A stretch of 64,000 nucleotides of DNA from Owenia fusiformis (Eukaryota > Annelida > Polychaeta > Sabellida > Oweniidae), in assembly GCA_903813345.2 (NCBI GenBank), contig CAIIXF020000011.1, forward strand, positions 23,419,754-23,483,753, read 5' to 3'. Each line of letters starts with the position of its first letter. Position 1 is the first letter of the stretch. The position numbers were made by a program, and so were the translations under genes. Under the pieces are notes generated by a model. The model was not told where the DNA came from. It saw only the letters and a program-made list of their open reading frames with translations, and did not search any database. Positions 1 to 64,000 of this stretch are shown here, one piece after another.

Positions 1-101
1 TCTCATTCAATATCGTTATTTTGTCTAATAGATATACCCAGTATTTCCGCTACTATTGTGAAAAGGTATGCCGATGGGGAACATCCTTGATTGACTCCCC
101 T
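1..101 (-). pseudogene. Non-LTR retrotransposon reverse transcriptase fragment (copy A)
   Basis: On the minus strand reads GVNQGCSPSAYLF then TIVAEILGISIRQNN, the conserved RT region around the motif usually written GVRQGCPLSPYLF in LINE elements. It is cut by the window start. Copy B holds the same piece at 34465-34641. Intronic, no intact ORF. Confidence 0.75.
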
Positions 102-449
102 TGAAGATTGTTTACATCGGAATGGCGATTTTCACATATCCATCAAATTTTTCATCAATTTTCGACCTATTATATTGAGAAAAAATTTAGAAAATATGGA
201 GGTATAGGAAATAAAGTCAAGTTACATCTCCTCGTGTATTATTAGTTTTTGCAGGCAATGCCAATAAAAATACAAACATAGAGAGGCTTTAACACATAAA
301 CCTATGGGCAAAAAAGTTGTCAAACTTATGGAGAGGAGTGTAATACAGAAATAGATTGCACATACAAATCAGTGTTCAATATGCCATATTTTCACGCATC
401 CGTGACTATCCCTCCATCAAATGAACTTTAACACTTCTTCGACGCCCAG

Positions 450-3400
450 GTGGTTTGTTCATGTTACTAAGGGACTCAAAAAGCGGCGTTGTGGAAGCAA
501 TAGATGGTAGAGAGACTGCACCGCTTCTAGCAAATAAAACGATGTTCGTTGGGAGGACGGACGATTCGAAATTAGGTAAAAGCCAAAATTTTACTATTTG
601 ACAGGCTAATAAAACCCCATAGGAATCTTTGTAGCCTCAATCACCCAAGTGCAAGTTTCATTGATATAAGAACAAACAAAAGTCAAAATGGAAAGTGTAT
701 GGGAAATGTAAATTAAAAGATAAAGAAATATGAAGGAACATGAACATATTTCTTTAGGACAATAGACGAAATGCTAATTAAACAGGCAATGTGCCTATTT
801 TTGAAGGCAAGGGGACAAAATGTTATTTGAGACATGTTGTGTGTGACATGTTACCCACACACTCAATCAAATATGATGAAAACTTTAATTTGGGTCAATA
901 CTGGAGTGAAAAAAATCACTTGCATAGAAAACAGCATTTGAAGTTCAGAGATCAAAACAAGTGAATTGCCATTTTTCACTTTAGTGTATGTTTTAAATAA
1001 CTCTTGGATTAAAAGATGGCGTATGGTTGAAATTCCTATCAAAAATGAATGGATAACTAATGCAAACAACAATACCATCTTTCAATGGCATTGCTAAAAA
1101 CTTGAAATATATAAATTGATAGATCGAAAATATTTTTTCATGCATGATCTAGTGTCAACTCTGATGTGATCTGTTTGAGGTGTTTTTGGTGTCAAATAAA
1201 AGATCAGGTACTTAATAATCCATTGGAAATACTATGAAGATCAAAACTGAGACTTTATTTACGCATTTTGTTCCTTTAAGTCACCTGACATGTACATGGC
1301 TTATTGCCATTAATCCATTGCAACTAATGTTTCATCAATAATGTTAAGGTAGGAGAAGGACGTAAAAGTCAATAAGAATATGTTTGAATCACTTCATTTC
1401 AGGTCCATTGTCGATAGCAGTACCAAGCCTTGTACGAGGGCTATGGACAGCATTTACAAAGTTCGGATCTGAGCAAGTGAAATGGTTTGACCTCCTGACA
1501 CCGTCCATAAAACTATGCAAAGAAGGTATCGTCGTTACAGACGAATTGGGAAAAGATATAGGATTTGTCATTGAATTGATTCAAAATGCTGAAAAAGAAT
1601 ATCCACAGGAGTAAGTGAATAAAAATATCCTTCAAAGAAGTACGTACTTTTGATGATGACTTTAAATCTTTACTACATTCAACTATGTGCAACTCATTCA
1701 AAATAACATTGACTTGTAAAATGCTCACTTTAATTACAAAAATAGCAGTGCATGTTAAAAATATTTCACGTGTGACATGTTTACGAGTGTACATATGATT
1801 TCTAAGGTACATTTTGAATAAACAACATGATTGGAGTGAATATTTCACAGTTGGCCACGAACGAAATATGTTCCGAGTCTTGGTCGTTATGTTGTCATTT
1901 CCTGTTCATTTATCGTGTTCATATAATACCATAAGGTGATCATTTGAAAAATATTAATTTGCTATAAAGGATTTACTACACCTTGGCGTTGCCGTTATCT
2001 AGTGAACATACGCATAAATGATTCTTTTAACGTCTTTGTCAATGTGCATGTTTTTCTTTATTGTTAGAGCACCTTTTCATAACAAAGCTGAAGGAAGACC
2101 TTATAAAGCAAGAGACATAATGTTTAGACCAAAATATGGAGCAACTTTACAGCAAATAGCTACTGACCCATTAAGCTTGGATAGAACAATTGCAAACGAA
2201 ATCCAGAAAATGGGTATTTAGTATGAATTTTATACGAATATTCAATTCTATTGAGATGAATACCTGCGCATCACTCACAAGCATTATTGCCCAAACTCCT
2301 GGGTCCAAGGGGAGTATTGAACCTGTGAAATATGTACAGGTATTCACTAGAAAGTGAATTAATATTCCTCAGTCACATGCCTAATCAGGGAATATCTCCA
2401 AGTCACGTGTAGGACATAATTTATAAATCAATCAGAGAGTGAAGAATATTCCAGTGATATAATGAAGTATAATATCAAAAGGGAATAATGTATATATAGC
2501 AAATTAATTAAATTGTTCTGGTTATTGAGACACAAACGTTCTTACCTTTATCAATAATTTCTTCCTATATATTTTAAGGTGGAATTATAACAGAGCAAGA
2601 TTTGAAAAGCTACAATGCCATTGTAAAAGATCCATTGGTGACACATCTCGAAAATGGAGATCTCAGTGTGTATGGTATCCCTCCACCATCAAGTAGTGCC
2701 GTCTTGCAATATATACTGAATATTTTAGATGGATATAACTTTAACAGCACCGACTGCTCTGAAATTGACTTTGAAAGTGACTCTACATCTGTTACTTGTC
2801 ATCATCGTCTCATAGAGAGTTTTAAATGGGCATATGCAAAACGAGCCAAATTAGGCGATGAGGAATATGTTGACCAAAAATATGTAAGCCTCGCACATTA
2901 TACAGCATGACAAAAAAATCCACCTCGTGTACTAATTTTTTAGAGACGCTCTCAATAATTAAGAAATCTTCATGATTTATATGTTAAGATATAGTGTTCA
3001 ATGGACAAAAGATTGGTATGCTTGGATACCATCAACAACTTGAGAATTAAGAGAAATCTCGTTTTCCGTGTAGGTATGCTCTGACACAAAATCACTCATA
3101 TGAAAATCTGTCTTTCTTACAAAAAACAATAAGCGAATCAAATTTGACAAAGTCATTTAAGAAAAATTGGTAATATGACATATTATAATATACCTATGAT
3201 GATGTATAGTGTAAACTGTTCACAAGACAGCAGGCCAATATAACTTTTGAAAAGCCCGCGCCCGCTAACTTTCTGATTGGCCAAGCGCTGGGACTACGTC
3301 ATACATTATGTCTAGGTCAAATTAACTCGTACATTCGTAAGATACAAACATGGAAATAAATCATCATTTCCGAACCATTGCTAGTCAATAAGATAAGAAA

Positions 3401-6400
3401 ACGGTACTCTCTGACCAGGCTAGATCATCATAGGTATGTTATAAATCGTTTATGTCACTATAGTTGCACATATGCCCTCGGTTCTCAGTGATCAATGTCC
3501 CTCCCAAGGTCGGGTCATATATCACTGAAACCCTCGGGCATATATGCAACGATAGTGACATAACCTCTAAATATTGATAATATATGTGTAAAGTAATGAA
3601 AGCAATCCAGTAATGACCTAAATTATGGCAGAAACAGAGATCTAGATTTCAGAAAATTGCATTTTTGAACATATTTTGATGTTTTCACTGAGAGCATACC
3701 TGGACGGAAAATGTGATATCTCTAAATCTGAAGGTTGTTGATGCTATCCAAGTACAACTACAATCTTTTTTCACAAACAAATCACGTGGATTCCTGAATT
3801 ATTGAGAAAGTTATTCCAAAATTATTGGGTGTTTCTAAAATACACTTCCAACGGTTCAATTGTAATCAGAATTATAAATTTCAACAGTGTTAACACCAAA
3901 CATAACATATCTTTGTGTAAGACAGATTTTGTAATATGTCAATCTGGTACTACGATTTGTGCCTTGACCAACCTCAATGTAAAATAATGCGTATTATGGA
4001 CAGACATCTCACACAAGAAACTGTCCATTATATCAACAATTGATTATTTTTTCCACAAACCGATTACTATATCTAGTACTCAGATTCTTCCTGAAATGCT
4101 AGCACAAAAAACTGCTGCACAAACTAATGTTCAAAGATCAGGCCATAATGCTTCCTACTATATATGGAGAAATATGTTATTAAATATATTGTCCATATAA
4201 ACATCTACATATTGATACTTTTCATTAATTGATTATTCAGATTCTTCGTGAAATGCTGTCTCAGACAACTGCCGCACAAACCAGAGCTAGGATATTCGGT
4301 GACAAGACCTTTCATCCTTCGTACTATGGAGAAACATTCTATGACAGACTCACTAAAGGAACTGCTCATACTTCTATAGTTGATGAAAATGGTGGCATAG
4401 CAGCCTTCACCTCATCCCTCAATTTTGGGTGCGTAATGTCAATTTATTTTGTCGTATGTACATCGGGAAGGGTGTCGAAAGAAGTTCGGGGGGATATACA
4501 GAACAGCTCCATCCGTACGTACTACGTCTGTACGTCTGTCCGCACAGTAAATAATAACTCAAATATCGTTGGCCCAAGATCGTTTATATCGTGCACGTAT
4601 ATGCCATATTCGCGTGCAAGTTCAGCTCGAAAGTCGATTTTCAAAGTGGCCGCCTGTTTCAAAATAGTGACCATTTTAGTGTCAGTTTCACAATATTTTA
4701 GATACATCATGTAAAACTGAAATAGTATATGTTTTTTTAATGCAAAATATTATTTAGGATATTGATTTATTGAAAATCTAATCTACAGTGCGAACAGTAA
4801 ATAATAAAGGGTGGGTTTTCACACTGAAACTCAAACTCCATGGAACGAAACGAAATCAAAAGAAAAAACACGGCACACGTCGGGCGCATGCGCAAATAAG
4901 TTAAAACTAATGAGATTATTTGCATATTTTGCACACATGAATTATTTGCTTCTGGGCACTTACCATCCTGAAATATTTTCTGGAAAAGTGTTACTTTTGG
5001 CCATTTGTGTTAGTTTTGAAAAAAGGTATGAAAATCTATCGATAGGCCGGACTCTGTTTATTTTCTGGAAGTGCTACTTTTCGCCATTTGTGTTGGTTTT
5101 TGAAAAAGGAAAGAAAATCGATAAATACTGAAGGCTGGACTCTATTTTCTGGAAAAGTGCTACTTTTGGCCATATGTGTTGGTTTTGAAAAAAGGTATGA
5201 AAATCTATCGATAGGCTGGACTCTGTTTATTTTCTGGAAAAGTGCTACTTTTGGCAATTTGTGTTGGTTTTTAAAAAAAGGTATGAAAATCTATCGATAG
5301 TGTATCGATCTTTTAGCTGCTACCTTTAGCCATTTGTGTTAGTTTTGAAAAAGGGTCCATTTTATGCTATACGTTAACTCTTTTGACGACGGAGTCCTGT
5401 TCTAATTTTTTAATCTGTCCCTGATGCCCGGTCATTTCAAAAAATCTCTACCCTATATCGTGACATATATCTCCGTTTGGTGCATACTAATGTACAGTGA
5501 TTATGTTGAAAGTATGTGAATACTTATTTAAGCATTTTACACTTTCCAATGACATTTTGATTAGTAAGCGGCCTTTTCGAAAATGGTTGCCATTTTCCAG
5601 TGTGTTATTTACCATTATTTATATTATTTATTTTGTTTATTTATCATAATAGTATTTATGATTCAGTCGCTCAGATTGCTGTTAGGTACTTGCTCGTTGC
5701 ATAAAGATAATAAATGAATATATACAAAATATGCAACATGTCACAATCTAAGACACCACAATGGCATATAAAAGACTATCGCGTGCTAGAAAAAAGAGTT
5801 CTAAATAAAAAATAAACAAAAAGTAAGACTAGAGTCTAATGCTGTAAACATGGAAAAGCTTCTCTACTATATATACATGTAGGGTGTCTCAAAAAAATGT
5901 ACCCAAAAGTATATCAACAGCACAGATAAACCAATCAATATTTTCAGATATTTTTTGCATGCTCTTGTAGCCAAAGCATGAAAATGTTATCCCCTATACA
6001 CAGCTTTTAATTCTGTCTTGTCTTTTTGATGCTTTAACCCTTTACCTTTAACACCACATTTTCAGGATAACCTCATATTTCGATGACAGCCTGTCGCCTT
6101 ACTGCTATATTGTTCATCACATATGATATTTCTGGTGGAATGTTTTGGATTTCTCTCTGGATGCTGGCTTAAAGTTGTTCTAGGTTTCTTAGCTTGAGTT
6201 TAGCATAAAAAAGTCCTTCAGATGGCCCCAGAGAAAAATGTATTGGCCTTCAAATCTGGTGAACAGGGAGGCCCTCACAATGTCTTATACCCCCCTTATA
6301 CAGAGAGATCAGACGTTTAAGAAACTATGTTCGTAGGTATTCTTGTGTGGCCCTTGGTGTGTGTGGAGGGGCTCAATCATTTTGAGACCACTGTGAAATC

Positions 6401-9400
6401 ATTTCGGATATCATTTGGTCTCCCAGCTAACCTGAGTAACTCTGGAAGGTAACTCCTGAATCATTTGATGATAATTGACCTGATTCTCTGTGGTTGTTCT
6501 GCCATTGTCATCCTCAAACATCTTTCTCTGTGGCAATTTCAAGGAGCGTTTTAATGCTCATTCCAAGCCAAAAGACCTAGAAAAACTTAAGAGCAACATC
6601 CAAAGAGAAATCCAAAACATTCCACTGGAATTATTATCAAATGTGATGAACAATGTAGCAGTAAGGAGACAGGTTACATTGAAAATGTGGATTAAAAGGT
6701 AAAGGGTTAAAGCATCAAAAAGGCAAGACTGAAGTAAAAATGATGTTTTCATGTTTTGGCTACATGACCATGCAAAAAATGTCTAAAAATATTGAATGGT
6801 TTATCTGTGCTGTTGATATACTTTTGGGTACATTTTTTGAGACACCCTGTATATGATAAAATATAGTACTAACAGACTTGGCTTTCTAATGATTATACAT
6901 ATAGTGACGATTGTTCCATAGATGATATGTCTCAAGATGCAAGTAAAATGAATACACTTAATTATAAAGTAGAACAAAGTAAGTTGGACTTGAAGCTAAA
7001 GACAATGTTTTAAAATTTATTATAGAGTCCAGGGCTTGCATTAACGTTTCAAAGGACATACTTTTTTTTAAAAATTGCGTCCTTGGGACTCACAAATTTT
7101 CTAACCTAATGCAAGCGCTGAGAGTCCGATTTTTAATGTTGCCAGGTATTGCATTTCAGATAAGAGGGCCATAGCAATTGACTGAAAAACTGCTAGCTTT
7201 TCCAACATGAAAATCATCTTTTCTACGAGTGGTGTAGGAGTGAACTGAGTTATTTTTAGTAACTTTATTTCTGATATTGTCGAGAATATATAATTGCCTT
7301 TTTCTGCATTAAACATGAACGTTGCAGTATTAAGTTTGTTTACACCACAAATGTTAAGGATATCAAGATCCTTGAATAGTGCGTATACTTTGCAAATGTG
7401 TGAAACAATGAACATAGTTAGAGAAGATATAGAGGTTCTTATATGAGTACCTGTGCAAGATCGTCCATTCTTGATAAGCTTTGATAATTCTTCTTTATCG
7501 AGTCGAAGACGAGATAAAGAAACATTATCAAAGCGAGTCAAGAATGGACGATATTGCACAGGTACGAGTACAAGAAAGTTTTTCTCATATGACTCTGTAT
7601 TATGCCATATTTTCACCATTTTATCATAAAACTGAGTGAAAAATAGTTTCAAATTAATTGATCTTCATCTTTTAATTGTAATGACGTCATAACAGTATTG
7701 AAGAAAATACATAGATACACGTGGCAACAAAGCTACATTGTTATGACGTCACAACTTTGTTTTGTAGAATTAGCATGGATACTCATAGCAACGGTGTGCC
7801 CGTTGCCATGTTGTTAATGTTTATAGACCAGTGATGTCACAAGTAAATCTCATCTTGCACGTGTGACTTTTTAGGATGAAAGATGGCATTAGAGAGATTT
7901 CGCACATAAGTGAAAGTACAACTTATACGTATACGTATAGTTTAAAGGGTCATGTCGAACTATTATATTTACTAAAATCAATTTTAAATTGTACTTAATG
8001 GAACATAACTATTCCCGATACAGAAAAGTTCCATCAACCAGAGACTGTGAATGCACTGTCATCTGCACGTGTAGATTATGCACATTATAATTAAATGCTT
8101 GCTTCCGTGTCCTAGTAGTTGTAGTGTATTCTAAACACGATCCTTTAAAGTGAGCCATGATCCTTTCAAGTGAGTCATTACATAAACAAGTTGATTATTT
8201 CAAAGTTTTCATGATCAGTATAAGTTCGATGAACTTACAAAATTGTATATACACGTAGATGATCAACGTATACAGTTGGATCTACGTATAAAGCTTTCCT
8301 ACATGTGTGTGGAACAATTGACCGCAAGCATTTTCTAAATTAATCGGCTGAGTAGGAACAGTATCCAATCAAATACTTTAACCATCAATTTGAAACACCA
8401 ATCAAACCAGTAGGTTCTAGCAATTCCTGGAAACGACCCATTCAGTAGCTCAACAAATGACATACAGGGTGTTTCATAACGAGCATCTCCAAAAAGTCAA
8501 TTTGAGAAGAGATGGGTCTATATGTATGTACTATATATGAGCCTATTTTATTCTAGACAAACACATTTGGATCAACTAAACATGCTACAATTCAAGAAAG
8601 TACAAAAGGCATCCCTTTGACCTTTATTTATTACAGTCCGAGAAGATCTTTCCTGACGAAATACCCACATTATGAAACACCTTGTACTTCTTCTTATAAG
8701 TATAAGTATACTTTATAAGTTGTATTTTACGTATGTTACGTACGAAATCTCTCTAATATCTTGCATGGGGTAAAGATGGCTGTATCTTTGTTAGTCATAT
8801 GAGAAAATATAATCTAGAGAAGTGAACATAAGATTTTTAGTTTTCCTCTAATAAACTATTCACTGTGGAGACTTTTAGGAAAACTGACATGAAATGACCC
8901 CAACATTTTCTTAAATAGAGACAATTTAGATGATTGTTTTTCCCTATGTCTTACTTTAAAGATTTGGCTCTGGCTTAGTGGGAAATACGACTGGGATTGT
9001 TTACAATAACGAGATGGACGACTTCTCTACTCCTTTCACAAAGAATTTACATGGCTTTGTTGCATCTCCTGCCAATTTTATAAAACCTGGAAAACGCCCA
9101 TTATCGTCGATGGGACCAGTGATCATTTTGAATTCTACTTCTAACAAAGTTAAACTTGTACTAGGTGGTATTGGGGGATCTAGAATACCTACAGCCACAG
9201 CATATGTATGTTTCTATTGACATTTTTTAAACGTGACTCTTGTTTTGTATTATATCAAAATGTTCAAGATACGCCACAATGTCCTCTTGTAAACATGTCT
9301 TATGAATTATGCCTTGCGCAAAGTTTATACATAGTCACTCTCTGAAGTTTAAATATTTTAGGGAATCTTGAAACATATTATCTGATTTCTTGCCCCGTAT

Positions 9401-10450
9401 AGAACCAGGCATTCTTTATGTTAGATTCTTCCTTAGGTAGCCGTCCGGCATTTGTGGCTTGGTGAAGATATACAAACTGCCATATATAACCCAAGATTAC
9501 ACCATCAGCTTCTGCCGAACACAATCATTCAATTCGGTGATTTTCCAAAAGTAAGTATTTTCGACTGCGTGCGATATAAATAATGTAGTACAGACAATTT
9601 ATCATCTTGAAAGAATATTTCTGAAAACAATAATATCTTAAAAACCACGTATGTAAACAGTCCAAAATTGAATTTAAGAGTCCACGTGCTGCCAGCCTGT
9701 CAATCCTATTACACCATAATTTAATAACGCAAATGCGAGTAGGTAGTTACCAGTTTCGGTCCAGTTTCACCACCAGGTGGCTCGCTCGGGTCAGATAGCA
9801 TGGCGGGTATAGTAGAAAGTTCCCTCTAACTTAAATTACATCTGTTTTAGTGGTTCAATTTTCATATAGCCCTTTTGTATCGAATAGTTATGCAAATTAA
9901 AATATGTCCAGTAAAAGAAATTGTTCTATGTCCAATACAAGAAAAGATATTTCACTTTTTGTGATTCTGTAATATGGGGTCTATCGGGAATCAACCCGAA
10001 CTAGAAGTCACATAATAATAATTTAATTAATAATTTTTTAATTAAAATTTTTTTAATTAAAACATTAATTTTTTAATTTTTTTCATTGACATCAACGTTA
10101 CAGTATACACAATACAGTAAAAGAAGAGCTGTTCTTGGTATTTTGGTACCCATTAATATGAGAGTTTTTCTAAATATCAGGTACCAGATTCTTATGTTAA
10201 AGGTGTTAATTTGATGTAATGTTCTGCTGGCAGAAGGCACAACAATAGATTTTGTGTATTGCTTCAAATGTACTATAATATGCATTCATCCATTGTATTT
10301 TAGAATATCTTACGAGGTTTATCCAGTATCGGTCATAGCATAAGAGAAGAGTATGATTTTATGGGTATGATACAAGGAATAGCTGTGATAAATGGCACTT
10401 TAGAAGCAGCGTGTGATTATAGAAGGATTTGTGGAACAGATGGATATTAA
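450..10450 (+). CDS. GGT1-like: Gamma-glutamyltransferase, copy A (5' partial: exons 4-11)
   Basis: Exons: 450-575, 1403-1610, 2068-2213, 2579-2883, 4241-4428, 8962-9205, 9437-9550, 10304-10450 (stop TAA). All junctions are GT-AG and reading phase is kept throughout. GGT cleaves the gamma-glutamyl bond of glutathione at the outer cell surface, after autocatalytic cleavage into a large and a small subunit. Family landmarks seen in order: GRETAP (Arg that binds the substrate carboxylate); GPLSIAVPSLVRG; HHRLIESFKWAYAKR; KGTAHTS, whose Thr is the cleavage site and nucleophile; NNEMDDF; PLSSM; GGIGGS; NPRLHHQLLPN. The eight exons give 1478 coding bases without a premature stop. Exons 1-3 (anchor and VDAA region) are not in the window; the equivalents in copy B lie 2-11 kb upstream of exon 4. 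AATAAA signals follow at 10802, 10838 and 10915. Function comes from strong family resemblance; activity is inferred. Confidence 0.95.
3434..3566. repeat. Short palindromic MITE, copy A intron 7
   Basis: Arms of about 60 bases: TATGTCACTATAGTTGCA is answered by TGCAACGATAGTGACATA. Also in copy B at 38395-38530, so older than the duplication. Confidence 0.75.
4084..4175 (+). pseudogene. Relic duplicate of GGT exon 8 (copy A intron 7)
   Basis: Begins after a CAG like the true exon. ATTCTTCCTGAAATGCT compares with ATTCTTCGTGAAATGCT, followed by a close match through ACTGC-GCACAAAC and a looser one to TAC-TAT-GGAGAAA. It stays open as ILPEMLAQKTAAQT but lacks the catalytic KGT segment. It lies 65 bases upstream of the real exon and is also in copy B, so the exon duplication is older than the gene duplication. 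Confidence 0.75.
4241..4428 (+). CDS. GGT1-like: GGT copy A catalytic exon (exon 8)
   Basis: Encodes the linker end of the large subunit and the KGTAHTS autoprocessing site. The canonical Ala follows the nucleophilic Thr. It continues to SSLNF, where Asn matches the substrate-contacting Asn of mammalian GGT, and Ser stands where the mammalian enzyme has the second Thr. It ends with two bases (GG) that make Gly with the next exon. A degenerate extra copy of its first part lies just upstream at 4084-4175. Confidence 0.93.
4977..5345. repeat. Minisatellite, about 85-bp unit, about 4.5 copies (copy A intron 8)
   Basis: Each unit starts TTTTCTGGAAAAGTGCTACT, continues with a TTGTGTTGGTTTT core and ends near a CTATCGATAGG-GGACTCT segment. 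Units 1, 3 and 4 are most alike; unit 2 carries a variant end. Confidence 0.85.
5881..6849. mobile_element. Mariner-like fold-back, copy A intron 8
   Basis: Ends are inverted repeats (left AGGGTGTCTCAAAAAAATG, right CATTTTTTGAGACACCCTG) followed by TA at 6850. The arms are long: each carries the C-terminal end of a mariner-type transposase, readable on + at 6540-6705 (LEKLKSNIQREIQNIP, NNVAVRRQV) and, degraded, on - at about 6020-6290. The catalytic core is absent. Copy B lacks it. Confidence 0.8.
7440..7900. repeat. Fold-back repeat arm with terminal hairpin (copy A intron 8)
   Basis: Starts with a hairpin (GTACCTGTGCAAGATCGTCC answered near 7545 by GGACGATATTGCACAGGTAC), then about 330 bases that reappear inverted in copy B. 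TGACGTCA-like words recur in it. Confidence 0.7.
8465..8684. mobile_element. 220-bp TA-flanked MITE (copy A intron 8)
   Basis: TIRs CAGGGTGTTTCATAA and TTATGAAACACCTTG, bounded by TA on both sides, as for Tc1/mariner-mobilised MITEs. Not present in copy B. Confidence 0.8.
9740..10012 (+). repeat. Dispersed repeat, forward copy (GGT-A intron 10)
   Basis: Matches the reverse complement of 14298-14570: shared words include CACCAGGTGGC, AGAAAAGATATTTCACTTTT and TAGAAGTCACAT. Absent from copy B, whose intron 10 is only 177 bases against 753 here. Confidence 0.75.
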
Positions 10451-10801
10451 TAAGTAAATGTCCCATATCTTGCAAGTTTACTTAGATGACAGGATGTGGT
10501 GATTTATAGTTGTAAATAGCTAGATTTCTAAGGATAGATCATCCAACAAGTACATATACGCATCATGTTAAAGCATGACATCTCATTTCTTCTCAGCCCT
10601 GGGGTGTTTCAGGTGAAACAGAAAGATGCTATGAGTATCAGAATGACATATACGTATAATCTACCAAAAGTGTATAATCTGCGTCTGTGTCACAATTGCT
10701 TCGAGGTTTTGCTTTAAATGTCCTCTAACGATTGAAAACTTCATATAAAAGATAGATATCGTATTTACACATTTCTTTTATTCACATATAACGAAGCATC
10801 T

Positions 10802-10807
10802 AATAAA
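10802..10807 (+). terminator. Polyadenylation signal of GGT copy A
   Basis: AATAAA 352 bases after the stop; further AATAAA at 10838 and 10915. In copy B the first site reads ATTAAA (44222) while the later two (44258, 44335) are kept, so the preferred 3' end may differ between the genes. Confidence 0.5.
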
Positions 10808-11869
10808 GCATGTGTTCAAAATATTATCGCTATTTTTAATAAAATATATTTGAAATGTTCATTGTGAATGCTTTGTTATATCTGGTTGGCTAGATTATTC
10901 AACAATATGTGATTAATAAATATCCCCATGTTCCGATGAACTAATCCCTATGATGCTTTCAGGGAACAGGTATTATTCATAAATCCAAATAAGATTTGTC
11001 CCTATATGAGGTGATGTAGTGCCAACTCATGATTAACTCATTGTGACATGTCTCAATACACGTTGTGTAATTTCTGAAAGTAAAAAAATTAAATTCATAT
11101 TATTTTTACGATTTAACCAAATGTGAGGCAGCATTTTATGTTTATGATTCTTCTATGTTAATTACGGGTCAAGAAGCCGACTTAAATAATACACAAATAT
11201 AATTTCCGAAAGTAAAAAATCTAAATTCATATTATTTTCACGATTTAACCAAGTGAGCATTCTAATTTGTCTCCGTTGCAACTGTGAATTGTAATTCAAG
11301 TACTCATAATTTCTTACTATTTTTGCTAAATGTTTGAACCAATATGTAAGCTCAATTGCCAAGGGAAAGGACCAATAATCTTTACAGAACACAGCAAGAA
11401 AGAGAAAACGTCTAAACGTACACCAGTCATCAGGAAAACAAATCCCAACTATCCCAAACCATTAACTTATGTGATAAAAAGTAGTCATTCACTAGGTGGA
11501 TTCTATATGGGGAGTTATCGCAAGGATGATATCAATATTAACACGCAGTGACCGGGGGAAATATCGGTATCATCCGAGGGATATTACCCATATCATCCCG
11601 ACAGGTGAATAACGACCTTATACCATGATCGAGAGCAATATCTACCCAAAATCTTCTGTAAAATATGAGAGAAAAAAGAATTGGATCTTGGAAATATTTA
11701 CGTTACATATTATCCCACTCCAAAGTACATTGAGAATTTAAGGGAATTTAAAAAAATTAAAATATTATTATTTTAATCAAAAAATATTTGAAAAAAATTG
11801 AAATAAATGAAAATATTGAAAAAAAAGCAAATGGTAAAATGTTTGAATTTACCCGGGATGATAATTGAT

Positions 11870-12480
11870 GATAAAAATGGATTTTTGAAAATCGACATTT
11901 CCATGTTAACCAATGGGAAATGGTAGGTTTGCCGCAAGTCATATGGCAGAATATCCATCCATCCGAGTACTTGAGAAAACAGGTTAGGAAGGTAATTGAA
12001 TTTGGTAACTTTTTTTAGCCAAAAAATGATACGTTTCTTCAGGTTCAACAAAGTTATAGGTCTTTAAAGTCAAAATCGTTTTTCAAAAAACTCCCCCATT
12101 GAAGTAACACAGGAGGCGAAAAATGATTTTCAAAAATGACTTTGAATCTGTATAACTTTTAAATTAGTATTCATCAAGTAAACTAAACACTTAGTGTGCA
12201 AAAAAGTTAAACTTTTCAATTTTCTATATAAAAATATTTTTGCTGAATCGTTTACTGAATAGATTTTCTGATTTGCTCCGAACCCACCATTTCCCATTGG
12301 TTTACATGGGAATGACGTTTTTCAAAAATTCATCAAATTTATCATCAATTTTCGACCTATTGTAATTTAGGGAAAAATTGGGAAAATTTGGAGGTATTTG
12401 AAATAAAGTCAAGTTACGTTTCCATCAATATTATAAGTTATTTCATCGCAGGGTAAGTAAATAAAAATTCAAACGTAAAG
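11870..12480. repeat. Fold-back plus dispersed repeat specific to copy A 3' flank
   Basis: TTAACCAATGGGAAATGGT at about 11906 is answered by ACCATTTCCCATTGGTTTA at 12285. From 12300 to 12540 the sequence matches 110-350 of the same window (caatttttcgacctatt region through gtcaagttac), so this repeat family also occupies GGT intron 3. Copy B has a different element at this site. Confidence 0.65.
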
Positions 12481-13139
12481 AGGCTTTAACACGCAGTTCA
12501 ATGGGGACGCTAAGGTTGCCAATCCTATGGAGGGGAGTGTACCTGATATTGCTCTGACCATGGTATAAGAAACAATATCTAATATCCCCTCCCCACCATC
12601 TAAGGACCATTATTACAATCCGAGACCACATCACAAAAGAACGCTTTATTCATACTGAAATTACAAAAATTGATAGCCAATATTCATAACATCAAAAATA
12701 GGATATTTTTTATACATTGTCAATTTATTTCAGCATATACATTTTAAACAAGAATGGCTTGCCAATTGCATAAAGCATTATAGGCTAAGCGTAAAAATAC
12801 ATAATATTTAATTACAAATGTAAATGCATGTACGTATTATGGAAGCTAAAAATCAAATCATGTAAAGTATAGGAAGGACAGGCTAGGGATCATGTGTCAT
12901 GGTCTCAGTGAGGGAAATGGTAGGCATGGGTAGTAATTGCTTGGAGGGACCCAAAGAAAAGAAAATTATGAGTATATTATGAGTTCTATAGTAAGAAGTT
13001 GTCAACAAGTGCAAAATGATCATTATTTTGTACAAGCGATAGAGCGTCACTGCCATGTTTCATGAAATCTATAAATTGACTTTTGTTCCTAAAGGTTTGT
13101 AAGTCTCTACAAGTGCGAGAAAAGTCTTCCTATTTTGTT

Positions 13140-13660
13140 TTTATTTGGACAATTAAAGAATAAATGTTTGGGTGTTCCAGGCGCACCACAAGAGCAGTTA
13201 TGTGTCTCTATATAAGAAAAATTATGGCCATATAATTGAGCTTAAGTGAGCAAGTCAACCCTGAATCTATTGAGAATTATTTCTTGACTTCTTGTCAAAA
13301 GTAGTAGGTAGAAAATTGGGGGTTTGGGTATTATCTTTTAGTGGGTTGTTGAAGCTGGCAATTGTTCTGCTTTCTCGAATATGCTTCAGTAATTTATTCC
13401 ATTGGGAGATAGCATTAAGGACAGAGGAGTTTCTAAATTTGATTGAACATTTTGGCAGGTATTTTAAAATCAAGATTAGATCGGAGTTCTCGAGTGATTT
13501 GAGTTCTCAGAGGTTCAAAGATGTCTGTCACATAGCTTGGTGTGAGATTATTTTTAACTCTAAAATATTTATTAATTTGCATTGACCGCCTTGTTTCCAA
13601 ATTAGGCCACGAGAGTGTATTATTTACCTTATTTGAACTACTACCATGCAAACATCCACT
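13140..13660 (-). pseudogene. LINE ORF2 C-terminal fragment, copy A 3' flank
   Basis: Minus strand shows SWPNLETRRS, VLNAISQWNKL and NCSCGAPGTPKHLFFNCP, spread over frames. These recall the tail of LINE ORF2 proteins, downstream of RT, where a zinc-knuckle-like region typically ends in HxxxxC. Broken by frameshifts. The duplicate is at 45510-46020. Confidence 0.65.
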
Positions 13661-14297
13661 GCATGAATAGGATACTTGAAGTCAAACGATGTGAAACAAG
13701 CAAATTCCAGTCTCGAAGTCCATATTTAAAGCGTAGAAATGCAAAGGGTCAACATCGCAAAGCCAACTCCACAAGGAGCCAAATGAAAAATGTGTGAGTT
13801 AAATGCAAACCTTTAAGAATCCCAACATCCCTGAGCATGTCAAGTAGCAAAATTTGAAAGTTCTGAACTAATGATTTACTTTTCTCAGTAAAGCATAGAA
13901 AATGTCATTACCTAAGCGTTTTAGCAATAAAACATGTGTGATTTAAAATCTGAATATTTTTTAGCGGGTTCAATGGAATACCACTAAACAAATGTGAAAA
14001 TTTTCAAAATTCAAGTCATCTCTTGAAATATACGTTGCACTTGTGCAATTTTAATTAGAATGTCGATATATGAGGTGCGCTCGTGAATATAAGTTTCATT
14101 TGTCTTTTTCAATTTGAACTCCGCAGGGTATTTCTAATATCCCGGATGCGAGTAGAAATAATCTTGATTTATGCCATTAAAAATTCACAATTCAGTCAAA
14201 CTAGTGTCATATTTGGAATCTACATGTAAAATTACATTTAGAAATGTGGTTTTGAAAAGAGTTTATCAACTTTGAAAATTTAATTTTCTTTGAAAAT

Positions 14298-14570
14298 GTG
14301 ACTTCTAGGTCGGGGAGATTCCCCATAGAGCCCATGTTGTAAAACCACAAAAAGTGAAATATCTTTTCTTGTGTTGGGCAGATAATATTTTCTTTTACTG
14401 GACATATTTTAAATTGTATAAACTATCAGACACATAAAGGTAATATGAAAAGTGAACCATTAAAACTGATGCATATTCAATTTAAAGGGAATTTTGTATT
14501 ACCCTGTCATGTTAATTCCCCCGAATCAGCCACCTGGTGGCGAAACTGGTAACTAACTGCTAACTACCTT
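14298..14570 (-). repeat. Dispersed repeat, inverted copy (GGT-A 3' flank)
   Basis: Reverse complement of 9740-10012, about 4.3 kb away. Copy B lacks this insertion as well. Family not recognised. Confidence 0.75.
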
Positions 14571-16626
14571 TAAGTTAAGGGTTTTCTAAACTTGACAGGA
14601 CATCTAGTCTATAGACACTTACTTCATGTACTTAGCAATGTTTATTACTGGTGTATTTATCTATTCATTATCCCGGTGTTAACCATTGTGTTTTACATTT
14701 TAGCCCCATGTTCCCATGGTAGTTTATCTAAAAAGCTTTCTATATTCAATTAAAGAGGAGCTAAAAGATACAACAGAATACTGAGTGATCCCTGCAGTAA
14801 CTCCATAGGAAATTCTTTTTGAGACGCCAATCACAATTTTTACAGTACCAAACTGTGGTAACCATTCTATAAAGATTCCATAAATATGAGAAATGCATTA
14901 GAAATCCTTTCAAAATATTCCATGTTCAGAACAAAAAATCTGCTTTTTACAAGACAATTTGCCATTTCATAATTTTAACTTGGCTATTTGGATATAAAAT
15001 AGTTAAAAACAAAGGCACGCAGTGGGCAATATTGTACTTAAAAATCAAAAATAGCCGCAACTCAGCATGTCCAAAAATATAATTCATAGTCATCCTCAAA
15101 AAATATATTATTTAGATAATTAGATCAACAGAAAATCTATCCAGAACACACCATACCTACATCCTCTAAGCTACCCAGCATGATCTGTTCCACTCTGTGA
15201 ACCCATGTAAGAAGAAATTTCGTCCTAGACATCCCCCTGAGTGAAAATCCTACAAGTGATTAATGTATAACGTTTATAAGAATGTTGATCCTTGATTTTT
15301 TATAGGATTTCAGCCCTGGACTCATCGCAATGTGGAATGACCCGTGCTTGAAGGTGTTCCTTTTCAAAATTTGCACGAGATGCGGAGCATCGAGTGTTAA
15401 TTTTATGAAACACGCCTAAAAGGAATGGTCATTTATGCATTGAGTCTTGGGCTTAAATTCTTTCCACACGTTGCAAGATATTTGCTCCAAAATCATTTAA
15501 AAGATACGAAATCACTAAATTAACACATTTTCAATGAATAATGAAAAATGAAATGAAAAATGTAGAGTCCAGTCATCACTATAACAACTGTTTAACTGGT
15601 GACCTTATTGGTTATTCGTTATTGGTTATATAACAAAATGCAGTTTTGTGAAATAACGTGTTCTGATTGGCTGGAATTGGACACACCTTGCCTAGCTATG
15701 TGTGAATTTGATTTTCCATAATATATTCTGTTATACCAACTATCGTAAAATCAACAGAAAAATGTGGAAATAAAAATGATCTATTGCACCAATATTGGTA
15801 ATAATGATCATGAAAATCACATCAGCATTATCATCATCATGAAGATCTACCTTAAATTAAAATAAATAGAACATAGAACAACTGATACTACCACACCATG
15901 TGCTAGATGAATTAAAAGGAACGTTAAGAGGCACTGATTCATATCAATGTGATGATATGGAGTCATGGTTTCAAAAATGAATGAGTCATGTATACAATAA
16001 CAAGAGATCATTTTTAAAAAATGAAAGCTCGTGTGAAGGAGATGTTTGCAGTGTTGTAATGAATTGTATTGAAAAATAGGGATACAGACTGAAATTTTAT
16101 GCATATTTTGAAAGACGTTCTTTAACTTGTAAAGCAGGTGTTCCTTACAAAAGAGTGTTTTCTAAGTCAAGTTTCCTATAAGTAAATTGCCAAGCTTACT
16201 TTTAACGCGGTTATAATTTACCGAACGGCAAAAGTAGAAAAAATCCAAACATTTTGAACTGATTAAGATCTTTAAATTGTGAAGGTCTGAGTACCTGGAC
16301 CTCTTAGAAAAACATATAAACATATTTTTTAAATGCTGTAAATTGTTCACAATTCTAAATCAAGAAGTCGCTCGTATTTCTGTCGTTTTTAGGAAATCAC
16401 GTTGCCGAAAATCAGTGCACGGTGTTCATGGTGTTGTTGTAAAATGTGCGTATATGTCGTTTGAAACCCTCTCTAACGCAATTTTATTGTAAACTAACAC
16501 CTTAGGGTTAAACTTTGGCTCGAGGAATTAACTCATTTTCATCAATAAATATTAACCCATCAGGTTTTCTACTAGTAAACTATAAACGTTTAAACCTCAG
16601 TCCATGGTCGTTATCACTTACTACTA

Positions 16627-17015
16627 CACTGGTGATCCACTCGATTACGCTGGTTACCGAAACGGTTCGTTTTGGTAACAAAATGTCAAAACGTCGAAGG
16701 AACGATTTTTCTTTTTTCCTCATTTCACGCGTTGTAGGTAGAATACCAACGACATTTATTTTCACAAACGTGTATCAGTATCATGTTTTAGAAAATTCAC
16801 ATGTTTGCTGTTGTGTTGTGAACTATGTGTTCGCAAATATGTACATTTTCTTAAACATATGATACTGTTATACGTTTGTGATAAAAATGTCATGGGAATT
16901 CTGCCTACAACGTGTGAGAGAAAGAAAAAAGAAAAATCGTACATTCGATGTTCCGACATTTTGTTACCAAAACGAACCGCTTCGGTAACCAGCGTAATCG
17001 AGTGGATCACCAGTG
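16627..17015. mobile_element. 389-bp fold-back MITE, family F1 (copy A flank)
   Basis: TIRs CACTGGTGATCCACTCGATT and AATCGAGTGGATCACCAGTG, flanked by TA. The arms extend almost to the centre. No coding role: frames read through it only because of symmetry. A second member is at 57171-57678. Confidence 0.85.
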
Positions 17016-17997
17016 TAATAAACCCAAGTGAGATATGGCTCTTACCTCAGCACGAGCCAATAAAGTAGATATCCCAAGCTTTCTAATTATATAAGATTTT
17101 CAAACGAAAGTTATGAGAATTCTCCAAAAGTAAAAACACATTTCCTTAAAAAATTGACTTGCTACTAGTTGTGTCACATAATTCACATTGTACGGTCGTA
17201 TATACCTTCAATTATTGAGATTATAAGTCTCACTTCATGACCTTTCCCTTACTTTTCTTTAAGTTCATTAGCTGAATGCTTCCAAGTTGCCATCTGCAAA
17301 TGGAAATTATTAACATGAGCGGATTCATCAAAAGGGCAAACTATTTAATTACTCAAAGGGTAGAGCTCAAAGGGTAAATATCTTCTGAAAGTTCAGATTT
17401 TTCATCGCACGTAGGGATGTGGCCAGGCTTCCCATGTACTCTGTTAGACATAGAATGCACATCTTGATGCACATTTTGCACAAGGTTTATAGTTGCCCCA
17501 GAAGAGCATCATCAGCAAATATTGAAACAAAATGGACGTATTGAAGCAAATGTCAAAACAAATGACGTGTCGCATAAAGGTGGCGCATTTTTTAATGGTA
17601 TCGCGTGAATGTAACTTTGATTTCCCGGATTATAAGATAATATTCCAGTTAAAGTTATATATCATTTTAAAGCTGTTTCGATAGAGTTTTTAGATATATG
17701 GATGATATATAAAAATTGTATTGTTATTATTATCAACATTCTAAGATGATAGGGCTAAAATTGTAGAAAGAATGATGGTTTTCGTGAAAAAATATCTTTT
17801 TTTTCAAGAAATTGTCGAACTTTCTAGAAGGTTTTAGGCCGTGTTCAGACGAAACGTTGAGACGTAGTGATACTAAAGGTATATCTGCATGGTATGGTCA
17901 ATGTTTCCGCAAAGGGAAAAGTACATTTTCTGTCAAAACGTCGAAATAAATGAGTACTTACAAATTTCCCGCCGAAAATACCGGGTATAACGTCGTA

Positions 17998-18060
17998 ATG
18001 GACAGCATTTACAAAGTTCGGATCTGAGCAAGTGAGATGGTTTGACTTCCTGACACCGTC
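17998..18060 (+). pseudogene. Isolated fragment of GGT exon 5
   Basis: 63 bases match the middle of GGT exon 5 (1443-1505 in copy A) with only two or three differences, encoding WTAFTKFGSEQVRWFDFLTP in the exon frame. No splice sites and no flanking intron sequence accompany it. It sits about 440 bases past the end of the copy A homology block. Confidence 0.85.
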
Positions 18061-19581
18061 AAATGTTCAAGCTTATCCATCTGTTCTTTGGTTAAATCTA
18101 AAGTTGTGCCTTGAAAGTGAAAAATGAAAATGAAAACATTTCGTGTGCCTCATGTATGAATGACCAAATGAGCTGATCAACATTCTTGCTGATCTCAAGT
18201 TGCTGCTGAAGCACTTGTGTAGGTTTAATTATGAGATTCACTGTCAAGTTCACTGTCTAGGATGTTGTTACAGACATTTACATATAAAAATATCAAGAAA
18301 CAAGACCAGATCTTTATGAAACGATGAAAACATTAGTTATCTCGAATCGCATCATCCTTGTGTTGTACCTTACCATTCGCGTTCAACTGTCATACTTAAT
18401 TGGTACACACCCTGTGACTCCAGGGAGTTTGCTGAATCCGAACAGGGAAACGCTCAGAAGTAAGAAAAATGGCTGGTGGAATTTACCAACATCCAACAAT
18501 TTCGATGATAATGGGAATAAAAGTTGTGCGTAACTTGTTTCCTATATATCATTCGATGGGTGTGCTATTCACGGTTCACATGACTGACAGTTGGCGTTTG
18601 GAGCAATTTGGAAAATCTGTACGAAAAAAGTTTAATTATCGACATCCATATGTATTTGCAATTATACAGGTAAAATGCCTTTTTGTTGATTCATATTATT
18701 ATTTTAGTCAAAATTCGAGCACAAACGTAAGTACTTTTGTTAATTAAGCTAAAAGATTCCATATTGTCTTAATTGTGAATTTTAAGTGCCTAATGGACTT
18801 CCGACACTGGATTTCATCCCACATCATTTGAGACTAAATGCTTTTCTTGACATCTTTTATGAGAACTAGTATCTACAACTATTTTTGATGTTATGCATAT
18901 TGGCTATCAATTTTTCTACGTTAAATCGTGATATGGTTTTGGGATATAGAAGGTCTATTTTTCTTATGGCAGGTTTACACTTAGAGTTTGCTCTTCTTAC
19001 TAGGTTTCCTTCCAGTTTTTGGTCCTCTCCCTTTGGCACTTTAGATATTTACATGAAAGCAGTGGTACACTGATTCATAATTTCTTTTATTATGTACCTC
19101 ATTAAAATACTCAAATCTGATTGGTTAAGAGCTGCAGGGTCTATTGCCATACGTGGCAGCAAGATCTCGTTCTATCCAGTATTGAAGCAACGAGATCTCC
19201 AACCATCCCGTATACCAGAATACCTATCCTCGAAAAAATAATTTCGACGAGTCCAATTGTCGATGACGTCATTTTCTTAGAATCTCTTCCATGTTGAATT
19301 TGAGAAGAATGCGAGGGAGAAATGATTTGCGTGATATGAGAGAAAGGGATTTCTATTCAATTTCCTGTGATTAACTGACAAAAAGTAGGTGGCGCTAGAT
19401 AAGGGATCGGCCGAATTATTATATATGGAGGGAATACTTAAGAATAAGGCCAAATGAGAGAATAAATGGAATTTTTGATTGTCGAACACCAGGGTTTTTA
19501 GAGTAAGTTATAGGCTTGGCTACTGTTTTAGTAGACCCATTCTTTAAAATAAAGTATTTCTCAAGGGAGGTGCATAATAAA

Positions 19582-19725
19582 ATAAATACTGGATGACCAT
19601 GAGGTGGATATGCCAGAATACCTATCCTCGAAAAGAAATACTAGGCTCGGCCTCGCCTCGCCTAGTATTTTTTCCTCGGATAGGTATTCTGGCATATCCA
19701 CCTCATGGTCATCCAGTATTTGTTT
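19582..19725. repeat. 144-bp hairpin upstream of GGT-B
   Basis: Arms of about 65 bases (ACTGGATGACCATGAGGTGG and its inverse) around a GC-rich loop of CTCGGCCTCGCCTCG. A partial relative with ACCAGAATACCTATCCTCG lies at about 19212. Confidence 0.75.
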
Positions 19726-20091
19726 AATATTTTACAGCTCACATATCCTTTACTTAGTTTAGATTCGAAACTGAACATTGTAACCTTATTGTGACATTGG
19801 TTGCCACCTAATACACAGGTAATCAAACAGCACTCTCTTGCGAATTCCGCACGATCCGGGTAAAAATCGCACTCTCAGAGTAAAAATCACATACAGGTAT
19901 AGTAGGTCATAAAACTGCATCTCAATCACAATTTACTGTAATTAACCTATCTGTTTGTCACGCATTTTATAGCCTCACGGTTACAATACCTCTAAAAACG
20001 AGGTTGAACTGCTACGTTCACTGATTTATCCAATAAAATGGCCACGATTGAACAGAAATCTAAGATTGGTGCATTATTATTACAAATGTGA

Positions 20092-20790
20092 ATCAATGAA
20101 AGGATGATCAATTTATGTAAGCGTCGCATTCGATGATGCATTCACTTATGTATACTTTAAACGTAGTCTTTGTAAATTGGTACCCGGGGATTAGAGGAAA
20201 TAATGGAAAAACTGTAGAATTTGAAATTCAATACTACACAAATTTTAGTATTTTATTTATTGTTGTCGTTGGGGCATGGTCTAAAAACGCAAAAATTGAT
20301 TGACGGTTACGCGAACCTCGTTCAAATATAAAACCCAGATTGTTATTAATTTTGTCATCCTCATTGGTATTTGATGCTAACTCTTCTTTTGCCTCTTCAT
20401 TGCTATCTTTTTCACTTTCATTGGTTTCATCAATAAAGCAAGCCACTTAAGTTTTTTCCTTGCCCTATAGAGGCTCAAACAAAAGCGTATCTTGCGAGTC
20501 CTGAAAACAAACAAATATACACAATGTAGGCAATTCAGTATTCCATTTTTTACCCATTATAACAATAACATGGAAAGAGGCCATCAGATCTAGCAACTTT
20601 GACTTGACAGGTGTACATACACGTAACCGTCCGCTAAACATCTAGTGTACTAATACTATACGTTACCGTCCATAAAATCATACAATTCATACGTAGTCAT
20701 CTTACAATATTGCAATTGAAACCTTATTATTTACAATATACACCACATTCTTGTTCTGGATTTGTCATTTTATGGCTTGTTTATGGGCAA
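20092..20790. repeat. Block duplicated in GGT-B intron 2 (intact copy)
   Basis: Matches 26176-26240, 27203-27365, 30645-30960 and 31040-31115 once the two nested elements there are removed. It includes, on the minus strand at 20234-20446, an open frame (ETNESEKDSNEEAKEEL) whose first roughly 36 codons stay in frame in the second copy. Confidence 0.75.
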
Positions 20791-20883
20791 ATTTACGATA
20801 ATTGATATTTTTTGAAATCCATGAATTCTGCTTTTCTTCCACATCCTGCGCCATGTGTATTGATATCAACGACATTATTATTA

Positions 20884-21080
20884 GTCCACCGGTGTAGTTC
20901 AGCGGTAGCACAGATTCGATCCCCGGTTCAGGCAAGACTAAATTTGCTTGTTTGCGTGAAGTACTTCAGGGTGTTTGACTGAGTGGTCCGCAACTCGTAC
21001 AAAAGGCTGTGGTGTGTACTTGTATGTCTATGTGTAAGTGCACATAAAAGAACACAGGGCTCCTTAAAGGAGGGGTTTCT
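20884..21080 (+). repeat. SINE with truncated tRNA-like head
   Basis: A box A-like TAGTTCAGCGGTAGC is followed directly by a box B-like GATTCGATCCCCG, with the anticodon arm missing. The unrelated tail (AGTACTTCAGGGTGTT to AAAGAACACAGGGCTC) recurs at 58144-58245. Confidence 0.65.
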
Positions 21081-21207
21081 GGGTCTATCTTCCATGTTAA
21101 TCACGTTAATTACGACCGTATATATACGGGACATACCCAGGAGGTATTGCTCACCTTCATTGGTGGTAAACAAAATACAATAATAAAAACACAACTGTTT
21201 ACCATGA

Positions 21208-22712
21208 CCATACGATCACACTACCCTACCTCGATAGCGCATGCGCGAATTTTTGGGCTTTCAATCAGGTCGCTTTTGAGTATATCGACTGCTTAGTGAA
21301 AAGGTTAATACGTTTGGTGCTCGGAGTGAGTCAATATTGCTATTCGCTGAACTTCAGTGGTGCAATAGTGAAGTCCATGTTCCAAGTTATATGATAGTTG
21401 AAGAAATAATGTAAATAATATCGTTTTAAATTTTAAAATATTTGATATGTCATAGTACACGGTACACAGCTGCGAAAGTTGATCAATACAGGGTACAAGG
21501 AATGTAAATTGTTCAATAGTACAGGGAGCGAGAAAGTAAGCTGATTATACAGACATACTATGTCCCGATCTCATGTATATTTACGTTGCAAACAGTGAAC
21601 ATAATACTAAAAAGGCCGTCTGTTGATACTTTGAGGTGTCATCAATTGTTATTTAATCCAAATAAAGTAAACATTATTTAGTAGATTTAGACACGGGCTT
21701 TCAGGTCGTAAATGCATTTTAGTCATTAAATTAACAAGAACGTTAGATTATACGTGTTACTAGGGTATCAAATTGAAATAAAATAACGAAATTAAATATA
21801 AACACGTAAGTGATAAATGACTATTGGCTATCAGGATTAATGACTATCCGCTATTCAGAATAATTAAAATTGCGTGAACTACATGTAAAGAATCTTTCTA
21901 TATAACCCCTTAAATGGTCTAATTCACTACCGTCCTCAAAAACCGATCATTTAAAATAGTTTGTTCAAAATACCATCATGCCACGACATTTTGTTCTTCA
22001 CGATTTGCTGTAGAGGTGATATGACGTCGTATTTCTCTATTATTGTAAAAAAAACTAATACCAGATCGATGTAGTCTTATATGACGTGTTGAATGTCAGA
22101 TGTTTTTTGATGGTATCTGCTCCAGTGATTTTGCATTTAATCATGAAACGCTCATCACAAGACACCTCGAAACAAACATTATCCTCCTTGTGACAAGAGG
22201 AAAAATGTTTCACAATATGTTATGCCTTACGGCAAAGTAAAGATACATTTCCGGGACGACTATTTTGCATCTTAAGATTTTAGAAAAACAATTAATTCAC
22301 AAAAGTACAGTTGAATAACATACTGGAAAACGTATCCACATATAACACGATGACAAGCAGTTTAAATAACAGTTTACTGGGGTTTTGTTACATATCAATG
22401 TAACATTTTCGAAGGGAAACTTACATGCTCCCTGTACGTTGACAGATTTACTGAAATGTATCGTGTATTGCATTAAGTTTTGCTTCACTGCGCCCACTAT
22501 TATCTATCTTTGCCTATAGTGGTTTTTTGCCAACAATATTCTACAAACTGCTTGATGAATCAATTCTATGTCTGGTAGAACACTAAAAATAAATGTAAAA
22601 TGTATTTTACGTTCAGAAATATGGAATTAAACCCACGTCCTCCATTTGCAACTTAGCTGTACCCTGTCTCCCTTTTAAACGTGGTCACGTGGTAGGGTAG
22701 TGTGACGATATA
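21208..22712. mobile_element. Possible 1.5-kb TIR element upstream of GGT-B
   Basis: CACACTACCCTACC at the left is answered by GGTAGGGTAGTGTG at the right. No protein-coding frame of note inside and no clear target duplication; support rests on the 14-base inverted ends. Confidence 0.45.
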
Positions 22713-23469
22713 TATTGAAAATATTGCTTGTTATTTTTTAAAACAGCTTTAATGGTGATTTTTTGACAAAAATCAAATTTTGCTATAGAAACTCAGACAA
22801 CATAACAAAATATGCATCAAGAAGTCCGTCGATAATTTCTAACAGGTTAATGTTTCTGACCATATCTCAAAAGTGGTTGTTTGGTATGTAGTACTCATTA
22901 AAAATAACACGATTTATAATGTCCATATGTTTTGTATCCTCCAACACATGCTCAACATATTCAATTTAGCAAAATTTCGATAAAATTGAGATTTTATATA
23001 ACAATCATTTAAATTCTAAATTGAATTAGTCTCATTTCTGAAAATAATTTTTTGAAATCATTTATGTGCTTTGATGAAATCTTAATGTTTTGAGAATACA
23101 AAATATTGGACAGCAAAACATAAATCCACCACAAAAATAACAATATCTTGTCTGATGTTTTCATTGTCTGTCATTTAAGAGGTAACCCTTGATGGCATTT
23201 TCTCGCGAAATCTTAAACAAATGATGCATCAGCAATGTTAATTTAAACAGTGTGTTGGAGGATGCACAATATAAGACAAATGGTATATGCATAGAACTTA
23301 TAGAAAGTATTTCATTGTATGGGTAACACACATCTAACATCGCCCTTTTAAGAGCTGATGTCAAACATATTTTTATGTAGTTTGGAAAATATCAACGCAA
23401 TCGATGCTCTGTATGTGCTGTAATCTGGTTTTGTATCACCACAAACAAAACAAAACTTTGTTTTTTCCA

Positions 23470-23585
23470 TCCATACATAGATCACCTACAGGGGAGAAAG
23501 AGGACGTTCTCTCTTTCCCATCCGCCATTTTTGTTATTGTTACCACAAAGTTTTGCGAATCGGCTCGACGTAACCGTCATGGTAT
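23470..23585. repeat. Sequence upstream of GGT-B exon 1, repeated in intron 2
   Basis: CATCCATACATAG, TCTTTCCCATCCGCCATTTT and GACGTAACCGT in this order also occur at 31280-31433. It lies about 430 bases before the GGT-B start codon, so the repeat may include promoter-proximal DNA. Confidence 0.65.
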
Positions 23586-24017
23586 AACAGCGTGTTTATG
23601 GTCTATTCACGCATGGCTGACGGCAGCTTATCTCACATTTCTTCATAAATTGGCACACAGTTGAGACAAACGTAAGTATTCAAAAACACACAGATGATGT
23701 GAAACACATTCCGCTCGCTAGCTGATTATCCTAACACGAATAAGCTGAATGGATGTGATTACAAGATTGATCCTTTGTTTTGATTTTTTTTCCAAAATCT
23801 TATGACTTTTTATCAGAATCTGCGGATTTTGCATGAGAGTGCTGTTTTATTACTACTTGTGAAATAGTAATAATTTATTTTTTAAAACTGTCGTTTATAT
23901 TATTTGTATGTCTGGGATGATATATGGGTCCTATCAAATCATAATATACTTCGCATTTCAACATACTTTATCCCGAACACGGCTTGTTATTCTACGGCGT
24001 AAATGAGATGATACAGC

Positions 24018-24501
24018 ATGTCTACAAACAGAAAGTAAGTCATAAAATGCTTAATTATTGAAAAAAGTGTATACTTATCATGAATATTAATCGTTAATTC
24101 AACATCACATAAGTTGAAGAAAATATACGGTCTGATTGTGAATCAGAATGATAATTGATAACTTCTGTGCAGTATTATCATGATATGAGATAAAATAATC
24201 TTATATATGTACATTATTAATGCAGGAGCCACACTTCGTTGATGTTTGTTTTGGTATTAGTGATTGGCATTATTCTGCTGATAACTGGAATCTCAATCTG
24301 GTCGGCCACCATAGCAACATGGATGACACTAGAAAACAATATAAGCATGACAGCACATGTTGATACGGGTAATACAGGTAATACAGGGATTCTAAAAGGA
24401 TTCACATATCCACGACCAACTAGACCAGCGACCTCTGATCCACAAAGGTATAAACACGCTGCTGTGACATCTGATGTGGATGAATGTTCAACGGTGGGTC
24501 G
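24018..24501 (+). CDS. GGT1-like: N-terminal exons 1-2 of GGT copy B (start and membrane anchor)
   Basis: Exon 1 carries only MSTNR plus two bases of a Lys codon, then a consensus GTAAGT donor at 24035. Exon 2 begins after AG at 24225 and completes the Lys codon. It encodes SHTS, a hydrophobic stretch of about 20 residues ending near ISIW, and a polar stem with a TGNTGNTG run. It ends in DVDECSTVGR, which aligns with the segment preceding the VDAA motif in known GGTs. The Arg codon is split and completed by the first base of exon 3 at 32799. The start is chosen because the phase is right and the Met is followed directly by the anchor. An internal Met at the start of the anchor (residue 12) is a less likely alternative. 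Confidence 0.85.
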
Positions 24502-27500
24502 GTGAGTAGCTTTTTACATACGTAAACCTTTTTAGCTCACATGTTGAGATTTGCAATCACTCACTTGTCCGTCTGTCTGTCTATGCGCCCGTCCGTCAAC
24601 AATAGTGGCACGTTTTAAAACCTCCGTCGATAGGATTCCTGTTTTAAGTTAGTTCTGTTCAACATCAATACAGAAAACTCCCCTATGACTCCTGGTGCAA
24701 AAGCTCTCCTATTTTCAAAATGGCCGCCATTTTTGTCTCGCGAAACTCACGTTTGGCCCATTTATAAGCTTTACAAATAATTTCAGGTGCCCTACATTGT
24801 AAAAATCAATGCCAATGTATAGAGTAGTTGTATGAAATAATTTTGTTAAAAAATCAGCAAAAAATTATATCCATTTTTTTATTTTCAGCCATTTTAGTTA
24901 ACATTGATTTGTCCATCTGTCTCGCAAAATCCACTTTTGGACCATTTGCCTTGAAACCTCTGTCGATAGGATTCCCGTTTTAAGTTAACTTTGTTCAACA
25001 TCAATACAAAAAACTTCCCTATGACTCTTGGTTCAGACTCGCCTTTTTCAAAATGGTCGCCATTCTTGTCTCGCGAAATTCACTTGTGGCCCATTTCCTA
25101 GCTTTACAAATAATTTCAGCTGTCCTGCATTGTAAAAAGCCAGGTCACTGTAAATAGTAATTGTATGAAATAATTTTGTTACAAAAATCGGCAAAAAAAT
25201 TATATCCGTTCTTTTATTTTCAGCTATTTTAGTTAACATTGATTTGTCCAATTGTCTCGCGAAATCCTCTTTTGGACCATTTGCCTTAAAACGAATTCAG
25301 TTTTTGCCCATTTCTAGCTTTACAAATGTGTCCTGCATTGCAAAAAAAGCCATGTCACTGTATATAAAGAGTAGTTGTATGAAATAATTTTCTTACCAAT
25401 AATTGGCAAAAATTAAATCTGTTTTTTTTCAGCCATTCAACTGGACATTGATTTTTCCATCTATCTCTCAGTCAGTCCAAAATAGTGGCAAGTGGCTTGA
25501 AATAATTTTGTTACAAAAAATCAGCAAAAAACTATATCAGTTTTTTCTGTCATTTTAGCAATCATTCACTTTGAGCAACACCATGTGAGCCCAGTACCCA
25601 CGGTACTATTTTATTACATTGATCATCTCAAAAAGTCATAAAAATATGAAATATCATTTATCTCATGTAGAACAGTCAGACTATTTGAAAAGAAATTACA
25701 ACGCATAACGATACCGATTACGATATAAAAAAAGGAGTAAGAATGAGGAGGTTATAGAGAGATTTCGAAACTCATAGCATGTTTAATATTACAGTTTAAC
25801 GTATAACTTATGAGGCGTTAACCAAACCAGTCTGAACCAGTTATCTACTCCCTGAATCTGAAATGCAGTAGATCTGGGCCAAACTAACTCCAATGGAAAA
25901 ACTAAATGTATTTACTTTAATTTGCTGCTTTTTCAGTGTATCAAAACACCCATTAAAATATCAGGTTACATCCTTAATATGGTACAGAAAGTCACAATTA
26001 ATAAGTTTATTTAACAGCATTGCTGAATACTCTATTTTGATTGGCTTGAAGCTTAGGACTTTTAAATTTGAAATAATAGTATTACTGTTTTAAATGTTCT
26101 CGTACAACCTAACAAATTGATAACGTTAAAAACTAACTGCTGAATATCACCCTGTCTTATTTTCTACTACTGTGACGTATCAATGAAAGGATGAACGATT
26201 TTTTGTAAGCATCGAATTCGGTGATGTATTTATAGGAATGTTTTCTGCTTCATTATTCGTATTTTACTATATGTATTCGTAAATTATACTTCTGTACTTG
26301 TAAAATGCACATTTATGTTCGTAACTTGAGCATTTTCATTCATTGTTTGCCTGTTCTGTTCGTTAATCTATTTTGTTTCGTTAAAACGTATATGTATGTG
26401 TTTTATACTGAATTACATTCAAAAGTCCTTAAACGCATTTGTTAGTGACACATTGTTTATCCGTATACAAATAAAATGAGTTCATTTTGTACCTTTATCA
26501 TTGTTTCTACAAATATATTAATTTGATATCTAAGAACTGAATGTCGAATTTATCAATGAATAAGTTGGCATTTCTATTTTTTAATTGTCGAATTTATTTT
26601 CGTAAGAAGGTAATATGTTTTCGTAAAAGTGCACATTTATTGTTCGTAAATATTGTCATTTGTATTTGTGAATTGCACTTTTATATTCGTTTTTCATTGG
26701 TTTATTAAATTCACGTGATCATTCTCAACGAGACATGGTCAACCCATGGTCAAAGTCATCACCCCCTCCCCCACACATGTCATGTCACGTGACCTTATCC
26801 TCGAGACTTGCAGTTTATATTCGTTTATTCACATTTGTATTCGTAAACTCACATTTATATTCGTAAAGTTTCATTTTATCATTCGCTTATGTACGAATAT
26901 TCCTTTGCTTTCTGCAACAATTCATTGGTAATATGCAAGATTATTATTGGTAAAAATACATCTCTTCGATAAAATAACAGGCAATTTTGGGGAAATTTAC
27001 GAATTGTAAGCTGTAGTTGGCAAATGATAAATTGTTAGTTACAAATATTTCTAGTCCTTACAAACATAAAATGCACCCGAATTTAGTATCTGTTTGTTTA
27101 TTTGATACATCATATTTGTATTTGTAATTTGGGAATTTTATTTGTAAATGTTACATTAATATTCGTATAAGGGAATTTATTCCAAACGAATAATGAAGCA
27201 GTTATGACGCTATATTATGTTTATATAGTAATGTATATTTTGAATGTAGTCTTTGCAAATTGATGCCCGAGGATAACATGAAATAAGCAAAAAACTGTTG
27301 AGTTTGAAATTCAAAACTACACAAAATTTAGTAATTTATTTATTTTTGTCGTTAGGGCATGGTATACATTGCCTTACGACCTCGATCATAAAAAGCCAAT
27401 TGAGCATTTAGGCGATCAGCCTGGGGGGGGGGTTGGTCGGTACCAAATCAGGGGAATAATGGCCATGGTGATATTTGGGAAGGTGTACACCCCTAGAGTA

Positions 27501-30500
27501 AGAAAATATGTGATAGCATTGCAGAAGTGGCAGCTCAATGGGTGTTATCACCCATTTTTCAAAATGGCCGCCGGTGCACTTGCTACCAAATGAAAGAAGT
27601 TATATCTAAGCATACTGAGAGGCAAAATCAGTATTTTTAGGGTCTAATTCTGGGTGGTTTTAGGGGTCACTGATTCGATTTATGCCTAAATCCAAGTCAT
27701 CAAAACATTAATTCATATGAAAATCCAAGATGGCCGCCAATTTTGGTTCAAAAACAAATATGTAACTAATAATACAAGCTAAAAACGTTTCAAAATGATT
27801 TTAAAGAGTTTTAGAAGAGGTTTTCAAGTCTAAAGATTTTATTCATGTCTAAATCTAAGTCATCAAAGGATTACCTTATATGTAAATCCAAGATGGCCGC
27901 CAAAATAGGTGCCAAAATGAATATGTATCTACATGTATTGATACATGCTCAAAGAACAGATAAAGAGCAATTTTATAGATCATGAAAGGTTTAGGGGCTA
28001 ATGATTTCACTTATGCTTCATTTTAGTCTAAGTAATCAAATAATTACTTTTCATAGAAAACCAAAATGGCCGCCAATATGGGTGCCGAAACGAACAAGTA
28101 ACTATTAATATAAGCTCAAAGAATAGATAAAATGTACTTTTGTAGATCATGAAAGGGTTTGGGGATCAATGATTTTATTGTCTTAGTTTTTAAAGAATAA
28201 CTTGATGTGGAAATCCAAGATGGCTGCCAAAATGAATAAGTTACCATTAATATAAGCTCAATGAACAGTTACAAAGTGATTTTGGAGACCGTGTCTAGGT
28301 TTTAGTGGTCGAAAGTTTTAAGTCAATGGCTAGGTTTCAATGGTTGAGAACTTCAAGTGATCAAATAATTCTTTTATTTGGATATTCAGGATGGCAACCA
28401 AAATGGCTGCCAAAGTGAATAATTAACTTTGGAACATACTCATTTGGATATCAAAGATGGCCCTGATGGGATGTACCATCTCATTTGTACTCTCTTCATC
28501 AAAACGATGAACTGGTTTGTGAAAGCAGAAGAGTTCTAATATGGAGGTCTCAAAGGGAATGATGATGCAAGACATCCTTCTTGCCGAGCCTTTATGGACA
28601 TCATTAATGTTATGACCTAGTCATTCCCTGGAGCATAACGGATTTTAGGCTGCTTGGAGAAGATAGGATGTATGTAGTGCAATCCCAAAAATCTTTTCAG
28701 CTGAGTGGTATACAAATGAATACCCTTTGCATTCGTGCGACTTCGCTTCTGAAAAGAGTTTAACTAGACTCTGCGAGCAAGGTAACAAAGGAAGCTAATG
28801 TGCAATTCTTGCAATATTTTGACAAAATATTCTGATTGGTCCCAACAACAGCTTATGTGAGAACTAGAAAAGTGGATGAAAGCTATTGACCTTAGCAATG
28901 TAGGGAGTTGATACAAAGTCTTATGCTTTCAGTTTAGTGTTATTCTCCAATGACTTTTCCAATTCTGTAAATTCCATTATAACAACAGGCTGTTGAAGAG
29001 GCTGAAGAGAGGAAGCAACATCAACAGCAAGAAGGGGTGACTTGCAAAAGGTCTCCTGAGAGTAGATAGGCAAATTTGGTTCCATTAATCTAAAACAAAC
29101 ACCTCAAGCAACTCATTTAAACCTCAAGATATGAGAAAAAGAGGAATCTAATGCATGTTTCGAACTATAATTGCTCCCTCGATCATATCTAAAGCACTCT
29201 GCAATTGCCTGGTGATATAATAAAGTGCTGCGGGCCATTTCAAATGGGTTGACACCAAATGGCAAGAGATTAACATGTAAAGAGATTCCTTACAACCAGT
29301 TTTTATCCAGTTTCTGTAAAGAAAGAACAAACCCAATCCAAGTCTACAATTACACAGAAGATAATATCTCGGATGGACTGAAGAGTGCCGAGTATGAAGA
29401 CCTCATTGACAAAGTAAGGTGTAAAGGGTGGACGGTGAGACACTTTCCAGTGCATGTAGGCTTTAGAGGCTTCCAATGTTCTTCTAGGAACATCATGTTG
29501 AGAGAACTAGGTCTGCAGCCTGTGAACTTCAAAATCGCAATAAAGGAAACAGGTTAGATGGTTGAGTCATGCTCCATGTGAATGTGGTAATGACCAATCA
29601 AATCACATGTTATTCTTAACAATGGCAATGACCAATGAAATCAGGTATCATTCTTAACACCCAGAAATCTTATGAGGGTGAGCTACTGATGATGGACAAA
29701 CGACAACTGGAACGAACCTCGACCACTTGTCCTTGGAAGATACCATAATGACCATCCAACATCCTTCATTAATGCTTAAAGATATAGGTATATGTATATT
29801 TATTTTGGCAGCCAGTTTGGTGACCATTTTGGATTTTAATATGACGAAAGGTTACGATAACTTAGGTAAAGGCTAGTAAATTGAAACCACTTTCTCCTGA
29901 AACCCAGTCTCAGATATCTATAACATTTTCTATGTGCATATTAATTAATTTTTGCAGCCATTTTGGCAGCCATTTTAGATTTCTATATAAAGGTATTCTT
30001 TAATCACTTCAATTTACACATGAATGGAATCCTTAACCTCTAAAACCTTACCATGGTCTGCAAAAGCACATTTTAACTGTTTTTGAGTTTACATAAATAG
30101 TTACGTATTCATCTTGACACCCATTTTTGGTGGCCATTTTGGATTTCTATGTAAAGGAGTTCTTTGATTACTTAGATTTAGACACCAATAAAATCCCTAG
30201 CCTCTTTAAACCTTTTCATGGTCTCCAAAGTCACTTTTTAAACGTTCTTTGAGCTTATATCAATAGTGAAATATTTGTTTTGACATCCATTTTGGCGGCC
30301 ATCTTGGATTTCCAATTCTTTGATGACTTAGATTTTGACTTAAATAAAATCCTTGACCCCTAAATAGACCTCAAAATCACTGTTTTTGTCTCTCAGTATG
30401 CTTAGATATAACTTCTTTTATTTGGTAGCAAGCGCATCGGTGGCCATTTTGAAAAATTGGTGATAACACCCATTTAGTTGCCACTTCTGCAATGCTATCA

Positions 30501-31744
30501 TATAATTTCTTACTCTAGAGGTATTTACCTTGCCAAAAATCACAATGAGGCTTATTCCCCTAACTTGGTACCGATAACCTCAATTTTGGGGTGAAGCCAT
30601 CTAATATGTTCTACTCAATCCATAATAATGTATTTTGAATTTGCGGTTACGCAAAAAATTGATGGACGGTAACACGAAACTCGTTCAAATATGTATCCCC
30701 GATTCATTGTTATTAATTTTGTCATATTCATCAGTATTTGATGCTAATTTCTCTTTTGCCTCTTCATTGCTATCTTTTTGACTTTCATTGGTTTCATAAA
30801 TAAAGCAATTTTTTCCTTGCCCTATAGATGCTCAAACAAGAGCGTCTCTCGCGAGTCCTGAAAACAAATATAAGCAATTCAATATTCCATTTCTTACCCA
30901 TTATAACGATGCCATGGAAATAGGCTATCAGAACTAGCAACCATGACTTAAAAGGAGTACATGCGCGTAACCGTCCGCTAAATATCTTATGTACAACTAA
31001 TACAATACGTTACCGTACATAGAATTCATACGTAGTCGTCTAACGTTTGAAATCTTATTATTTACAATATACACCACGTTCCTGTTCTGGATCTGTCATT
31101 TTATGGCTTGTTCATACATAGTTTACTTACAGTTAATAGTTTGAGTGGCTCTGAGGCACATATACTGAGAAAACACGAGAATGGACTAAAAATTATGAAC
31201 TTTCATATCTCAGTCGGTAAGTTTACAGTTTATGCTGCTTCTAGTAAACCACCTGGCAGATTTGACCCAGTCTTTATAACCATCCATACATAGGTCACCG
31301 AATGGAACTAGTTGAAAAGGAAATCTTATCTGTGAATCTTGCCCACAGGCAAGAAAGAGGACATGCTGTCTTTCCCATCCGCCATTTTTTGTTATCGTTA
31401 CCGCAAAATTTTGCAAATCGTCTTGACGTAACCGTGAATATGAACATCAAAACATTGAAGGACCAGCATTGCAGTATTACAGGCAACACATTTTCTCAAT
31501 CAATGTGAAATTGGAGAAAAGTGACCAGATTTGTGAAAATGTGTCAACATCGAAATTCAGGTTTATTGCCCTTTTAAGCCTTGTAGTTTATAGCTCAGTT
31601 GGTAGAGCATCAGTCTTCGAATTTAAGAGTCCTGGGTTCGACTCCAGACTCCCCGTTAGGCATTTGTCTGGGTGCCCTCGGGTTATTACATTGGTGTCAG
31701 GCGTGGGATCAAAGTATTTATTTGTTGTATCATTTGCACTTGTA

Positions 31745-31776
<32 letters not shown>

Positions 31777-34700
31777 TGCTTGCGTGTTAAGTTACCCTTT
31801 GGAAAGCAGAGCTGACTACGATGGCGTGGTCCTTTCAAAGGGGGGGGGGGTAGTGTAACCTAGCAAGTTGCTACTACAGCCCAGTTGTAGTGGCTTAATC
31901 TTATAATAGTTGGTAGAGCATCAGTTTTGGATATAAGGGTTGTGGGTTCGATTCCCACACGGAGCTTAGATTTACATGTAGCATACTTTCTTACATTTCC
32001 TGTATCTGGCGTACACTATGCTCAGTATAATTAGTCATTCCCCTAGGGTGCCCTCGGGTCCTACAGTATTTGTCATTTCATCAACGATTTAATGATAAAT
32101 AAAAAGCTGTTGCTAAATATATTTCTTCATTATGATTGTATTGAATATCAATAGATAAGTGCCATCTATTTTGTCTTATGACAAACTTCGGTATAATCCT
32201 CGGGATCATATCGGTCATTTTATGTCTCTTCGGAATACCATAATCCTCGTATCTGATTACCCTGCGCGCAGAGTCTAGTCATAAACTATCCTCTGCCTAG
32301 TATAGACTATATTACAGTATAGCAGCCCCGCCTCAAAGATAGATGCCAGTGAACGCCCGGGTAATAAATCATTCCAAATTTACCACGCTGACCCTTTCTC
32401 AACCAATCAGCGAAGTGGAAGGAACCCGTGCTAAATACGTGCTCATTAATTATGCGGTGATGCCATAGGAAATGACCATATAGAAAGTCGTCCGTATTTC
32501 GATGACAAATTCTGATTGCCTCGGTGAGATCAGAGATTTATTGCAAACTGAAAGACGAAGCTCTCTTTTAAGAAGTGAAGTCGAACGAATGTAAAGGGTA
32601 GTATCTGATAAGTCTAATTCTGCGAATGTAATTTTGACCGTGAGCCTTGAACTGTGCAAGAGTTGGAGACTGATAGGAGTTTAATGGGATACATCAATGG
32701 GCAAATAAACTCATTTACTGTCATTTTTCCTTAATATTGCATCTGCTTTCATGACTATTATCTATTTGGGCTATAAAACTGCCAATTGCGTGTTTCAGAA
32801 ACATATTGAAGAAAGGTGGTAATGCTGTTGATGCTGCCATCGCTACAACCTTTTGTATGGGTGTTGTTAAACCCCAACTAACTGGGGTTGGTGGTACGTA
32901 TGATTTCAGCCAGCATCCAAACTATTGGTATATTATTGCAAGTCCATTTCTCTCTATATCACAGGCTGGTATCGAAATATTTGTCCGCTGTGACGGAGCA
33001 TGCTATTTTTCATATAAACACTAAGAATACTTCACGATTTATTTTTTAACTCATATGTTTCGTTATACCATACAAAATTACTTACTCCATGCAATGGATA
33101 TATCATTTGCGGGTAACTTTCACTTCTGTTTGAAGTCCAATTACGCTGGGAAGAAAAACTATTGAAAATGGCGCCGGAGTATCATACTTCAAAATGTACC
33201 ATTTCTTGTTTAACTTTCTAGTGGCACGATATAGTGACACGATAATATTTACACATGGTTTCAGCATAACTATGAAGGTATAAATGAGATGTTGATGTAA
33301 TTGGTCTTTTTAATTCTTTAATAAAAAATAATGTTTAATTTTTTTGTCCGCTGTAACGGAGCAGTTGCAAATGTGAACTGTGAAAATGCTCCGTCACAGC
33401 GGACAAAAAATATTCATATTTTTTATAAAAAAATTAAAAAGACCCAATGCATTAATATCTCATTAATTCATTCAGAGTTATGCTGAAAACATATGTTAAT
33501 ATTATCGTGTCACTATACCATGCCATTACAAAGTTAAAAAAGAAATGGTACATTTTAGAGTTTGATACTCTGACGCCGTTTTCAATAGATTTTACTCCTA
33601 GCGTTATTGGACTTCAAACAGAAGTGAAGGTTACACGCAAACGATATATCCATTGCATGGAGTAAGTAATTATCTTCGATATAATGAAACATATGAGTTA
33701 AAAAATAAATCGTGAAGCATTCTTAGTGTTTTTATGAAAAATAGCATGCTCCGTCACAGCGGACAAATCTTTCGATACTAGCCTGTGTATATAGGATACC
33801 TTTAAAAATATTTTTACTATTCATACTTACAGACTTAGCAAAACACTTGATATGGTCAATACTTATCATTTAGAATAGCATTTAGAAGTGTTAATTGCCC
33901 ATTTCACACAAGAAGTGATATCATAGACAATGAAATTTTATAAGCTTGCGCCCGTAAGAAGAGCTCAATATCATTTATTGGTCCTGACTTTCTCAAACCA
34001 TAACTTAAGGGCTAGCCACCACAGCTCATCCCCCTGCAGAACGACGCCCATCGTCACCCAGAATATAGGAAATCGTAACATCCTGCAATGATTACAGGAC
34101 TTTCGACATAATGTTTAATAAAGTGCTGCTACGTCTTTTTAATCTCTCTTTATTTGTATGCATCTATTTGTGAGTGGCGTAGCTTTACAGATGTTTAAAT
34201 TTACACTTCCTCAATAGGTTTGGCAACCCTTTCCTCATAGGCTTAAGTGTTAAAGCTCCTCTATGTTTGTATTTTTATCTTCATTACCTGCAATGAGAAA
34301 AACTGATAATGAAGGCAGAGATGTAGATGACTTTATTTACCTCCATTTTTTAAATTCTTTTCTCAATTACAATGGGTTGAAAATTGATGACAAATTTGAT
34401 GACTTTTTGAAAATCGGTATTTTTGTGTAAACCAAACTAACCATCTACCTTCTGTTTTTATTGTTTGAGGGCTTTGTCGGTTGATGCTATGGAGTTCAAG
34501 AAAAATGTTGTATCATCGTCAAACATTGAAATTTCAATCTCTTCAATATCGTTATTTTGTCTAATAGATATACCCAGTATTTCCGCTACTATTGTGAAAA
34601 GGTATGCCGATGGGGAACATCGTTGATTGACTCCCCTTGAAGGTTGTTTACATTGGAATGGCGATTTTCACATATCAATCAAATTTTTCATCAATTTTCG

Positions 34701-37700
34701 ACCTATTATATTGAGAAAAAATCTAGAAAATATGGAGGTATAGGAAATAAAGTCAAGTTACATCTCCTCGTGTATTATTAGTTTTTGCAGGCAATGCCAA
34801 TAAAAATACAAACATAGAGAGGCTTTAACACATAAACATATGGGCAAAAAAGTTGTCAAACTTATGGAGAGGAGTGTAATACAGAAATAGATTGCACATA
34901 CAAATCAGTGTTCAATATGCCATATTTTCACGCATCCGTGACTATCGCTCCATCAAATGAACTTTAACACTTCTTCGACGCCCAGGTGGTTTGTTCATGT
35001 TACTAAGGGACTCAAAAAGCGGCGTTGTGAAAGCAATAGATGGTAGAGAGACTGCACCGCTTCTAGCAAATAAAACGATGTTCGTTGGGAGGATGGACGA
35101 TTCGAAATTAGGTAAAAGCCAAAATTTTACTATTTGACAGGCTAATAAAACCCCATAGGAATCTCTGTAGCCTCAATCACCCAAGTGCAAGTTTCATTGA
35201 TATAAGAACAAACAAAAGTCAAAATGGAAAGTGTATGGGAAATGTAAATTAAAAGATAAAGAAATATGAAGGAACATGAACATATTTCTTTAGGACAATA
35301 GACGAAATGCTAATTAAACAGGCAATGTGCCTATTTTTGAAGGCAAGGGGACAAAATATTATTTGAGACATGTTACCCACACACTCAATCAAATATGATG
35401 AAAACTTTAATTTGGGTCAATACTGGAGTGAAAAAATCACTTGCATAGAAAACAGCATTTGAATTTCAGAGATCAAAACAAGTAAATTGCCATTTTTCAC
35501 TTTAGTGTATGTTTTAAATAACTCTTGGATTAAAAGATGGCGTATGGTTGAAATTCCTATCAAAAATGAATGGATAATTAATGCAAACAACAATACCATC
35601 TTTCAATGGCATTGCTAAAAACTTGAAATATATAAATTGATAGATCGAAAATATTTTTTCATGATCTAGTGTCAACTCTGATGTGATCTGTTTGAGGTCT
35701 TTTTGGTGTCAAATAAAAGATCAGGTAATTAATAATCCATTGGAAATACTATGAAGATCAAAACTGAGACTTCATTTACGCATTTTGTTCCTTTAAGTCA
35801 CCTGACATGTACATGGCTTATTGCCATTTATCCATTGCAACTAATGTTTCATCAATAATGTTAAGGTAGGAGAAGGACGTAAAAGTCAATAAGAATATGT
35901 TTGAATCACTTCATTTCAGGTCCATTGTCGATAGCAGTACCAAGCCTTGTACGAGGGCTATGGACAGCATTTACAAAGTTCGGATCTGAGCAAGTGAAAT
36001 GGTTTGACCTCCTGACACCGTCCATAAAACTATGCAAAGAAGGTATCGTCGTTACAGACGAATTGGAAAAAGATATAGGATTTGTCATTGAATTGATTCA
36101 AAATGCTAGAAAAGAATATCCACAGGTGTAAGTGAATAAAAATATCCTTCAAAGAAGTACGTACTTGATGACTTTAGATCTTTACTACATTCAACTATGT
36201 GCAACTCATTCAAAATAACATTGATATGTAAAATGCTCACTTTAATTACAAAATAGCAATGCATGTTAAAAATAGTTCACGTGTGACATGTTTACGAGTG
36301 TGCATATGATTTCTAAGGTACATTTTGAATATACAACATGATTGGAGTGAATATTTCACAGTTGGCCACGAACGAAATATGTTCCGAGTCTTGGTCGTTA
36401 TGTTGTCATTTCCTGTTCATTTATTGTGTTCATATAATACCATAATATAAGGTGATCATTTGAAAAATATTAATTTGCTATAAAGGATTTACTACACCTT
36501 GGCGTTGCCGTTATCTAGTGAACATACGCATAAATGGTTCTTTTAGTCTTTGTCAATGCGCATGTTTTTTCTTTATTGTTAGAGCACCTTTTCATAACAA
36601 AGCTGAAGGAAGACCTTATAAAGCAAGAGACATAATGTTTAGACCAAAATATGGAGCAACTTTACAGCAAATAGCTACTGACCCATTAAGCTTGGATAGA
36701 ACAATTGCAAACGAAATCCAGAAAATGGGTATTTAGTATGAATTTTATAAGAATATTCAATTCTATTGAGATGAATACCTGCGCATCACTCACAAGCATT
36801 ATTGCCCAAACTCCTGGGTCCAAGGTAGAGGTGTCAAGTATTAACCGGTTAACCGGTTAACCGCCGATAATGCCTTGAACGGTCTGTGTTTTTATGGGCG
36901 GTTAGTTGACCGTGTATAATTCTGTTATTTTCCGCGCTTATTTTGCATGCTAATCCGTTTGGTTTTATGGTGTCAGTTTCACGTAAGCTACTCATACATG
37001 TCATAAGTCCGATAACTCCTTACAAACATCCAATCAGCAACTTTAATCCCTGCCACATTGCTTTCCCGCGCTTACGTACATAGAATAGAGTAAAGCTTGA
37101 CGAACGTAAAAAATAAACGCCGATATATCATTTTTCCAATTTTTTTCAACTTTCAAGATCGAAGATGAAGATTTCATTTGAAATTATCAGTTCAAATTTC
37201 CCGCCGGTTAACCTACTTTAACCGGTAAAAAAACCCAGTTAACCGGTTAATGCTCAAGCGGTTAATTGACACCAATAGTCCAAGGGGAGTATTGAACCTG
37301 TGAAATATGTACAGGTATTCACTAGAAAGTGAATTAAATATTCCTCAGTCACATGCCTAATCAGGGAATATCTCCAAGTCACGTGTAGGACATAAATCAA
37401 TCAGAGAGTGAAGAATATTCCAGTGATATAATGAAGTATAATATCAAAAGGGAATAATGTATATATAGCAAATTAATTAAATTGTTCTGGTTATTGAGAC
37501 ACAAACGTTCTTACCTTTATCAATAATTTCTTCCTATATCTTTCAAGGTGGAATTATAACAGAGCAAGATTTGAAAAGCTACAATGCCATTGTAAAAGAT
37601 CCATTGGTGACACATCTCGAAAATGGAGATCTCAGTGTGTATGGTATCCCTCCACCATCAAGTAGTGCCGTCTTGCAATATATACTGAATATTTTAGATG

Positions 37701-40700
37701 GATATAACTTTAACAGCACCGACTGCTCTAAAATTGACTTTGAAAGTGACTCTAGATCTGTTACTTGTCATCATCGTCTCATAGAGAGTTTTAAATGGGC
37801 ATATGCAAAACGAGCCAAATTAGGCGATGAGGAATATGTTGACCAAAAATATGTAAGCCTCGCACATTATACAGCATGACAAAAAATCCCCCTCTTGTAC
37901 TGATTTTTTAGAGACGCTCTCAATAATTAAGAAATCTTCATGATTTATATGTTAAGATATAGTGTTCAATGGACAAAAGATTGGTATGCTTGGATACCAT
38001 CAACAACTTGAGAATTAAGAGAAATCTCGTTTTCCGTGTAGGTATGCTCTGACACAAAATCACTCATATGAAAATCTGTCTTTCTTACAAAAAACAATAA
38101 GCGAATCAAATTTGACAAAGTCATTTAAGAAAAATTGGTAATATGACATATTATAATATACCTATGATGATGTATAGTGTAAACTGTTCACAAGACAGCG
38201 GGCCAATATAACTTTTGAAAAGCCCGCGCTCGCTAACTTTCTGATTGGCCAAGCGCTGGGACTACGTCATACATTAGGTCTAGGTCAAATTAACTCGTAC
38301 ATTCGTAAGATACAAACTTGGGAATAAATCATCATTTCCGAACCATTGCTAGTCAATAAGATAAGAAAACGATCTGCCCAGGCTAGATCATCATAGGTAT
38401 GTTATAAATCGTTTATGTCACTATAGTTGCACATATGCCCTCGGTTCTCAGTGATCAATGCCCATCCCAAGGTCGGGCCATATATCACTGAAACCCTCGG
38501 GCATATATGCAACGATAGTGACATAACCTCTAAATATTGATAATATATGTGTAAAGTAATGAAAGCAATCCAGTAATGACCTAAATTATGGCAGAAACAG
38601 AGATCTAGATTTAAGAAAATTGCATTTTTGAACATATTTTGATGTTTTCACTGAGAGCATACCTGGACGGAAAATGTGATATCTCTAAATCTGAAGGTTA
38701 TTGATGCTATCCAAGTACAGGGTGACAAAAAAACTGGAACCCATAAATCATCAAATTTCTTGAAAAGTATTATACCTACATTCTTCATTTCTTCAGGGTA
38801 GAAACTAGACTGAATGCATGACAAAATGACACCATAATGAGTACTGTAGCTTAGATATTAATCATGCAATGGACGACAGAAGAAAAGACTTATATTGTGA
38901 GAAAGTATATCGAGACAAAATCTTATAAAGAGACACAAACTGCCTATAGGAGAGATCACAGGGCAAGAAGAGCCCCTTGCAAGTCACAGATCTTTAGGCT
39001 TGTGCAGAAGTTTGAAGCAGAAGGAACTGTAAAACCAACAAAGAAGAAAAGTGATGGTAAACCAACCTATGCGGGGAGAGAGAGGTCTGTCAGAACTCAA
39101 GACAACTCAACAGTCAACTCAGAACGTTATATCCCTAACGTTCAAAAGTTTTGGAGAGCGCTGGGTAGACGATGTGACTTGAGAAGGGACCAGCAATGGT
39201 TCCAACAAGATGGTGCCACTCCCCATACCTCAAATGTGTCCATTCAATGGCTTCAGGCTCACTTTGGTGATTGATTAATCAGTCACCATACCCGCCACAT
39301 CTGCCCCCCCCCACTCCCCTGATTTGAACCCCCACAATTTTATTTGTGGGGGTATCTCTAGGATAATGTGTATACAGATAGTCCACTGACCATTGATGAC
39401 CTCAAACTCAACATTGGAAGACTAATTAGAGAGATAGACAGAGATGAATGCAGTCGGGTCATTGACCATTTTGCAAGAAGAATCCAGCTCTGCATCCAAC
39501 GTGGTGGTGCACATTTGGAGCACATTATCTAATCGTGCCTCATTTGAAGACTTATTTAGCTAGAATGCTAAAACTTTAACATCTTGTCATACATTCAGTT
39601 GACTATACATGTACTAAATAACTAAGCTCAATATGCATAATTGACGACGTTATTAAGACTTAAGTGGGTTCCAGTTTTTTTTGTCACCCTTAGCCTTGCC
39701 CAAGTCGGTCTCTTTTACTATCTGATTTCTATTATGACCGCCGGTAATAATTCAAGATCAGATAAGTAAAAAATACCGACTTGGGCAAGGCTATGTCACC
39801 CTGTACAACAATCTTTTTTCCATTGAACACTCTATCTTCAAAAACAAATCACGTGGATTCCTTAATTATTGAGAAAGTTATTCCAAAATTATTGGGTGTT
39901 TCTAAAATACACTTCCAACGGTTCAATTGTAATCAGAATTATAAATTTCAACAGTGTTAACACCAAACATAACATATCTTTGTGTAAGACAGATTTTGTA
40001 ATATGTCAATCTGGTACTACAATCTATGCCTTGACCAACATAAATGTAAAATAATGCGTATTATGGACAGACATCTCACACAAGGAACTGCCCATTATAT
40101 CAACAATTAATTATTTTTTCCACAAACCGATTACTAGTATTCAGATTCTTCCTGAAATGCTAGCACAAAAAACTGCTGCACAAACCCTAACTAATGTTCA
40201 AAGACCAGACCATAATGCTTCCTACTATATATGGAGAAATATGTTATTAAATATATTGTCCATATAAACATCTACATATTAATACTTTTCATTAATTGAT
40301 TATTCAGATTCTTCGTGAAATGCTGTCTCAGACAACTGCCGCACAAACCAGAGCTAGGATATTCGATGACAAGACCTTTCATCCTTCGTACTATGGAGAA
40401 ACATTCTATGACAGACTCACTAAAGGAACTGTTCATACTTCTATAGTTGATGAAAATGGTGGCATAGCAGCCTTCACCTCATCCCTCAATTTTCCGTGCG
40501 TAATATCAATTTATTTTGTCGTATGTACATCGGAAAGGGTGTCGAAAGAAGTTCGGGGGGGGGATATACAGAACAGCTCCATCCGTACGTAATACGTCTG
40601 TACGTCTGCACGTCTGTCCGCACAGTAAATAATAACTCAAATATCGTTGGCCCAAGATCGTTTATATCGTGTACGTATATGCCATATTCGCGTGCAAGTT

Positions 40701-43700
40701 CTGCTCGAAAGTCGATTTTCAAAGTGGCCGCCTGTTTCAAAATGGTGACCATTTTAGTGTCAGTTTCACAATACGAAACGAAATCAAAAGAAAAAACACG
40801 GCACACGTCGGGCGTATGCGCACATAAGTTAAAACCAATCAGATTATTTGCATATTTTGCACACATGAACTATTTGCTTCTGGGCACTTACCATCGTGAA
40901 ATATTTTCTGGAAAGTGTTACTTTTGGCCATTTGTGTTGGTTTTTAAAAAAGGAAAGAAAATCGATATATACTGAAGGCTGGACTCTATTCTCTGGAAAA
41001 GTGCTACTTTTGGCCATATGTGTTGGTTTTGAAAAAAGGTATGAAAATATATCGATAGGCTGGACTCTGTTTATTTTCTGGAAAAGTGCTACTTTTGGCC
41101 ATTTGTGTTGGTTTTTAAAAAAAGGTATGAAAATATATCGATAGTGTATCGATCTTTTAGCTGCTACCTTTAGCCATTTGTGTTAGTTTTGAAAGAGGGT
41201 CCATTTTATGCTATGCGTTATCTCTTTTGATAGAACCTGTTCTAAATTTTTTAATCTGTCCCTGATGACGGTCATTTCAAATTTTATACTAAGTCCAAAA
41301 GTAGCACAAAATAAAAACCCAAAAATCTCTACCCTATATCGTGACATATATCCATCAAAATAAAAACCAAAAAATCTCTACCCTATATCGTGACATATAT
41401 CTCCGTTTGGTGCATACTGATGTACAGTGATTATGTTGAAAGTATGTGAATACTTATTTAAGCATATTACACTTTCCAATGACATTTTGATTAGTAAGCG
41501 GCCTTTTCGAAAATGGTTGCCATTTTCCAGTGTGTTATTTTGCGTTTTTACCATTATTTATATTATTTATTTTGTTTATCTATCATAATAGTCGCGCCCG
41601 GTGATCGTGAAAATGGGACGGAGGGGGGGGAGCAAGCAATTTCTGGTAGAAAATGAACAAATCTGCAAAAATTATTTTTTCAAGAAAAGGTTTATGATTT
41701 AATTGCTAAACGAATAGGCGCACGGTAATGGTAAAATATGTCACGTATTCTACGACTTTTTTTTAGCCGATTCTCTTCTTAGGTATAAGATCTATTAAAA
41801 AAGGCACAACGCCACCAACGTGCAAAAGTCAATGTTTTTGCTTTAAATCAAGCATCAACGGTCTACACAACCTGCAATAAATATTTGTAAGTGACATTAT
41901 CATCATACCTTTTTTTCGATTATTTTTTTATCGAGTCGAAGACGAGATAAAGAAACATTATCAAAGCGAGTCAAGAATGGACGATCTTGCACAGGTACGA
42001 GTACAAGAAAGTTTTTCTCATATGACTCTGTATTATGCCATATTTTCACCATTTTATCATAAAACTGAGTGAAAAATAGTTTCAAATTAATTGATCTTCA
42101 TCTTTCAATTGTAATGACGTCATAACAATATTGAAGAAAATACATAGATACACGTGGCAACAAAGCCATATGTTAGCCATATGACTAACAAAGATACAGT
42201 CATCTTTACCCCATGCAAGATATTGTCATCTTTCATCCTAAAAAGTCACACGTGCAAGATGAGATTTACTTGTGACATCACTGCTCTATAAACATCAACA
42301 ACATGGCAACGGACACACCGTTGCTATGAGTATCCATGCTAATTCTACAAAACCAAGCTGTGACGTCATAACAATGGAGCTTTGTTGCCACTTGTATCTA
42401 TGTATTTTCTTCAATATCGTTATGACGTCATAACAATTGAAAGATAAAGTTCAATTAATTTGAAGCTGTTTTTCACTAAGTTTTATGATAAAATCTTGAA
42501 ATAATGGCATAATACAGAGTCATATGAGAAAAACTTTCTTGTACTCGTACCTGTGCAAGATCGTCCATTCTTGACTCGCTTTGATAATGTTTCTTTATCT
42601 CGTCGAAAAGAATCATCAAAGCTCATCAAGAATGGACGATCTTGCACAGGTACTCATATAAGAACCTCTATATCTTGCATGGGGTAAAGATGGCTGTATC
42701 TTTGTTAGTCATATGAGAAAATATAATCTAGAGAAGTGAACATATTATTGTAAAAGATTTTTAGTTTTCCTCTAATAAACTATTCACTGTGGAGACTTTT
42801 AGGAAAACTGACATGATATGACCCCAACATTTTCTTAAATAGAGACAATTTAGATGATTGTTTTTCCCTATGTCTTACTTTAAAGATTTGGCTCTGGCTT
42901 AGTGGGAAATACGACTGGGATTGTTTACAATAACGAGATGGACGACTTCTCTACTCCTTTCACAAAGAATTTACATGGCTTTGTTGCATCTCCTGCCAAT
43001 TTTATAAAACCTGGAAAACGCCCATTATCGTCGATGGTACCAGTGATCATTTTGAATTCTACTACTAACAAAGTTAAACTTGTGCTAGGTGGTATTGGGG
43101 GATCTAGAATACCTACATCCACAGCATATGTATGTTTCTATTGACATTTTTTAAACGTGACTCTTGTTTTGTATTATATCAAAATGTTCAAGATACGCCA
43201 CAATGTTCTCTTGTAAACATGTCTTATGAATTATGCCTTGTGCATAGCTTATACACAACATTAACTAGCTGAAGTTTAAATATTTTAAGGAATCTTGAAA
43301 CATATTGTCTAATTTCTTGCCCCGTATAGAACCAGGCAAAAATAAAAAAAGAATACAACTTCTAAAAGATCATAATTGTGTTTACCTAAGCAGCTTATAC
43401 CATCATGACCATTCTTTATGTTAGATTCTTCCTTAGGTGGCCGTCCGGCATTTATGGCTTGGTGAAGATATACAAACTGCCATATATAACCCAAGATTAC
43501 ACCATCAGCTTCTGCCGAACACAATCATTCAATTCGGTGATTTTCCAAAAGTAAGTATTTTCGACTGCGTGCGATATATATAATGTAGTATAATTATTAT
43601 TAAAAATTAAAAGCGCAGCTAAATTCCGAACAGACAATTCATCATCTTGAAAGAATATTTCTAAAAACAATAATTTCTTAAAAACCACTATGTAAACAAT

Positions 43701-43874
43701 CGAAAATTAAATTACATTGTATTTTAGAATATCTTACGAGGTTTATCCAGTATCGGTCATAGCATAAGAAAGGAGTATGATTTTATGGGCATGATACAAG
43801 GTATAGCTATGATAAATGGCACTTTAGAAGCAGCGTGTGACTATAGAAGGATTTGTGGAACAGATGGATATTAA
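24018..43874 (+). CDS. GGT1-like: Gamma-glutamyltransferase, copy B (complete, 11 exons, 621 aa)
   Basis: Exons: 24018-24034, 24226-24501, 32799-32893, 34986-35111, 35920-36127, 36583-36728, 37548-37852, 40308-40495, 42886-43129, 43437-43550, 43728-43874. They sum to 1866 bases, in frame, with GT-AG introns. Residues about 11-31 form a hydrophobic signal anchor after a short basic cytoplasmic N-terminus, as in type II membrane GGTs. NILKKGGNAVDAAIA lies in exon 3. Arg150 (GRETAP) matches the substrate-binding Arg; Thr432 (KGTVHTS) matches the nucleophile; NNEMDDF, PLSSM and GGIGGS are intact. Several N-x-S/T sites fit an ectoenzyme. Compared with copy A it has Ala433Val next to the nucleophile, Gly to Pro before FGSGL, and a run of Glu to Lys/Arg changes. 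Intron 2 is 8.3 kb and packed with transposons. The first polyadenylation signal of copy A (AATAAA) is ATTAAA here at 44222; later signals remain. Whether it is active is unknown. Confidence 0.95.
24531..25595. mobile_element. Element with about 300-350-bp internal repeats (GGT-B intron 2)
   Basis: Begins AGCTCACATG and ends CATGTGAGCCCAGTACCCAC. Inside, a unit with TTTCAAAATGG-CGCCAT, GTCTCGCGAAA, AGCTTTACAAATAATTTCAG and AACATTGATTTGTCCA recurs about three times, each more degraded. Starts about 30 bases after the exon 2 donor. An inverted relative is at 60780-61560. Confidence 0.75.
26245..27201. mobile_element. 957-bp TIR element with internal ATTCGTAA repeats
   Basis: Ends CTGCTTCATTATTCGT and ACGAATAATGAAGCAG. 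The interior is rich in repeated ATTCGTAA-CACATTTAT words. It interrupts a block that is continuous at 20092-20290. Sits in GGT-B intron 2. Confidence 0.75.
27422..30598. mobile_element. 3.2-kb fold-back element with subterminal tandem repeats
   Basis: Left arm 27422-28470 and right arm about 29760-30598 are inverted relative to each other (TCGGTACCAA-GGGGAATAA and inverse at the ends). Each arm holds repeated units of about 150-170 bases, built around AAGATGGCCGCCAAAATG and an ATGAATA-GTAAC-TTAATA-AAGCTC stretch. The middle (28480-29600) is retroelement sequence. Inserted into a block seen intact at about 20290. Confidence 0.8.
28490..29560 (+). pseudogene. Retroelement fragment inside the 3.2-kb fold-back
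   Basis: The + strand shows RAFMDIINVMT near 28585, followed after a stop by RILGCLEKIG. At 29225-29557 there is an open stretch with KCKGWTVRHFPVHVGFRGFQ-like text (actual: VRCKGWTVRHFPVHVGFRGF). Both recall a family of animal retroelement RT proteins with a RAFMDDLT catalytic box. Stops and frameshifts throughout. Family assignment is from memory of motif patterns and is tentative. Confidence 0.5.
30645..31115. repeat. Right part of the duplicated block, split by insertions
   Basis: Continuation of the second copy of 20092-20790 (its left part is at 26176-26240 and 27203-27365). The minus-strand frame shared with 20234-20446 breaks after INNN. Confidence 0.7.
31280..31433. repeat. Second copy of the GGT-B upstream sequence (intron 2)
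   Basis: Partner of 23470-23585, with about 40 extra bases between the first and second shared words. About 1.4 kb upstream of GGT-B exon 3. Confidence 0.65.
31588..31856 (+). repeat. tRNA-derived SINE with microsatellite tail
   Basis: Head with box A (TAGCTCAGTTGG, 31591) and box B (GGGTTCGACTCC, 31634), a GGGTGCCCTCGGGTTA body, then a (TG)n/(CGTG)n run and G-tract. Arms do not fold into a good tRNA, so not a tRNA gene. Confidence 0.7.
31747..31786. repeat. TG/CGTG microsatellite
   Basis: Run of TGTG passing into GCGTGCGTGCG repeats; tail of the SINE. Confidence 0.9.
31890..32075 (+). repeat. Second tRNA-derived SINE, adjacent
   Basis: AGTTGGTAGAGCATCAG and GGGTTCGATTCCCACAC boxes, and the same GGGTGCCCTCGGGT body word as its neighbour at 31588-31856. 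Confidence 0.65.
32960..33787. mobile_element. About 828-bp near-perfect palindrome (GGT-B intron 3)
   Basis: Starts CACAGGCTGGTATCGAA 67 bases after the exon 3 donor and ends TTCGATACTAGCCTGTG. The motif TGTCCGCTGTGACGGAGCA occurs near each end and twice, back to back, at the centre (about 33345-33410). The arms are about 390 bases with few mismatches, so it is a recent fold-back insertion. Confidence 0.9.
34465..34641 (-). pseudogene. Non-LTR retrotransposon RT fragment (copy B, intron 3)
   Basis: Minus strand: GVNQRCSPSAYLF, then AEILGISIRQNND, then SMFDDDTTFFL (the RT catalytic box, where Phe-Asp-Asp-Asp replaces the usual Tyr/Phe-Ala-Asp-Asp), then a stop. About 58 codons remain. It predates the duplication because copy A has it too. 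Confidence 0.8.
36826..37277. mobile_element. hAT-type MITE, 452 bp (copy B intron 6)
   Basis: Exactly flanked by the 8-bp direct repeat GTCCAAGG (36818-36825, 37278-37285). Copy A holds one uninterrupted GTCCAAGG. Ends TAGAGGTGTCAA and TTGACACCAATA, with AACCGGTTAACCGGTTAACC subterminal repeats at both ends. No coding capacity. The 8-bp duplication and ends are typical of hAT. Confidence 0.9.
38395..38530. repeat. Short palindromic MITE, copy B intron 7
   Basis: Duplicate of the hairpin at 3434-3566 with a few substitutions. Confidence 0.75.
38864..39274 (+). pseudogene. Truncated mariner-family transposase
   Basis: 136-codon reading frame: residues 1-65 form the DNA-binding helix-turn-helix, residues about 111-135 the QQDGATPHT block. 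The block carrying the first catalytic Asp and the third acidic residue are not in frame. A stop at 39272 separates the C-terminal part. Not expected to be active. Confidence 0.8.
39691..39793. mobile_element. 103-bp palindromic MITE nested in the mariner right end
   Basis: Inverted ends TAGCCTTGCCCAAGTCGGT and ACCGACTTGGGCAAGGCTA (with a short mismatch inside). Flanked by the direct repeat TGTCACCCT (39682-39690 and 39794-39802), which splits the host mariner TIR. Insertion order is therefore mariner first, palindrome second. Confidence 0.8.
40145..40243 (+). pseudogene. Relic duplicate of GGT exon 8 (copy B intron 7)
   Basis: Same relic as at 4084-4175, with a few extra bases (CCCTA) relative to copy A. 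It is still preceded by CAG. Lacks a matching in-phase donor and the catalytic residues. Confidence 0.75.
40308..40495 (+). CDS. GGT1-like: GGT copy B catalytic exon (exon 8), KGTVHTS variant
   Basis: Same length (188 bases) as its copy A partner. The residue after the nucleophilic Thr is Val rather than Ala. The last split codon becomes Pro rather than Gly, just before FGSGL. An upstream Gly is Asp (RIFDD). The reading frame and both splice sites are intact. Val at this position is unusual for the family as far as I know; its effect on autocleavage is not visible from sequence. Confidence 0.93.
40900..41205. repeat. Minisatellite, about 85-bp unit, about 3.5 copies (copy B intron 8)
   Basis: Counterpart of 4977-5345 with one unit fewer: the unit equivalent to the first in copy A is fused to the second. 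Indicates unequal exchange or slippage after the duplication. Confidence 0.85.
41930..42665. repeat. Fold-back repeat with both arms (copy B intron 8)
   Basis: Left arm from CGAAGACGAGATAAAGAAAC reads inward to about 42170; right arm reads back through the same sequence to about 42600, followed by a second hairpin. Counterpart of the copy A element, with the interior in opposite orientation. Confidence 0.75.
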
Positions 43875-44366
43875 TAAGTAAATGTCCCATATCTTGTTTA
43901 CTGAGATGACAGGATGTGATGATTTATAGTTGTAAATAGCTAGATTTCTAAGGATAGATCATCCAACAAGTACATATACGCATCATGATAAACCATGACA
44001 TCTCATTTCTTCTCAGCCATGGGGTGTTTCAGGTGAAACAGAAAGATGCTATGAGTATCAGAATGACATATACGTATAATCTACCAAAAGTGTATAATCT
44101 GCGTCTGTGTCACAATTGCTTCGAGGTTTTGCTTTAAATGTCCTCTAACGATTGAAAACTTTATATAAAAGATAGATATCGTATTTACACATTTCTTTTA
44201 TTCACATATAACGAAGCATCTATTAAAGCATGTGTTCAAAATATTATCGCTATTTTTAATAAAATATATTTGAAATGTTCATTGTGAATGCTTTGTTATA
44301 TCTGGTTGGCTAGATTATTCAACAATATGTGATTAATAAATATCCCAACGTTCCGATGAACTAATC

Positions 44367-44934
44367 CACCCTATGCAGACAGAGCCTGTGGGAAATATTG
44401 GGTGCGGAGCAAATGAGCAGAGGGTGCGGAGCTAACGGTCATTTTTGAATTTAAATTTGGGATATATCTGAAACTAAGCCGTTTTGGGACTTAATATATC
44501 AAACGTATATAAACGTACCTCCGCACCCAATATTTAGAGGGGGCTCATATCTGAAGAACATTTCCGAATTTTTATAAAATCACTCAGATACTGCCTGGCT
44601 TCCAAGATGCAAAAATATTTTGCATGGGTAGTGTATCTTGAACACCATTTTTTATGAATGCTGGGGACGCAGTATTAAAAGGATAGTCTCAAAATATATA
44701 GGTCTGGGAAATGTTTAAGGCATACTGCGTCGCTATAAAATGAATTGCACTACTATTTTCACAGTTTTATTGATATTTGGTGTCAAATACACATATCTTG
44801 GTATATTTGAAGTCCCAAAACGGCTTAGTTTCAGAAATATCCCAATTTTAAATTCAAAAATGACCGTTAGCGCGCACCCTCCGCTCATTTGCGCCGCACC
44901 CAATATTTCCCACAGGCTCTGTCTGCATAGGGTG
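44367..44934. mobile_element. 568-bp fold-back MITE (copy B 3' flank)
   Basis: Arms of about 115 bases: CACCCTATGCAGACAGAGCC at the left, its inverse GGCTCTGTCTGCATAGGGTG at the right. Replaces about 1.6 kb of different sequence in copy A (10940-12555). Confidence 0.85.
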
Positions 44935-45509
44935 ATGGTATAAGAAACAATATCTAATACCCCCTCCCCACCATCTAAGGACCATTATTACAATCCGAGA
45001 CCACATCACCAATTCAAAGAACGCTTTATTCATACTGAAATTACAAAAATTGATAGCCAATATTCATAACATCAAAAATAGGATATTTTTTTATACATTG
45101 TTAATTTATTTCATCGTATACATTTTATACAAGAATGGCTTGCCAATCGCACAAAGCATTATAGGCTAAGCGTAAAATACATAATATTTAATTACAAATG
45201 TAAATGCATGTAATATAGAAGCTAAAAAATCAAATCATGTAAAGTATAGGAAGGACAGGCTAGGCATCATGTGTCATGGTCTCAGTGAGGGAAATGGTAG
45301 GCATGGGTAGTAATTGATTGGAGGGACCCAAAGAAAAGAAAAATATGACCATATTATGAGTTCTATAGTAAGAAGTTGTCAACAAGTGCAAAATGATCCT
45401 TATTGTGTACAAGCGATAGAGCGTCACTGCCATGTTTCATGAAATCTATAAATTGACTTTTGTTCCTAATAGCTAAAGGTTTGTAAGTCTCTACAAGTGG
45501 GAGAAAAGT

Positions 45510-46020
45510 GTTCCTATTTTGTGCTTTATTTGGACAATTAAAGAATAAATGTTTGGGTGTTCCAGGCGCACCACAAGAGCAGTTAGGTGTCTCTATATAA
45601 GAAAAATTATGGCCATATAATTGAGCTTAAGTGAGCAAGTCAACCCTGAATCTATTGAGAATTATTTCTCGACTTCTTGTCAACTTTAATTTAGTAGTAG
45701 GAAGAAAATTAGGGGGTTGGGTATTATTTTTTAGTAGGTTGTTGAAGCTGGCAATTGTTCTGCTTTCTCGAATATGCTTCAGTAATATTCCAATGGGAGA
45801 TAGCAGAGGAGTTTCTAAATTTGGTTGAACATTTTGGCAGGTATTTTGAAATTAAGATTAGATCGGAGTTCTCGAGTGATTTGAGTTCTCAGAGGTTCAA
45901 AGATGTCTGTCACATAGTTTGGTGTGAGATTATTTTTAACTCTTAAACTTTTTCATTTATTTGCATTGACGGCCTTGTTTCCAAATTAGGCCACGAGAGT
46001 GTATTCTTTACCTTAATTGA
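45510..46020 (-). pseudogene. LINE ORF2 C-terminal fragment, copy B 3' flank
   Basis: Duplicate of 13140-13660 with additional small indels, so it is more decayed in reading frame. No promoter, poly-A tail or target duplication is visible. Confidence 0.6.
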
Positions 46021-46679
46021 ACTACTCAACTGCCATGCAAACATCCACTGCATGAATAGGATACTTGTAGTCAAACGATGTGAAACAAGAAAAATCCAGT
46101 CTCGAAGTCAATATTTAAAGCGTAGAAATGCAAAGGGTCAACATCCATTCGCAAAGCCAACTCCACAATCCATGGTTTCGATCCTTATTTCTCAACCATT
46201 AATGCCATAGCCGGATCCACCTTAACCTGAAGGAGCCAAATGAAAAATGTGTGAGTTAAATGCAAACCTTTAAGAATCCCAACATCCCTGAGCATGACAA
46301 GTCAGTAGCAAAACTTGAAAGTTCTGAACTAATGATTTATTTTTCTCAGTAAAGCCTAGGAAATGTCTTTACCTAGGCGTTTTAGCAATAAAACATGTCG
46401 TGATTTAAAATCTGAATATTTTTAGCAGGTTCAATGGAATACCACTAATTAAATGTGAAAATTTTCAAAATTAAAGTCATCTTTTTGTCATATATCTTGA
46501 AATATACGTTGTACTTGTGCAATTTTAATTAGAATGTCGACATATGAGGTGCGCTTATGAATATTAGATTCATTTGTCTTTTTCAATTTGAACTCCGCAG
46601 GGTATTTCTAATTGAAGAAATCTTTAAGTTAAGAGTTTTCTAAACTTGACAGGACATCTAGTCTATAGACACTTACTTA

Positions 46680-47363
46680 GTAGCCCGGACAGAATTGTTC
46701 AATGGTCACTTTTTCTTCAATAACTTTTTTAACCCTAGTTGAACCCATGTAACTATAGGGTCATACTGCCACAGTTTGTAATATCTTTCCCAGTCACACG
46801 CCTCTTTACCCATCCTTGGCATGCATGTGAATTGTTCTTCAGCTTTTCAATGGCCTCTGAGATGGCTGTTAAGCTTGGAGCTCTTGAAAAGATTAAGGAC
46901 CTACTCTCATCACATCCCGCGCATTAGGGCGCCACCTTTTCACATCCTCTTGAACACAACCCCAAACATTTCAATAGAGTTGATTTCATATACCCTTGGA
47001 GGGATTTGACTTCTTGTATTTGATGACTGGTCAGTTGCTGCATTACATAAGGATTGTAACGGTGGCAGCATGGCCCTATAGTCCTATGACAATCTTTAAA
47101 TATTAACTTTCAACTGAACATTCAAATTCCCAAAATATGCCGCCATTTTGAACAAATATGAGGCAAAATGATGAATTATGTATTTCATCAGTCATTCTAT
47201 GAATGCCTATAATATCAATTAATTAGGAGATGTTCCTCAAATATTTTTTTGTATGTCAGAATTTTACACTAGTTTTCAAATATGTGATCAGACTCTGATA
47301 ATACTGAAAATTAAAAAAGTTATTAAAGAAAAAGTGACCATTGAACAATTCTGTCCGGGCTAC
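46680..47363. mobile_element. 684-bp TA-flanked element (copy B 3' flank)
   Basis: TIRs GTAGCCCGGACAGAATTGTT and AACAATTCTGTCCGGGCTAC, about 50 bases long, bounded by TA. Copy A retains the empty site (cttacttcatgtactt). No recognisable protein. Confidence 0.85.
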
Positions 47364-47847
47364 TATGTACTTAGCAATGTTTATTACTGGTGTATTTATC
47401 TATTCATTATCCCGGTGTTAACCATTGTGTTTTACATTTTAGCCCCATGTTCCCATGGTAATTTATCTAAAAAGCTTTCTATATTCAATTAAAGAGGAGC
47501 TAAAAGATACAACAGAATACTGAGTGATCCCTGCAGTTACTCCATAGGAAATTCTATTTGAGACGCCAATCACAATTTTTACAGTACCAAACTGTGGTAG
47601 CCATTCTACAAAGATTCCATAAATATGAGAAATTCAGTAGAAATCCTTTCAAAATATTCCATGTTCATAACAAAAAATCTGCTTTTTGCACCTACAAGAC
47701 AATTTGCCATTTCATAATTTTAACTTGGCTATTTGGATATAAAATAGTTAAAAACAAAGGCACATAGTGGGCAATATTGTACTTAAAAATCAAAAATAGC
47801 CGCAACTCAGCATGTCCAAAAATATCATTCATAGTCATCCTCAAAAA

Positions 47848-48003
47848 AATAAGTGCTTTCAAAGAGAAACATGTATGATGTTATTGGTGATTTAAAACAG
47901 CCATATTTTTGACCAGGTGTCCTTTCACATCTTGGTATGACGTTTTCAATCAAAATGTTGGGTGAGTATGGTCCTTTCTGACAATAGATGCATGCCTTTC
48001 GTA
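47848..48003. repeat. About 155-bp insertion specific to copy B 3' flank
   Basis: Interrupts sequence that is continuous in copy A (cctcaaaaaatatattattt). No clear terminal repeats, family not recognised. Confidence 0.55.
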
Positions 48004-48269
48004 TATTATTTAGATAATTAGATCAACAGAAAATCTATCCAGAACACACCATACCTACATCCTCTAAGCTACCCACCATGATCTGTTCCACTCTGTGAAC
48101 CCATGTTAGAAGAAATTTCGTCCTAGACATCCCCCTGAGTGAAAATCCTACAAGTGATTAATGTATAACGTTTATAAGAATGTTGATCCTTGAATTTTTC
48201 ATAGGATTTCATCCCTGGACTCAATGCAATGTGGAATGACCCCTGCTTGAAGGTACGTGTTCCTTTTCA

Positions 48270-48985
48270 AAGAATGGGTATCGATATGGCGAACTTTTTG
48301 AACACACGTTTCTCTCAAACCAGTCGTCAAACATTTCTGAAAATCTTACAAATTGTCAATTTAATGGCCATCTTTTGAATGGCAACAATATAATTTGAAA
48401 TAGATATACATACTCTCATATATATTGTTTTAAAAAACACATCAAACACTTGTTTTGTTCTTGGTATCACGTTTCCAGAGTGAAATGAAACATCTTTCCG
48501 AACCTCATTGGAACAAAACGACATAAACACAACATGTTTAGGTCTCTCAATATTGTAATTGTACAAAGGAAATTTTGGTTGATTTTAAAAAAGTATCTTG
48601 TTAATGAAATAAAAGGTTTTTCTTGATTTTTATCTATTTTGGGGGGATTTTGTTTTATTTTTTGAATACTTTTTTAAAATCAACCAGAAATTCCTTTGTA
48701 TAACTTTAATATTGAGAGGTCTAAAACATGTTGTATATGCTATTTTGTTCCAACAAGGTTCGGAAAGACATTTTATTTCATTCTCAAGAATTGGTAGAAA
48801 GGAGCAAAAACAAAAAAACAAAAAAAAACAGCTATATAAAATACTTCTAAATAATTTTCGCATTAAATTGTTCTCAATCAGTCAACATTACATACAATAC
48901 CATGTTTTTTATAGAATGTTTTCAATGATTGGTTTAAGAGAAAAACATTGTTGAATTCAGTTCTACATATCGATACCTATCCTTT
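48270..48985. mobile_element. About 715-bp fold-back (copy B 3' flank)
   Basis: Ends AAAGAATGGGTATCGATATG and CATATCGATACCTATCCTTT; arms of more than 250 bases with a centre near 48630. Absent from copy A (ttttcaaaatttgcacgag is continuous there). Confidence 0.8.
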
Positions 48986-49306
48986 GCACGAGATGCGGAG
49001 CATCGAGTGTTAATTTTATGAAACACGCCTAAAAGGAATGGTCATTTATGCATTGAGTCTTGGGCTTAAATTCTTTCCACACGTTGCAAAATATTTGCTC
49101 CAAAATCATTTAAAAGATACCAAATCACTAAATTAACATATTTTCAATGAATAATGAAAAATGAAATGAAAAATGTAGAGTTCAGTCATCACTATAACAA
49201 CTGTTTAACTGGTGACCTTATTGGTTATTCGTTATTGGTTATATAACAAAATGCAGTTTTGTGAAATAACGTGTTCTGATTGGCTGGAATTGGACACACC
49301 TTGCAT

Positions 49307-49903
49307 TACTTCCTGCGAAAGCTATTTGGATTTTGATATAATAGCTTTCCCACGGAGCATTTGGACAGCTCAATGATCGTGACCTTTGAAATCGAATTAA
49401 GTCGATCCGCGGCTTACTTTTGGTCTCTAACTGTGTCTTACATCAGTATCATCAACCCGTGTAAGTATTGGAGCGCTGGAGTACTTCTTTTTCGATCAAG
49501 ACTTGTAATTGTTAGTCGAGTGAATCGTTTTACTGCCAAATTCCAATATGGCGGTTTCTGCTCGGACATTTTCGTAAATCTCCGGATGTTGTCCGAACCT
49601 AACTAATTCTCAAAATTCATTTCGTTCGTTGCGTATCTCGCACCTAGCAAACCGCCATATTGGAAATAGGTCTAAAAAACTTTCACTCGATGAACAATTT
49701 ACAAGTCTTGATCGAAAAAGATGTACTCCAGCGCTCCAATACTTACACGGATTGATGATACTGATGTAAGACACAGTTAGAGACCAAAAGTAAGCCGCGG
49801 ATCGACTTAATTCGATTTCAAAGGTCACTATTGATCAGCTGTTCACTTCTCCGTTTGAGAGCCATAAGTTTCAAAATCTAACATGGCTCTCGAAGTGAGT
49901 AAA
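49307..49903. mobile_element. 597-bp fold-back with 8-bp direct repeats (copy B 3' flank)
   Basis: Flanked by CCTTGCAT at 49299-49306 and 49904-49911. Long near-perfect arms (CGATCCGCGGCTTACTTTTG answered by CAAAAGTAAGCCGCGGATCG) with diverged outer ends. Copy A has the empty site. Confidence 0.85.
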
Positions 49904-50815
49904 CCTTGCATAGCTATGTGTGAATTTGATTTCCCATAATGTATTCTGTTATGCCGACTATCGTGAAATCAACAGAAAAATGTTGATACAAAAATGATCT
50001 ATTGTACCAATATTGGTAATAATGATCATGAAAATCACATCAGCATTATCATCATCATGTAGATCTACCTTAAATTAAAATAAATAGAACATAGAACAAC
50101 TGATACTACCGCACCATGTGCTAGATGAATTAAAAGGAACGTTAAGAGGCACTGATTCATATCAATGTGATGATATGGAGTCATGGTTTCAAAAATGAAT
50201 GAGTCATGACTGTAGTGTCATGTATACAATAATAAGGTAGAAAACCCCAACTTCCCATCCTTGGCCCAAGAGTAATTCATTGATCTGCTATGAAAGCAGT
50301 GAAGGGCCGATCTTGAAGGACGCCAACTTCCTAATTAGATGAGATTTTCAAACGAAGGTTGTGAGAATTCTCCAGAAATAAAAACACATTTCCTTGAAAA
50401 ATTGACTTGCTATTTGTGTCACATAATTCACTTTGTACGGTCGTGTGTATACCTTCAATTATTGAAATTATCAGTCCCACCTCATGACCTTTCCCTTACT
50501 TTTGTATAAGTTCATTAGCTGAATGCTTCCAAGTCGCCATCTGCAAATGGAAATTATTAACATGAGCGGATTCACTAAACGGCAAAAAATACTTTTCAAT
50601 TACTCAAAGGGCAGAGCGCAATTAAAGTGTAAATATCTTCTGAAAGTTCAGATTTTTCATCGCACGAAGGGATGGGGCCAGGCTTCCCATGTACTCCATT
50701 AGGCATAGAATGCACATCTTGATGCACGTTTTGCACAAGGTTTAGTGTTCAGAAAAGCATCATCAGCAAATATTGAAACAAAATGGACGTATTAAAGCTA
50801 ATGACAAAACAAATG

Positions 50816-53626
50816 AATTCACATATTCCTTTTTAACACAATATTAACATGGCATTAACATGCAAAATGTCACCATCTGACATGGCCATTTGTTACAGTC
50901 GACGCCGAACGCCGAATACCAACCGGAGAGAGTAGGACCATAAATTAATAGGACCTCCTACCATTTTACACCGGGCCTCAGAGCTGAAGAACCCGACGAA
51001 TTACATTCTACCTTTGTTGTAGTATTCTGCTTTTTTGAGTTGCCCAGATTCAAACGGAAGAGAATGTAGCATTTTTACCCATATATGGTCGGTTCAGGGA
51101 GTCGATTTTACAGGTACTCTGTATAGCACCTCGAACTATCTCCTTGTATCACATGTGAGTAGCTAGTAGGGGTTTGATAAATGGTACCCAACGCAAACAA
51201 TTAGTTCGTTCAGTGCTATCGCCGGTACCTTCTTTCTTACAGACTGGGAGATAGTCCATGTGACACGAAATGTTATCATAGTTTGTTAAATGTTAAAACA
51301 GCAGGAAATTTTGATAAACTCATAACACTCTCAACGAATGACGTTACTTCCCAGCAAGCGTGGGATATCCCGGTAATGAATTTAGGAGCTGCGGCGCGGT
51401 AGTCAAGAACGCACCGAACGAACTGCTACATGAATCTGACCTAGATTTTCGGTTCAGTAACAGTTAATTTTGTTTTCAGTATATATGATCTTGACTTACT
51501 CGAGTCTCTAGCCAATACTTGGCTAGAGGGGATTCATCTGGAATACTGTGAACTCTATTTGAAAAAAGCTGCCGGGGTGTCATAAATTTATTGAATATTT
51601 TAAAAATCGCCAGATAAATAAATCATTAATCAAACCGGACCCAGCTCGGCTCCTTGATGAGATATGACATGATTTCATCAGGATTTCGTCTAAAATTAAA
51701 ACAAAATGGCTCCAAGAAAAATGGCGATGTTCGAAAACTGGACGAAATGTCGTTACGTCTGACATTAGTAACTGGCTGTAAATTCTAAGTTAGCGATCCA
51801 GAAGATGTGAACTAATACACTGATCACTTTGTGTGTGTTTTGGAATTTTTGGTGAGGTAATAAGACCAAAACTCGCAATTCAAATTGTGATGTGGAAAAA
51901 TGGCGGACATATGATTTCAAATTTTATGATTACGACATGACCAGTTGTTCATGCAGGAATATATCTGTACTGGAAGGCCACGATACAGTGGCCTTAGAAG
52001 AAGGTAAATCTTGACAACATCAACTGATCTATTTATTTGTCCTAATCAGAGTGTAGCAGTTACTAGAACCCGAGCCTAAGGGTATCGAGGAAGATTATTC
52101 ATTAGCCTAGAAGTGTGACCAGTCCAATCAGTCAAGCTAAAAACATGACCCTGATAATCAGATTTATTGACAACCTGGACATTTAACCACACATCCACAG
52201 CCAGAATTTCCCGTTAATAAAGGACGCAAATGATTAAAAAATACCAAGATTTGAAATACAGCCAGATTTTTAATGAGCTTGCCAAACATTGGATCCTGAT
52301 ATTAAAAGTTCTACCTCATACTATCAGGCTTATTTATAATCGATTTCTTCTGTTGATATCCAACTCTCCAATATTCATGGAAACATTGTTGTTAAAGTTA
52401 AAAATATATTTCGGCAATCTTCAGTGTTGATTGTCTCTCAGCTCATGCCATATCTACTTAGTGATTGCAGGATATTTTGGCGTGAACAAATAGTGACACG
52501 GTTATTTGGTATCTGTTTGGCATTTGTTATTTAATTCTTAGAACAGAGAGGCAATGCTGCGATGTTAATATCTTGCTTTTCTTCGGAAGTTACAGAATAC
52601 TGAATTATTTTCGAAAATCAAATCAAAATCAAAATGTCAAACAAAATAGTAAGTATGGTCCATTTTGTTTGTCTAGTTATTGTTACTCTTGTGCCTCGCC
52701 TCGATCGTTTTCACATACTTCTTCCCTGTAAATGTTTCTTTCCAGCACTGCTTTCGTGCATTTTTGTAAGTGTAGATGTTTTTCATTTGTCGGGGTTTGC
52801 TCTGATTATTTAGGGCATAATTTTGTTAATATAGTTGCCTGTTTTTCCATTGAAGGGATTTATTGAGTCTTGCCTACTAAAGATTTTTTAGTTCTTTGGT
52901 TCAAATTAATCTCAAAGCTTTCAACTGGACATTTTATTTCCCCGCTTGATCCTCGCTGTATGTTCATCAAAAGTTGTACAAGTTTGTGGAAGTTTGTTGC
53001 CACAATGTTCATGGCTTTTTGGCGACGTAAATGTTTACAAGGGAGACTAGTATTGTTTAAGTTCAAAGTTTACCCAAATGTGTTCCTAATCTCACTCCCC
53101 ATTCCCACACTATTCTATATTACTTTATACCCAAATTAGATCTATTTTATTTAGTCGACTACTGTACATTTGTAAAAACTGAAAATCGATTTCCATCATT
53201 CTTTGGGTGATTCAATTGCATAATTGTCCCCGATTGAGTACTATTAATTATTTACAATTTGGTAAGCAAGAATGGATAAATGATTCACTGAATTGTTGGA
53301 CTTGAAGGCAATACTGTATTTAATTTATTGAGACAGTATTCGCATTCAGAAAAGGCGTTCGGATCAATGAATGGGAGAATTGACCGAATGTCACTTCCAC
53401 AACACATCAATGTACCCACACAAACGTGATAAACTCACCCAACAGAAAGCCCATGCTCAATCCAAGGTTTTCATGCCCGGGGAGCTTAGCATGTGTTCCA
53501 AACGAAACGAAACGACACGACATCTGGGGCTTTGCATGTAGTAGTGGATAATATAAAGTTTGGAATAACTTTCTCAATAATAAGTGAATCTTCTTGAATG
53601 TTTTGTGTCACCCTGTATTACAGGTT
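50816..53626. other. Intergenic stretch without recognised features
   Basis: Begins where the GGT duplication ends. 51765-51860 loosely matches 61560-61660 (a low-copy repeat). No exon, RNA gene or transposon end recognised. Confidence 0.5.
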
Positions 53627-54483
53627 CAGAGGCGTAGCTAGCCCATTTTGCGAGTGTACGCCCGTATGATTTCCCGGTTTTATTAAAATTAACAAAACGA
53701 TGGTTCCATAAAATAGGAAGATCCCGGGTGTTCAGAAGATAGGGGACATACTAAACACTCTTAATTCAATGAAGGAAATATGTATTGTTTGATCATTTTG
53801 ACATAGCTTTTTAAAGGGATTGAATTAACTGTATTAACAGATAATATTCGGGAAACAAAATAGACAGATTCTATATAATCATACCATCGGCGATCGAAGC
53901 CGTCTATCAAGGCGATTTTATTTTTTAGGCTACCTAAAACTGTATGTATGAGGCTCATTGTTTTAAGCTTTTGTGGTCATTCTCCATGAAATATTATTAT
54001 TTTTTCTGTGTTTGTTTTTATCTAGCTCACAAGATGATTAACAATAAAAGAACAGTTACACGACCGTCTCAACTCCATTTCGGATCTTAACAATCTGTAC
54101 GTGATTCTATAGAATAAATTCTATCTTTCTGTTTTTTGCATTTGCGAACATGTCAATAACAGTATCAATGTTTATATCCTGTTCCCTATGGATATGTATC
54201 ATGGCCAAGGAAGAAAGTCTTTCCTCGTTCATTGTGGAACGCAAGTACTGTATGACTTAATGCGTTTCAAACTGCTAAAGCTTCAAACTGATTCAAAACA
54301 AAGAAAATGAAATAATCGAGAACTTTTTTATTTATTAACACGAGTCTTTATAGATCTCCTATCGATTTCTATCTCTTGGTGAAATATTTATTTTTCATCA
54401 CAATTAATCAGGTAAATTTTATTTTTCCTTAAAATTTGAGAGTACGCCTGGGCGTACTTGGCGTACACGTAGCTACGCCACTG
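53627..54483. mobile_element. 857-bp TIR element (GGCGTAGCTA ends)
   Basis: Ends CAGAGGCGTAGCTAGCC and ACGTAGCTACGCCACTG, with GGTT immediately outside on both sides (possible 4-bp target duplication). Subterminal GTACGCC words at both ends. No transposase frame. Confidence 0.8.
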
Positions 54484-55759
54484 GGTTTAGTCCAGTTTTA
54501 TTTATTCAGTAGTAGTTTGCCTCTCGTATGCTTCCAGTAAGCATTTATCATCTTCGATGAAGTTGACGTTCAACACGTCTTAGCTTTAGCGAGAAGCTGT
54601 GACTTAAATCATTTGATGGTTTAACTTGCCAATAAAATGAGCTACGGTAATAAGTTCTGCTTTTTCGATTTCTGGATAAAATGACAAACTTGCAAAATCA
54701 TCAAATCAAAATTTCTAGCTTTACAGTAAAAGTGTAGTAGTATTTCTATGAATGATAACTCTTGGTACAATCTTCTATAGATCTAGATAATACTAAACGC
54801 AAATTACCAAAATCAAATATGAAATAATAGAGTTAAAGAAAATCAGAATTTATTATAAATGAAGAATAAGTTGTATATTAGGACCATATGTTTTCATTCA
54901 GAATATTACGATCTTGTGCCATCTTGATTGGTCATCTCACAAACCTAATATCTTGGGATTTTAGCTTTTCCATATTCTATTTTGTTCCACTTTGAAAAGC
55001 GTTCAATCTGATCTACATAACAATGCAAAGTACACTTTTAGTCAGTAAACATTTCATGAAAAATAAATGGCAGTTTCGAGTACCCTAAAACAGTTTATAG
55101 TGATAATTTCTTACATCAGAACATTTTGAATATGTGTTATATCGACCATTTTATGTCAAGTAATCGACAAGGTATCAAGACCCCAAATCCCCCCACCCCC
55201 TTATCTACTTGAGGTCGGGGGATGGTCTTAAGTCTGCAAGACTAAACAATTATGATACGTGTTTGTAACCATTTACATGTGGTAGCATTTCGTCGTTTGC
55301 CTTGTTCTACAATCAGCCTGTTCAAACGTTGACTTTGAGATGGCCCCCCCAAGAAACAAGCTTTGTAGCTTTTCAATAAGTTACCATCTAAATGAGTTAT
55401 TTTTATATGAATCAAGTAGAAACAGGTTGGTCTAATAAAAATCCTATAATGGCAATTAAATTTAATAAATAGATAATTGGTATAATGATGTTCATATCTG
55501 GTTAAGAGGTTCTCTAATTAGTCACTGAATTATTTATCAAGAAATTGTGAGAGCCTTTTCTAGTCTATTGCAAATTTTCAGGTGTGGTGGAATCAAAGGT
55601 ATGAATCTCAAAACTAGAATAGACTAAATATTACACGAATGTAGGCAAGTATCATAGCAGTGGGCCCAAATAAAGAGTTCTATTAAGCATGCCTTCAATG
55701 ATTGACGACGTCATCACTTCTACAAGAGTCAAAATATTAGACATTTGTAGACAGACTAA

Positions 55760-55766
55760 TATATAA
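55760..55766 (+). promoter_or_regulatory. TATA box of the 113-aa propeptide gene
   Basis: TATATAA lies 44 bases upstream of the ATG, placing transcription start near 55790 with a 5' UTR of about 20 bases. A CRE-like GACGTCA is about 50 bases further upstream (near 55707). The spacing supports exon 1 as a true first exon. Confidence 0.5.
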
Positions 55767-55809
55767 CAGGGCTTGTATTGGAGTTTGGAGTTACATTATA
55801 GGAGGTGAA

Positions 55810-58800
55810 ATGAAGACTTGGACCATTAACTTTTACCTACTCTTATTAGCCATTATTAATGGTAAGTTTATTTGAGCTTTTTTATTCGTTGGGTTTATGG
55901 GGGTTCAAATTTTGTTGTCTCATACCTTGTAGTAAGTAAGATTGTACCTTGTTCAAACTAAAAATCAAAAATGGAAACGGAATTCTTACTAGCAATTTGT
56001 AATGGTAAGATTCTTATTTTGGTTTACGTGGGAATTACTTTCTAGTGATTTTGTTTTTTTTGTCTTTTCAAAAACACGATTGTAATTTCATAAGTAAGTT
56101 TCGTTGAAATTTTTATTAGTTTATATTTTATTTGTTCATTGGGGTTTGATTTTTGATTTTTGTTGTGAAATGTGTCATATTTTCTGGTTTGATATAATGT
56201 AAACGTTACATTATTTCAACCATTTGGTTTCATTTTATGTACTTTAACATTGTCAAAAAGTATTTCAAAGTGCTCTCCATTTGATTTTTGCTTACTATAG
56301 CAGCAGACTATAGGGTGTACGAAAGGTTGGAAGGTCTCTTCAAAAAAGCGTTTCAAAATGTTTGCGTACTAAACAATTTGGAAGTTCTTGAAGATTCAGA
56401 ATCGTCCAAAATTAGAATTGGAAAAAATCATCCAGGATTTTCACATTTGTCATACAACCTAAATATCAAAATTGTCATATAAATAAAGTCAGAACTGTTG
56501 GACAATATAAAAAAGAGACATGGTATGCAAAGATGGGAGCAAAAATAGAGTAAAATTGTGACACAGAATTTAAAAGAATTGCTCTCAATTCTCAAATCTT
56601 TATTGTACATTTAAAAGATTACCAGATTACGGAGTTCAGAAGAATGTTCCCAATTCTACACTATTTTTACTAAATTAATACTAGTATAGCATTAATCATA
56701 AACATTGGCATCTTCTATCCATTCCACATATATCAAGGAAATTATATCAATAGTGACGATAAAAGTTTTTTTAAGATATTAGCTTGGAACCCTGTATACA
56801 CTTGACTATAGCGTAGGGTTTTGATTTTGAGCGCAATCATTAAACATGTTTCAGACATCCTCCATTCAAAATGGACGATGTCTCGAACCACGCGTTTGTA
56901 GAATATGTTCAATGCTGTTACTAGGCAACAGTTCTACATATACTTGTAAGCCCAAAAATTAAACTTTTCATTTTGATTTCAATTTTATACATGGCAATTC
57001 ATAATGCAACTTTTATTTTCAGGTCATTGTTTTACAATTTATGCACCAAAGTTCTATCACGATAAAGGCCTCTTGGATCTCACAAACACTCTCTTCAAAG
57101 ACAGGTTAGCAAATTTAGCTCATTTTGCATCCCATGGTGATCCCTTACATCAATGGTGCTGCACCCATACCACTGGTGATCCGCTCGATTTCGCTGGTTA
57201 CCGAAACGCTTCGGTAACAAAATGTCGGAACCTCGAAGGTACGATTTTTCTGTTTTCCTTATTTCACGCGTTGTAGGCAGAATTCCCACGACATTTTATC
57301 AAAAACGTGTGTCAATATCATATGTTGAAGAAAATGAACATGTTTGTGAACAAATAGTTCAGAAGACAACATCGTCGAATCGTCGATTTATAACCTCATT
57401 TTAAGTTCAAAAACAGTTAAGATCTGCACTTCTAACCCATTCCGTTTACGTAACCTATAGTGAGGATTTAAATCGACGATTCTATTGTCTTCTAAAGTAT
57501 GTGTTCGCAAACATGTACAAATGATACTGACACGTGTTTGTGATAAAAAATGTCGTGGGAATTCTGCCTACAACTCGTGAAATAAGTTAAAGAGAAAAAT
57601 CGTACCTTCGAGGTTCCGACATTTTGTTACCGCAACGAATCGTTTCGGTAACCAGTGTAATCGAGCGGATCACCAGTGCATTCGAGATACTAGAAATTGA
57701 CTTGCACCCTCTTGAAAATATTATTTACACCCGATTAAGATAATAGAAAACATCAACCATTGACAGATTTTGACAACCGTTGTCACAAATGGCGAACGTA
57801 ACCGTAGTTTTAACTCTTTAATCACTCGGTTTCATTTCATGGGACCTTATCGTCGCTGATTTTGTGCATGTATTAAGCTCTTGTGATGGTGTATCATATG
57901 AAAACCCTATCTCAATCAAATGTGGTCGTGAATCGCCACAACGGCATCTGACTTTACCGTTGTCAGGGTATTCCGCTGTGATAATGGGTTACTCATATAA
58001 ATCAGATTGTCATGAAGCGTATCGTTCAATTTACAAATTGCTATTTGATATATTAACTCGATTTATACCTTTAAATGCCACCAAACATATAGTCATTTTC
58101 CATGAGCCAATCCTGCCAAGAAAACACGGATGAGCAATAGGCAAAGTACTTCAGGGTGTTCTGAGTGGTCCACAACGTAGAAAAGGCTGTGTGTGTACTT
58201 GTATGACTATGTATGAGACCACATAAAAGAACACAGGGCTCTTCCAAGGAAAGTGCAAAAATAGGGGGACATTGTTGGTTTTCCTGAAATAAAGTATGAA
58301 ATTTCGGGATTTATAGAAAATACACATGACAAGGAATGACATGAGCCAAAAACCTTCTTAAATACATATAGTATTGCTTAAGGCTTTAAGCATTGAACTC
58401 AGTGCATTGTGTGTTTAACCATTCCACAAAGACCCCACAGGGGGAATGCAAAGTTTAGGAAACAACATCTGAGTAGAATGAAGCAGCCACAATGCATTGA
58501 GTCTTGGGCTGAAATTCTTTTCACACATTGCAAAATATTTTCTATATGATAAAATCAACTAAAAGATACAAAATCACTTAAAGAACATATTTTCAATGAA
58601 ACGTTTTGCAAGGGGCAAGTATTTGAAAACTCAATCTCAATCGCTTAGCAATTGTACACAACAAATGCGTTATTGATATTTCACACACTGTTCATTATGT
58701 GAATACTCTGTTCGGGTTGGCTGGAATCGGACACACCTTACCTAGCTATGTGTGAATTCTTTATCATGTGAACATAATCAATTATCATAACTTGTGGGAC

Positions 58801-61800
58801 ACCCTGTAAACACTTTCTGTTAAGTCCTCTCTCTAGATCTGATTTTTGCTCGAATTCGAGGGTAAAAAATACCAAGATGTAGTAAGAAGATATTGTAATA
58901 CCCAGGTGTTGTAAATCAGGCGAAAACTCAATCAAATTAAGATGCATTCAATGTCCCAACTCCACATGTCCAAAAATAGACCCAAAAGACTAGTCAGCAT
59001 TTAAAAAATAGGGCTATTGTCAATCACGTTTACGATAAAAACCTAATAATCTGATCCAGCTTAGATCTAACAAACGATTACCATTGAGTAAATTGAAGAC
59101 AGGCCTGACTTGAATGAAATTACCCTGGACCTAAGGACCTGTTTATCACTACGCTCTGAAAAGGACGTAGGATGTTGAAGAGATCTTCATGACCCTAAAC
59201 GTAGCTATTGTGGTCTTTTATTTGATAAAACAAATGACTATTGACTACCTCAGTCGGAATGTATAAAATACCTGTAACTGTTGATTGACTTGTTGGATTT
59301 TCATTGACCCATTCATAATTGAGTATTGGTATATCAAAGGATTGTTACTAAAGAGTAATAGAGTGTAGACGAAGCTCTCTTTTAAGAAGTAAAATAATAC
59401 AATTGAAAAGGGTGGAATAGAATGACAAGAATAAGAAACGCTTTTGCAACCACCCCCAATGGAACAATAAATAGTGAATTGAGGACATTAGTAGATTCAA
59501 TCAGGACTAAAGTTACAGCTTCTACTTAATCATAAAACATTGGTTTCCTATTAATGAAGTAAAATCCTACTCTCAGTGCCGTTAAACGACACATTTCTTC
59601 AGAACACTTGAAGGAGTATTTGGTTTTGTGCATTTCTGGAAAATAATATTTGGGTTTGTGTTTGTAATTTTCTCAAACCATAAACTCCGTAGGAATGTTC
59701 AATTTGATTCATATAGCTTCTATCTACAACTAAAAATAGGATTGTTGAATTATATACAACCCTTGTGGTGATTTTTCATATAATGTACGGTAAAATGAAG
59801 TATGAAATGTTCATACAGTATAGAATAAATTGAATTGAAATTTAAAAAATCCCCCCAACTTTCTCAATTAACAGATACTTATATTGGTAAAATTGACGTC
59901 ACGATTAGGTTTAACAAATGCAATCAACAAATACTTAAAAGTGAACAGAAAAACCTGTGGCCTGTTTTAAAAAATCAATTTATAAGTTAAAATAAAATTT
60001 GTATTCCAAGACCTTCAAATTAGACTCAGTTAATCATCATTAAAAATCAATTAAAAGCTTGAATTACCCTATTTGGGGAAATACTGCTATATTAACATGG
60101 CCATGGCCAATGGTGCTAACTGCCACTAAACTACAACTAAAGACACACAACTATTGGCACTTTACAATCATTTTATTAAACAGCACATAAAATATTGTGA
60201 CCCCTTGGGATATTACACATTCGCACATTTTCCCTGCTAAGAAACTTTTTCTGTTAAATTTCTCTCTCAGTTCTCTCCGTTTTCTGATTAATATTTGAAT
60301 GTGCTACCTGATTTTCTGATATTTCTACACAATTCAGTAGTATTTACTTCCATACTTGGTACTTTGTTCTTTCCTGATACTACCCCTTTGCATTCTATGT
60401 CAAATCTTAGAAATGCGACGTTGATCATAATATCATTAGGCACATTTGAGGATGAAGATTTCTTTCAATAAAATTCTGGATCTTGGTCTACGTGCTTATC
60501 CACACGTTTCTACAAGTTTTACAACTATTATCTTGGCTTCAAGGTCGTATATTAATTCTTAATAAAATATGTACTATAATTTTCAAGCAATATCAATTAA
60601 AGATGTACCTGAGTGTCAGAATTTTAGGCACATTTGAGGATGAAGATTTCTTTTAAGAAGCAAAATTAATAGTAAATGGGGTATTAAAAATGATGTATGA
60701 CAGATACTGCCTATTACCAAGGACGACTGGATCCCAGAATGCAATCTCGATATTTTCCAACAATGATAAAATAGTGCCGTGGGTCCTGGGCTCACATGGT
60801 ATTGATCAGCAAAGAGAAAAGTGAATGATGGCTAAAATGGCAGACAATTAAAAAAAGCAGATAATTTTTGCCAATTCTTTTTGAACCAGGAGTCATATGG
60901 GGAGGGGGGTCTGTATTGGTGTCAAATAAAAATAACTTAAAACGGGATTCCTATCGACAGATGTTTTAAACCAAATGGTTCAAAAGTGGATTTCGCGAGA
61001 CAGATGGACAAATCAATGTTAACTAAAAAGGCTGAATATAAAAAAAACGGATAATTTTTTTTCCCGATTTTTTGTAACAAAATTATTTGATACAACTACT
61101 CTTTACGGTGACATGGCTTTTTACGAGGCAGGCCACCTGAAATTACTTATAAAGCTACCAAATAGTCCAAGAATTTCGCGAGACAAAAATGGCGGCCATT
61201 TTGAAAATAGGCGAGCTTTTGAACCAGGAATCATAGGGAAGTTTTCTGTATTGATGTTGAACAAAAATAACTTAAATTGGGAATCCAATCAACAGAGGTT
61301 GTAAAAGAAATGGTCAAAAAGTGGATTTCGCGAGACAAATGGACAAATCAATGTTTACTAAAAATGGCTGAAAATAAGAAAACGGATATAGATTTTTGTA
61401 ACAAAACTATGTCATACACTCTTTACATTGACATGGCTTTTTACAATGCGGGACACCTGGAATTATTCATTAAGCTACCAAATGGTCCAAAAGTGAATTT
61501 CACGAGACAAAAATGGCGGCCATTTTGAAAATAGACGAGCTTTTGAACCAGGAGTCATTGTCTGACATTAAACAGGTTATAAAATCATAATCAGCAATCC
61601 AAAAGATTCGCGCTATAATGTCTTGATCACTTCTTGTGTGTTTTGATTTTTTGTTATATGAATAACTTTAACCATAGAAATACTTTTGAATTAAAATGAT
61701 TTTTTTACAGGACGGTAACATATTCATTAAATGTTAATTTAGAGGTAAAAATCCCCAATTAGCGTCACCCTCGGTCAATATGATATTTTCCTTGACCAAT

Positions 61801-62096
61801 ATGATATTTTAAAATTCATATTCCAACCCTCTCATTAAATAACCTTACTATTAATTTCCCTGTAATCATAAATATATTTCTTTTACAGGTATGATAACAT
61901 GGAAGAGCCTTCGATGATAGACAAACGGACAGAAGAAACATTAGCACATTGTATCCAGTTCCACTGTGGAGGAATTGGCAAGGGCGGCCGAGGGAAGTAC
62001 CTCATGTGTCTACACAATAGGTGTCTTCGCTCAGTCAAAATGCAGAAAAATAAACGAATGGACGAAATAATCAACGAGCCTGTAGACTTCCCATAA
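55810..62096 (+). CDS. Predicted secreted cysteine-rich propeptide, 113 aa, 3 exons
   Basis: Exons 55810-55861 (phase 1 end), 57023-57104 (phase 2 end) and 61889-62096 (TAA). They sum to 342 bases, in frame, with GT-AG introns. Exon 1 is a signal peptide: MKTW, then a hydrophobic core NFYLLLLAII; cleavage is likely near residues 18-20. Exon 2 is a short acidic/basic propeptide. Exon 3 holds Lys57-Arg58, a core with Cys66, Cys71, Cys85 and Cys90 (CX4C-X13-CX4C) around a Gly-rich basic GGIGKGGRGKY segment, then Lys100-Arg101 and an acidic tail. Convertase cleavage at both sites would release a peptide of about 41 residues (59-99) with two likely disulfides. A TATA box lies 44 bases before the ATG and an AATAAA 151 bases after the stop. 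Intron 2 (4.8 kb) contains a fold-back and an older TE. I do not recognise the family: a peptide hormone or neuropeptide is plausible, an antimicrobial peptide possible. Exon joining is inferred from phase. Confidence 0.6.
56301..56482 (+). other. Possible alternative terminal exon of the propeptide gene
   Basis: Open frame after a TAG/CAG/CAG acceptor, in the phase left by exon 1 (phase 1). It would give a 77-78-residue secreted protein beginning after the signal peptide with ADYRVYERLEGLF and ending at a TAA. It has one cysteine and no dibasic site. Length is within chance for AT-rich DNA; no polyadenylation signal is obvious close by. Confidence 0.2.
57171..57678. mobile_element. 508-bp fold-back MITE, family F1 (propeptide intron 2)
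   Basis: Same family as 16627-17015 (CACTGGTGATCCGCTCGATT end; GGTTACCGAAACG inside), with a longer centre. Begins 66 bases after the propeptide exon 2 donor. No clean TA duplication remains. Confidence 0.8.
57864..58133 (+). other. Open frame of unknown meaning
   Basis: 90 codons containing LSSCDGVSYENPISIK and IVIFHEPILPRKHG, stop, then a SINE tail 10 bases later. No family recognised, no splice sites or start context that support it. It lies in the large intron of the propeptide gene. Listed only because composition looks less random than its surroundings. Confidence 0.15.
58144..58245 (+). repeat. SINE tail, 5'-truncated
   Basis: Same tail as the SINE at 20884-21080 (AGTACTTCAGGGTGTT, CATAAAAGAACACAGGGCTC) without the tRNA-like head. 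Confidence 0.65.
58487..58760. repeat. Third, diverged copy of a GGT 3'-flank segment
   Basis: Resembles 15435-15705 (copy A) and 49040-49300 (copy B): GCATTGAGTCTTGGGCT, TATTTTCAATGAA, TTGGCTGGAAT-GGACACACC, CTAGCTATGTGTGAATT. Clearly more diverged than A versus B, so it is probably a dispersed repeat rather than part of the tandem duplication. Confidence 0.7.
58761..60779. other. Propeptide intron 2, no recognised features
   Basis: AT-rich sequence with short recurring words (GAGGATGAAGATTTCTTT at about 60451 and 60630) and no coding signal that I can support. Confidence 0.45.
60780..61560 (-). mobile_element. Inverted relative of the 24531-25595 element (propeptide intron 2)
   Basis: Carries the reverse complements of the same words (TTTCGCGAGAC, ATGGACAAATCAATGTT, ATGGCGGCCATTTTGAAAAT) in two to three repeats, and begins with GTGGGTCCTGGGCTCACATG. 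Short frames within it are not genes. Confidence 0.75.
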
Positions 62097-62246
62097 TTCT
62101 TTGATTTCACGGTGCTGTAATGGGGAACACAGACAGGCGTGTCTATTTTATGTTTTACAGACTTTAATTGCGAATCATGTCTTATGATGGAGCTACTATT
62201 AGTTTGACTTTTTGTATGATGATATCTTGAACTTCCAACTTCGTAA

Positions 62247-62252
62247 AATAAA
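62247..62252 (+). terminator. AATAAA polyadenylation signal of the propeptide gene
   Basis: AATAAA 151 bases after the exon 3 stop, followed by a T-rich stretch. It is the first canonical signal downstream of the stop. Confidence 0.5.
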
Positions 62253-62737
62253 GTTTTATTTTTGCACGGCATCAAAAACCAATCGTTTCTCTTTCTCTCC
62301 AATGTCTAACTTGTAAAACTAACAACATGGATGGGATCTTCATTGGAGGAATAAAATGGGTTTATGCTTCTTTGTCTGAAAAATAAAAAATAACCAAGGA
62401 ATCGAGTGTATACTGTAGGCACAAAATGCAACAATGGAAATGCCATTAAATCAGGTAATCAATTCAGACGTTAGATGAATTATTGCAACAAAAGTTCAAA
62501 TCGATTCATACTTCTGAAATCCACTTTGATGTGGGAAAAATAAAGATACAAGGCCACATACATCAAATACTGGAAAATAGAAGCTTTTATGACCATGAAA
62601 GTCAATCGTTAAATGCATCCGAGAACAAGCAAAATATCTATTGTCAAATACTTCTAATACGATCTGCGTTAATCTGGTAATAGCTATTACAGCAGTATTC
62701 TATTGTTTTGATACACTTACAGTGACTACTTAACCTA

Positions 62738-62920
62738 TGTTTACAGTATACAATTGTTGACCTCTCCAGAGGTCAACCGGCAAAATTGTATACCAAGACT
62801 GTAAACCGAGAAACTACTGTTGGCAGAGACCGAAGGTCGAGGTCAACAGTGTTTCAAGGTTTACAGTCGAGGTATATGATTTTGACGGTTGACCGAATAG
62901 AGAGGTCTACAATTGTTTTG
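62738..62920. repeat. Pair of imperfect hairpins 3' of the propeptide gene
   Basis: GTTTACAGTATACAATTGTT is answered by AATTGTATACCAAGACTGTAAAC across a GACCTCT-AGAGGTC centre, and a related pair follows to 62920. Probably a decayed palindromic element. Confidence 0.6.
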
Positions 62921-64000
62921 TTAGTCAGAAGAAACTAATAATATTATACGACAGTCATCAATCATGGCTTCATTTCACAATCTTTTCTACGAACCACGCC
63001 AGCAATAATTTCTAAGAAAATCTGAAGACAGTGGAAGCTAAACTCTCTGTTTTCGGCACACAACTGCGTACTCACCAGTAAATTAATGTTAATTTTGCGT
63101 TTCTATTTGTATTGTTGCTATACTCGTCGTGTAGAAAAGTCAAAATATCACTTTCATCAATGTGTACAAAATGTCCGACTACCATGTTTTTTCTGTAAAC
63201 ATTGTGACGTCATATTTCCCATAATTCACAAGTGTAGTACAGTAACATACGCGGTCGATAATATGATATCCCATGATGCACAAGTGAGGTACAGGCAAAA
63301 ATGTTGACCGCTAATTGACCAATCAGATGCGAGTATTTACACTGAGGTAATAAATATAGCACAACGTCATACTTATAATTGCAATTGAGACAACGAAGTA
63401 GACCGTTAATGAGAATAGAAATTAGTACTAGTAAATGCCAAAAACGAACCTGAAAAATAGTTATAGTGTTCTATGGTCTGTATGCCAGAATTGGCACTGG
63501 AATTTCTAATAGTCTTTCTGTTAATCTATGTTATAGCCTCATCACTTCATCAACTTTAAATGGGGATATGAGCCTAAAATAATGGAGTACGATGACTTGA
63601 GCCTGCAATTTAACAAGCATAAGCTCAATAACAAAATTTTGCTTCTACTCCGCCCACCCAAAGTTTAATGAACTGCTGATCAGAGACAAGAACCAGGGAC
63701 AGGAATAACCTATTGGTACAAATGATTGAATGACCAATTGTTCATCCTTCGTCCAAGGGTATTTCACTTCTTTCCATAAATTGAATAATAAATGAAGTCC
63801 TTTGAATGAAGGATGCAATTGCTATGCGCCAACCCTTTTCAACAAATTAAATTCTGATTTGACAAATCAGATTTTTTCACGACGAGATCAGATAACTAGG
63901 GCAATAAAAGACTTAAAGAGACATGAATCGGACACTCCGTCCTGTAATTCATATTTTAATGTCTGATTCATTTCTATTCTCCATAAAAGTACTCAGCTGG
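62921..64000. other. 3' flank of the propeptide gene, no recognised features
   Basis: Short frames (for example 63086-63307) lack family or splice support. Nothing further identified. Confidence 0.45.

Follow-up and report, generated by a model that had tools for sequence, protein, structure and literature searches.

The locus considered here raises the question of whether a 64-kb stretch of the Owenia fusiformis genome (C11:23419754-23483753, hereafter the window) holds a gene for a secreted peptide and, if so, what the released peptide would do. Owenia belongs to the clade that is sister to all other annelids (PMC10880339), and for this reason an orphan processed peptide in this genus would help to tell ancestral from local peptide signals. 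Developmental RNA-seq, from fourteen samples, has been published for Owenia (PMC9977687), and the use of in situ hybridisation has been described, as has a larval apical organ rich in neuropeptides (PMC10880339); the latter paper stains four conserved peptides, and the words cysteine and prohormone are absent from its main text. The candidate is concrete and testable in Owenia, and ordinary in kind; cysteine-bearing orphan precursors have already been reported in annelid and mollusc catalogues (PMC6425005, PMC3890597).

A first-pass annotation had proposed that three exons join in phase to a protein of 113 residues, and the spliced translation of the exons listed in Table 1 reproduced this result: 113 amino acids and a stop codon are encoded, without any premature stop or break of the frame, and the exon lengths give intron phases of 1 and 2. 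The splice sites, previously described as consensus, ranked high when all GT and AG dinucleotides on the plus strand of the window were scored with generic metazoan matrices. Donor 1 was 3rd and donor 2 was 39th among 3528 GT, while acceptor 1 was 11th and acceptor 2 was 2nd among 3238 AG. The TATA box and the AATAAA signal were both located as well (starting at 55760 and 62247, respectively), the promoter and polyadenylation signals lie at ordinary distances from the gene, and the presumed 5' UTR, from the Inr-like site to the ATG, is about 17 bases long. Exon 3 is richer in GC (0.438) than its surroundings, with only 3.6% of the 208-base stretches of the window reaching that value.

Table 1. 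Features of the candidate peptide gene, in window coordinates.
Feature	Position	Strand	Remark
Segment recurring on chromosome 1 (promoter, 5' UTR, exon 1, donor)	55707..55899	+	genome match
TATA box TATATAA	55760..55766	+	31 bases upstream of Inr-like TTACATT
Inr-like site TTACATT, presumed transcription start near 55793	55791..55797	+	consensus match only
Exon 1	55810..55861	+	ATG and the greater part of the hydrophobic leader
Exon 2	57023..57104	+	leader end and most of the propeptide
Exon 3	61889..62096	+	propeptide end, KR, four-cysteine core, KR, acidic tail, stop
Lys-Arg 57-58 codons, presumed convertase site 1	61923..61928	+	cleavage inferred
Core residues 59-99, CX4C-X13-CX4C	61929..62051	+	position count
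Lys-Arg 100-101 codons, presumed convertase site 2	62052..62057	+	cleavage inferred
Acidic tail, residues 102-113	62058..62093	+	translation
AATAAA	62247..62252	+	polyadenylation signal downstream of exon 3

A CRE-like site at 55703 was also considered as promoter support and was dropped, since such sites are common both in shuffled sequences (at least one in 37 of 300 shuffles) and in the window itself, where a perfect CRE is found 8 times. Two further reading frames, one on the minus strand over exon 3 (61883-62305) and one in intron 2 (57822-58133), were taken as chance frames; neither gave a Pfam match with E up to 0.1, in a search covering 10 of the 22 window frames of 100 aa or more. No Rfam family and no tRNA was found within the 64-kb window.

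Intron 2 contains several repeats. Soon after exon 2, at 57171-57678, the sequence shows foldback-like inverted repeats, of 96 bases (92% complementary) and of 43 bases (93%), perhaps a small transposon. Two tandem units of roughly 320-335 bases, 80 to 95% alike in parts, occupy 60910-61558, and an interspersed repeat lies directly before exon 3, at 61765-61870, with matches in at least 39 other places (39 of 40 scored, among 529 candidates).

To what extent such an arrangement might arise by chance was assessed with shuffled windows. The peptide pattern alone, defined as exactly four cysteines in 12 to 36 residues with a KR on either side, is weak evidence and was dropped as proof, because it turns up in shuffled windows too: without any splice demands, it occurred in 25 of 400 order-1 and in 36 of 400 order-3 shuffles, and a four-cysteine frame with any dibasic pairs in 220 and 263 of 400, respectively. 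The stricter form of the pattern, with an AG before and an AATAAA after it, was found in none of 60 order-1 shuffles. A blind scan for three-exon secreted genes was then applied to both strands. Each model had to have an ATG exon, a hydrophobic leader, an in-phase internal exon and a final exon coding for at least 40 residues; donors had to reach 3.9 bits and acceptors 5.6, and introns could span 50 to 6000 bases. The scan returned 2 models in the window, which have the terminal exon (61889-62096) in common, the second differing by its first exon (55971-56004). No model was returned from 150 order-3 shuffles, with or without cysteines. The splice model, unlike the peptide pattern alone, is decisive and in our opinion convincing, on scan thresholds that were set near the weakest observed site scores and are hence post hoc.

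A non-working gene, consisting of chance frames or of the remains of a decayed gene, would agree with the frequency of the KR-flanked pattern in shuffled windows, but it is very unlikely given that no three-exon model of like quality appeared in the 150 shuffles, that the frame is intact and that the promoter and polyadenylation signals are ordinarily spaced. As judged from its DNA, the window probably holds a three-exon orphan secreted-peptide gene.

The predicted precursor consists of a hydrophobic leader, a short propeptide, Lys-Arg, a 41-residue basic core, Lys-Arg and an acidic tail, and translation, charges and hydropathy are all in accordance with the layout that had been claimed for it. 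Hydropathy of the leader rises up to 2.1 over residues 5-15, and the leader ends near Cys20. The other cysteines of the protein, at positions 66, 71, 85 and 90, lie within the core (residues 59-99) with the CX4C-X13-CX4C spacing already noticed by the first-pass annotation. Net charge is -3 for the propeptide (residues 21-56), +5 for the core and -4 for the tail, and the core is Gly-rich, with three His beyond its +5 charge. Lys-Arg 57-58 and 100-101, which flank the four-cysteine core, are the only dibasic pairs in the 113 residues; a hydrophobic N-terminal leader and flanking dibasic sites, as generally expected of dibasic-processed precursors, are both present. No glycine stands ahead of Lys-Arg 100-101, thus making an amide on the core peptide unexpected. 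The helix moment of residues 80-97 was reached by 7.8% of 2000 shuffles, near significance, and that of residues 59-72 by 56%, which is not significant; no fold is therefore claimed.

The lack of a match to any known cysteine family, also claimed beforehand, was borne out within Pfam, NCBIfam and the PDB sequences. The spliced protein retrieved no family from Pfam or NCBIfam with E up to 10, the 35-residue core had no match among PDB sequences, and the 55-residue C-terminal end had 7 PDB matches up to E 10, of which the best (E 0.3) was read, like the others, as chance. Searches of viral and prokaryote contig collections gave 2 and 22 pattern matches, respectively, none of them confirmed. A microbial or viral origin was discarded, there being no confirmed relative in these collections, which are not meant for animals. 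In the Owenia genome (498,259,871 bases in 525 contigs), exon 3 is single-copy with E up to 10. That this genome belongs to an annelid agrees with the annelid haemoglobin-linker domain PF16915, which gave 3 matches, each above its cut-off, among 6 candidates scored (one with an internal stop), and was found in 0 of 14 control genomes. When the literature was searched by cysteine spacing, the four-cysteine pattern was absent from the titles and abstract openings listed, and the precursor was not found in the excerpts covered of the annelid and mollusc peptide literature (PMC8557429, PMC6425005, PMC3890597, PMC8398477). The putative peptide may be called undescribed in the sense of not being found within Pfam, NCBIfam, PDB, the viral and prokaryote collections and the literature searched.

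Several known peptide systems share single traits with the Owenia core. Oxytocin/vasopressin and CGRP-type peptides have a six-residue CX4C disulfide ring, with one ring and a C-terminal amide, and in vasopressin-type precursors a CX4C-P-x-G peptide comes directly after the leader, together with neurophysin. The six-residue CX4C is also present in the Owenia core, but P-x-G after CX4C and neurophysin are absent, the core begins at residue 59 and no Pfam domain was found. Calcitonin and CGRP-type peptides are characterized by an N-terminal ring and an amidated C-terminus, whereas the Owenia precursor has no Gly before Lys-Arg 100-101 and no Pfam match. Alpha-hairpinins are helical-hairpin peptides of the CX3C-Xn-CX3C type and, as in the Owenia core, their cysteine pairs are placed symmetrically around a linker; their CX3C, however, suits one face of a helix, while the CX4C found here does not.

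PXRX proneuropeptides of conchiferan molluscs have four conserved cysteines, thought to form two disulfides, and a P[FM]R[WY] motif in all but two of the sequences (PMC6425005). The four cysteines are common to both, but the motif is absent from the 113-aa protein of Owenia. Platynereis has orphan cysteine-bearing proneuropeptides, such as WLD, SHM, RNT, SLL-1 and SLL-2, for which no orthologue was found outside the species (PMC3890597). They resemble the Owenia candidate in annelid host, precursor layout, cysteines and orphan status.

The reading we prefer, with a probability of roughly 0.55, is that of an orphan dibasic-processed precursor whose 41-residue peptide would act as a neuropeptide or peptide hormone; the weights given to this and to the three other readings are judgements. 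The leader would direct the precursor into the secretory route, a prohormone convertase and a carboxypeptidase would cut at Lys-Arg 57-58 and 100-101 and trim the basic residues, and the product would be a basic peptide of 41 residues, not amidated and stabilised by two disulfides, which would act through a receptor once released. In our judgement, the short peptide, the dibasic flanks and the single copy suit a signalling peptide.

Two disulfide pairings may be envisaged. In the first, a nested hairpin would form between the outer (C1-C4) and the inner (C2-C3) cysteines, which is allowed because the cysteine positions are symmetric (66+90 = 71+85); what counts against it is that the adjacent cysteines of a CX4C point to different sides of a helix or strand. 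In the second, each CX4C could just as well form a six-residue ring of its own (C1-C2 and C3-C4), resembling that of oxytocin or CGRP. It is decidedly unlikely, in our estimate, that the peptide represents an oweniid- or annelid-specific hormone family with two independent six-residue disulfide rings on a flexible Gly-rich linker. If this were true, the two-ring layout, which had no match in the sequences searched, could engage two receptor sites.

Counting against a hormone are the predicted lack of a C-terminal amide, when many neuropeptides are C-terminally amidated, and a basic, Gly-rich, cysteine-stabilised core with an acidic pro-part, which is also a host-defence layout. The core (+5, with three His besides), the propeptide (-3) and the tail (-4) would also suit a host-defence peptide, in which an acidic precursor would release a basic, Gly-rich core, stabilised by disulfides, that attacks the membranes of microbes, and a four-cysteine annelid peptide, perinerin, is antimicrobial (PMC6780910). 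Perinerin and the Owenia core are both basic and both end with a CX4C pair, but the perinerin spacing, counted from the printed sequence, is CX2C-X27-CX4C and differs from the CX4C-X13-CX4C of Owenia. Moreover, amphipathicity is weak, and there is no BRICHOS or macin match, because the precursor has no Pfam domain at all (BRICHOS being absent with E up to 10). Host-defence peptide genes often occur in families, and the gene is single-copy in the genome. Host defence is, in our estimate, the main alternative but a somewhat unlikely function for the core, and the neuropeptide or hormone reading is the more likely of the two.

The four-cysteine protein might also be secreted for other purposes, as a small protein of gland, tube, cuticle or egg coat or as a growth-factor-like ligand, with its Lys-Arg pairs left unprocessed or cut by furin. 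This would be consistent with the second site, which reads K-N-K-R and fits furin too, and nothing points specifically to regulated secretion. The presence of just two dibasic pairs, so placed that they bracket the cysteine core, argues for processing instead, and we hold this explanation to be unlikely.

A segment of about 190 bases containing the promoter and exon 1 (55707-55899) recurs at 95% identity on chromosome 1 (L002:1892-2082). The copy is most likely a short inserted DNA fragment with a target-site duplication, for which C11 was the source; it is read as an insertion because it sits between exact 17-base direct repeats (L002:1875-1891 and 2089-2105, repeat coordinates read by eye), and six extra bases are found at its right end. 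With respect to the source it carries 8 substitutions and one 2-base gap, all outside 55772-55884. These middle 113 bases are unchanged, with exon, 5' UTR and donor identical, and the TATA box is intact; the unchanged middle is a weak hint that the chromosome 1 copy, too, is kept by selection. With TATA box, leader exon and donor intact, the copy might, in principle, give rise to a new transcript.

A second peptide gene on chromosome 1, belonging to a family with a common leader, was considered and rejected, as neither exon 2 nor exon 3 has a match there. The genome search with exon 3 (E up to 10) retrieved nothing on chromosome 1, and the query comprising exons 1 and 2 gave 3 genome matches, 1 of them on chromosome 1 and covering the exon-1 part only. 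Frames of chromosome 1 inspected by eye over 9,501 bases (from 2040 on, at least 25 aa) and over 10,000 bases (at least 30 aa) included no convincing downstream exon.

Elsewhere in the window, gamma-glutamyltranspeptidase gene stretches were observed at 2578-4426 and 37481-37876, about 35 kb apart, with one exon frame nearly identical in both (two residues differ by eye). The frame at 38855-39271 is transposase-like and carries a helix-turn-helix domain (DUF4817).
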